Shown here in pieces: positions 1-38,163 of a stretch of 38,163 bases of DNA; within the stretch, counting starts at the first letter, position 1; each line of letters opens with the position of its first letter. The translations under genes and the position numbers were made by a program. Below the pieces are notes generated by a model. The model did not search any database and was not told where the DNA came from. It saw only the letters and a program-made list of their open reading frames with translations. Source of the stretch: an uncultured Campylobacterales bacterium. GTDB taxonomy: Bacteria > Campylobacterota > Campylobacteria > Campylobacterales > Arcobacteraceae. The DNA lies in contig CANLWY010000011.1 in the NCBI GenBank assembly GCA_947494995.1, positions 1 to 38,163 on the forward strand, read 5' to 3'.

Positions 1-2
1 CT

Positions 3-110
3 CTAAAAGATGGATATAGAACAGGTGATTTAGCAGCATATGATGCTAAAGAAGTTGTTGGAACATCTGAAATGGGTAGTGTGCTAGCAAGTTATGTAAA
101 AAAGGTTTAA
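3..110 (+). CDS. leuB: 3-isopropylmalate dehydrogenase, C-terminal end (partial)
   Basis: This is the last 35 codons of a gene that begins before the window. The peptide contains GYRTGDLAAYDA followed by GTSEMGSVLASYV, which matches the C-terminus of LeuB, where an (Y/F)RTxDL stretch and a T/S-SEMG motif are conserved. LeuB oxidises and decarboxylates 3-isopropylmalate in leucine synthesis, using NAD in the cytoplasm. The stop codon TAA lies inside the loop of a terminator-like hairpin. Other isocitrate/isopropylmalate dehydrogenase family members share parts of this motif, but the SEMG ending favours LeuB. Confidence 0.8.
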   Translation, partial: LKDGYRTGDLAAYDAKEVVGTSEMGSVLASYVKKV

Positions 111-120
111 ATCCTTTTTT
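98..120 (+). terminator. Terminator hairpin overlapping the leuB stop codon
   Basis: AAAAAAGG and CCTTTTTT form a perfect 8-bp stem around a 7-nt loop (TTTAAAT) that contains the TAA stop. The descending arm ends in six T. The stem is AT-rich, so it is probably a modest intrinsic terminator for leuB. Confidence 0.6.
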
Positions 121-191
121 ACATTATATCCATATAAGTATTTTACTTATAAATGGCAATTTTTAACTCCTCTAAATAAAATTCATTTATT

Positions 192-467
192 GTGAATGTA
201 GGATATGCAAGAGTTTCAACTTCTAGTCAAAATCTTGAGAATCAAATTAATCAACTCAAAAGTGCTGGCTGTGAAAAGATTTTCTCAAAAAAAAGATCAG
301 AAAAGAATGAATCAAATCATGAATAGTTTAAAATTATGATGGATTTTGTAAGAGAAGGTGATGTACTTTATATAACAAAACTTGACAGATCAAACTTCTT
401 ACAAAATAAAGATGTAAATCTAAAAGTATTACATCAAAACATTGATACAACATCTCCAGCAAGTAGA
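192..467 (+). repeat. Direct repeat, left copy (resolvase 5' part)
   Basis: These 276 bases align without gaps to 3200-3475 at high identity (roughly nine bases in ten by eye). The two copies are in the same orientation and flank the histidine kinase gene. Confidence 0.85.
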
Positions 468-714
468 CTGTTATTTACAATGTTGGATGCTATTGCAGAA
501 TTTGAACGTGATTTAATAAATGAACGTGCAAGAGAAGGAATTGAAGCTGAAAAGAAAAGAGGCGTTCAGTTTTCTAAGTACTAAAGAGAAGAATGTTATA
601 TATAAACAGCATGGAAAAAGGGGGGGGAAAAGGTCTGTTGCTTTATTATCCAAGCTTTTTCATGTAGCTCGAAATACAATCTATAGAGCAATTAAAAAGG
701 CTAATCCATTTCTA
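192..714 (+). pseudogene. Serine recombinase (resolvase/invertase family), decayed copy 1
   Basis: The N-terminal resolvase motif VGYARVSTSSQN is present, with the nucleophile serine at about residue 9, and so are IDTTSP, the AIAEFERDLINERAREGIEAEKKRG helix and a C-terminal helix-turn-helix (SVALLSKLFHVARNTIYRAIKK). The gene is broken in several ways. The start is GTG where copy 2 has ATG. A TAG at 324-326 replaces a CAA codon of copy 2. A frameshift near 570-575 moves the HTH into another frame and drops the usual GRPK linker. The stretch between LDR and FLQNKDVNLKVL is also too short by about 15 residues, removing the second conserved Arg region (DRLxRS). The tail overlaps the 3' end of the kinase gene. 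It is surely non-functional. Confidence 0.8.
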
Positions 715-717
715 TTT

Positions 718-2919
718 TTAACCAATAGGGATAGAAATCACAAACTCCGCACCAAAATACTCTTTTTCATTATAAGTAAATTTAGTATTTTTAGCAGATA
801 TTGTTCCTTTCATTCCTTCTACAATTAAACTATGTGTCATAGAAAGACCAAGTCCTGTTCCTTGTGATTTATGTTTGGTAGTAAAATATGGATCAAACAC
901 ATGAGGAAGGGCATCTTCTCTTATACCTCCTGCATTATCTTTAAAAACTATTTTAAGTATCTTATCTTCTAGGTAAGTATCTATAAAAATAAACTTCTCA
1001 CCCTCTTTATCTTCTAAAGCATCTTTTGCATTATTGAGTATATTCATACAACATTGAATTAATTCATTTGGATAACCTTCTATTTCAATACTTGAATCTA
1101 TATTTTTAATTACTTTTAATTCACTATCGTTAAGGATTCCTTCAAGAAGTTTATAAAGTGTATTAAAAGAATCGAGAATATTAAATTTAATCTTTGCCTT
1201 ATCATTTTTTATAAAATTTCTAAAGTCATCGATTGTTTTTGAAAGATATTGTGCATGATTACTAATTCTATCACAGGCTTTAAGTAAATCCTCATCAGGA
1301 AGATCATCAAGCTGTTTTTGTAGTATTATTCCTGAAGAAGCTGACGAAATAGCAGAGAGTGGTTGTCTCCATTGATGTGCAATATTTCCTATCATCTCTC
1401 CCATTGAAGCTAATTTTGCTTGTTCAAATAGTCGTAAATCTTTTTCTCTATTCTTTCTAACTTCATCTTTTACTCTTTTATCCAATTCATCATTTAGCTT
1501 TTTTAACTCTATATTTGCTTTTTTTAGAGAATCTTTACTCTCTAATAAATTCTTAGTTCGTTCATCTAATTGAATAGACATTTTATTAAAGTTTGTACTT
1601 AGTTTATGTATTTCTTCAATTTTTGTTTCAGGATATTCAAGTTTCTTTGATTCACCATCTAAAATTGTTGAAGTTAATTTAGATAAATGATTTATAGGAG
1701 TAGCAATAGTATCTGTGATTTTTGTTGCTTTTTTAAAAATCATATAAAAGAAAATCAAATAAAATAGTGCCATAAAAGCTATTGCAATATATCCTATTAG
1801 ATTAGAGAACTCTTTTAAGTCTAAGGTAGATTCAAAGATCTTATCTTCTTTTATAACAGTAAATAGTATCCATCCTGTTTGCTCTACTTTATTACTTAAT
1901 GCTATATACTTTGAATTATTGATAGATATTTGAGATGTATGTTTATTCTTTTGAATCATATCTTTAAATAGTTTTGCAAATGGAGTCTCATTTTTATAAA
2001 GATTAAAATCCTCAGGTTTCAAAACTGTCTGTGTTATTGCATTTTTGTAGGTATGTTTTTTAAGTTCTTCTAAACCAAGTAACTTTTCAATAGATTCAGG
2101 CATTGCTAAAATCATCCCCTTACTATCAACTAAAAACATTTTTCCCTCAAAAGGAAGCTCTTTTTCAAGTACGTTAGATACTAACTTTTCAATTGTAAAA
2201 TCAATTCCACTTACCCCTTCTAAAAAATCACCATTATAAATTGGAGCAATTGCAGAAATCATCCAACCATTACCAGCTGGGTCTAAATATGCATCTGTCC
2301 AAGAAACACCTTTTTTTGGATTATGTTTTTTATCGGCTAAATAATAAAAATTGTAGTCTTCCATATGAATATGTTCGCCATACTGTTCATATACTTTTTC
2401 TATGTAAGGGTAAAGTCTATTCATATTATCATAACTGTTAAAATATGCTGCTACAATATTTTCATTAAACTCAACAATATTTTTTAATAAAGGATCCATT
2501 GCTTCAGTAAAAATAGCTTTATTTTTTTCTTTCTCAGTTATTATGGTTTTAGAAGAGTAATATAGACTTGCACCTTTTTTAGTCTCTTTATAAAATACAC
2601 CATTTGATGCAACATTAAATGTTGGTTTATTTATAATATTAAAATATTTTGGATTTTCAAAAACTCTTTCATGATCTTTTTGCATAAGTTTTGTTAAGTC
2701 ACTTATTTCTGATAAAATAGTATTTATTTCTTCTACTTCTTTCCCCAGTAATTGTGCATTATTAAAAAGAGTATCATTTTTTAATGTGGATGAAGTTTTT
2801 TCTGAAATATAAGAGTTTATCCCAAAGTATATAACTAATAACATCACTTCAATTATTAAAATAGGCATTAGTGAATATTTTATAAAATGTTTATCTAAAA
2901 TCTTTTTTAAAGCTATCAT
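718..2919 (-). CDS. Cache-HAMP sensor histidine kinase
   Basis: This is a 733-residue membrane sensor kinase. TM1 lies at about 16-36, followed by a periplasmic double-Cache-like region to about 365 and TM2 at about 373-394. A HAMP and coiled-coil region extends to about 500. The phospho-acceptor His is H515 in the IAHQWRQPL H-box. The catalytic domain has an N-box (NILNNAKDALED), a G1 box (FKDNAGGI) and a G2 box (GTGLGLSM). It starts at ATG with GGAGAA upstream. Cache domains usually bind small metabolites such as amino or organic acids; the ligand here is unknown. No response regulator gene is in view, so it is an orphan within this window. The 3' end overlaps the tail of the decayed resolvase on the other strand, and a second resolvase remnant lies upstream, so the gene sits in a rearranged spot. 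Confidence 0.93.
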   Translation of the reverse strand: MIALKKILDKHFIKYSLMPILIIEVMLLVIYFGINSYISEKTSSTLKNDTLFNNAQLLGKEVEEINTILSEISDLTKLMQKDHERVFENPKYFNIINKPTFNVASNGVFYKETKKGASLYYSSKTIITEKEKNKAIFTEAMDPLLKNIVEFNENIVAAYFNSYDNMNRLYPYIEKVYEQYGEHIHMEDYNFYYLADKKHNPKKGVSWTDAYLDPAGNGWMISAIAPIYNGDFLEGVSGIDFTIEKLVSNVLEKELPFEGKMFLVDSKGMILAMPESIEKLLGLEELKKHTYKNAITQTVLKPEDFNLYKNETPFAKLFKDMIQKNKHTSQISINNSKYIALSNKVEQTGWILFTVIKEDKIFESTLDLKEFSNLIGYIAIAFMALFYLIFFYMIFKKATKITDTIATPINHLSKLTSTILDGESKKLEYPETKIEEIHKLSTNFNKMSIQLDERTKNLLESKDSLKKANIELKKLNDELDKRVKDEVRKNREKDLRLFEQAKLASMGEMIGNIAHQWRQPLSAISSASSGIILQKQLDDLPDEDLLKACDRISNHAQYLSKTIDDFRNFIKNDKAKIKFNILDSFNTLYKLLEGILNDSELKVIKNIDSSIEIEGYPNELIQCCMNILNNAKDALEDKEGEKFIFIDTYLEDKILKIVFKDNAGGIREDALPHVFDPYFTTKHKSQGTGLGLSMTHSLIVEGMKGTISAKNTKFTYNEKEYFGAEFVISIPIG

Positions 2920-3101
2920 AATTTCTCCAATAAATATATAAATATAGATAATAATGTAATAAGATTATTAAAAAACAATATTATAATAGTATTATATCAA
3001 TTTTTAAAAACATAACATAGTAATAATATGTAGTCATAGCATATAGTTTATCCTATGTGATCTATCAACAGAAAATAAAACACAAAAATATGAGTTATAA
3101 A

Positions 3102-3121
3102 AACAAGTTCCACAACCTGTT
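3102..3121. promoter_or_regulatory. Imperfect inverted repeat between the kinase and resolvase copy 2
   Basis: AACAAGTT-CCAC-AACCTGTT is an 8-bp inverted repeat with one mismatch, in the 280-bp divergent spacer (2920-3199). It could be a protein-binding site for either flanking gene. The rest of the spacer is AT-rich with several TATAAT-like words; no single promoter stands out. Confidence 0.3.
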
Positions 3122-3199
3122 CATTTAGGAAAATATACATTACTTTACAATTCTTCTAATATATGAGATAAATAGTAAATTTAATATAAAGGATTTATT

Positions 3200-3475
3200 A
3201 TGAATGTAGGTTATACAAGAGTTTCAATTTCAAGCCAAAATCTTGAGAATCAAATTAATCAACTCAAGAATTCAGGATATGAAAAGATTTTCTCAGAAAA
3301 AAGATCAGGAAAGAATGAAGAGAATCGTGAACAATTTAAAATTATGATGGGTTTTGTAAGAGAAGGTGATGTACTTTATATTACAAAACTTGACAGATCA
3401 AACTTCTTACAAAATAAAGATGTAAATCTCAAAGTATTACATTAAAACATTGATACAACATCTCCAGTAGGTAGT
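3200..3475 (+). pseudogene. Serine recombinase, decayed and truncated copy 2
   Basis: The gene begins at ATG with AAAGGA upstream and encodes MNVGYTRVSISSQN, keeping the resolvase catalytic N-terminus. A CAA codon has become TAA at 3446-3448. Homology to copy 1 continues for about 28 more bases (NIDTTSP) and then stops, so the rest of the catalytic domain, the E-helix and the HTH are missing. It has the same short LDRSNFLQNK junction as copy 1, lacking about 15 residues that working resolvases have there. It cannot be an active recombinase. Confidence 0.8.
3200..3475 (+). repeat. Direct repeat, right copy (resolvase 5' part)
   Basis: Partner of the copy at 192-467, equal in length and in the same orientation. 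About 2.7 kb carrying the kinase gene lies between the copies. Confidence 0.85.
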
Positions 3476-3831
3476 ACAAAAAAAGTTTTTTTAATTAACT
3501 CAAAATAACTAATACTGGACTATATAAGGCTAAATAATTAGATAAAAATCAAATTGTACATATATAAATTATTTGTTTTTCAATAACTATCTATTATTAT
3601 GATATACTGAATTAAGTATCATAATACTCGATCTGTATTTGGCTTCGTTTTTATAATCCGTTAAAACACGTTAACAATTTCATTAATCACACATTAAGTC
3701 TAGATCTACAAAATTAACATTAACAGATTTTTGTTAGGCTTTTTCATAATACACTTTTTATCTATAACTGATGTATTGCCCCTAAGGAAACAATTATTAA
3801 CATAAAAATTCGCACAATAAAAAATAATTTA
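3476..3831. other. Gene-free AT-rich spacer
   Basis: No open reading frame or RNA gene was recognised here. It holds an inverted repeat, ATTATGATA at 3596-3604 and TATCATAAT at 3617-3625, and a small TAACA...TGTTA hairpin near 3718-3735. The stretch may be what is left after loss of the 3' part of resolvase copy 2. Confidence 0.5.
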
Positions 3832-3860
3832 TTGACGAAAACTGTCTTTGAAAATATAAA
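3832..3860 (+). promoter_or_regulatory. Sigma70-like promoter of the cytidylyltransferase gene
   Basis: TTGACG (3832-3837), a 17-nt spacer and TATAAA (3855-3860) lie 45 bases before the ATG at 3906. A Shine-Dalgarno AGGAG sits at 3896-3900. This is the cleanest -35/-10 pair in the window. Confidence 0.7.
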
Positions 3861-3905
3861 TTCATTTAACATAAAATATATAGATTTAAAAATATAGGAG
3901 AAAAA

Positions 3906-4349
3906 ATGGTAGTTTATACAGTAGGCACATTTGATTTATTACATGTTGGGCATATTGCTCTATTAGAGTATTGCAAAACATTAGGTGATGTTGTAGCTGT
4001 TGGAGTTGCTTCAGATAGTGTTGTAAATTCCTATAAGCCCAATGTCCCAGTTATTGGATTAGAAGAGAGAGAAGAGATGTTAAAAGCTTTAAGTTGTGTA
4101 GATATTGTACGTCCATATTATGAGCTTGAATATGTATCTGCGTGTAAAGAATTAAATGTAGATATATTTGTAATAGGTGGAGATTGGGGAAATAAACCTC
4201 ATAATATTGAAGTAGAAGATTATTTAAAATCAATGGGAAAAAAGATTGTGCAAGTAGTCTATAATCCAAGAACTTCATCAACTAAAATAAAACAGAAAGT
4301 TATTGCACAATTTTATAAAGGTAGAGATATTGAAACAGATATTATTTAA
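3906..4349 (+). CDS. Glycerol-3-phosphate cytidylyltransferase-like nucleotidyltransferase
   Basis: This 147-residue protein has the length of TagD-type cytidylyltransferases. It shows the class signature GTFDLLHVGHI near residues 7-17, including the HxGH nucleotide-binding motif. It also has VIGGDWGN near residues 95-102 and a C-terminal RTSSTKIK, a shortened form of the RTxGISTTxI motif. The family joins CTP to a phosphorylated alcohol (glycerol-3-P, phosphoethanolamine, phosphocholine) to give a CDP-alcohol in the cytoplasm. The next gene, 47 bases downstream, is a CDP-alcohol phosphatidyltransferase, so the two probably form a pathway that activates and transfers a head group. The exact substrate cannot be read from sequence; RTSSTKIK lacks the EGI of B. 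subtilis TagD. Confidence 0.85.
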   Translation: MVVYTVGTFDLLHVGHIALLEYCKTLGDVVAVGVASDSVVNSYKPNVPVIGLEEREEMLKALSCVDIVRPYYELEYVSACKELNVDIFVIGGDWGNKPHNIEVEDYLKSMGKKIVQVVYNPRTSSTKIKQKVIAQFYKGRDIETDII

Positions 4350-4396
4350 CACTTCAAAATTGAATAATATTAATTATAAACACGATAAGGAGAACT

Positions 4397-5032
4397 ATGT
4401 TAACAGATAAAAAACAACCTACTATAATCTCTTTTATAAAAGATCTTCCTAATCTATTCTCTCTAGCAGGATTAGCTTGTACTATATTAGCTATTTATTT
4501 TAGTATCATTGGTATTTATTATGCAGCTATGATTGGAATGATTTGGGCAGTAGGTTTCGATTGGGCAGATGGTCTTGTTGCTAGAAAGATGAAAGGAAGA
4601 ACAGGAAATCACAGAGCTTTTGGCGGACAATTAGATGTTTTAATAGACATTGTTAGTTATGGAGTTACTCCTGCTATTCTTCTAATGAGTTATGGAAAAT
4701 TTGAACCTATATTTTTAATTGGAGCATTTATTATAGTTTCAACTAGTGCAATACGGCTAAGTTATTTTTCTACATTTGGATTATCTGATTCAAAATATAC
4801 AGGCTTAGCTCTTGATAATAACAGTATAATACTTGTTTTTATATTTATATTTGAAATTTTTGTTAGTGAGGGAATATTTACTATTATTCTTTATATTAGT
4901 ACTATGGTACTTGCAATATTGAATGTATCTCAAATAAAAACACCAAAGCTTTCTGGAAATCCAATAAATGTATATATACTTGCTCTTTATACTATTTTCA
5001 TAACAAGTGTTTATGGATGGAAACTTTTATAG
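4397..5032 (+). CDS. CDP-alcohol phosphatidyltransferase (PssA-like)
   Basis: This is a 211-residue integral membrane enzyme with about six hydrophobic segments. The family signature is clear: DWADGLVAR, then GGQLDVLID, giving the metal-binding D..DG..AR and G...D...D pattern. The spacing between AR and G is 12 residues rather than the textbook 8. The following DIVSYGVTPA resembles phosphatidylserine synthases. The family moves a phospho-alcohol between a CDP-linked donor and an acceptor at the inner membrane. The upstream cytidylyltransferase suggests that CDP-alcohol may be the donor here, whereas PssA itself uses CDP-diacylglycerol. The start is ATG after AAGGAG. Class assignment is firm; substrates are open. 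Confidence 0.88.
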   Translation: MLTDKKQPTIISFIKDLPNLFSLAGLACTILAIYFSIIGIYYAAMIGMIWAVGFDWADGLVARKMKGRTGNHRAFGGQLDVLIDIVSYGVTPAILLMSYGKFEPIFLIGAFIIVSTSAIRLSYFSTFGLSDSKYTGLALDNNSIILVFIFIFEIFVSEGIFTIILYISTMVLAILNVSQIKTPKLSGNPINVYILALYTIFITSVYGWKLL

Positions 5033-5041
5033 TGCTCTTAC

Positions 5042-5083
5042 CACCTCTTATCAACCCGTAAAATTAACGTGTAGGTAGAGGTG
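5042..5083 (+). terminator. Hairpin after the phosphatidyltransferase gene
   Basis: CACCTCT (5042-5048) pairs with AGAGGTG (5077-5083). ACC/GGT and CGT/ACG can pair further in. The hairpin starts 10 bases after the stop codon. The following T run is short (GAGGTTTTG), so it may be a weak terminator or an mRNA 3' end structure. Confidence 0.45.
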
Positions 5084-5344
5084 AGGTTTTGTCAATAGAA
5101 AATAGGATATTATAACAAGTATATATTAGAAAAATTTTAAGTGGTAATTATTAGTTTCATATACAAAACTTGCTATTTTTATTTATTTCAGCTAGAGTGT
5201 AGTACTTAAAGAAAAAATTAGTACCTATTTATTGTTTGCTTTTTATTGACTTCAATGTCGGAATTTATCTCTCGAAAATTTAAACCCTGATTTAACTTTA
5301 CTAAAACTTCTTAAATGAAGTAATATATATACAAAAGGATTTCT
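5084..5344. other. Leader region upstream of cspA
   Basis: About 260 bases with no ORF. It holds a small hairpin, ACTTC/GAAGT around 5306-5321, just before the AAGGA ribosome site, and a TTGACT at 5246-5251 without a good partner -10. A long 5' untranslated region is typical of cold-shock genes, but no known RNA thermometer motif could be confirmed. Confidence 0.35.
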
Positions 5345-5563
5345 ATGTCAAATAGATACAATGGAACTGTAAAATGGTTCAATAGTGAAAAAGGTTTTGG
5401 ATTTATCCAATTAGAAGATAATAGCAAAGATATATTTGTTCATCATAATGAAATTGAAAATAAAGGTTACGGAAAAGCCTCATTAAATGATGGACAAAAA
5501 GTGACTTTTAATATTGGTGTAAATCAAAAAGGTGAACATGCAACGAGTGTAGAAACTCTATAA
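5345..5563 (+). CDS. cspA: Cold-shock protein, CspA family
   Basis: The 72-residue product is a complete cold-shock domain. It has KWFNSEKGFGFI (RNP1, about residues 10-21) and DIFVHH (RNP2, about 29-34), with the conserved aromatic residues. The C-terminal HATSVETL ends as many CSDs do. Such proteins bind single-stranded RNA and DNA and melt mRNA secondary structure. The AAGGA Shine-Dalgarno is 9 bases before the ATG. The methyltransferase gene begins 4 bases after its stop, so the two are probably cotranscribed and translationally coupled. Confidence 0.93.
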   Translation: MSNRYNGTVKWFNSEKGFGFIQLEDNSKDIFVHHNEIENKGYGKASLNDGQKVTFNIGVNQKGEHATSVETL

Positions 5564-5567
5564 TTGT

Positions 5568-6218
5568 TTGTCCAATATAAGATATAAGTACCAAACTATA
5601 GAGTTTGGTAGTATTGATATCCATTTAAGAACACTTAAAGATACTCAACAATTTTATGATAAAAACAATGAGGCACAAGAATTAGGAATTCATTCTTCAT
5701 CTTGGGCTTTATTTGGAATTTTATGGCCTTCAAGCCAAATTTTAGCTAATTATGTTTATCAATCTGATACAACTTTGAAAAGAATTCTTGAAGTTGGATG
5801 TGGTATTGGTTTAAGTAGTTTACTTTTAAATCATTTACATCAAGACATTACAGCAACCGATTATCACCCTGAAGTAGAGACTTTTCTTCTAAATAATTCA
5901 AATTTAAATAATGACAAGCAGATTCCTTATTATAGATTAAATTGGGAAGATGAAATATTAAATGAAGTTGGAAAATTTGATTTAATAATTGGAAGTGATT
6001 TACTTTATCAACAAAATCATGGAGAGTTACTTTCTCATTTTATTGATCAATATGCAAATAATACATGTGAAGTAATAATTGTTGATCCAAGTAGAGGAAA
6101 TCATTCAAAATTTAAACAACAGATGATAAGTTTTGGATTTAAATATGAAAAGATAGATACATTGAATTACACTGATAAGGTTTACAAAGGTTCTATCCAC
6201 AAATACAATAAAGGATAA
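5568..6218 (+). CDS. Class I SAM-dependent methyltransferase (Methyltransf_16-like)
   Basis: This 216-residue protein has the Rossmann motif I ILEVGCGIGLSS (about residues 75-86), an acidic residue after strand 2 (TATDYHPE) and FDLIIGSDLLYQ after strand 4. The N-terminal LFGILWPSSQILANY resembles the 'G..LWP.a..La' entry of the METTL/NNMT-like (PF10294) group, whose eukaryotic members methylate protein lysines. The start is TTG, 4 bases after the cspA stop and without a good Shine-Dalgarno, so translation may depend on cspA ribosomes. The substrate is unknown; a protein is a reasonable guess. Confidence 0.82.
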   Translation: MSNIRYKYQTIEFGSIDIHLRTLKDTQQFYDKNNEAQELGIHSSSWALFGILWPSSQILANYVYQSDTTLKRILEVGCGIGLSSLLLNHLHQDITATDYHPEVETFLLNNSNLNNDKQIPYYRLNWEDEILNEVGKFDLIIGSDLLYQQNHGELLSHFIDQYANNTCEVIIVDPSRGNHSKFKQQMISFGFKYEKIDTLNYTDKVYKGSIHKYNKG

Positions 6219-6220
6219 TA

Positions 6221-6358
6221 TTGACCATACTAACAATGGAATACAAATATATAGTTTTTCTAAAACTATTAAAGAAAAAAGAAAAACTCGAAGATGCTTG
6301 TTCAAAATCTGGATTAACTATTACAGAAGCATCAAAACTTATAAGCATGGTATTATAA
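6221..6358 (+). CDS. Small ORF of unknown function (45 aa)
   Basis: A short reading frame starts at TTG (6221), 5 bases after AAGGA, or at an in-frame ATG at 6236 (40 aa). The product has a hydrophobic start (YKYIVFLKLL), a KKKEKLEDA segment and SGLTITEASKLISMVL, which could form a small helical bundle or HTH-like unit. It begins 2 bases after the methyltransferase stop, so it could be the third gene of that operon. I do not recognise a family. It may also be a chance ORF. Confidence 0.4.
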   Translation: MTILTMEYKYIVFLKLLKKKEKLEDACSKSGLTITEASKLISMVL

Positions 6359-6360
6359 AA

Positions 6361-6600
6361 AATAGACCACAATTATTAAAAAGTAGTTTTTGTTTTCCTA
6401 ATATCTCCAAAATTTCTATCTTCTCCTTACCAAGAAATTTAGTTTTTCATTGCTAATAGGAATCGTTAAAGATAGATCCAAAGTAGAGATTTTAGGTGGG
6501 CTGGCATAAAACTATGTACAGTTTCAAAAGGGGCATAGTCTTCTATTTTTTATAATTCACCTAATAATGGACTACGAATACCTTCAACCCTTTACTAAAT
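6361..6600 (-). pseudogene. Possible decayed coding remnant downstream of hrpB
   Basis: Read on the minus strand, this gap holds protein-like pieces in different frames: VEGIRSPLLGEL, KIEDYAPFETVHSFMPAHLKS, TLDLSLTIPISNEKLNFLV and KEKIEILEILGKQKLLF. Stop codons and frame changes separate them. The order and composition look like one decayed gene, but I cannot name a family, and chance ORFs in AT-rich DNA remain possible. Confidence 0.3.
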
Positions 6601-6608
6601 CCACGATG

Positions 6609-9122
6609 CTAACTAATTATATTCTTTTTTGTCCTATTTGTAGCAACTGCTTCAAAAGGATTATCAGGCCAATAATGTTTTTTATACTTTGAAAACAATT
6701 CTTTTTTAACCTCATCATATGAATTTTCCCAAAAGCTTTTTAGGTCATAAGTTATTTGTATTGGTCTTAATGCAGGACTTAGAAGATGTATTTGTAAAGC
6801 AACACTTCCTAATACCTTTGGTGTATCATGAAGTCCAAATACTTCTTGAATCTTAACTGCAAGAATAGGAGTACTGCTATTAGAATAATCAATCTTTATA
6901 TTTGAGCCACTTGGCACTTTTATATGGCTTGGAGCTAGAGTATCTATTTCTTGTTGAGTTTCCCAAGGTATTGAAGATAATAATATAGAATAGATATCTA
7001 AAGATTCTAAGTGTTTTATAGTTTTAATATCCTCTAAATAAGGTTTTAACCAAAAATCTAAACTATCCAATAATGCATTTTCACTAAAGTTTGGTAAATC
7101 ACTTTGCATATTTTCATTTATAAAATTAACCCTATTTTTCAAGTCTATTGCTTTTTTACTCCAAGTTAAAAGATCTAACCCCTCTTTTTTTATTAGTTCA
7201 CAAAACAGAGTCGAAAAATCATGTTTATCATCAAAAGATATTGGCTTTGAGTATAGTTCAAGTTCAAAAAAACTGTATTGTTCTTTTATGTCAAACTTCT
7301 TATTCTCTTTGTTGTAAGAGATTTGTTCTCTTCTTTGAATAAAAGAATCAAACTCTTTTTCAATTGTTCCTAAAGATATCCTTGAAGCTAAGTTTATATA
7401 AGAGTCTTTGTTTTGTGCATTTAAAACAGGACTTACTAAAAACTGTTCATTAAAAAGAGTATCTTCTTTATTTAAAATAGCTCCTTTTCCATTACTTAAC
7501 TTATATCTGTTATCATTTTTTGCTCTAAGGCTTGCAAGTCTATCAGGATATGCAAAAAGTACTAAAACAGACATATACTCTTCATCTATAGTATCTCTAC
7601 TCTTCTTAAGCTGTTCAATTGTTTTTAACTTGGAATAGAAAAAGTCTGCTTGTTTTATAATATTTTTTGCAAGGTGTTTATTTATATATGAAGAGTTAAA
7701 ATCCTTTTCATATAAATGAATAAATCTTGAATATAGATTACTATCGTAAACACTATTTTTAAATATATCTTTCTCACTTAAAAATGCTGCTAAAAGTGAG
7801 GCTTCATAAGCATATCCTAATTCATTTGCTTTTAGTATCATAAATGCAAATCTTGGATGAACTCTTAGCTTTAGTGCTTTTTTACCCATAGAAGTTATCT
7901 CATAATTTTCATCTAGCATATTAAGCTCTTGAAGAACTGTTTTTGTACTTTTCTGTACATTTTCTAATGGATAATCTAAAAACTTTAACTCTTTTATATC
8001 TTCTACACCCCAAAGTGCTATATCTAAAAAGAATGAACTCAAATCAGACCTAAGAATCTCAGGTTTTGTAGATTCTTGAAGAATCTTTCCTTTATGCCAA
8101 AGTTTATAGCACTTGCCCTCACTTAGTCTACCTGCACGCCCTGCTCTTTGTATTGCTGAGTCTTCTGATATAAAAGTAAGATTCAAATGATTCATTGCAT
8201 TTGAGTTGTTATAAAGAGCTTGTTTTTCTAATCCTGAATCAATAACAACCTTTACTCCCTCTATTGTCAAAGAAGTTTGAGCAATATTTGTTGAGAGTAT
8301 TATCTTTCTTTTATTTGATTTTCCTATTGCCTTGTCTTGTGCTTGTTTACTCAAAGCAGAGTATAAAGGAAGAACTTCAATATCTTGACCTTTTAATTTC
8401 TCTTCTAGTGACTCTTGAAGATTTCTAATCTCTTTAGCTCCTGCTAAAAAGACTAAAATATCTCCCTCATCTTCTTTTATAGAGTTAAGTGTTGTATTTA
8501 ATAGAAGTGTATTTATAGTTTTAAAATTTGGTTGTTTTACATTTGCTTCAAGATATATATTTTGTACATCATATGCTTTACCCTTTGAAGTTATAACAGG
8601 AACTTCTCCTAAAAGATTTACTAACTCACTAGAGTTAAGTGTTGCAGACATAATTAATAGTTTTAAATCATCTCTTAAAAGCTCTTGTACTTGTAAAGAA
8701 AGAGCCAAAGATAAATCAGTATGAATACTTCTTTCATGAAACTCATCAAAAATTACCATAGCAACATCTTCTAACGCCTGATCAGATTGAAGTTTACGTA
8801 CTAAAATAGCTTCTGTTACTACTAATAGTTTAGTTTGTGTAGAATAACAAGAGTCCATTTTAACTTGATATCCAACACTTTGCCCAACTTCTTCACCTAA
8901 AAGTTTAGCCATTTGTTGTGCAACCATACGAGCAGCCACTCGTCTAGGTTCTAGCATAATAATCATTTTATCTACAAGCCAAGACTCTTTTAAAAGTGAG
9001 ATTGGAACAACTGTACTTTTACCTGCTCCAGGTGGAGCTTGTAAGATTAGAGTATTTTCATTGTTTAGTGTAGTTTTTATATCTTCTAAAACTTCATATA
9101 TCGGTAGGTTTTTCATTGGCAT
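6609..9122 (-). CDS. hrpB: ATP-dependent helicase HrpB
   Basis: The 837-residue protein is full length for HrpB, a DEAH-type helicase. Motifs in order: Walker A PPGAGKST (about 30-37), DEFHERS (about 126-132), SATLN, QRAGRAGRL, then the HrpB-specific C-terminus with LRPIQITYDLKSFWENSYDEVKKEL and HYWPDNPFEA. DEAH helicases of this group unwind RNA or RNA-DNA hybrids; the role of HrpB in most bacteria is unclear. ATG starts exist at residues 1 and 3; neither has a strong Shine-Dalgarno. The gene is divergent from the monooxygenase-domain gene and stands alone on its strand. Confidence 0.95.
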   Translation of the reverse strand: MPMKNLPIYEVLEDIKTTLNNENTLILQAPPGAGKSTVVPISLLKESWLVDKMIIMLEPRRVAARMVAQQMAKLLGEEVGQSVGYQVKMDSCYSTQTKLLVVTEAILVRKLQSDQALEDVAMVIFDEFHERSIHTDLSLALSLQVQELLRDDLKLLIMSATLNSSELVNLLGEVPVITSKGKAYDVQNIYLEANVKQPNFKTINTLLLNTTLNSIKEDEGDILVFLAGAKEIRNLQESLEEKLKGQDIEVLPLYSALSKQAQDKAIGKSNKRKIILSTNIAQTSLTIEGVKVVIDSGLEKQALYNNSNAMNHLNLTFISEDSAIQRAGRAGRLSEGKCYKLWHKGKILQESTKPEILRSDLSSFFLDIALWGVEDIKELKFLDYPLENVQKSTKTVLQELNMLDENYEITSMGKKALKLRVHPRFAFMILKANELGYAYEASLLAAFLSEKDIFKNSVYDSNLYSRFIHLYEKDFNSSYINKHLAKNIIKQADFFYSKLKTIEQLKKSRDTIDEEYMSVLVLFAYPDRLASLRAKNDNRYKLSNGKGAILNKEDTLFNEQFLVSPVLNAQNKDSYINLASRISLGTIEKEFDSFIQRREQISYNKENKKFDIKEQYSFFELELYSKPISFDDKHDFSTLFCELIKKEGLDLLTWSKKAIDLKNRVNFINENMQSDLPNFSENALLDSLDFWLKPYLEDIKTIKHLESLDIYSILLSSIPWETQQEIDTLAPSHIKVPSGSNIKIDYSNSSTPILAVKIQEVFGLHDTPKVLGSVALQIHLLSPALRPIQITYDLKSFWENSYDEVKKELFSKYKKHYWPDNPFEAVATNRTKKNIIS

Positions 9123-9223
9123 ATTGTACTTTATATTTACTTTTTAATTAGAATTAAGAGAGTAGTAAGTTATAGTAAATTTGTGTTAATATTTATTATT
9201 GACTAAAAAAGGATAAAAATACA

Positions 9224-9535
9224 ATGTTTGCAAATACACAAAAGACTCCTTATTACGCTGTGATTTTCACTTCTTTAAAAATAGAAGAAGATAAAGGCTA
9301 TGAAAAAACAGCAATAAGAATGCTTGAATTAGCTAAAAAAGAAGAAGGATTCTTAGGTATTGAATCAGCACGTGAAGAAATAGGTATTACAGTTTCCTAT
9401 TGGAAAGACCTAGAATCTATTGCTAAATGGAAAGCCAATATTGAACATATACAAGCACAACAAAAAGGTCAAGAGATTTGGTATAAAAATTATAAAGTTA
9501 GAATTGCAAAAGTTGAAAGAGATTATGAACTTTAA
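9224..9535 (+). CDS. Antibiotic-biosynthesis monooxygenase (ABM) domain protein
   Basis: The 103 residues form one dimeric alpha/beta-barrel ABM domain. YYAVIFTSLKIEEDKGYEKTAIRMLELAKKEEGFLGIES and ITVSYWKDLESIAKWKANIEH match the YqjZ-like branch. Members act on small aromatic or haem-like compounds or are poorly characterised stress proteins. The Shine-Dalgarno AAAGGA is 9 bases before ATG. The gene is monocistronic, divergent from hrpB and convergent with the SRPBCC gene at 9558. The substrate is unknown. Confidence 0.82.
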   Translation: MFANTQKTPYYAVIFTSLKIEEDKGYEKTAIRMLELAKKEEGFLGIESAREEIGITVSYWKDLESIAKWKANIEHIQAQQKGQEIWYKNYKVRIAKVERDYEL

Positions 9536-9557
9536 AAAGTTCCACAATAAACCCTTC

Positions 9558-9980
9558 TTATTTATTTTCTACATAAACTTTAAAATCGTTTAGTAATTTT
9601 TTCCATACAGTATTCATAATAGAAAAATACTCATCAGATGGCAAGTTAGATTGTTTAAGAATCAAAAGCGTGCCTCCCTCACTATTTTTTAATAAATAGT
9701 TTACAAAAACTTCATTCTGTGGAATGTTTTTGGTAAAATGATTTTGATTCCAATATCTAAATGAAAACATTTCATTTTCTACAAGGTTAATGATTTTTCC
9801 AATGTCTTTTCCACTTTCTTTTCCTTCAAATAGAATAGAAGAACCTTCAGTCCAATTTGATTCTACTTTTTCAAGTGGGAAGTAAGATACTATATGTTCA
9901 GGTGTTGTTAAACATTTATATACCATTTCTTTTGATGCATTTATGTATAACTCTTTATAAATTACTTTTTTATCTAACAT
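9558..9980 (-). CDS. SRPBCC (START/AHSA1-like) domain protein
   Basis: This 140-residue protein has the SRPBCC pattern: an N-terminal strand ending in INASKEMVYKCLTTPEHIVSYFP, then ESNWTEGSSILFEG, middle strands (MFSFRYWNQNH), and a long C-terminal helix (SIMNTVWKKLLNDFKVYVE). The fold makes a hydrophobic pocket that binds lipids or small aromatics, or acts on Hsp90 in AHSA1. A second SRPBCC gene lies about 0.8 kb away in the ArsR operon, so both may belong to one response. No catalytic residues can be assigned. Confidence 0.75.
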   Translation of the reverse strand: MLDKKVIYKELYINASKEMVYKCLTTPEHIVSYFPLEKVESNWTEGSSILFEGKESGKDIGKIINLVENEMFSFRYWNQNHFTKNIPQNEVFVNYLLKNSEGGTLLILKQSNLPSDEYFSIMNTVWKKLLNDFKVYVENK

Positions 9981-10035
9981 TAAAATACCTTTATTTTGAC
10001 TTTTGAGTAGAGAATCAAACTATTCTATACTTTTA

Positions 10036-10338
10036 TTACTCATTCCATATAACTTTTTTAAAAAAACTAGAAGGACATAAAAACAACAATGGGTCGTCAG
10101 TTTTTTGTTTAACTTCAGGATATTGTTTTGAAATAATCTTATAGATCTCTTCCTCTAAATTGTCATCATTATCACAAACTTCAAATATAAAATCCCCTCC
10201 TCCATCGGGTACTCCTTGTGGCTTAGGACTTATATATTTTGCAATCTCCGCTTCTTTATACTGAACCAATACTACAATATCACCATTTTCACATTCAGGA
10301 TTAGAGTCCTTATCCCAGTTTATTTGTTCAATATTCAT
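10036..10338 (-). CDS. Hypothetical protein (100 aa)
   Basis: The product is acidic, with no membrane segment or signal peptide. Notable stretches are ENGDIVVLVQYKEAEIAKYI, the glycine-rich GVPDGGGDFIFEV and a C-terminal FLCPSSFFKKVIWNE. I do not recognise a family. A TATAAT -10 (minus strand, 10369-10374) lies about 30 bases before the ATG and faces the ArsR promoter, so the two genes share a divergent control region. Coding is supported by ORF length in AT-rich DNA and by this promoter. Confidence 0.6.
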   Translation of the reverse strand: MNIEQINWDKDSNPECENGDIVVLVQYKEAEIAKYISPKPQGVPDGGGDFIFEVCDNDDNLEEEIYKIISKQYPEVKQKTDDPLLFLCPSSFFKKVIWNE

Positions 10339-10392
10339 AAAAGCAATCCCAATTATTATTTAACCTTGATTATATAAGAGTGAACCTTAATC

Positions 10393-10428
10393 AATAAAAT
10401 ATTCAACCAAAAGGTTGAATATTTTATT
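10393..10428. promoter_or_regulatory. Perfect 16-bp palindrome, likely ArsR operator
   Basis: AATAAAATATTCAACC (10393-10408) and its exact complement GGTTGAATATTTTATT (10413-10428) flank a 4-base AAAA centre. The right arm contains the -35 of the arsR-type promoter. ArsR-family proteins bind inverted repeats that overlap their own promoters, so autoregulation is the simplest reading. As RNA it could also fold as a hairpin. Confidence 0.75.
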
Positions 10429-10443
10429 TTTTTATGTTATGAT
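10415..10443 (+). promoter_or_regulatory. Promoter of the ArsR-SRPBCC operon, probably leaderless
   Basis: TTGAAT (10415-10420), a 17-nt spacer and TATGAT (10438-10443). The ATG at 10450 is 7 bases past the -10, where transcription would be expected to start, and there is no Shine-Dalgarno. The mRNA may therefore begin at the AUG. Confidence 0.6.
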
Positions 10444-10449
10444 TCATTT

Positions 10450-10779
10450 ATGATTGAAAATAATGAAGAAAAACTAACTCTGATTTTAAAGGCTATTAGT
10501 GATCCAACAAGAAGAGCCTTACTAAAACAAGTAGTACAAGAAAGTTCGATGAGGGTGACTGATTTAGCCAAAAATCATGAGATGTCATTAAATGCAATCT
10601 CAAAACATCTAAAGGTTTTGGAAAATTCCAATCTCATTATTAGACAAAAGGTTGGAAGAATCCATTTTATTAAAGCCAATTTAGAACAAATATCATTACT
10701 TGATGATTGGCTTTTCGATCTTAAATCTATTTGGCAATTACGTCTTGATAGATTAGAAGAAATATTAAAAAAGGATTAG
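10450..10779 (+). CDS. ArsR-family winged-helix transcriptional regulator
   Basis: The 109 residues are a compact ArsR-type regulator: LKAISDPTRRALLKQVVQ near the start, the recognition region MSLNAISKHLKVLENSNLI, and the wing IIRQKVGRIHFIKA. No CxC or other metal-binding cysteines are visible, so it is not a classic arsenic or cadmium sensor. It precedes an SRPBCC gene by 4 bases; this ArsR-SRPBCC pairing is widespread, and the regulators usually repress their own operon. A perfect palindrome overlaps its promoter. The start is fixed by family alignment and by the promoter spacing. Confidence 0.9.
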   Translation: MIENNEEKLTLILKAISDPTRRALLKQVVQESSMRVTDLAKNHEMSLNAISKHLKVLENSNLIIRQKVGRIHFIKANLEQISLLDDWLFDLKSIWQLRLDRLEEILKKD

Positions 10780-10783
10780 GAAA

Positions 10784-11212
10784 ATGAATGAGTTAACACT
10801 AAGTATTGATAAAACAATAGATTTACCAATACAAACTGTATACAACGCTTGGTTAGACCCTATACTATTAGCACAGTTTATTCAACCAATGCCAGGAATG
10901 GAAGCTACTAAAATAGAAATTGACCCAAGAGAAAAAGGAAAATTTCTTTTTACTATGATTATGCAAGAGAATGAACTACCTCATTATGGAGAGTTTGTTG
11001 AAATTAAAAAGTATTCTAAACTTGCTTTTACTTGGCAATCAGATTCATCTATAGATGGAAGTATTGTAAATATAGATTTCACTTCAATTGAAGAGAATAA
11101 AACACTTATTACTTTAAAACAAACAAAGTTTGTTAATGAAGAAACTAGAAATAATCACATAAGTGGTTGGACAAATATTCTAGAGAGACTTGATACTACT
11201 TTAAATAGTTAA
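10784..11212 (+). CDS. SRPBCC (AHSA1-like) protein of the ArsR operon
   Basis: This 142-residue protein has the AHSA1/SRPBCC layout: TIDLPIQTVYNAWLDPILLAQFI at the N-terminus, EKGKFLFTMIM and GEFVEIKKYSKLAFTWQSD in the middle strands, and a C-terminal helix SGWTNILERLDTTL. The Shine-Dalgarno AGGA overlaps the end of the arsR-type gene, so the two are coupled. The fold binds hydrophobic ligands; the protein may sense or sequester the signal controlled by its regulator. It differs from the SRPBCC protein at 9558, so the two are not a recent duplication. Confidence 0.85.
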   Translation: MNELTLSIDKTIDLPIQTVYNAWLDPILLAQFIQPMPGMEATKIEIDPREKGKFLFTMIMQENELPHYGEFVEIKKYSKLAFTWQSDSSIDGSIVNIDFTSIEENKTLITLKQTKFVNEETRNNHISGWTNILERLDTTLNS

Positions 11213-11248
11213 AAAATTAAACTACTTTAATGAAATAGATTTTTTAAC
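11208..11248 (+). terminator. AT-rich inverted repeat after the SRPBCC gene
   Basis: GTTAAAAAAT (11208-11217) and ATTTTTTAAC (11239-11248) form a perfect 10-bp stem with a 21-base loop, starting inside the stop codon. It is A/T-only apart from one G-C pair, so it is a weak terminator at best. Confidence 0.3.
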
Positions 11249-11285
11249 ATATTAAAATAATTCCTATAAAACCATAGGAGTTATT

Positions 11286-12011
11286 TTGAAAAATAAAACA
11301 ATTTTAATAACAGGAGCAACATCTGGTATTGGCTATGAAGTTGCTAAAAAACTAGCTTTAAACAATCAACTTTTAATTATTGCAAAAGATAAAGAAAAAT
11401 TAGAAAACCTACAAAAACTATTTCCAAGTATAAAAAAATATATAGTAGATCTATCTTCTACAAAAGAAGTAGAAATGATTTGTAATATGATTTTAAAAGA
11501 TTATTCTAAAATTGATATTTTAATTAATAATGCAGCAGTTCAATTTCAAGATACTTTTTTAGATACACAATTTAAAGTTGACAATATAAGTAAAGAGATT
11601 GATATAAATTTTACTTCAATTTGTATATTAACTTATAAACTTCTTCCTTTATTCCAAAAAAGTCATAAAGCTCAAATCCTAAATATCAACTCTGGATTAG
11701 CAATTGTTCCAAAAACTTCATCTGCTATTTATAGTGCTACAAAAGCAGCTTTAGACAGTTTAAGTAAAACACTAAGAAATCAATTTGAAAATGAAAATAT
11801 ACTTGTTCAGCAAATCTTTTTTGAGCTTGTAAATACTTCAATGAGCAAAAATAGAGGGAAAAATAAAATATCTAGTTCAGAAGCTGCTTTGGAAATTATA
11901 CATGTTCTAGAAAACAAAATACTTGATTATGATGTTGGAAAAGTAAAATTCCTTCGTTTCCTTAATAAGTTTGCCCCATTTCTTGCTAAAAATATAATGA
12001 AACGTTCATAA
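11286..12011 (+). CDS. Short-chain dehydrogenase/reductase (SDR)
   Basis: This 241-residue classical SDR has TGATSGIG (about 8-15) for cofactor binding, DILINNAA, then NINSG and YSATKAAL, giving the Ser-Tyr-Lys catalytic set. The C-terminus (KVKFLRFLNKFAPFLAKNIMKRS) fits the DltE/YdfG-like oxidoreductases. The start is TTG, 5 bases after AGGAG. CCTAT/ATAGG (11264-11268 and 11275-11279) can pair over the ribosome site. The stop overlaps the next ATG by one base, linking it to the DUF2141 and TVP38 genes. The substrate is unknown. Confidence 0.9.
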   Translation: MKNKTILITGATSGIGYEVAKKLALNNQLLIIAKDKEKLENLQKLFPSIKKYIVDLSSTKEVEMICNMILKDYSKIDILINNAAVQFQDTFLDTQFKVDNISKEIDINFTSICILTYKLLPLFQKSHKAQILNINSGLAIVPKTSSAIYSATKAALDSLSKTLRNQFENENILVQQIFFELVNTSMSKNRGKNKISSSEAALEIIHVLENKILDYDVGKVKFLRFLNKFAPFLAKNIMKRS

Positions 12012-12454
12012 TGAAATATATTTATAAATTAATATTAGGAGTTATAGTTATGTTAAATCTAACAAATCTATTCGCAAATAAAATAACAGTAAATGTAGAT
12101 AATATTGATGAAAAAAAAGATGGTCAAATAAATATATTTGTCTTTAAAGATGATTCTTTTCCAAAAGTTCATAGTAAAGCTATATATATGCAAACTAGAA
12201 AAGTAACTAAAAATAAAGAAGTATTTCATTTTGAAATAAGTAATGATTTTCAAGAAATAGCAATAAAAGTACATCATGATGAAAACTTAGATGGTATGGT
12301 TACAAAAAATTGGACTGGAATATATCCCAAAGAAGGTCTAGGCTTTTCAAACAATCAAAAACTAGGTTTTTTAGGACCTCCAAACTATAAAAACTCAAAA
12401 TTAAATAAAGAACAATTTTTAAATGACATAAATATTACTGTCATATACCCATAA
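12011..12454 (+). CDS. DUF2141 exported protein
   Basis: The 147-residue protein has a signal peptide (MKYIYKLILGVIVMLNLTNLFA) and then a DUF2141 domain. Hallmarks are GQINIFVFKDDSFP, AIKVHHDENLDGMVTKNWTGIYPKEGLGFSN and GFLGPPNY. DUF2141 proteins are periplasmic or surface beta-sandwich proteins of unknown function. The ATG overlaps the SDR stop (TAATG), so the two are translationally coupled. TVP38-family membrane proteins and reductases next to it suggest an envelope or membrane-lipid role; this is inference from context. Confidence 0.88.
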   Translation: MKYIYKLILGVIVMLNLTNLFANKITVNVDNIDEKKDGQINIFVFKDDSFPKVHSKAIYMQTRKVTKNKEVFHFEISNDFQEIAIKVHHDENLDGMVTKNWTGIYPKEGLGFSNNQKLGFLGPPNYKNSKLNKEQFLNDINITVIYP

Positions 12455-12467
12455 AAAAGGAAAACCA

Positions 12468-13121
12468 ATGAAAGCTTTATTAAAAATATTTTTAGTTTTA
12501 GCAAGTGCTTTTGCCTTAACATTTGTTATTATAAAATCTACAGGTGTTTTAACTATTGAGCAAATAGAAGCTTGGTTAATACAAGTAAAGGAACAACCAC
12601 CTTTATATATGGGATTAATTATTAGTTCTTTATTATTTTTAGATCTATTTATTGCCGTACCAACTTTAACAATTATCATTTTATCAGGCTATTTCTTAGG
12701 CTTTGAAAAAGCTATTATATTTTCACTTTTGGGAATTTATTCAGCAGGAATCATTGGCTATATTCTAAGCTTTTTTTATGGACACAAAGTTCTAGACTTT
12801 GTAATAAAAGACAAAAATCAAAAAAAGGAAGCTATAAAATTATTTAATACTCATGGTTTTGTAATGATTTTACTCTCTAGAGCTATGCCAATTATTCCTG
12901 AAGTTTCGGCTTGTTTATCAGGGATGACAAAACTAAAGTTTAAGAAGTTTATTTTAGCGTGGAGTATCTCTTCTATTCCTTACGTATTAGTTGCTAGTTA
13001 TGCAGGTTCAATTAGTAGTTTAGAAAATCCCAAACCAGCTATTTTTACTGCTATTGGTTTGTCAATATTCTTTTGGACTTTATGGTTTTTCTATCATAAG
13101 CAATATAAAAAGAAAAGATAA
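12468..13121 (+). CDS. TVP38/TMEM64-family (DedA-like) membrane protein
   Basis: This is a 217-residue multi-pass membrane protein of the SNARE-associated/VTT type. The domain core is visible as FIAVPTLTIIILSGYFLGFEKA, then FFYGHKVLDFV and the signature LLSRAMPIIPEVSACLSGMTKLKFKKFILAW with its re-entrant-loop prolines. Related DedA and VTT proteins flip or scramble lipids. An AAGGA Shine-Dalgarno lies before ATG, 13 bases after the DUF2141 gene. Third gene of the SDR operon; it ends directly against the convergent Crp gene. Confidence 0.88.
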   Translation: MKALLKIFLVLASAFALTFVIIKSTGVLTIEQIEAWLIQVKEQPPLYMGLIISSLLFLDLFIAVPTLTIIILSGYFLGFEKAIIFSLLGIYSAGIIGYILSFFYGHKVLDFVIKDKNQKKEAIKLFNTHGFVMILLSRAMPIIPEVSACLSGMTKLKFKKFILAWSISSIPYVLVASYAGSISSLENPKPAIFTAIGLSIFFWTLWFFYHKQYKKKR

Positions 13122-13694
13122 CTATTTTTTTAAATTACTCAAAGCAACAGGAGTTATTCCTAGATATGAAGCCAACATATGTTGCTTGAGTCTATTTTCT
13201 AATTGTGGATAGTTTTCTAAAAATGATTCATATCTCTGTTTTGCATCAAATAATAAAAATTCCCTCTCCCTTGCTTCTTTCGCACAAAAAGCTTTTTCAA
13301 GCAGAATAATCAATAATTTATCCCAACAATTATGATTTTGAGACAATTTTTTAAATTTTTCATAATCAATTACTATAATTGATGAATCTTCCAAAGCTTC
13401 TATTGAAAAATAAGATTCTCTATTTTGAATCAAAGCACTGTAGGCACTTATAAAACTATTTTCAGGGAAAAAACTTTTTGTAAATTCCTTACCTTTTTCA
13501 TGAAGATAAGTAATTCGAAATAAGCCTTTATAAACAAATGCAAAATTATTAGGATAATCTCCTTCTTTAAGAAAATAGTCACCCTTTTTTATATCTTGGA
13601 TATCTGAAATAGAGTAAAGCTTTTCTATCTCTTCTTTAGGAAAATCTGTAATTGTATTTAAATAGTTAAAGAAGCTATTAAATTCTTTACTCAT
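13122..13694 (-). CDS. Crp/Fnr-type cyclic-nucleotide-binding regulator
   Basis: This 190-residue protein has an N-terminal cNMP-binding fold (KKGDYFLKEGDYPNNFAFVYKGLFRIT) and a short C-terminal HTH part (MLASYLGITPVALSNLKK). The reading frame continues upstream to 13766, but that stretch lies inside the GFA gene. MSKEF at 13694 is the better start, giving an 8-base overlap (ATGAGTAA) with the GFA stop. No Fnr-type N-terminal cysteines are seen, so it is not an iron-sulfur oxygen sensor. Similar proteins occur as one-gene regulators beside small metabolic genes. The effector is unknown; adenylate cyclase in this window makes cAMP a possible but unproven ligand. Confidence 0.85.
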   Translation of the reverse strand: MSKEFNSFFNYLNTITDFPKEEIEKLYSISDIQDIKKGDYFLKEGDYPNNFAFVYKGLFRITYLHEKGKEFTKSFFPENSFISAYSALIQNRESYFSIEALEDSSIIVIDYEKFKKLSQNHNCWDKLLIILLEKAFCAKEAREREFLLFDAKQRYESFLENYPQLENRLKQHMLASYLGITPVALSNLKK

Positions 13695-14091
13695 CTTTAG
13701 GTGACCCCTTTTCATAGTGAGGTACATCGGTTGGGATAGTTTCCCATGATGCCTTAGAAGCAACATGAATATGTCTATTTAATTTAATCTTTGGGTCTTC
13801 ATTTAAACACCCCAGAGTAATACCATGTATTTTGCCTTTATAAGTACCACAAAGAGTAGAACCACATTTACTACAAAACTGTAATCCGGATCCATCTTTA
13901 CCATCATATGAAGTTAAAAGCTCTTCTCCTGACACCCATTTGAAATCACTTGGAGTAACAAGTGCATAAGCAGAAGCTTGAGAACTAAATGCTTTTCTAC
14001 AACGTGAACAATGACAAGACCTTGCATCATAAATTTCACCTGTAATAACATATTTAATTTCACCGCAGAAACACTCACCTGTTAATTTCAA
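13687..14091 (-). CDS. GFA-family (Mss4-like) zinc protein
   Basis: This 134-residue protein has the paired zinc-binding cysteines of the GFA/CENP-V fold: CFCG near residues 7-10, CHCSRC near 26-31, and CSKCGS near 73-78. The family includes glutathione-dependent formaldehyde-activating enzyme, but most members are unassigned. The end overlaps the Crp-type regulator gene by 8 bases, so the two are translated together, and the regulator may control this gene. A glutathione-linked reaction should not be assumed. Confidence 0.88.
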   Translation of the reverse strand: MKLTGECFCGEIKYVITGEIYDARSCHCSRCRKAFSSQASAYALVTPSDFKWVSGEELLTSYDGKDGSGLQFCSKCGSTLCGTYKGKIHGITLGCLNEDPKIKLNRHIHVASKASWETIPTDVPHYEKGSPKDE

Positions 14092-14109
14092 ACTATTTCC
14101 TTTTTAGTA

Positions 14110-14262
14110 TTACTCTTGCTTATCAAGTTCTTCAATTGACTCTGATATTTCCTCTTCTTTATTCTCTTTTAAAACTTGCTTTTTCTTACGTTTCTCTTCT
14201 TTTTTTCTCTGTTTTTCTAATTCACGAGCTCTTTTTTCATAATTATAATTAGGCTTTGCCAT
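14110..14262 (-). CDS. Small charged protein, MAKPNYNYEKR type (50 aa)
   Basis: The frame reads MAKPNYNYEKRARELEKQRKKEEKRKKKQ and ends in an acidic tail (EEEISESIEELDKQE). Short proteins beginning MAKPNYxxEKRxRELAK and rich in Lys/Glu are common in Proteobacteria and are annotated only as hypothetical. The predicted structure is one long charged helix. AAGGA on the minus strand sits just before the ATG. It lies 18 bases before the GFA gene on the same strand and may be in its transcript. Confidence 0.8.
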   Translation of the reverse strand: MAKPNYNYEKRARELEKQRKKEEKRKKKQVLKENKEEEISESIEELDKQE

Positions 14263-14392
14263 TTAATATCCTTCTATATTTTATACATTGCTAGAACAGT
14301 CAATTATTTTAGATATAAAAATTATACTAAATGCCCTAAAACTTATGTTTTGTACTATTAAAGAGTATAGCGTAGCATAATGACGTTTTATC

Positions 14393-14827
14393 TTAATTAT
14401 GATAATTTTTTTCTTCTTCTAACATATCAAAATGTTTTCTTTCATGATAAGTTAAAGACAATAAAATACAATACTTTAATGATTCAATATCAATACTATC
14501 ATTTATATAAAACTCAATTTCTCTATTTCCTACAAAAGAAAATCTATCATCAAAGAGCTTTCTAAAGGTCGATACAAGTTTGGTATTACAATTAAAATAT
14601 ATTGAATATTTATCAGGGTTGGATTTTTTACTATTAATTCTTATCGTACTACCTTTTTCAGATAGATAACTGGGTTCATTCCATTTTAAAGTCTCTTCAA
14701 GTTCATCAATACTATTTTCATGAGCAACTTCAAATATCAATTCTCTCAAAGCTAAAAGTTTCTCTTTTATTACCGAAGGATAGGTATCAAATTTATCTTT
14801 TACTTTCTTATCTTTAAAATCTATCAT
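14393..14827 (-). CDS. DUF1801 (YdhG-like) protein
   Basis: This 144-residue protein matches the DUF1801 pattern: YPSVIKEKLLALRELIFEVAHE, the conserved TLKWNEPSYLSEKGSTIRI, KYSIYFNCNTKLVSTFRKLF, and a C-terminal helix after IESLKYCILLSLTYHERKH. The family (iron-chaperone/YdhG-like) has no settled function. The start is ATG, 20 bases downstream of the HAD-like gene on the same strand, so the two may share a transcript. Confidence 0.8.
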   Translation of the reverse strand: MIDFKDKKVKDKFDTYPSVIKEKLLALRELIFEVAHENSIDELEETLKWNEPSYLSEKGSTIRINSKKSNPDKYSIYFNCNTKLVSTFRKLFDDRFSFVGNREIEFYINDSIDIESLKYCILLSLTYHERKHFDMLEEEKNYHN

Positions 14828-14847
14828 AAAGAACCTCAGTTTTTATT

Positions 14848-15315
14848 TTAATTTCTTAAAGTAGCAACTAATCTATTTGAATCTTTTAAAAAGCCAAATA
14901 CATCTAAAATAGATGTAACTATAATATCAGAGTTTAACAAAGTCTCTGTACAAAGTCCCTCTTCTTGTAAAATAGCTATTCCTAAAGCTGTCTCTTTCAA
15001 CATCAACTTGTCATTTCTTCCATTTCCAACACTTAGAACTGTACTACAACCTAACTCTTTTACAAAATCCAATTTACAAACATCTTGATTTTCTTTTCCT
15101 ATAACTATAACTTCACAGTTTGTATTTTCCAACTCTTTTTGAACTGTTCCGTATGTGTCTGCTGTTATAACATAGAAGTTAAATAGAGATGATAGTTCAT
15201 TTATATTTCTTGAAACCTCATCTATAAGTTTTCCATCAAGTGCAACTGTGCCATTGTAATCAAAAACAATATTTTGTATATCTAAAGCTTCTCTTCCTGG
15301 TATTTTTATTGTCAT
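14848..15315 (-). CDS. HAD-family hydrolase, soluble P-type-ATPase-like
   Basis: The 155-residue protein is a cap-less HAD domain. It contains VFDYNGTVALDG (motif I with DYNGT in place of DxDGT), VITADTYGT (motif II), KLDFVKELG with Lys (motif III) and VGNGRNDKLML (motif IV). The Asn in place of the second acidic residue of motif I is typical of P-type-ATPase-like HADs rather than phosphatases with a DxD pair. Cytoplasmic phosphatase or phosphotransfer activity is expected; the substrate is unknown. Confidence 0.85.
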   Translation of the reverse strand: MTIKIPGREALDIQNIVFDYNGTVALDGKLIDEVSRNINELSSLFNFYVITADTYGTVQKELENTNCEVIVIGKENQDVCKLDFVKELGCSTVLSVGNGRNDKLMLKETALGIAILQEEGLCTETLLNSDIIVTSILDVFGFLKDSNRLVATLRN

Positions 15316-15351
15316 TTTTTATCTTTTTAATTTGAATTAATTTATTACTTC

Positions 15352-15840
15352 TTATAAAACCATATACTTACAATTATAAGAATCATCACTTAGTATTCTA
15401 ATCGCAGATTTATCCAACACATCACGATAAAGTATCACATATCTATAAGAAACACTATTTTTTTCTATTTCATTATTCTTAACATAATTGTTTGCATTTG
15501 TATAAAATGTTTCGATATCTTCAGCAGAAATAGACTTTGATTTAGAAGAATTATTACATTTAATTAGCACAGTTTTATCATCTTTAGTACAAATCAAATC
15601 TATATCTGATTCTTTTTTGTCATCATTTGTTTCCGAATATATCACTTTAAAACCTAAACTTTCATACTTCTTCACTGCACGTAATTCTAAAGTCAGACCT
15701 TCTTTTTCATTTTCTTCATGTTTATTTATTTTAGTTCTATTATCTTTGTTATTGATAAATTTCTTAAATAATATGATAGCTATAACAATTGGTACTAAGT
15801 GCCAAATTTTCGATAATGAAGCTAGTATCATCTCACTCAT
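15352..15840 (-). CDS. Membrane-anchored Mrr-like nuclease-fold protein
   Basis: This 162-residue protein has one N-terminal membrane segment (IWHLVPIVIAIILF) and then an Mrr-cat-like PD-(D/E)xK domain: LELRAVKKYESLGFKVIYSE, SDIDLICTKDDKTVLIKCNNSS. The usual hydrophobic-QxK after the Asp is IKC here, so the catalytic Lys is present and the Gln/Glu is replaced by Ile. Family members cut DNA (Mrr type) or are inactive. Membrane anchoring is seen in some DUF2034-like proteins. The role may be defence or envelope-associated DNA cleavage; not determinable here. Confidence 0.65.
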   Translation of the reverse strand: MSEMILASLSKIWHLVPIVIAIILFKKFINNKDNRTKINKHEENEKEGLTLELRAVKKYESLGFKVIYSETNDDKKESDIDLICTKDDKTVLIKCNNSSKSKSISAEDIETFYTNANNYVKNNEIEKNSVSYRYVILYRDVLDKSAIRILSDDSYNCKYMVL

Positions 15841-15906
15841 AGTAGTTTTCCCTTATTTCAATTGTTTGCATTGTACACTTATAGAGCATAAGGTAAGATT
15901 TTATTT

Positions 15907-16506
15907 TCAATTAGTAAATGCTTGATTTAAACTATCTAAAGCAATTACTTCACTTGGAAGTAAATTATCAATATGAATATTTCCTATACGAACTCTTACT
16001 AATCTTAAAGTAGGAAAACCAGATGCTGCTGTCATCTTTCTTACTTGACGATTTTTCCCTTCACTAATAGTAACTGATGCCCAAGAAGTTGGTCCGTGTT
16101 TTTCTTTACGAATATTACGACCACGAGTTGGTAAAGGTGGCTCGCCTTCAATTTTTCTTACTTTACACGGATGTGTCATATAAGTATTGCCTTTTACAGT
16201 GATTTCAACACCCTTTTGCATTTTTGATATTGCTTCATCTGTGATTATCCCATCAACTTGTACATAGTACTCTTTTTCTACGCTTTTATCCCTAACTTTG
16301 TAACTCATCATACCATCAGTCGTAAGTAATAATAACCCTTCTGAATCCAAATCTAATCTACCAATAGCCATAGTATCCTCTGGAAAATCAAAAAAATCGC
16401 CTAATAAGTTCTTATTCTTTCTTGGTTTTGGTCTAAATTGACTCACACAACCATAGGGCTTAAACATTTTAAAGTGATAATGGTTTTCTTGATTTATTTC
16501 CGTCAT
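15907..16506 (-). CDS. rluE: 23S rRNA pseudouridine synthase, RluE-type
   Basis: The protein is 199 residues from the ATG at 16506. A GTG 42 bases upstream is open but adds unconserved residues. It has no S4 domain, as in RluE. Visible motifs are FKMFKPYGCVSQF, the catalytic GRLDLDSEGLLLLT with its Asp, and the RluE-like C-terminus TSWASVTISEGKNRQVRKMTAASGFPTLRLVRVRIG. RluE converts U2457 of 23S rRNA to pseudouridine in E. coli. AAGG lies 9 bases before the chosen ATG. Symbol by similarity; related RsuA-family enzymes are the alternative. Confidence 0.82.
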   Translation of the reverse strand: MTEINQENHYHFKMFKPYGCVSQFRPKPRKNKNLLGDFFDFPEDTMAIGRLDLDSEGLLLLTTDGMMSYKVRDKSVEKEYYVQVDGIITDEAISKMQKGVEITVKGNTYMTHPCKVRKIEGEPPLPTRGRNIRKEKHGPTSWASVTISEGKNRQVRKMTAASGFPTLRLVRVRIGNIHIDNLLPSEVIALDSLNQAFTN

Positions 16507-16596
16507 TAAGTAAGACCTTGATGTTCTTTTATTTTTAGAATAATACACAAAATAGTATAAAGTTGAGATTCATATCTAATTGCTTTTTATAGTTTT

Positions 16597-17412
16597 CTAC
16601 CACCAAGTAACAAAAAAACTTTGGGTTTTATTTTCTTTACTATCTTTCAACCAAACAAGAGTAGATTTTTTATGATTTAGTATCAAATCAATTTCATCTA
16701 TTACATCATCAAAAGTTTTCCAAGTTTTATTTGTACTACTATCACAAACCCAATCATATCTTTGTGGTAAAAAGTATTCGTAATCTCTAAACCGCTTCTG
16801 TTTTAGAAACTCTTTATGGTTTATGTAAAAGCCCCTTATGCAAGAGTTATTGATAATAGGTATATCTTTATCCAACAAAGAAATTGGAACATATATATTT
16901 CCTTTAAAACATACTTTTTGTTCAACAGCATTTATATCTATGCCTTCTAAGTATTCCCCAGTTTCATCTTTGTACAATAAAGGAAGTTGTTTATCTTTTA
17001 ATTTTGCTAATTTTTTTGCAAATGAGTCATCTCTGTTTGGACCTATGAATCTATCAATTTCATTTGAAAAAGAGTCATCATACAAATAATACTTATATAT
17101 GTGCTCTATGTGTAAATATTTTTCTTTTCTTTTATCATAAAGTACAAAATCTAGCTCTCCAAGAGTCTCTTTATTATTGATGATTTGTATATTGCTTTTT
17201 ATCAAATCATAATTTTTTGACTCTAGTATGTAGTATTCAAAAAAACGCTCTATTCTTTTACCTAAAGGAAGTTTATCAGGAATGTCAAAATTGTTAAAAT
17301 CAAAGTTTTTTATTTCGTTTATATCTAGTTCAAATTGATTAAGACCATTTATTTCTTTAAATAATGATGGTGTATTTATAAAGCCTAAGAATTGGGGTTT
17401 TAAATTATTCAT
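16597..17412 (-). CDS. DUF1853 family protein
   Basis: This 271-residue protein shows the DUF1853 pattern: LPLGKRIERFFEYYILESKNYDLI, then GELDFVLYDKRKEKYLHIEHIYKYYLY, then FIGPNRDDSFAKKLAKLKDKQLPLL, with a tryptophan-rich end (FFVTWW). The E/D...H-x-E arrangement in the middle resembles a nuclease-like fold, but no function is established. It is on the same strand as the NERD helicase, 56 bases downstream, and may be part of that transcript. A 9-bp inverted repeat (17436-17444 and 17452-17460) lies in the gap. Confidence 0.82.
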   Translation of the reverse strand: MNNLKPQFLGFINTPSLFKEINGLNQFELDINEIKNFDFNNFDIPDKLPLGKRIERFFEYYILESKNYDLIKSNIQIINNKETLGELDFVLYDKRKEKYLHIEHIYKYYLYDDSFSNEIDRFIGPNRDDSFAKKLAKLKDKQLPLLYKDETGEYLEGIDINAVEQKVCFKGNIYVPISLLDKDIPIINNSCIRGFYINHKEFLKQKRFRDYEYFLPQRYDWVCDSSTNKTWKTFDDVIDEIDLILNHKKSTLVWLKDSKENKTQSFFVTWW

Positions 17413-17435
17413 TTTATATGATACGGTATTTCTTC

Positions 17436-17460
17436 TTTACTTTTTGGTGGCAAAAGTAAA
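17436..17460. repeat. Inverted repeat between DUF1853 and NERD-helicase genes
   Basis: TTTACTTTT and AAAAGTAAA form a perfect 9-bp stem with a 7-base loop (TGGTGGC). There is no T run on either side, so it is more likely an mRNA hairpin than a terminator. Confidence 0.35.
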
Positions 17461-17468
17461 ATAAAAAA

Positions 17469-19271
17469 CTACCATTTAGTTGGCCAACTATTTCCATATT
17501 CATTATATTTTTCAAGTCTATTAAATATAATCATATTTTCTCTAGTTCTTGTAATTGCTATATACATTAAATAATCTATATTTGGATAATTTTCATTTTC
17601 AGGAGTCACCATAATTACATTTGAAACTTCCCAACCTTTAAAACTATGGATGGTACTCATTTTAAGCCTACTATCTCCCATCCAAAAAGAGTACTTATGA
17701 CTTTTATTTCCTTTTTCTTCTTCAAAAACATCATTTACTTTTATATTTCTTTTTTCAAAAAACTTTTTTGTTTCTATACCATCCTTATGAGTAGAAAGCA
17801 TAATTACAATTTCAGAAGGATGAACTCCTTTCTTTTTTATTAACCATTCAAATGCTTTATATATTTTTTCGAGTGGTAAACTATTTGAAACAAGATTTCT
17901 CCATAAAAGATGTGGATCAAATAAACTTCTATCAACTGCTTCAGGAATAATCCCATTATCAGGTAAAAATTTTTCTGAAAACTTATTTGCTTGTTCTAAA
18001 ATTGGAAGAGGTAACCTATAACTTTGATTTAATTCTCTCCATCTTCCTCTAAACTTTGTGCCTGTCATATTATCTAACCAAGATAATTCTCTAGAATAAA
18101 TATTTTGCCTTTCATCAGCAACAAGTAGAACTTCATCATTAGTGCTTAAAAACATACACAACAAATCATAATAATTTTTCGAGTAATCTTGTCCTTCATC
18201 AATCAAAATAGCATCATATTTTCTATTTTTTCTATTTTTTTTTGCTCGCATTGATTCAATAACTAATGTTGGGATTTCTTCATCAAACAATAAGTCATTA
18301 TCCATAGATTCTGGAAAAGGGATATTGTTTTCATACAAATAGTTTTTACAAAATCCATGAAAATGATTAAATTCAAATAATTCCCATTTAAAATTATATC
18401 TAGCTCTGGAAACAGCATCTCTAATATAATGCCACAAAGTAATATTATATGTCACAATTAAAACTTTTTTACCTTCAGAGGCAAGATTTGCAGCTCTTTG
18501 TGCAATAACAAGTGTTTTTCCACTTCCAGCGGCACCTCTCAACCTTTGATGCTGTCCCATTGAAGAATGAATATGCCTTTTTTGTTCATTTGATAAATTA
18601 ATCTTCATTCCCTGTTCTATTGAATGAAAAGGTGGCCTTAACCAAAACCTTATTTCTTTAGCCCAATAATCATTCATAAAATAACTGAATTTTCTATTTA
18701 TATCAGGAACAATTTGATTTATATTACTAATATCAATTGAATCTTTTCCAAAAATTAAAAAATGCTTTTGTTTAAAATTAGGAATAAAATTTTTTGCCTG
18801 TTTAGTACTAGAATTATGAAAATAAATACCTATTTTAATACTTGCTAATCTTTTTATATCAATATCAATATTCATACCCAATTGAGGCAAATAAAGCATG
18901 AGATTTTTTCTATATCGTTCTACCTGTTTTATAGGATTTGGTATCTTTTGCCACTCCCCTTGATTAATCATAACAAATGATTCTAAATACGATACTCGCT
19001 TATCATTTTTTTCATCAATAAAAAACTTTTCTTTCGAGCTATATATGTTTAAATTCCAATCTTTTACTTCGTATATAACAATACCTATATTAGGATTTAA
19101 AAGAACAATATCTGGCCTATCACCATTTAAATAAGGTTGAATATATATTTCCCACTCTAAAGGTAAATTAATATCAAGAAATTTTGCTAATGTATACTCT
19201 CCATCAGTAAGAGGAGTTATCAAATTATTTAATTGTTCCCAGTTTGGGAATATTCTATTTTTTTCATTCAT
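17469..19271 (-). CDS. NERD-domain nuclease fused to UvrD/Rep-type helicase
   Basis: The 600-residue protein has two parts. Residues 1-130 hold a NERD-like nuclease domain with D54 (GDRPDIVLL) and E68-x-K70 (IVIYEVKDWN). Residues 225-600 form a superfamily 1 helicase: Walker A GAAGSGKT (246-253), DEGQD (358-362), LNQSYRLP, STIHSFKGWE (539-548) and YIAITRTRE (570-578). NERD-helicases act on DNA and are recurrent in phage-defence islands. It follows the HamB-like gene by 31 bases on the same strand, so cotranscription with the defence pair is likely. The start is ATG; AAAGG lies 12 bases before it. Confidence 0.88.
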   Translation of the reverse strand: MNEKNRIFPNWEQLNNLITPLTDGEYTLAKFLDINLPLEWEIYIQPYLNGDRPDIVLLNPNIGIVIYEVKDWNLNIYSSKEKFFIDEKNDKRVSYLESFVMINQGEWQKIPNPIKQVERYRKNLMLYLPQLGMNIDIDIKRLASIKIGIYFHNSSTKQAKNFIPNFKQKHFLIFGKDSIDISNINQIVPDINRKFSYFMNDYWAKEIRFWLRPPFHSIEQGMKINLSNEQKRHIHSSMGQHQRLRGAAGSGKTLVIAQRAANLASEGKKVLIVTYNITLWHYIRDAVSRARYNFKWELFEFNHFHGFCKNYLYENNIPFPESMDNDLLFDEEIPTLVIESMRAKKNRKNRKYDAILIDEGQDYSKNYYDLLCMFLSTNDEVLLVADERQNIYSRELSWLDNMTGTKFRGRWRELNQSYRLPLPILEQANKFSEKFLPDNGIIPEAVDRSLFDPHLLWRNLVSNSLPLEKIYKAFEWLIKKKGVHPSEIVIMLSTHKDGIETKKFFEKRNIKVNDVFEEEKGNKSHKYSFWMGDSRLKMSTIHSFKGWEVSNVIMVTPENENYPNIDYLMYIAITRTRENMIIFNRLEKYNEYGNSWPTKW

Positions 19272-19302
19272 TAAAAGAACTACCTTTAACTGTATCTTCT
19301 CA

Positions 19303-21585
19303 TTATAAATACCATTCTACTAAATTTTTTATATGTTCAGAAGCATTTTTAACATTATCATCAAAGTTGATACTATTTTCATCAATACTAATAACGTATT
19401 TATTAATTTCACCCACATCTTCTGAAGAGAAACCATATCGCATTAAAAGTATATGCCTTTGATTATTAGTTCCAAATCTAAATAACTCAATAATTTTTTT
19501 AGCACGTACATCTTTACTTTCTTCTTCATAAATTTTAAATGCAGCAATAAATTTATCTGTTAATGAAAAAGATAAAACTTTGTCTAAATAATCATATGTA
19601 TCAAAAACAATTGTGTCGTAACTAACACTTTTTGCGAGAACATCTTCTTTATAAATTGAATAAGGTTTTTTAAGTGTACTTTTTGGTAAAGAAACAGCTT
19701 CTTGCGAAAACTTTGCTAAACCTTCATTTTTATTATCTCTATTAGATACATAACTATACCTTGTACCTACTATTTCTCTAAATGTTCTTCCTTGCATAAC
19801 TTGTAGTAATATAGAAATACTTTGCTTAAAAACTGCATTTTCTCCAAGTGACAATTTTCTATTAATACTTGTTTCATAAATTATCTTAAATTCAGTATAT
19901 ATAACTTCTCTATTAGATTCATTTTTATTACCAGAAATATTATCTTTAATTGAATTATCATCCCTATACAAAATATTAAGAATACTTCTTAATGCCAAAA
20001 AAACATTTAATTGAGATAGTCTTTCAACAGCACTTGTTGGTAAGTTTTTATCTTCATCAAATGTATTATTTTTTATTGATTCAATTAATTCTTTAGAATC
20101 TTTATCTATATCATCAATAGGTAAATCTATTATTGATTCTTCTTTCAACTCAAAAAGTTCATTTATTCGGCGTGTAAAAAGTTTAGGATTATTTGTAAAT
20201 ACATACCCAAAATCAAATTTACTATCTTCAGATAATCTACCTGCTCTACCGATTAAGTTTTTAAATGCAAGAGATTTTTCTTGCTCACTTTCTCCAATAT
20301 GTCTATTAGATATCAACCAAACAATATCGAAAGGCATATTTACACCTTGCGCTAATGTACTTGTTGAAAAACATATCTTAGCATGTCCTTCACGAATGAA
20401 ATTTTCAATTAAAAATCTCACCTCAAGTGGTACTGAGCCATGGTGAAGAACTACGCCCTTTTTTAGTAAATTAACAAGATAAGAATCATGTTCATCTTCA
20501 TCGGCACCTAATAAATGTTCAATAGAAGCAATTATTTTTAATGCACTAGGATTATCTATTTCAATAAAATCTTTTATATAAACTTCAAAATCTTTTATAA
20601 AACTTTTATTATAAATTGATGATTTTGATACAAAAATTAAAACACTATGATTTCCATTAAATGCAAAATCACAAAAATTCCCTTCATAAGGAATACAATT
20701 AGATATCGTATATCCTTTATCAATATAAGGAGAGAAATAATAATCTTTTCCATTGTTATGTTTAAAGATACAAACTTTTCCAACAGAGCCAAATGTATAT
20801 GAACGGGAATAGCCTTCTTCTATTGGAAATTTGTGTTTTATTATTTGAGCTTCTGGATTTTTTACAAAAGGATGTGCAAAAATTATCTTTGAAGCATTAA
20901 ATACTTTCTTTATCCTTCGTACCAAAACATCAAAAACTATTCCTCTTGAATCTTCTTCCGACACTTGTGCTTCATCTAAAAAAAATACTTTAATATTTAA
21001 TTCAAATTCTCTATTAAAAAGTTCACGTGCACGTTCAGGAGTAAGAACAAAAATTCGTCTTAATTGTCTAATTAAAAATATGTTATCTACAAAAGATGTG
21101 ATTATTACATTTTTATCATTTTTAAATTTTTTTCTCATAGTAGTTATATATTCAGCAATCAAAGCCCTAGAAGGAACAATAACTACAGCATCACCTTCTT
21201 GCTCAAAAATAAAATCTCTTATTGAATATGATTTACCCGCACTTGTGGGTGCTGATATTGAAATAATTTGTTTGCTTTCAATTGCTCTTCTTATACTAGC
21301 TTGGACAGGTGTTAAATATGCACCAAAATCTTTTTTATGTTGTTCTCCAATGCCAGAAAGAATATAAGAAAACACAGTAGTGGGTTCTTTAATTTTATAA
21401 AAAAGTCCTAATGCTGATATAATTTTTTCTTCATAAGATTCAAAAGTTTTAGGATGAAAAATTTTATAGTAAGTAAATATCTCTAATATTTTTGAATCTT
21501 TAGGACCTTCTTCATGTAGTTCTTTCATTAAAGAAAAAAGATTTTCTTCTGGATATTGATCTTCTATTATTTTTTTTATTTTCAA
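19303..21585 (-). CDS. HamB/AbpB-like DExx helicase
   Basis: This is a 760-residue superfamily 2, Ski2-like helicase. Motifs: LTPVQ (91-95), Walker A SAPTSAGKS (111-119), DEAQ (204-207, instead of DEAH/DEAD), STSTLAQGVNMP (407-418) and NLIGRAGR (443-450). The C-terminal 300 residues are unlike known folds by eye. It starts at TTG in a 4-base overlap (TTGA) with the stop of the HamA-like nuclease gene. In Hachiman and AbpAB systems such helicase-nuclease pairs sense and destroy aberrant DNA during phage infection. At 760 residues it is close to AbpB in size. Whether it is Hachiman or AbpAB proper is not settled. Confidence 0.85.
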   Translation of the reverse strand: MKIKKIIEDQYPEENLFSLMKELHEEGPKDSKILEIFTYYKIFHPKTFESYEEKIISALGLFYKIKEPTTVFSYILSGIGEQHKKDFGAYLTPVQASIRRAIESKQIISISAPTSAGKSYSIRDFIFEQEGDAVVIVPSRALIAEYITTMRKKFKNDKNVIITSFVDNIFLIRQLRRIFVLTPERARELFNREFELNIKVFFLDEAQVSEEDSRGIVFDVLVRRIKKVFNASKIIFAHPFVKNPEAQIIKHKFPIEEGYSRSYTFGSVGKVCIFKHNNGKDYYFSPYIDKGYTISNCIPYEGNFCDFAFNGNHSVLIFVSKSSIYNKSFIKDFEVYIKDFIEIDNPSALKIIASIEHLLGADEDEHDSYLVNLLKKGVVLHHGSVPLEVRFLIENFIREGHAKICFSTSTLAQGVNMPFDIVWLISNRHIGESEQEKSLAFKNLIGRAGRLSEDSKFDFGYVFTNNPKLFTRRINELFELKEESIIDLPIDDIDKDSKELIESIKNNTFDEDKNLPTSAVERLSQLNVFLALRSILNILYRDDNSIKDNISGNKNESNREVIYTEFKIIYETSINRKLSLGENAVFKQSISILLQVMQGRTFREIVGTRYSYVSNRDNKNEGLAKFSQEAVSLPKSTLKKPYSIYKEDVLAKSVSYDTIVFDTYDYLDKVLSFSLTDKFIAAFKIYEEESKDVRAKKIIELFRFGTNNQRHILLMRYGFSSEDVGEINKYVISIDENSINFDDNVKNASEHIKNLVEWYL

Positions 21586-22319
21586 CTTTTTACACCTACT
21601 AAATAAATTGTATTTATTGTTGATAAAGAAATCTTTTCTTTAACACTTTTAACTGCATTAATTAATGCAGTTAAAGGGTCAATTGTATTAACAGAGAAAG
21701 ATGCGATAATTCCAAAATCATCGTTATCTAGATTTTCTATGGCAACGTTATCTACTAAGTTAACTAGATGAACCCTATCTCTTAAATGCTTTTCATCTTT
21801 TATAAAATCATTTGCTTGATTTATTGCATCTGAATATGGGCTATCCAATGAAGAAAACTTTGCTTCTCCAAAATTAATTATTTGATATTTACATACCGTA
21901 TGAAAATCGAAACCTTCATTTTGTTTAACTTGTGGCTTCCATAACTCTGCTATAGGTATCATTTTATGAGAAAATAATTTATTTAATGCTCTTGATGAAC
22001 CTATAGAAACAAGTAGCTCTCCAAAGTCTCCCCCTACCTTACTATTTGTATTCAAAGAAAACTTATCAAAAATTTCAACAAGTTTTAATGCAGTTTCATC
22101 TACTGTTTTGTTATATGCTCGTTTTGAACCTTTGTCCAAATTAAGCATCCATGACTTGTCTTGAACAACTTTTGTTAATACAGAAGCAATTTGTAAAATA
22201 GATTCAACTTCAACTAAACAAACCTTAATATTAATATTTTCATGTAATTTGAACTTTGAAAGCAAACACCTCCATTGTTCATCAAAAGTTTCTTCTTCTT
22301 TTTCTAATTTAATATTCAT
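21582..22319 (-). CDS. HamA/AbpA-like (DUF1837) nuclease
   Basis: This 245-residue protein has the conserved half of DUF1837: GGDFGELLVSIGSS with E101, a segment ending in GFD (D138), and INFGEAKFSSLDS with E152-x-K154. The E/D/ExK set is a PD-(D/E)xK nuclease site, and the ExK pair corresponds to the residues needed for HamA activity in Hachiman. The first 90 residues are not recognised. The gene is first in the operon and overlaps the helicase gene by 4 bases, the order seen in Hachiman (hamA then hamB). The start is ATG with GGAA upstream. Confidence 0.78.
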   Translation of the reverse strand: MNIKLEKEEETFDEQWRCLLSKFKLHENINIKVCLVEVESILQIASVLTKVVQDKSWMLNLDKGSKRAYNKTVDETALKLVEIFDKFSLNTNSKVGGDFGELLVSIGSSRALNKLFSHKMIPIAELWKPQVKQNEGFDFHTVCKYQIINFGEAKFSSLDSPYSDAINQANDFIKDEKHLRDRVHLVNLVDNVAIENLDNDDFGIIASFSVNTIDPLTALINAVKSVKEKISLSTINTIYLVGVKS

Positions 22320-22389
22320 TGAATTTCCATTTAAAATAATTATTATAGATAACAGTATTATTTTTACTCATATATTTTATCAAAATGAT

Positions 22390-22407
22390 GTCACAGTTTA
22401 CGTCACA
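22390..22407. promoter_or_regulatory. Tandem GTCACA repeat upstream of the HamA-like gene
   Basis: GTCACA occurs at 22390-22395 and 22402-22407, 12 bases apart, which is about one helical turn. Read on the operon strand the words are TGTGAC. It lies about 70-90 bases before the nuclease start. A regulator site is possible. Confidence 0.35.
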
Positions 22408-22459
22408 AAGTTAATATATTTTAATTTTTATAACAAAAAAATAGAAAATTTAAGAAAGG

Positions 22460-22491
22460 AATTTACTCAATCGTAAATGACTGAGTAAATT
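22460..22491 (-). terminator. guaA terminator hairpin
   Basis: AATTTACTCA (22460-22469) pairs perfectly with TGAGTAAATT (22482-22491). On the minus strand it starts about 40 bases after the guaA stop and is followed by a T-rich run. TTTT on the plus side suggests it could work in both directions. Confidence 0.6.
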
Positions 22492-22531
22492 TTTATTTGA
22501 CAGTGTCAATTATATGAAAGTGGCTTTTAAC

Positions 22532-24067
22532 CTATTCCCACTCAATTGTTGCTGGTGGCTTTGATGAAATATCATATACTACTCTATTAATTCCATCAAC
22601 TTCGTTGATGATTCTTCTTGAGATAGTTTCTAATACATCATGAGGGATATGTGCAAATGTTGCAGTCATACCATCTGTTGCTTCTACGATTCTTACACAT
22701 ACTGTGTTATCGTATGTTCTGTTATCACCCATTACACCTACAGATTTTACGTTTAGTAGTACTGTAAATGCTTGCCATGTTTTATCATATAATCCTGTAG
22801 CATGAAGAACATCTAACATAATAACATCAGCTTTTCTAAGTAACTCTAAGTCTGGCTTATTTACATCACCCATAACTCTAATAGCAAGTCCTGGTCCAGG
22901 GAAAGGATGACGTCCAATCATATCTTTTGGAAGTCCAAGTTCAAGTCCAAGTAATCTTACTTCATCTTTGAAGATTTCTCTTAATGGCTCGATTAACTCA
23001 AAAGTCATCCAATCAGGAAGACCACCAACATTGTGGTGAGATTTAATTGTTTTAGAAGGTCCTTTAACTGATACAGACTCAATAACATCTGTATAAAGTG
23101 TACCTTGAGCTAAGAACTCAATACCTTCGTGTTTTTTAGCTTCTTTATCAAATACTTCGATAAATGTTTCACCAATGATTTTTCTTTTTGTTTCAGGGTC
23201 TGTAACACCTTCTAATTTTCCTAAGAACTCTTCTGATGCATCAACAGTAATTAACTTAACACCTCTTGATTTGAACATAGCTTCAACTTGTTCTCTTTCA
23301 TTTGCTCTTAAAAGTCCATTATCAACAAATACAGGGATAAGTTGGTCACCGATAGCTTCTGCTAAAAGTGTTGCAACTACAGAAGAATCAACTCCTCCAC
23401 TTACACCACATAGAACTTTTTTGTTCCCTACTTGCTCTTGAACTTTTTTGATTTGTTCTTTTGCAAAAGAACCCATATTCCATGTAGATTCACAGTCACA
23501 AATATATTTTGCAAAGTTTTTAAGAATCTTAGAACCTTGCTCTGAGTGATAAACTTCTGGGTGGAACTGGAATGCATAGATTCTTTCAGCTTCATTTGCT
23601 ATTGCAGCATATGGAGAGTTTTCACTTGTTCCAATTACTTCAAAACCTGAAGCTAATTCATCTACTTTATCTCCATGAGACATCCAAACGATTTGTTCAT
23701 CATTTGTATCTTTAAAGATTTCACACTCTTTTTCAAATTTTAATTTAGCTTTTCCATATTCATGATGATCTGCTGGAATTACAGAACCACCATAAAATTG
23801 AGAAATAAGTTGCATTCCATAACAAATTCCTAAAATAGGAAGACCTAAAGAAAAAATTTGGTCATCTGGGTGATAAGCGTCTTGCGCATAAACAGAAGCA
23901 GGTCCACCTGAAAGGATGATACCTTTTGGAGTTCTAGCTAAGATATCTTCAATTCTTTCATTGTAAGGTACAATTTCAGAATAAACACCAGCTTCTCTTA
24001 GTTTTCTTGCGATAATTTGTGTATATTGACTACCAAAATCTAATACAACTATTGGTACATGTTTCAT
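22532..24067 (-). CDS. guaA: GMP synthase (glutamine-hydrolysing)
   Basis: The 511-residue protein is full length. The N-terminal glutamine amidotransferase has GICYGMQL (nucleophile Cys) and [11 protein letters not shown]. The ATP-pyrophosphatase part begins with the P-loop [15 protein letters not shown] and is followed by the dimerisation domain with [13 protein letters not shown]. It ends in [11 protein letters not shown], the universal GuaA terminus. It converts XMP, ATP and glutamine to GMP in the cytoplasm. AAAGGA precedes the ATG. It is the only gene between two hairpins, so probably monocistronic. Confidence 0.98.
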
Positions 24068-24162
24068 TAAACAAATTCCTTTATATTTTAAAAGTATCCG
24101 CGATTGTATCCAAAAAGTGATTTGAGATTGTTTAAGTGTTTTTTAGTAAATATTAGACATAA

Positions 24163-24195
24163 AAAAAGCTTGTACCAAAAAGGAACAAGCTTTTT
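24163..24195. terminator. Terminator after nhaD
   Basis: AAAAAGCTTGT (24163-24173) and ACAAGCTTTTT (24185-24195) form a perfect 11-bp stem with an 11-base loop. A-rich and T-rich flanks let it serve the minus-strand nhaD transcript and possibly block plus-strand reads. It is the best terminator in the window. Confidence 0.85.
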
Positions 24196-24213
24196 ACAAA
24201 AAATAAAATTTTA

Positions 24214-25608
24214 TTATGGTTTAATATAAAATCCTAGCACTTCATACTGTACATACCATACTGTAACAGAAACAAAGTAACCAATTACAATTGTCCAAGC
24301 ATATTTCATATGTGCACCAAATGTATAAATACCATGTAATTTACCCATTACACCAACACCTGCTGCAGAACCGAAAGAAATCATCGATCCACCAACACCT
24401 GCTGTTAATGTTACAAGCATCCATTGGTCAAGTCCCATTTCAGGAGATGCTTTAAGTACAGCTGACATAACAGGTACATTATCCACAATAGCTGATAAGA
24501 ATCCAACTCCAATATTTGACCAAGTTGGTCCTAAAACATTTGGATCATATACAACAACTGCCAATGCTAACCATCCAATAAAATATAATGCTCCAACAGC
24601 TGCTAAAATACCAAAGAAAAACATTAAAGTATTATTTTCAATTTTGGCCATTGAATGAAAAATATTAAAGTGATCTGTACCATATTTCTTTTTAAGTCCA
24701 TAAGAATAAACTTTAAGTAATGATAAACCAAACATCATACCCCACATTGCTGGTAAGTGTAATACTTGGTGAGACATTACAGCACAAAAAATCGTAAATA
24801 CACCAAGTCCCATAACTACATTTGCCCCTGCTGCCATTTCTGGTTGCTTCTCTTTAGAAGCATCAAAAGGTGGCTTTTCATCTGGTACAAACTTAGCTAA
24901 AATAACTGCTGTAATTAAATATCCTATAATTGAAGATGGAAATAAAAATAAGAAATCAACAAATGCTCCTTTTCCTGCTGTCCATGCCATAAGTGTAGTA
25001 ATATCACCAAATGGAGACCATGCCCCACCTGCATTTGCAGCAACAACAATATTAATAGCACCTGGAACTAAGAAATCTTTTCTTGTCTTTTCAATGGTAA
25101 TTAATACAGTCGATAAAATAAGTGCTGTTGTTAAGTTATCTGCTATTGGAGATAAGAAAAATGCAATAAATCCAGTTACCCAGAAAAGCTTTCTATATGT
25201 ATATCCTTTAGAGACAAGGTTATACTTTAATCTATCAAATACTCCCATATGAATCAATGATTCAATATATGTCATAGCAACAAACAAGAAGAAGAAAATA
25301 CCTGCAATCTCTAAGATTAAGTGATTTGCTTCAGTTGATACTAAACCTAAGTCCATACCATTTAACGCATAATAAAGTGCGACTAAAATAAACATAAATG
25401 TACCAATAAATAAAGCTGGTTTAGCTTTATCAATTTCATACTTCTCTTCTGCAGCGACAAAATAATATCCCACTACAAAAATAAATAGACACGCGAATCC
25501 TACCCATGTCATTGTAATATCAGGTGCTGGTTGCCCTGATGTTGCAGCTCCTCCAGCTGCAAATAACGCTACAGATGATAACAAGAGTGTCATCAAAATC
25601 TTTAACAT
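24214..25608 (-). CDS. nhaD: Na+/H+ antiporter, NhaD type
   Basis: This 464-residue protein has about 12 membrane segments and an N-terminal signal-like start (MLKILMTLLLSSVALFAAGG). Family features are FFLSPIADNLTTALILSTVLI, NIVVAANAGGAWSPFGDITTLMAW and FLSAIVDNVPVMSAVL, with buried acidic residues for ion exchange. NhaD antiporters export sodium in alkaline or marine conditions. It follows nadB by 9 bases, with AAGGAG before the ATG, so the two are cotranscribed. A strong hairpin ends the operon. Confidence 0.95.
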   Translation of the reverse strand: MLKILMTLLLSSVALFAAGGAATSGQPAPDITMTWVGFACLFIFVVGYYFVAAEEKYEIDKAKPALFIGTFMFILVALYYALNGMDLGLVSTEANHLILEIAGIFFFLFVAMTYIESLIHMGVFDRLKYNLVSKGYTYRKLFWVTGFIAFFLSPIADNLTTALILSTVLITIEKTRKDFLVPGAINIVVAANAGGAWSPFGDITTLMAWTAGKGAFVDFLFLFPSSIIGYLITAVILAKFVPDEKPPFDASKEKQPEMAAGANVVMGLGVFTIFCAVMSHQVLHLPAMWGMMFGLSLLKVYSYGLKKKYGTDHFNIFHSMAKIENNTLMFFFGILAAVGALYFIGWLALAVVVYDPNVLGPTWSNIGVGFLSAIVDNVPVMSAVLKASPEMGLDQWMLVTLTAGVGGSMISFGSAAGVGVMGKLHGIYTFGAHMKYAWTIVIGYFVSVTVWYVQYEVLGFYIKP

Positions 25609-25617
25609 TGTTTCTCC

Positions 25618-27069
25618 TTAAAAATCCTTAATAAAGTGTGCTCCAAGTGACTCTTTCCTGTCAATTGCAGCCCTTAAAATAGATTTTGCCGTAAGCAACC
25701 TTAAAAATAATAGCCTTCCGACCTCTTCTTCAAGGAAATTGTCAATTTTTTGTAAAGATTCCTCTAGAGACCCCATATTTCTTACTATACCAGCACTCTC
25801 CCACATGAGTTTTCTTAGCTCATCCTTGATAAGTTTGTCTATATTTTTGTTTCGAGTATATGATTTGATAATTTTTGAATAGTTTGATTTATCAATTGTA
25901 AATTCCTCTTTTATAGAGTCTTCAACTGCGACTTTTGAAAATACAATACCCTCAAGAAGTGAATTAGAAGCAAGTCTATTTGCTCCATGAACTCCAATAC
26001 AAGATGCTTCACCTATGGCATAAAGATTTTTTACTCCTTTAACCTTTGCATTTAAGTCAGTTGCAATTCCTCCCATAGCATAGTGGAAAGCCGGAGAAAT
26101 AGGAACTTTTTCAAAAGGTAAGTCATAACCTAAATCATCAAAATTTGCATAAATATTTGGGAATCTTTTTCTAAAGTATTTTTTATCAAAAGTATCAAAA
26201 GATAAAAAAACACCTAGTCCTGTTTTTCGGTTATAATCAAAAATAGACCTACTTACTACATCCCTAGGAGCTAGTTCTGCATCTTTATGATAGTCATATA
26301 AAAATCTATAACCGTTTTCATCTACAACATGTGCACCCTCACCTCTTAATGCTTCACTTAAAAGTGCTTTTCTAGCAAATGAAGTTCCCTTAAATACAGT
26401 TGGATGAAATTGCATCATCTCCATATCTTTAAGTTCAAGACCTTTTTCAGCAATAATTCCTTGAACTTCTCCAGCAATTGCTGTAGAGTTAGTATGGTAT
26501 TTATATATAGAACCTATACCACCACTTGCTAAAATTGTATTATGAGAATATGCAACTTTTTGTTCTGTTTCACTTGTAAAATATTGTACTCCATAACAAA
26601 TACCATCTTCAATAAGTAAATCATTTACAACGGCATTTGTTTGAATTTCATGTTCTAACTGGGTCATTAAAAAAAGATGCATCATTCTTCCAGTAGCATC
26701 TCCATCAGCATGAAGAATTCTACTTCTTGAATGGGCAGCCTCTTTTGTAAAAGCTAATTCACCCTTTTCATTCAAATCAAACTCTAAACCATTGTCTATT
26801 AAGTTTTCTATTCCCTCTAATGAGTTCTTGCTTAAAACTTCAACTGCTTTTACATTATTATAGTTTGCACCTGCAGTTAAAGTATCTTGAATGTGAGCTG
26901 GTATATCTGAATCATCAACAGCAGTTGCTATTCCACCTTGAGCATAAAAAGTATTACATTCCCAAGGAGACTTTTTACAAAGTACTAATACTTTTTTATC
27001 TTTTGGAATTAACCTTGCAGCATTTAATCCTGCAATTCCAGCACCAACAATAATATAATCATATATCAT
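25618..27069 (-). CDS. nadB: L-aspartate oxidase
   Basis: This 483-residue flavoprotein starts with the FAD-binding VGAGIAGLNAARLI. It has the NadB hallmarks FYAQGGIATAVDDSD, AAHSRSRILHADGDATG, MQFHPT and GANRLASNSLLEGIVFS. It oxidises L-aspartate to iminoaspartate, the first step of NAD synthesis in bacteria; nadA and nadC are not in the window. The ATG overlaps the stop of a small lipoprotein gene (TAATG). nhaD follows directly. Confidence 0.95.
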   Translation of the reverse strand: MIYDYIIVGAGIAGLNAARLIPKDKKVLVLCKKSPWECNTFYAQGGIATAVDDSDIPAHIQDTLTAGANYNNVKAVEVLSKNSLEGIENLIDNGLEFDLNEKGELAFTKEAAHSRSRILHADGDATGRMMHLFLMTQLEHEIQTNAVVNDLLIEDGICYGVQYFTSETEQKVAYSHNTILASGGIGSIYKYHTNSTAIAGEVQGIIAEKGLELKDMEMMQFHPTVFKGTSFARKALLSEALRGEGAHVVDENGYRFLYDYHKDAELAPRDVVSRSIFDYNRKTGLGVFLSFDTFDKKYFRKRFPNIYANFDDLGYDLPFEKVPISPAFHYAMGGIATDLNAKVKGVKNLYAIGEASCIGVHGANRLASNSLLEGIVFSKVAVEDSIKEEFTIDKSNYSKIIKSYTRNKNIDKLIKDELRKLMWESAGIVRNMGSLEESLQKIDNFLEEEVGRLLFLRLLTAKSILRAAIDRKESLGAHFIKDF

Positions 27070-27194
27070 TATTTCGATATTTCCTTTTTATCATCAACAT
27101 AAACTGGTGGTCCTTTATAACCACAACCACTTAAAGATAATAAAACTCCTGCTATAATAATAGCATGAAAAAAATGAATGAAATTCTTAGTCAT
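27069..27194 (-). CDS. Small LptM-like lipoprotein
   Basis: A 41-residue frame reads MTKNFIHFFHAIIIAGVLLSLSGCGYKGPPVYVDDK. LSGC is a lipobox, so the mature protein is only about 18 residues beginning with Cys-Gly-Tyr-Lys-Gly-Pro-Pro. A short lipoprotein with CGxKGPL/P after the lipobox matches the YifL/LptM family, which helps mature the LPS export translocon in E. coli. The gene ends in a 1-base overlap with nadB. Its 5' end overlaps the divergent gene at 27165 by 30 bases. It is too short for routine ORF finding, but the lipobox and coupling support it. Confidence 0.72.
   Translation of the reverse strand: MTKNFIHFFHAIIIAGVLLSLSGCGYKGPPVYVDDKKEISK
27153..27158 (+). promoter_or_regulatory. 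-10 box for the DUF721-like gene, within the lipoprotein gene
   Basis: TATAAT sits 6 bases before the ATG at 27165, with no Shine-Dalgarno between them. The -35 is poor. This spacing would give a leaderless message. It lies inside the opposite-strand lipoprotein gene. Confidence 0.35.
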
Positions 27195-27581
27195 CTTAAA
27201 AATAATCCTGAATTCAGAAAGATTAATACACAAGAGACAATTCTTAACTTTATAGAGCTTCTCCCACCTAAATTAAAAAAAGGCGTTAAATTTGCCTATA
27301 TAAAGAGGCAAATACTGTACTTTGTACTAACCCATCCTGTTTATAAAATGGAGTTCGAGTATAGCAAGAGTTTAATAAATGACTTATTAAGAACAGCCAA
27401 TATTGCCAATGTTGATGAGTTAAAGTTTTTTGTAACAAATAGAATAGAAAAAAAAGAAAAGACTAAAGAGATGAGTTCATATTTTAAAGAAAGATCTTTT
27501 GGTATTTTTGAGAACTCAATAAAAGATGAAAACCTTCATAAAAAAGTTGAAGAGATAAGAAATATTATAAAAAACTCTTAA
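27165..27581 (+). CDS. DUF721/DciA-like protein (probable)
   Basis: The 138-residue protein has a central segment LLPPKLKKGVKFAYIKRQILYFVLTHPVYKMEFEYSKSLINDLL that fits the DUF721 pattern: L.P.L....k...... .iL.f...hp....El......ll. DciA of that family is the helicase-loading factor in bacteria lacking DnaC/DnaI. The C-terminal half is charged and coiled. The family call rests on pattern only. An alternative ATG lies at 27174. The end overlaps the convergent metalloprotease gene by 17 bases. Confidence 0.5.
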   Translation: MKKMNEILSHLKNNPEFRKINTQETILNFIELLPPKLKKGVKFAYIKRQILYFVLTHPVYKMEFEYSKSLINDLLRTANIANVDELKFFVTNRIEKKEKTKEMSSYFKERSFGIFENSIKDENLHKKVEEIRNIIKNS

Positions 27582-28152
27582 ATAACTTTATTCTATTTTT
27601 ATAATTAGGACAAAACTCCTCTACTATTTTCCAAAAACTCTTAGAATGATTTTTTTCTTTAATATGTGCTAATTCATGAATAACTACATATTCAATAACC
27701 TCCAAAGGAAACTTCATAAGTAAAATATTAAAATTCAATCCATTTTTATAGTTGCAAGATCCCCATGTTCTTTTGTTTTTTCTAAACTTTATATCACTGG
27801 GATATAGATTCATAATTTCTGAATAATTTTCAACTATTGGAGGTATGATTTTTTTTGCTTCTTCTTTATAAAACTTATCAATATCTCTATTATCAAGATT
27901 TTTATGAATAAGCCCTAAAAAATAAAACTCATCATCTAAAAGAGAGTTTTTTGATAAAGATAAAAGATTTTTTTCTAACCATTTTTGTTTTTTTTCTATT
28001 AGGTTTTGAGCATCATTTTTACTAAAGTGAGTATTTGTACTTATCTCTATTCGTTCTGGGCTTTTCACCCTTAAATAGGTATTTTTCATACCCCTTTTTT
28101 TTGATAGTTTTACAGTAACCACCATATTATTAATATTTGTTAAAAATTCCAA
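27565..28152 (-). CDS. YgjP-like zinc metalloprotease (DUF45)
   Basis: The 195-residue protein has the M48-like active site HELAHIKEKNHSKSFW (HExxH with a downstream His). It is preceded by RTWGSCNYKNGLNFNILLMKFPLEVIEYVV, which is typical of the YgjP/DUF45 family. The N-terminal half (VKLSKKRGMKNTYLRVKSPERIEIS) contains the small beta domain of the family. Such proteins are predicted metal-dependent hydrolases, sometimes near restriction systems; the substrate is unknown. Confidence 0.85.
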   Translation of the reverse strand: MEFLTNINNMVVTVKLSKKRGMKNTYLRVKSPERIEISTNTHFSKNDAQNLIEKKQKWLEKNLLSLSKNSLLDDEFYFLGLIHKNLDNRDIDKFYKEEAKKIIPPIVENYSEIMNLYPSDIKFRKNKRTWGSCNYKNGLNFNILLMKFPLEVIEYVVIHELAHIKEKNHSKSFWKIVEEFCPNYKNRIKLFKSFL

Positions 28153-28176
28153 ACTAATCCTTAAGTAAAATGTAGC

Positions 28177-28211
28177 TATAATCTGCCGAAATATTATGGA
28201 AACGTAATATT
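28177..28211 (+). promoter_or_regulatory. Promoter region of aspC with inverted repeat
   Basis: TATAAT at 28177-28182 is a -10 without a clear -35. Just after it, AATATTA (28190-28196) and TAATATT (28205-28211) form a 7-bp inverted repeat where transcription would begin, a possible operator. Confidence 0.4.
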
Positions 28212-28242
28212 AACATAATTCTATATTATAGAGGGAAAACTC

Positions 28243-29412
28243 ATGAAAATTGCACAAAGAATGGAGAAATTATCTCCGTCTGTAACAATGGCTATTACTG
28301 CTTTAGGTAGGGAACTTAAAGCGCAAGGTAGAGACATTTTAAGTTTTAGTGCTGGGGAACCAGATTTTGATACACCGGAAGTGATTAAAGAGGCTGCTAT
28401 TAAAGCTATTAAAGATGGTCACACAAAATATACCGCTGTAGAAGGAACAAAAGAAACTAAACAAGCAATTATTAATAAATTAAAAAAAGATCACGGTTTA
28501 GAGTATGAAGAAGGAGACGTTGTAGTAAGTAATGGAGCTAAACACTCACTTTTTAACCTTTGTCAACTTCTGATTGAAAAAGGTGATGAAGTAATTATTC
28601 CAGCACCTTATTGGGTTACATATCCAGAACAAGTTAAGTTCTCAGATGGTGTTCCAGTATTCATAGAAACTGATGATTCAACAAATTTTAAAATTACTGC
28701 TGAACAATTAAAAGCAGCTATTACACCAAAAACAAAAGCAATAATTTTAAATACTCCATCAAATCCAACTGGTGGTGTTTATACTAAAGAAGAGTTACAA
28801 GCTATTGGAAAAATATTAGAAGGAACTGATATCTTAGTTTGGTCTGATGAAATGTATGAAAAAATCATGTATGATGGAAAAAAATTTACTGCAGCAGCAG
28901 AAGCTAGTGAAGATATGTACCAAAGAACTATTACAATTAATGGTATTTCAAAAGCAGTTGCTATGACTGGATGGAGATATGGATATATTGCAACACCAAG
29001 AAAAGATATAGTAAAAGCTATGATCAAACTTCAAGGTCAAGTAACATCAAATGTTAACTCTGTAACACTACAAGCAGCAGTTGCAGCTCTTGATGGTAGT
29101 GCTGATGCAGATATTGAGAAAATGAGAGTTCAATTTGAAAAAAGAAGAGATATTGCTTTAGAGCAATTCAATGCAATTGAAGGTATTACTTGTGTTAAGC
29201 CTGATGGTGCATTTTATCTTTTTGTAAATATTAAAGAAGTAACTTCTGATTCTATGAAATTTGCAGCTGATCTTTTAGAAGATAAGGGTGTTGCTGTTGT
29301 TCCAGGAGATGCCTTTGGTATTCCAGGATATTTTAGATTCTCTTTTGCTACAGATTTAGAAAGCATTCAAGAGGGAATTAAAAGAATTAAAGAGTTTGTA
29401 GAAAATAAATAA
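28243..29412 (+). CDS. aspC: Aspartate aminotransferase (class I, PLP-dependent)
   Basis: This 389-residue protein has the pattern SFSAGEPDFDTP, the NPSNPTGGVYTKEEL turn, VWSDEMYEKIMYDG, and SKAVAMTGWRYGYIA with the PLP lysine at K237. FRFSFATDLESIQEGIKRI is the usual C-terminus. It moves amino groups between aspartate and 2-oxoglutarate. AGGGAAAAC precedes the ATG. The next gene starts 4 bases after its stop. Related aminotransferases share this frame, so substrate range is not fully certain. Confidence 0.92.
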   Translation: MKIAQRMEKLSPSVTMAITALGRELKAQGRDILSFSAGEPDFDTPEVIKEAAIKAIKDGHTKYTAVEGTKETKQAIINKLKKDHGLEYEEGDVVVSNGAKHSLFNLCQLLIEKGDEVIIPAPYWVTYPEQVKFSDGVPVFIETDDSTNFKITAEQLKAAITPKTKAIILNTPSNPTGGVYTKEELQAIGKILEGTDILVWSDEMYEKIMYDGKKFTAAAEASEDMYQRTITINGISKAVAMTGWRYGYIATPRKDIVKAMIKLQGQVTSNVNSVTLQAAVAALDGSADADIEKMRVQFEKRRDIALEQFNAIEGITCVKPDGAFYLFVNIKEVTSDSMKFAADLLEDKGVAVVPGDAFGIPGYFRFSFATDLESIQEGIKRIKEFVENK

Positions 29413-29415
29413 TCT

Positions 29416-30312
29416 ATGACACCTCAAAAGAAAGCTACCGTCGTATCAAGTAGTGTCGCGGCACTACTTACTCTTATAAAACTTGTCGTAGGAATAGCTA
29501 GTGGGTCAGTTGCAGTTTTAGCATCTGCAATTGACTCAGTGCTTGATATGTTTGTATCAGTATTTAACTACTTTGCAATCTCAAACTCAGAGAAACCTGC
29601 AGATAATACTTTTAATTATGGACGTGGAAAAATTGAAGCATTGGCTTCGGTTATTGAAGGTACTATTATTACACTATCGGGTCTATTTTTACTTTATGAA
29701 GCTATTAAAAAAGCTATAAATGGTGAAGTTTCACAGTATCTTGGGACATCTGTAGTAGTAATGATTATATCTCTTATAATCACAATTGCACTTGTTTTAT
29801 ATTTAAATAAAGTAGCACGTGATACAGATAGTATGGTTATTAAAGCTGATGCTTTACACTATAAAACAGACGTATATACAAATGCTGCTGTTCTAATCTC
29901 TTTAATTCTTGTACATTTTACAGGAATTGAACTTATTGATGTAATTGTAGGTGGAGGAATATCTTTATTTATAATCTATTCTGCATATGAACTTATTCAA
30001 GAAGGTGTTTTAGTACTTCTTGATAGAGCAGTTGATGAAGAAGTTGTTGAAAATATTGTAAAAATCATAGAAGATGAAAATAAAGTAAATGCACATCACT
30101 TACTTAAAACAAGAGAAGCAGGAAATCAAATCTTTGTAGAAACACATTTAGTTTTTGATTGTATCATAACACTTATGGATGCCCATAGAGTAACAGATAG
30201 AATAGAAGATAAAATAAAAATGTTGAACCCTGATAAAGAATGGGTAATAAATATTCATATGGACCCATATGATGACTTTGAAATAAATGATAAGGTAGTA
30301 AAAAATGTTTAA
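29416..30312 (+). CDS. Cation diffusion facilitator metal exporter (FieF-like)
   Basis: This 298-residue protein is a CDF transporter with about six TM segments. Metal-site motifs are LASAIDSVLDMFVSVFNYF on TM2 and KADALHYKTDVYTNAAV on TM5, with a C-terminal cytoplasmic domain ending in VINIHMDPYDD. Family members export Zn, Fe or other divalent metals against protons. It is coupled to aspC (4-base gap) and overlaps the rhodanese gene by 8 bases. The metal is not readable from these motifs alone. Confidence 0.92.
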   Translation: MTPQKKATVVSSSVAALLTLIKLVVGIASGSVAVLASAIDSVLDMFVSVFNYFAISNSEKPADNTFNYGRGKIEALASVIEGTIITLSGLFLLYEAIKKAINGEVSQYLGTSVVVMIISLIITIALVLYLNKVARDTDSMVIKADALHYKTDVYTNAAVLISLILVHFTGIELIDVIVGGGISLFIIYSAYELIQEGVLVLLDRAVDEEVVENIVKIIEDENKVNAHHLLKTREAGNQIFVETHLVFDCIITLMDAHRVTDRIEDKIKMLNPDKEWVINIHMDPYDDFEINDKVVKNV

Positions 30313-30742
30313 AAAGTTTTTAATTTCGGTCTTAATATTCACTAGCACAGTTTTTGCTCAACAGCAAATAAATTTTCAAACAGCAATGCTATACAAAGCT
30401 GATATCAACTCATTAACAGCATATAAGATGCAACAAGAAGGAACTATTCTTATTGATGTAAGAACAAAAAGAGAGTTTCAAGCATCAAGAGCAAAAGGTT
30501 CAATAAATATTCCTATTTTTTATGAAGAAAAAGGACAAAGAGTATTTAATAAAAGTTTTCCAAATGAAATCTATTATGCTTTAGAAAAAAATTTAGAAAA
30601 AAAAGTGATTCTTATTTGTAGAAGTGGCTCAAGAACAAAACTTGCATCAAATCTTCTTGCATATCAAGGCTTTAAAAATGTTTACAATATAAAAAATGGT
30701 TTTCAATACGATTGGGCTAAAATAAAGCTACCAATTGAATAA
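30305..30742 (+). CDS. Exported rhodanese-like protein
   Basis: This 145-residue protein has a signal peptide (MFKKFLISVLIFTSTVFAQ) and one rhodanese domain with ILIDVRTKREFQASRAKGSINIPI and the active-site loop ICRSGSRTKLA, holding the catalytic Cys. It would move sulfur atoms in the periplasm. The start overlaps the CDF gene end by 8 bases. The active-site loop and its charge are compatible with sulfurtransferase function, but the physiological donor is unknown. Confidence 0.9.
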   Translation: MFKKFLISVLIFTSTVFAQQQINFQTAMLYKADINSLTAYKMQQEGTILIDVRTKREFQASRAKGSINIPIFYEEKGQRVFNKSFPNEIYYALEKNLEKKVILICRSGSRTKLASNLLAYQGFKNVYNIKNGFQYDWAKIKLPIE

Positions 30743-30763
30743 TTAGATTTAATATTATTTAGA

Positions 30764-30769
30764 TATAAT
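30764..30769 (+). promoter_or_regulatory. Candidate -10 before the signalling genes
   Basis: TATAAT 32 bases before the TTG start at 30801, in the only gap (58 bases) of this gene run. No convincing -35 is seen 17 bases upstream. It may give the following four genes their own promoter. Confidence 0.4.
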
Positions 30770-30800
30770 TCAAGATATTAGCACATAAAAAGGCAATTTT

Positions 30801-33146
30801 TTGAATTATCTAAAAATATTAGGAGCCAGTGGTAGTAAAACTAAGCTTACTGGTACAACCTCCTTTCAGATTTACAAAGACATAATTATTGATGCAGGAA
30901 ATGTAATTAATAGTTTAGGTGAAGAAGCTTTACATATAAACCACATTTTTCTAACACATACACACTCTGACCATATAATCGATTTACCTTTTTTAGTTGA
31001 AAGTTTTTATGAACAAAGAACTCAACCTTTAATAGTATATGGTTCAAAAGAGACTATAGAAACAATAAAAAAACATACTTTTAATGATCATATTTGGCCA
31101 GACTTTTCAAAAATAAACCTATTGGGTAAAGATGAAAAATCTTTAATTTATAAAGAAATTGAACCTGAAGAGATTATAGAACTTGGCCCTTTTGAAATCA
31201 AACCAATTATTGCAAATCATACTAAAGGAGCATATGGATTTACAATAATTAAAGATAAGGAAAATGGCTATGTTATTAGTGGAGACACCTATGAAAATAA
31301 AGCTTTATGGGAAGAAATTAATAGTAATAGAAAAATCAAATCATTAATTATAGAGTGTTCTTTTCCTAGTAGTATGAGCAAGTTAGCATTTGATAGTAAA
31401 CACTTAACTCCAAAGATTTTAAAAGAAGAATTAAAATATTTACAAAGAGATGATATACAAATCTTTATTTATCATATAAAACCATCTTACTATGAAAAAA
31501 TGGTTGAAGAAATTAAAGAATTAAATATTTTATCAAAGGGAGGAAAGGTTTTAAGAGAAGGTGATGTTATTCATATTGATACAGGTGAAATAAAATCAAA
31601 TATGATAAGTGATAACAAGTTTGATCAAATCATGGAAATCAATCTTGAACTATCATCTGAGCTTGATAAGAATAGACTTTTTGAAATGATTTTAACTCTT
31701 ACAAGAGAGCTTACTAATTGTGAAGCAGGAACTTTATACATAAAATCAAAGAATCAAAAACACTTACAATTTAAAGTAGTACAAAATGATCCAATGGATA
31801 TTCATATGGGAGGAACTAAAGATAATCTTACTTGGAATGACTTAAATCTTTATTTAGAAGATGGAAGTCAAAATAAAAGTATGGTAGCTGCAGTCTCTGC
31901 TTTAGAGAATAAAATAGTTAATATTTCTGATGTATACAATGACAAGACTTATAACTTTGAAGGAACTAAAAGATTTGATAAAACAACTGGATATAAATCA
32001 AAATCTATGCTTGTGATTCCATTAATTAACCATGAAAAAGATGTTATAGGTGTTTTACAACTAATAAATAAAACAAAACTTGGAAAAGTTATTCCTTTTG
32101 ATAAAGCAGATGAAAAGATACTAAAAGCCCTTGCTTCTCAAGCAGCTATGGCACTTACAAATACACAACTTATAAATAATCTAGAAGACTTTTTAAACTC
32201 TTTTGTATCAACAATTGCCCATGCGATTGATGCAAAATCATTACATACAGGTAACCACATTGGAAAAGTTGCAAAAATTGCAAAGCTTATTGCAAAAGCT
32301 ATCAATGAGGATAAAACTCTATATGGCAATGTAAAATATACTAAAAATGACTTTAGAGAGATTGAACTTGCAGCATGGATGCATGATATAGGTAAAATAT
32401 CAATGCCTGAATCAATTATTGACAAATCTACTAAACTTCAAGCAATTGTAGATAGAATTGAGATAATTGAACAACGATTTGAAATTATAAAACGTGATTT
32501 AGAAATCTTATTTTTAAAAAATGAAATTGATGGAGAACTTTATAAAGAATCCCTAGAACAAATTGAAGATGATTTGGCTTTTCTAAAAGAGACTAACATA
32601 GGCTCAGAATTTATGGATGATGAAAAAGTTGAAAGAATAAAATTGATTTCAGAATACTCATATGTTTTAAATGGGGGGAAAGTCTCTTTTTTGACTGAAG
32701 ATGAAGTTAAAAACTTATCTATTAGAAAAGGGACATTAACAAAAAAAGAGAAAGAAAAAATGAACAGCCACGCTAATTTGTCATACGACATGTTAGCAAC
32801 TCTACCTTTCCCTAAAAAATATAGTAATGTCCTTAATATAGCAGCAAATCATCATGAAAAACTAAATGGAAAAGGTTATCCTAGAGGTCTTACAGCAGAT
32901 GAGTTAAGCTTAGAAGATAGAATTATGGTATTAGCAGATATTTTTGAAGCATTAACAGCAAGTGATAGACCTTATAAAAAAGGAAAAACTCTATCAGAAG
33001 TTTTTAAAATACTATCATTCATGGCAAAAAATGAAGAGATAGATGCAGAACTTTTAAAATTTTTCCATGATAGTGAAGTATTAGAACAATACTCAAAAGA
33101 GTATTTACATGATTATCAAATAGATAAAAGTGAATTAGATATATAA
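30801..33146 (+). CDS. Metallo-beta-lactamase / GAF / HD-GYP fusion phosphodiesterase
   Basis: This is a 781-residue, three-part signalling protein. Residues 1-250 form a metallo-beta-lactamase fold with HTHSDH (53-58). Residues about 275-455 form a GAF domain. The end is an HD-GYP domain with H482, H528-D529 (MHDIGK) and HHEKLNGKGYP (684-694). About 100 charged, coiled-coil-like residues are inserted between MHDIGKISMPESII and the rest of the HD-GYP domain. HD-GYP domains hydrolyse c-di-GMP; MBL-fold domains of this type can be class-II-like cyclic nucleotide phosphodiesterases. The start is TTG after AAGG. The stop overlaps the cyclase ATG by one base. Confidence 0.9.
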   Translation: MNYLKILGASGSKTKLTGTTSFQIYKDIIIDAGNVINSLGEEALHINHIFLTHTHSDHIIDLPFLVESFYEQRTQPLIVYGSKETIETIKKHTFNDHIWPDFSKINLLGKDEKSLIYKEIEPEEIIELGPFEIKPIIANHTKGAYGFTIIKDKENGYVISGDTYENKALWEEINSNRKIKSLIIECSFPSSMSKLAFDSKHLTPKILKEELKYLQRDDIQIFIYHIKPSYYEKMVEEIKELNILSKGGKVLREGDVIHIDTGEIKSNMISDNKFDQIMEINLELSSELDKNRLFEMILTLTRELTNCEAGTLYIKSKNQKHLQFKVVQNDPMDIHMGGTKDNLTWNDLNLYLEDGSQNKSMVAAVSALENKIVNISDVYNDKTYNFEGTKRFDKTTGYKSKSMLVIPLINHEKDVIGVLQLINKTKLGKVIPFDKADEKILKALASQAAMALTNTQLINNLEDFLNSFVSTIAHAIDAKSLHTGNHIGKVAKIAKLIAKAINEDKTLYGNVKYTKNDFREIELAAWMHDIGKISMPESIIDKSTKLQAIVDRIEIIEQRFEIIKRDLEILFLKNEIDGELYKESLEQIEDDLAFLKETNIGSEFMDDEKVERIKLISEYSYVLNGGKVSFLTEDEVKNLSIRKGTLTKKEKEKMNSHANLSYDMLATLPFPKKYSNVLNIAANHHEKLNGKGYPRGLTADELSLEDRIMVLADIFEALTASDRPYKKGKTLSEVFKILSFMAKNEEIDAELLKFFHDSEVLEQYSKEYLHDYQIDKSELDI

Positions 33147-35323
33147 TGACTACAAAAAAAGCCTTAAAAAAGTTTTTTACTTATGTTTCTATAGCTTTAG
33201 CTTTAGCTTTTAGTATCATTCTATTTTATTTTGTTTCCCCACAAGGACTTGATTCAATAGATAATAGATTAAGAGACTATTTTTTTACATTAAGAGGAGA
33301 TATACCAAATAGTGACTCTGTAATTATTATAGATATTGATGAAAAATCTTTAAAAGAGATAGGTCAATGGCCTTGGTCTAGAAACAAAGTTGCAAAAATA
33401 TTAGAAAACCTTACAAATTCTGGCGTTGGACTTATAGCTTTTGATATTGTTTTTCCAGAAGAAGACAATAGCTCACCCCATAAGATTTTTAAAGAATATG
33501 GTATAGAAAAAGATAATATACCAAATTATGATCTTGAACTAGCAAAAATGGTATCAAATACTCCAACAATTTTGGGATATCAGTTTGAGCTAGAAAAAAA
33601 GGATGTACATCTAGGAAATGAATCTCCACAAATTCCAGCTGTCATTATAGAAAGAGATAAAAAGCTTGGACAAAACTATTTAATAAAAGCAACAGGAACT
33701 ATTCTTAATCTACCAATTATACAAAATACTGGGTACTCAAGTGGGTTTTTTAATAACGTTCCTGACTTATCTGGGATTATTAGAAGTGTTCCTTTAGTAA
33801 TCTCTTATGAGGATATTGTTTACCCTTCTCTTGCTTTAGAAATACTAAGAATTATTACAGATAGTAAAAAGATAGTTATTAACTATGATGAAGCAGGAGT
33901 AATTGATATTTCTCTTAATCAAATAAAGATACCAACAGATAGACATGGTCGTTTTTTGGTAAATTATAGAGGTGCTGAAAAAAACTTTAAATACTTCTCC
34001 GCCGTAGACATTTTAAATAATAAGATTGATTCAAAAGAGTTAGAAGGGAAAATTGCTTTAATAGGAACATCTGCAGCTGGATTACTTGATTTAAGGGCAA
34101 CTCCTTTAGATTTTGTTTTTCCAGGAGTAGAAGTTCACGCCAATGTAATTGATAATATAATCACAGGAGATTTTATATCAAAAGAGTCTAGTGCGGATCT
34201 AAATAATGTTACAATTATAATTGCTCTATCACTTCTGATAATCCTTCTTATTACATATTCACCATTTTGGTTTAATCCAATAATTTCACTTTCATCTATG
34301 ATTGGAATTAGCATTTTTCTTTATCATATGCTCTTTACATATGGAATGGTATTAAATATATTTTTCCCTCTTTTTACAATACTCCTTGCAACTATTCTTG
34401 CAACTTTGATTAACTATTTTTATAAAATAAAACAAGAGGAAGCAATAAAAGAGAAATTTGCTTCAAAAGTATCTAAAGATGTAATGGAAAACCTTTTAAA
34501 AAACATGGATAGCAATGAGTTTCAAGCTATGGAAAAAGAAGTTACAGTATTTTTTAGTGATATTAGAGGCTTTACAAAAATTTCTGAAGAGATGGATAGT
34601 GCGAAAAACCTAATCTCTTATCTAAACCAATATATGGAACCAATGAGTAATATTATTACAAAATATCAAGGAACAATTGATAAGTATATAGGTGATGCTA
34701 TCATGGCATACTGGAATGCGCCTGCAAATGTAGAGAATCATGCAGACAAAGCAGTTCAAGCTTCATTAGAACAAATAAAAGAGTTGAAAAGTTTAAATAA
34801 AAAGCTTAAAGAAGAAAACAAACCTTCAATAGATATAGGGATAGGATTAAACACAGGTCTTGCCGTAGTAGGAGAGATGGGAAGTTCAGGACGAAGTGAC
34901 TATACAGTTATTGGTGATGCCATTAACTTAGGAGCTAGAATAGAGTCTTTATGTAAATATTATGATTCAAAACTAAGTATTTCAAACTTTACAAAAAAAG
35001 CCTTAAAAGATGAATATGTATTTAGGTTTTTAGACTATGTTACAGTAAAAGGAAAAGACAAACCTATAGAGATTTGGCAAGTCCATAAAGTAGGAAAGGC
35101 TAAAAAAGAACAAGAAGAAGAGCTTAAAGACTATCATAAAGCAATAGAACTATATAAAATTTCAAACTTCAATGAAGCTCTAGAAATCTTTGAGACTATT
35201 GAGAACAGTGAATATAAAACAAATAAAAATATTTATAAAATATATATTGAAAGATGTAAAGAGTTTATAAAATATCCACCTAAAAACTTTAATGGTGTTT
35301 ATGAACATAGAACAAAAAGTTAA
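33146..35323 (+). CDS. CHASE2-domain class III adenylate/guanylate cyclase
   Basis: The 725-residue protein has an N-terminal TM, a periplasmic CHASE2 sensor domain (about 40-345, beginning with LDSIDNRLRDYFFTLRG), three TM segments (about 350-425) and a cytoplasmic class III cyclase. Metal-binding aspartates are D472 (FFSDIRGFTKIS) and D517 (DKYIGDAIMAYW). DYTVIGDAINLGARIE follows, with the Lys-Asp/Thr pattern expected for ATP rather than GTP. It probably makes cAMP. The start overlaps the HD-GYP gene stop (TAATG). A short TPR-like tail is seen at the C-terminus. Confidence 0.92.
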   Translation: MTTKKALKKFFTYVSIALALAFSIILFYFVSPQGLDSIDNRLRDYFFTLRGDIPNSDSVIIIDIDEKSLKEIGQWPWSRNKVAKILENLTNSGVGLIAFDIVFPEEDNSSPHKIFKEYGIEKDNIPNYDLELAKMVSNTPTILGYQFELEKKDVHLGNESPQIPAVIIERDKKLGQNYLIKATGTILNLPIIQNTGYSSGFFNNVPDLSGIIRSVPLVISYEDIVYPSLALEILRIITDSKKIVINYDEAGVIDISLNQIKIPTDRHGRFLVNYRGAEKNFKYFSAVDILNNKIDSKELEGKIALIGTSAAGLLDLRATPLDFVFPGVEVHANVIDNIITGDFISKESSADLNNVTIIIALSLLIILLITYSPFWFNPIISLSSMIGISIFLYHMLFTYGMVLNIFFPLFTILLATILATLINYFYKIKQEEAIKEKFASKVSKDVMENLLKNMDSNEFQAMEKEVTVFFSDIRGFTKISEEMDSAKNLISYLNQYMEPMSNIITKYQGTIDKYIGDAIMAYWNAPANVENHADKAVQASLEQIKELKSLNKKLKEENKPSIDIGIGLNTGLAVVGEMGSSGRSDYTVIGDAINLGARIESLCKYYDSKLSISNFTKKALKDEYVFRFLDYVTVKGKDKPIEIWQVHKVGKAKKEQEEELKDYHKAIELYKISNFNEALEIFETIENSEYKTNKNIYKIYIERCKEFIKYPPKNFNGVYEHRTKS

Positions 35324-35390
35324 GAACAAATAAGTAATAAGTTTCATTTTGATATAATAACGTCAAAATACATTAAGAAATGGATAACAC

Positions 35391-36989
35391 TTGAAGAAGG
35401 TCTTGTTTTTTTTATTATTTTTAGTAACAAGTGGCTTGTCAAAAAGTTATACATTATATCTTGCCTCAACAAAATATCTTGATGTGGCAGAAAAATATTA
35501 TTATGATGTGAAGTTTCATATACCTGATTTTTATGATACACAAATAAGAACCCACGAGAAAAAAAACTATAGCTTAATTATAAGAAAAATACCTACTATT
35601 GAACAAACTAAAAGAGTTCAAAGACTTCTTCTATCTGCTGGAAAATATAAAGATAGTTATATAAAAATGTATAAAATTGAACCAAACTATGAAACAATTG
35701 AACTTGAAGAAAAACTAGTTTTAATAAAACCTCAAAAAATAAAACCTTTTAAACAAGATATTGAAAACTCAAACGAATATATTACCGCTTCAACTATGTA
35801 TAATACAATGCAGTACAAACAAGCTTATGAAATGTTTTATAAGCTTTTCCTAAAAGAGAACCATAATCTTAATATAAACTACTTTTTAGCAAAAAGTGCC
35901 TTTAGTCTAGAGATGTATGATGAAGCAACAGCTGCTTTTGAAAGAGTTCTTATATTAAAACCAGAGTTTAATCAAGCAAGATATGATTTTGCAAGAGTTC
36001 TTTATAAACTAAAACAAAAAAAAGAAGCAAAAGCAGAATTTGAAAAGCTTTTAAAAGCCGATATTACCAAAAATACAAAAGAAGATATAAAAAAATACTT
36101 AAAAGTTTTAAATAAAAAAAGAAATAGAGTGAATGGTACAGCAAATATCATGATAGGACTTTCTAGAAGCTCAAATGTCAATAATGGATTAATCTCATCT
36201 GAATACAGACTTCCTGGATTAAATGACATTACAGTAGAAGGGGAAGAACCAATTGCTGATAGTGCACATTTTCAAGCTATAAATCTAAACTTTTTTAACT
36301 ATTTTAAAAGTAAACCTATTAGAGTTAAAAACTCATTTCTAATTTATAATAAAAGTTTTTTTAATGAAAAAGATGAAAATATAACAGTATTTTCATATAA
36401 ACCAGCTCTTGATTATATAAAAAACAATAATCTTTATACTCTTGAATTAGCAGCAGATAGAATAAATAAAAGAACAGATGAGGACTTTTATGCCTTTGCA
36501 CTTTCTCCTAAATTTGTAAATAAAGATTTATCTACATATATAAAATATCAAAGAATTATGTATACAAATAAAGAACATCAAGAAAAAGATTTTGAAAAAA
36601 TCCAACTCTATCTAAAAGTAAATTTATTTAAAAATATGAATTACTATACTAACATCTATAAGAATAGAAGAATTGAAGATATAAGAACTGATATTGATAA
36701 ATATACAATAGGAAATGGTATTAATCTTTTTTATGATATTAACCCTAAAAATAGAATAAACTTGAACTATGAATTTAATTATAGTAAATATAAATATGAG
36801 AATATAGGTTTTAATACTAGAAGAAAAGATAAAAATCATTTAATAGAATTATCATTTAAACATACTATAAATAAAACAAATTTTATCAATATATCTACCT
36901 CATATATCAAAAATAATTCAAATCAAGATGCCTATATATATAATGAAAAAGCAATTAAATTAAATTATTTAAAAGGTTTTACTTGGTAA
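35391..36989 (+). CDS. TPR and outer-membrane beta-barrel protein (SLAM/DUF560-like)
   Basis: This 532-residue protein has a signal peptide (MKKVLFFLLFLVTSGLSKS), an SPOR-like segment (about 20-100), and TPR repeats (about 130-240) ending in ARYDFARVLYKLKQKKEAKAEFEKLL. From about residue 255 it alternates aromatic/polar beta strands (GTANIMIGLSRSSNVNNG...) and ends in Trp, as outer-membrane barrels do. TPR-plus-barrel proteins with an SSNVNNG-like start resemble the surface lipoprotein assembly modifiers (DUF560). The start is TTG; no strong ribosome site is seen. It sits between the cyclase and the FecR-domain gene. Confidence 0.72.
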   Translation: MKKVLFFLLFLVTSGLSKSYTLYLASTKYLDVAEKYYYDVKFHIPDFYDTQIRTHEKKNYSLIIRKIPTIEQTKRVQRLLLSAGKYKDSYIKMYKIEPNYETIELEEKLVLIKPQKIKPFKQDIENSNEYITASTMYNTMQYKQAYEMFYKLFLKENHNLNINYFLAKSAFSLEMYDEATAAFERVLILKPEFNQARYDFARVLYKLKQKKEAKAEFEKLLKADITKNTKEDIKKYLKVLNKKRNRVNGTANIMIGLSRSSNVNNGLISSEYRLPGLNDITVEGEEPIADSAHFQAINLNFFNYFKSKPIRVKNSFLIYNKSFFNEKDENITVFSYKPALDYIKNNNLYTLELAADRINKRTDEDFYAFALSPKFVNKDLSTYIKYQRIMYTNKEHQEKDFEKIQLYLKVNLFKNMNYYTNIYKNRRIEDIRTDIDKYTIGNGINLFYDINPKNRINLNYEFNYSKYKYENIGFNTRRKDKNHLIELSFKHTINKTNFINISTSYIKNNSNQDAYIYNEKAIKLNYLKGFTW

Positions 36990-37015
36990 AATAGATTCAA
37001 AAAAAGGTTGATTTT

Positions 37016-38163
37016 ATGGTATATAGACTAATAAAAATAAGCTTATTTATTTTGTTATTTTTCTCAACATCTCTTTTTGCTAATGTTGCAAAAGTTGTAG
37101 CATTCAAAGGTGACGCTATAATAGTAAGAGAAGGAAAAAACCTACAACTTTCAAGAGATTCAAAAATCTTAAAACATGATGAAATAAAAACTAAAGAGAA
37201 TACAAAAGTTCAACTACTTTTTAAAGATAATACAATTATTTCAATAGGAAAAAACTCTTCTTTTCAAGTATTTAACTATATTTATGATGAAAAAAATAAA
37301 AAGTATGAAGCAAAATTTTCTATGATTAAAGGTACCTTTAGAACTATTACTGGAAAAATAGGAAAAATTGCACCTAAAAAGTTTAACCTTAAAACAAAAT
37401 CAGCTTCTATTGGTATTAGAGGAACACAAATTGTAATGAACATAACTAATACGAAAGAAGATATCTTCTGTACAGAAGGAAAGATTTTAGTTCAAAAACT
37501 TGATACAGGAGTTTCATCTATAGTTAAAGCTGGTGAGTTTGTATCAATCTCATCAAATATTCCAAAATTGGAAATCAAAAAAATAAAACCTAATGACATA
37601 AAAAACATCAATAAAAGTATAACAGTTCAAAGTAACCTTGCAACAGATACTATCTCAAATGATAATCAAGAGACTGAAGCTAGTACTTCAATAAATGACA
37701 ATATTCCAGCAGCGACTAACAATGCAAAAGTACCTGTAGCTACACCTGATTCTACTCCTGTTTCTAATGTTTCTTCAAATATAGCTATTCCAACAATGAT
37801 AGAAGAATCAAAACAAAGAGCAGCAGAAGATAAACAAAAAGAAGAACAAGAAAAAGCAAAAGCAGCAGAGGCAGCAGAAAAAGAAAGACTAGCTCAAGAA
37901 GCAGCTAAAAAAGCTGAAGAGGAAAAATTAAAAGCTGAAGCAGCTAAAAAAGCAGCTGAAGCAACAGCTAAAAAAGAAGAAGCTGATAAAGAAGCTTTAA
38001 TAAAAGCAAAAGCTGAAGAAGATAAATTAGCTGCTGAAGCGGCTAGTAAAAAAGCTGAAGAAGATAGATTAGCTGCTGAAACTGCAGAGATAGCTGCTCA
38101 AGCAGCAGCTAAAAAAGCAGAAGAAGATAAATTAGCTGCTGAAGCTGCTGAGATAGCTGCTCA
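37016..38163 (+). CDS. FecR-domain exported protein with Ala/Glu/Lys-rich repeat tail (partial)
   Basis: The frame starts at ATG after AAAAAGG and stays open to the window end, so at least 382 residues are present and the C-terminus is missing. A signal peptide (MVYRLIKISLFILLFFSTSLFA) leads into a FecR domain: KVVAFKGDAIIVREG, DEIKTKENTKVQLLFKDNTIISIGKNS, and FNLKTKSASIGIRGTQIVM. Residues about 260 onward are a TolA-like charged helix rich in KKAEEDKLAAEAAEIAA. FecR proteins here are periplasmic, not the iron regulator. It follows the TPR-barrel gene by 26 bases and probably works with it and the CHASE2 cyclase. Confidence 0.85.
   Translation, partial: MVYRLIKISLFILLFFSTSLFANVAKVVAFKGDAIIVREGKNLQLSRDSKILKHDEIKTKENTKVQLLFKDNTIISIGKNSSFQVFNYIYDEKNKKYEAKFSMIKGTFRTITGKIGKIAPKKFNLKTKSASIGIRGTQIVMNITNTKEDIFCTEGKILVQKLDTGVSSIVKAGEFVSISSNIPKLEIKKIKPNDIKNINKSITVQSNLATDTISNDNQETEASTSINDNIPAATNNAKVPVATPDSTPVSNVSSNIAIPTMIEESKQRAAEDKQKEEQEKAKAAEAAEKERLAQEAAKKAEEEKLKAEAAKKAAEATAKKEEADKEALIKAKAEEDKLAAEAASKKAEEDRLAAETAEIAAQAAAKKAEEDKLAAEAAEIAA
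38048..38163 (+). repeat. 63-bp tandem repeat in the FecR-protein gene
   Basis: Unit 1 (38048-38110) encodes KKAEEDRLAAETAEIAAQAAA. Unit 2 (38111-38163, cut by the window end) repeats it as KKAEEDKLAAEAAEIAA. Shorter KKAEE..LAAEAA relatives precede it from about 37900. The pattern likely continues beyond the window. Confidence 0.75.

Follow-up and report, generated by a model that had tools for sequence, protein, structure and literature searches.

Hachiman comprises a HamA nuclease and a HamB helicase sensing DNA integrity, and D-E(X)K has been published as the catalytic motif of HamA; in AbpA, the HamA site is inactive and a Cap4-like domain is present at the N-terminus (PMC12278908, in the parts of this article available to us). 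A three-gene Hachiman, HamMAB, includes a protease-HamA fusion and the MBL-fold nuclease HamM, encoded upstream, and nearly all protease-HamA fusions have lost the D-GEXK motif, as the accessible sections of PMC12799240 describe it. The accessible portion of PMC10952713 lists NERD under "Nhi-like" and Mokosh type I systems. In a literature search of partial coverage, no paper was found on the function of the PADLOC family C3a187 or on a combination of HamAB with a NERD-UvrD protein, and the available NERD passages of PMC12839542, PMC12458937, PMC10910872 and PMC12409351 contain no mention of such a combination.

The locus considered here belongs to a stretch of 38,163 nucleotides (the window) from an uncultured Campylobacterales bacterium (contig CANLWY010000011.1). 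Three of its genes encode a HamA-like nuclease, a HamB helicase and a fusion of a NERD nuclease with a UvrD-like helicase. In our opinion, these genes very probably represent two independent defence modules, namely hamAB and the NERD-UvrD gene, in one co-directional block between guaA and a DUF1853 gene.

Gene layout and insertion site

All three open reading frames were found in the window sequence on the minus strand, with their catalytic motifs intact (Table 1). The order on this strand is guaA, hairpin, hamA, hamB, NERD-UvrD gene, DUF1853 gene and pseudouridine synthase gene. The initial annotation was correct in its description of the layout: the nuclease residues E101, D138, E152 and K154 are at the positions claimed, the Ski2-like helicase gene overlaps the nuclease gene by 4 bases (21582-21585), and the NERD-UvrD fusion follows on the same strand after the 31-base gap. 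A terminator separating the transcripts, named there as an argument against joint action, was searched for on the minus strand, and the consensus scan picked up nothing resembling one between the three genes. The region contains 48 promoter-like matches against 44.1 expected, about the number given by chance. Perhaps, the two modules share a transcript.

Table 1. Features of the defence block and its borders (positions in the window)
Feature	Position	Strand	Remarks
hamA-like gene, 245 aa, DUF1837-type nuclease	21582-22319	minus	D138, E152-x-K154, E101 in GE motif; PADLOC HamA 3e-4
hamB, Ski2-like SF2 helicase, 760 aa, TTG start	19303-21585	minus	APTSAGKS, DEAQ and GRAGR motifs; PADLOC HamB
NERD nuclease-UvrD-like SF1 helicase fusion, 600 aa, PADLOC family C3a187	17469-19271	minus	
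Gap between hamB and the NERD gene, 31 bases	19272-19302	minus	Without terminator-like site on the minus strand
Terminator-like hairpin between guaA and hamA	22491-22460	minus	Consensus scan
guaA, border of the variable insertion site	22532-24067	minus	
DUF1853 gene, bordering the insertion site on the other side; resident, outside the defence genes	16597-17412	minus	

The site occupied by the block, bounded by guaA and the DUF1853 gene, is variable. In one relative (G007), these two genes are separated by ~0.6 kb containing one 89-aa ORF, and in two others (G010 and G002), the same interval consists of ~15 and ~10 kb of other genes; the interval after guaA differs among the 11 relatives read (loci L100-L107 and L110-L112). 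Since its contents differ among relatives, the site is a place where genes come and go, and the interval after guaA behaves as an insertion hotspot. The three genes are alone in it, which fits either a single acquisition or serial ones. A palindrome close to the start of DUF1853 was also searched for as a DNA pattern, and the window gave no match even when 3 mismatches were allowed.

Several other genes of the window were recorded in passing. A 162-aa protein with a hydrophobic N-terminus is encoded in the same gene strip (15352-15840, minus strand) and has a weak match to the restriction-endonuclease family Mrr_cat_2 (E 0.006, below the cut-off). On the plus strand, at 30801-35323, the gene of an MBL-GAF-HD protein is directly followed by that of a CHASE2-nucleotide cyclase, and a cNMP-binding protein is encoded at 13122-13766.

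The hamAB pair and its clade

The profile search proposed in the initial annotation gave a clear result for the helicase, which is matched by PADLOC HamB with E=3.7e-58, and a weak one for the nuclease. A profile of the HamB clade reaches HamB (8vx9, 4.1e-17) and AbpB (8zue, 2.1e-10) in the PDB, both ranking behind Pol theta-type and other Ski2-like helicases. In the HamB tree, the window protein groups with that of relative G361 (98/96) within a four-member clade (100/100), which stands on a long branch of 2.41 changes per column. The sister pair from G361 is 58.6% (HamA) and 63.8% (HamB) identical to the window proteins; the corresponding values are 41% and 57% for the pair of locus L028, whose contig ends inside HamB, 36% and 38% for G493, and 31% and 37% for G009. 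Adjacency of hamA and hamB in the same order as in the window was found in these four relatives. The clade is rare: HamA matches occur in 2 genomes out of 200 relatives (the own one and G009), HamB at 1e-15 in five out of the same 200, and clade HamB at E<=1e-60 in 3 out of 398 genomes of the order (own, G361 and G493) and in 1 out of 44 genomes of the family of G361.

The identity of the first gene product needs more discussion, because it could also be an unrelated restriction-like nuclease that took the place of HamA beside HamB. No Pfam family was found for it up to E=1, and PADLOC gave one weak HamA match (E=3e-4) covering residues 83-173, i.e., the motif region, and none up to E=0.1 in 4 out of 4 relatives of the clade. 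Profile-profile comparison with other HamA-position proteins using hhalign had poor statistics (E 0.033, probability 1.5%), and a sequence search of the PDB gave no convincing relative, the best being an alkaline phosphatase with E 0.75. A structure model from a two-row alignment (mean pLDDT 42.8) was too poor for use. The weak statistics of the searches favour the replacement by an unrelated enzyme, against which stand the GE, D and GEAK motifs, aligned by hhalign, with the same poor statistics, in register with those of HamA-position proteins. Residues D138, E152 and K154 agree with D-E(X)K as published (PMC12278908, accessible part), and these, together with E101, are invariant in all five clade members aligned. 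Moreover, hamA is directly upstream of hamB, overlapping or abutting it, in 5 out of 5 members, the hamB start of L028 being uncertain. We consider the unrelated nuclease unlikely. Membership in HamA is supported by motif, register and gene order more than by profile, and the first two genes are best assigned, from their sequences, to a putative Hachiman system of a divergent clade with short HamA proteins (234-257 aa). Hence, the Hachiman-type reading of the initial annotation was retained, with HamB placed by its profile.

PADLOC HamA models miss 4 out of 4 relatives of this deep short-HamA Hachiman clade; therefore, tools requiring both HamA and HamB may overlook it. The L028 pair (1481-3035 of this locus) comes from a metagenomic contig whose bin bears the label Hyphomonadaceae; it is one locus from a contig scan with a two-row HamB alignment and two very narrow patterns, which is no survey. 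Two genes beside this pair may be AbiEi/AbiEii-like.

By analogy with characterised Hachiman (PMC12278908, in the sections available), HamB would scan DNA and respond to damaged or free-ended molecules by releasing or activating the HamA nuclease, which would then degrade DNA in the infected cell. Antiphage activity of the locus may be expected on these grounds.

The NERD-UvrD gene and its distribution

The third protein is matched in Pfam by NERD (7e-10) and UvrD-helicase (6.3e-18) and in PADLOC by C3a187 "NERD+UvrD" (PDLC01087) with E=1.2e-96 over model positions 7-554 of 559. In an alignment of eight sequences, neither its NERD residues D54, E68 and K70 nor the Walker residues vary. At 1e-20, NERD-UvrD is present in 8 out of 200 relatives; the closest protein (71%) is that of G094, with which the window protein groups in the NERD tree (100/99). 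In G094, the NERD gene follows a co-directional WYL regulator gene at a distance of 21 bases and is itself followed by a HisKin-conflict ankyrin gene. Judging from its domains, the SF1 helicase would engage DNA and the N-terminal NERD domain (PD-(D/E)xK) would cut it; this is a predicted single-gene module that moves independently and probably works by itself.

Other known systems were tried for this gene. Gabija was rejected: the best GajB match (1.3e-17) was partial and far below that of C3a187, and no GajA was found among the seven window proteins scanned with PADLOC. No Nhi model was among the 25 of 35 PADLOC rows listed for the protein.

The order NERD-UvrD gene, HisKin-conflict ankyrin gene, iREC/response-regulator gene was observed in both G094 and G462 (L017:8927-15875 and L109:8150-15225). 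This arrangement of HisKin-conflict and iREC was seen in 2 out of 9 wider NERD loci, with NERD genes from distant branches of the tree. Neighbouring genes in the ten plasmid regions read include transposases, CRISPR and restriction or other defence genes.

It was suggested in the initial annotation that the NERD-UvrD helicase is a third component and that all three proteins act together, with absence of this gene beside most close homologues of the pair named as the contrary observation. The neighbourhood survey does not uphold this suggestion: the gene is absent beside the pair in all three uncut close homologues (G361, G009 and G493), and L028 is cut inside HamB and hence stands outside this count. 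Searches of the G009 and G493 genomes with NERD-UvrD gave no match at E<=1e-5, and the sole match in G361, away from the pair, was a 28% UvrD piece (E=3.7e-6); the same query finds its match in the window's own genome, which validates it. Reciprocally, the HamB-clade alignment, validated by its matches in other genomes, found nothing at E<=1e-5 in the genome of G094, and HamAB is not located beside the NERD gene there. Thus, the nearest relative of each module is without the other module, and the nearest kin of the two belong to different organisms, since HamB pairs with G361 and NERD with G094.

The sample of the phylum gave a similar picture. HamB was matched in 34 out of 397 genomes, 30 of them yielding loci; among 11 match rows that yielded no locus, one (G493 C4) was retrieved separately, four were second gene pieces and six were left out. 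HamA was found beside HamB in 25 of the 30 loci (24 with the first HamA profile alone), the profiles of this tally including the window's own HamA and proteins of the counted loci. NERD was found beside HamB in 1/30, the window itself. C3a187 was matched in 26/397 genomes, giving 30 loci, four of which repeat a gene and two of which (L049 and L050) have no NERD ORF by the NERD profile; HamB adjoins in one, again the window. These counts refer to flanks of ~0.3-1.5 kb downstream of HamB and ~0.7-1.5 kb on each side of NERD, some of them cut by contig ends, so that a distant partner or a short stub would be missed in both sets of 30 loci. In ten wider HamB loci (mostly with 7-10 kb flanks; L156 cut on one side), no NERD was found anywhere, and none of the nine wider NERD loci had HamA or HamB within 3 kb; 7/10 and 7/9 of these loci, respectively, come from the same genomes as the main sets, and in L156, L022 and L023 the contig ends close to the gene. 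All genome counts are samples, and the searches share genomes.

Mobile elements were also searched. None of 10 NERD ORFs on nine plasmid loci had HamAB within 3 kb. Outside this ORF-based tally, the NERD gene of a Deinococcus plasmid is flanked on one side by a large helicase gene and on the other, after two small genes, by a type III CRISPR cassette, with no HamAB in the annotation shown. Among the matches listed, a single plasmid accession, NZ_CP010886.1, has both NERD and HamB, ~16 kb apart; the accessions compared were those of 60 of 66 NERD records and fewer than 100 of 122 HamB records (40 best plus 60 spread, overlapping). A tblastn search of plasmids with HamA gave no match, and no relatives were found in viral contigs scanned with HamA, NERD and the NERD and HamB alignments. 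Phages gave one partial NERD match.

Reciprocal absence in the genomes sampled shows that the modules move separately.

Interpretation of the block and comparison with known systems

The explanation by two modules has to account for the 31-base gap without a terminator-like site and for the interval between guaA and the DUF1853 gene being filled as by a single acquired unit, both of which speak against it. On these grounds, the locus may be read as a three-gene Hachiman variant, where NERD-UvrD would work with HamAB, for example, resecting ends for HamB or serving as a second effector after HamAB has been triggered. Besides the common strand and the isolation of the three genes in one site, this reading can refer to HamMAB, a Hachiman with the added nuclease HamM; recruitment of a further nuclease has precedent, because this three-gene system has been published (PMC12799240, accessible sections). 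It is quite unlikely in our estimation, given that NERD is missing beside every uncut close pair and has no strong match in those genomes, that the closest NERD protein occurs without HamAB, and that the single HamB locus of thirty with NERD is the window. A rare three-gene lineage could be missed, since close homologues of the pair are so few. A young defence unit, formed by recent capture of a free-living NERD-UvrD nuclease-helicase by a Hachiman pair and with all the proteins acting on the same DNA ends, is highly improbable; if it were real, it would place an SF2 helicase with its nuclease and an SF1 helicase with another under one promoter. What speaks for co-operation in this strain is adjacency and only adjacency. 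The comparison with relatives guards against giving a system name to an adjacency seen once.

A stronger form of the two-module explanation, compatible with it, is that the NERD gene was inserted downstream of hamAB in a site of gene turnover, taking from hamAB no more than a promoter for its expression. The different genes after guaA in 11 relatives and the lack of any excess of promoter-like matches agree with this, as does the close spacing of the G094 gene to the co-directional WYL regulator gene ahead of it. On the other side, an internal promoter within hamB is possible, because promoter-like matches, at chance level, occur there. We give even chances to such operonic hitch-hiking, and the odds appear equally balanced for its corollary that protection by the two modules would be additive at most. 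The preferred reading is that of two modules, presumably without a functional link and perhaps co-transcribed.

Among the known systems, HamMAB offers a parallel in that Hachiman was able to gain a further nuclease gene (PMC12799240, in the sections available). There, the extra nuclease is upstream and of the MBL fold, whereas the extra gene of the window is downstream and encodes NERD-UvrD, and the HamA motif is kept. HamMAB itself was rejected for this locus: guaA is located upstream, and HamA has no room for a protease and retains its motif. A layout like that of HamMAB was observed on a Vibrio plasmid (L152:34146-39079), where an MBL-fold gene, a further gene and HamB stand in a row.

AbpAB (PMC10732053, accessible part) resembles the window in the combination of a nuclease with a Ski2-like helicase, and its AbpB is reached by the clade profile (8zue). 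It was rejected, as the window HamA, of 245 aa, has no N-terminal fusion and its motif is intact. Characterised Hachiman shares with the window the adjacent genes of a nuclease and a Ski2-like helicase and D-E(X)K in HamA; it differs in that the HamA of the window is short and barely matched by HamA profiles and its HamB clade is long-branched. The third gene has its counterpart in C3a187 "NERD+UvrD", to which the window protein is a near full-length match. The pair is nearer to Hachiman than to AbpAB, because its HamA is short, carries no N-terminal fusion and keeps D...E-x-K.
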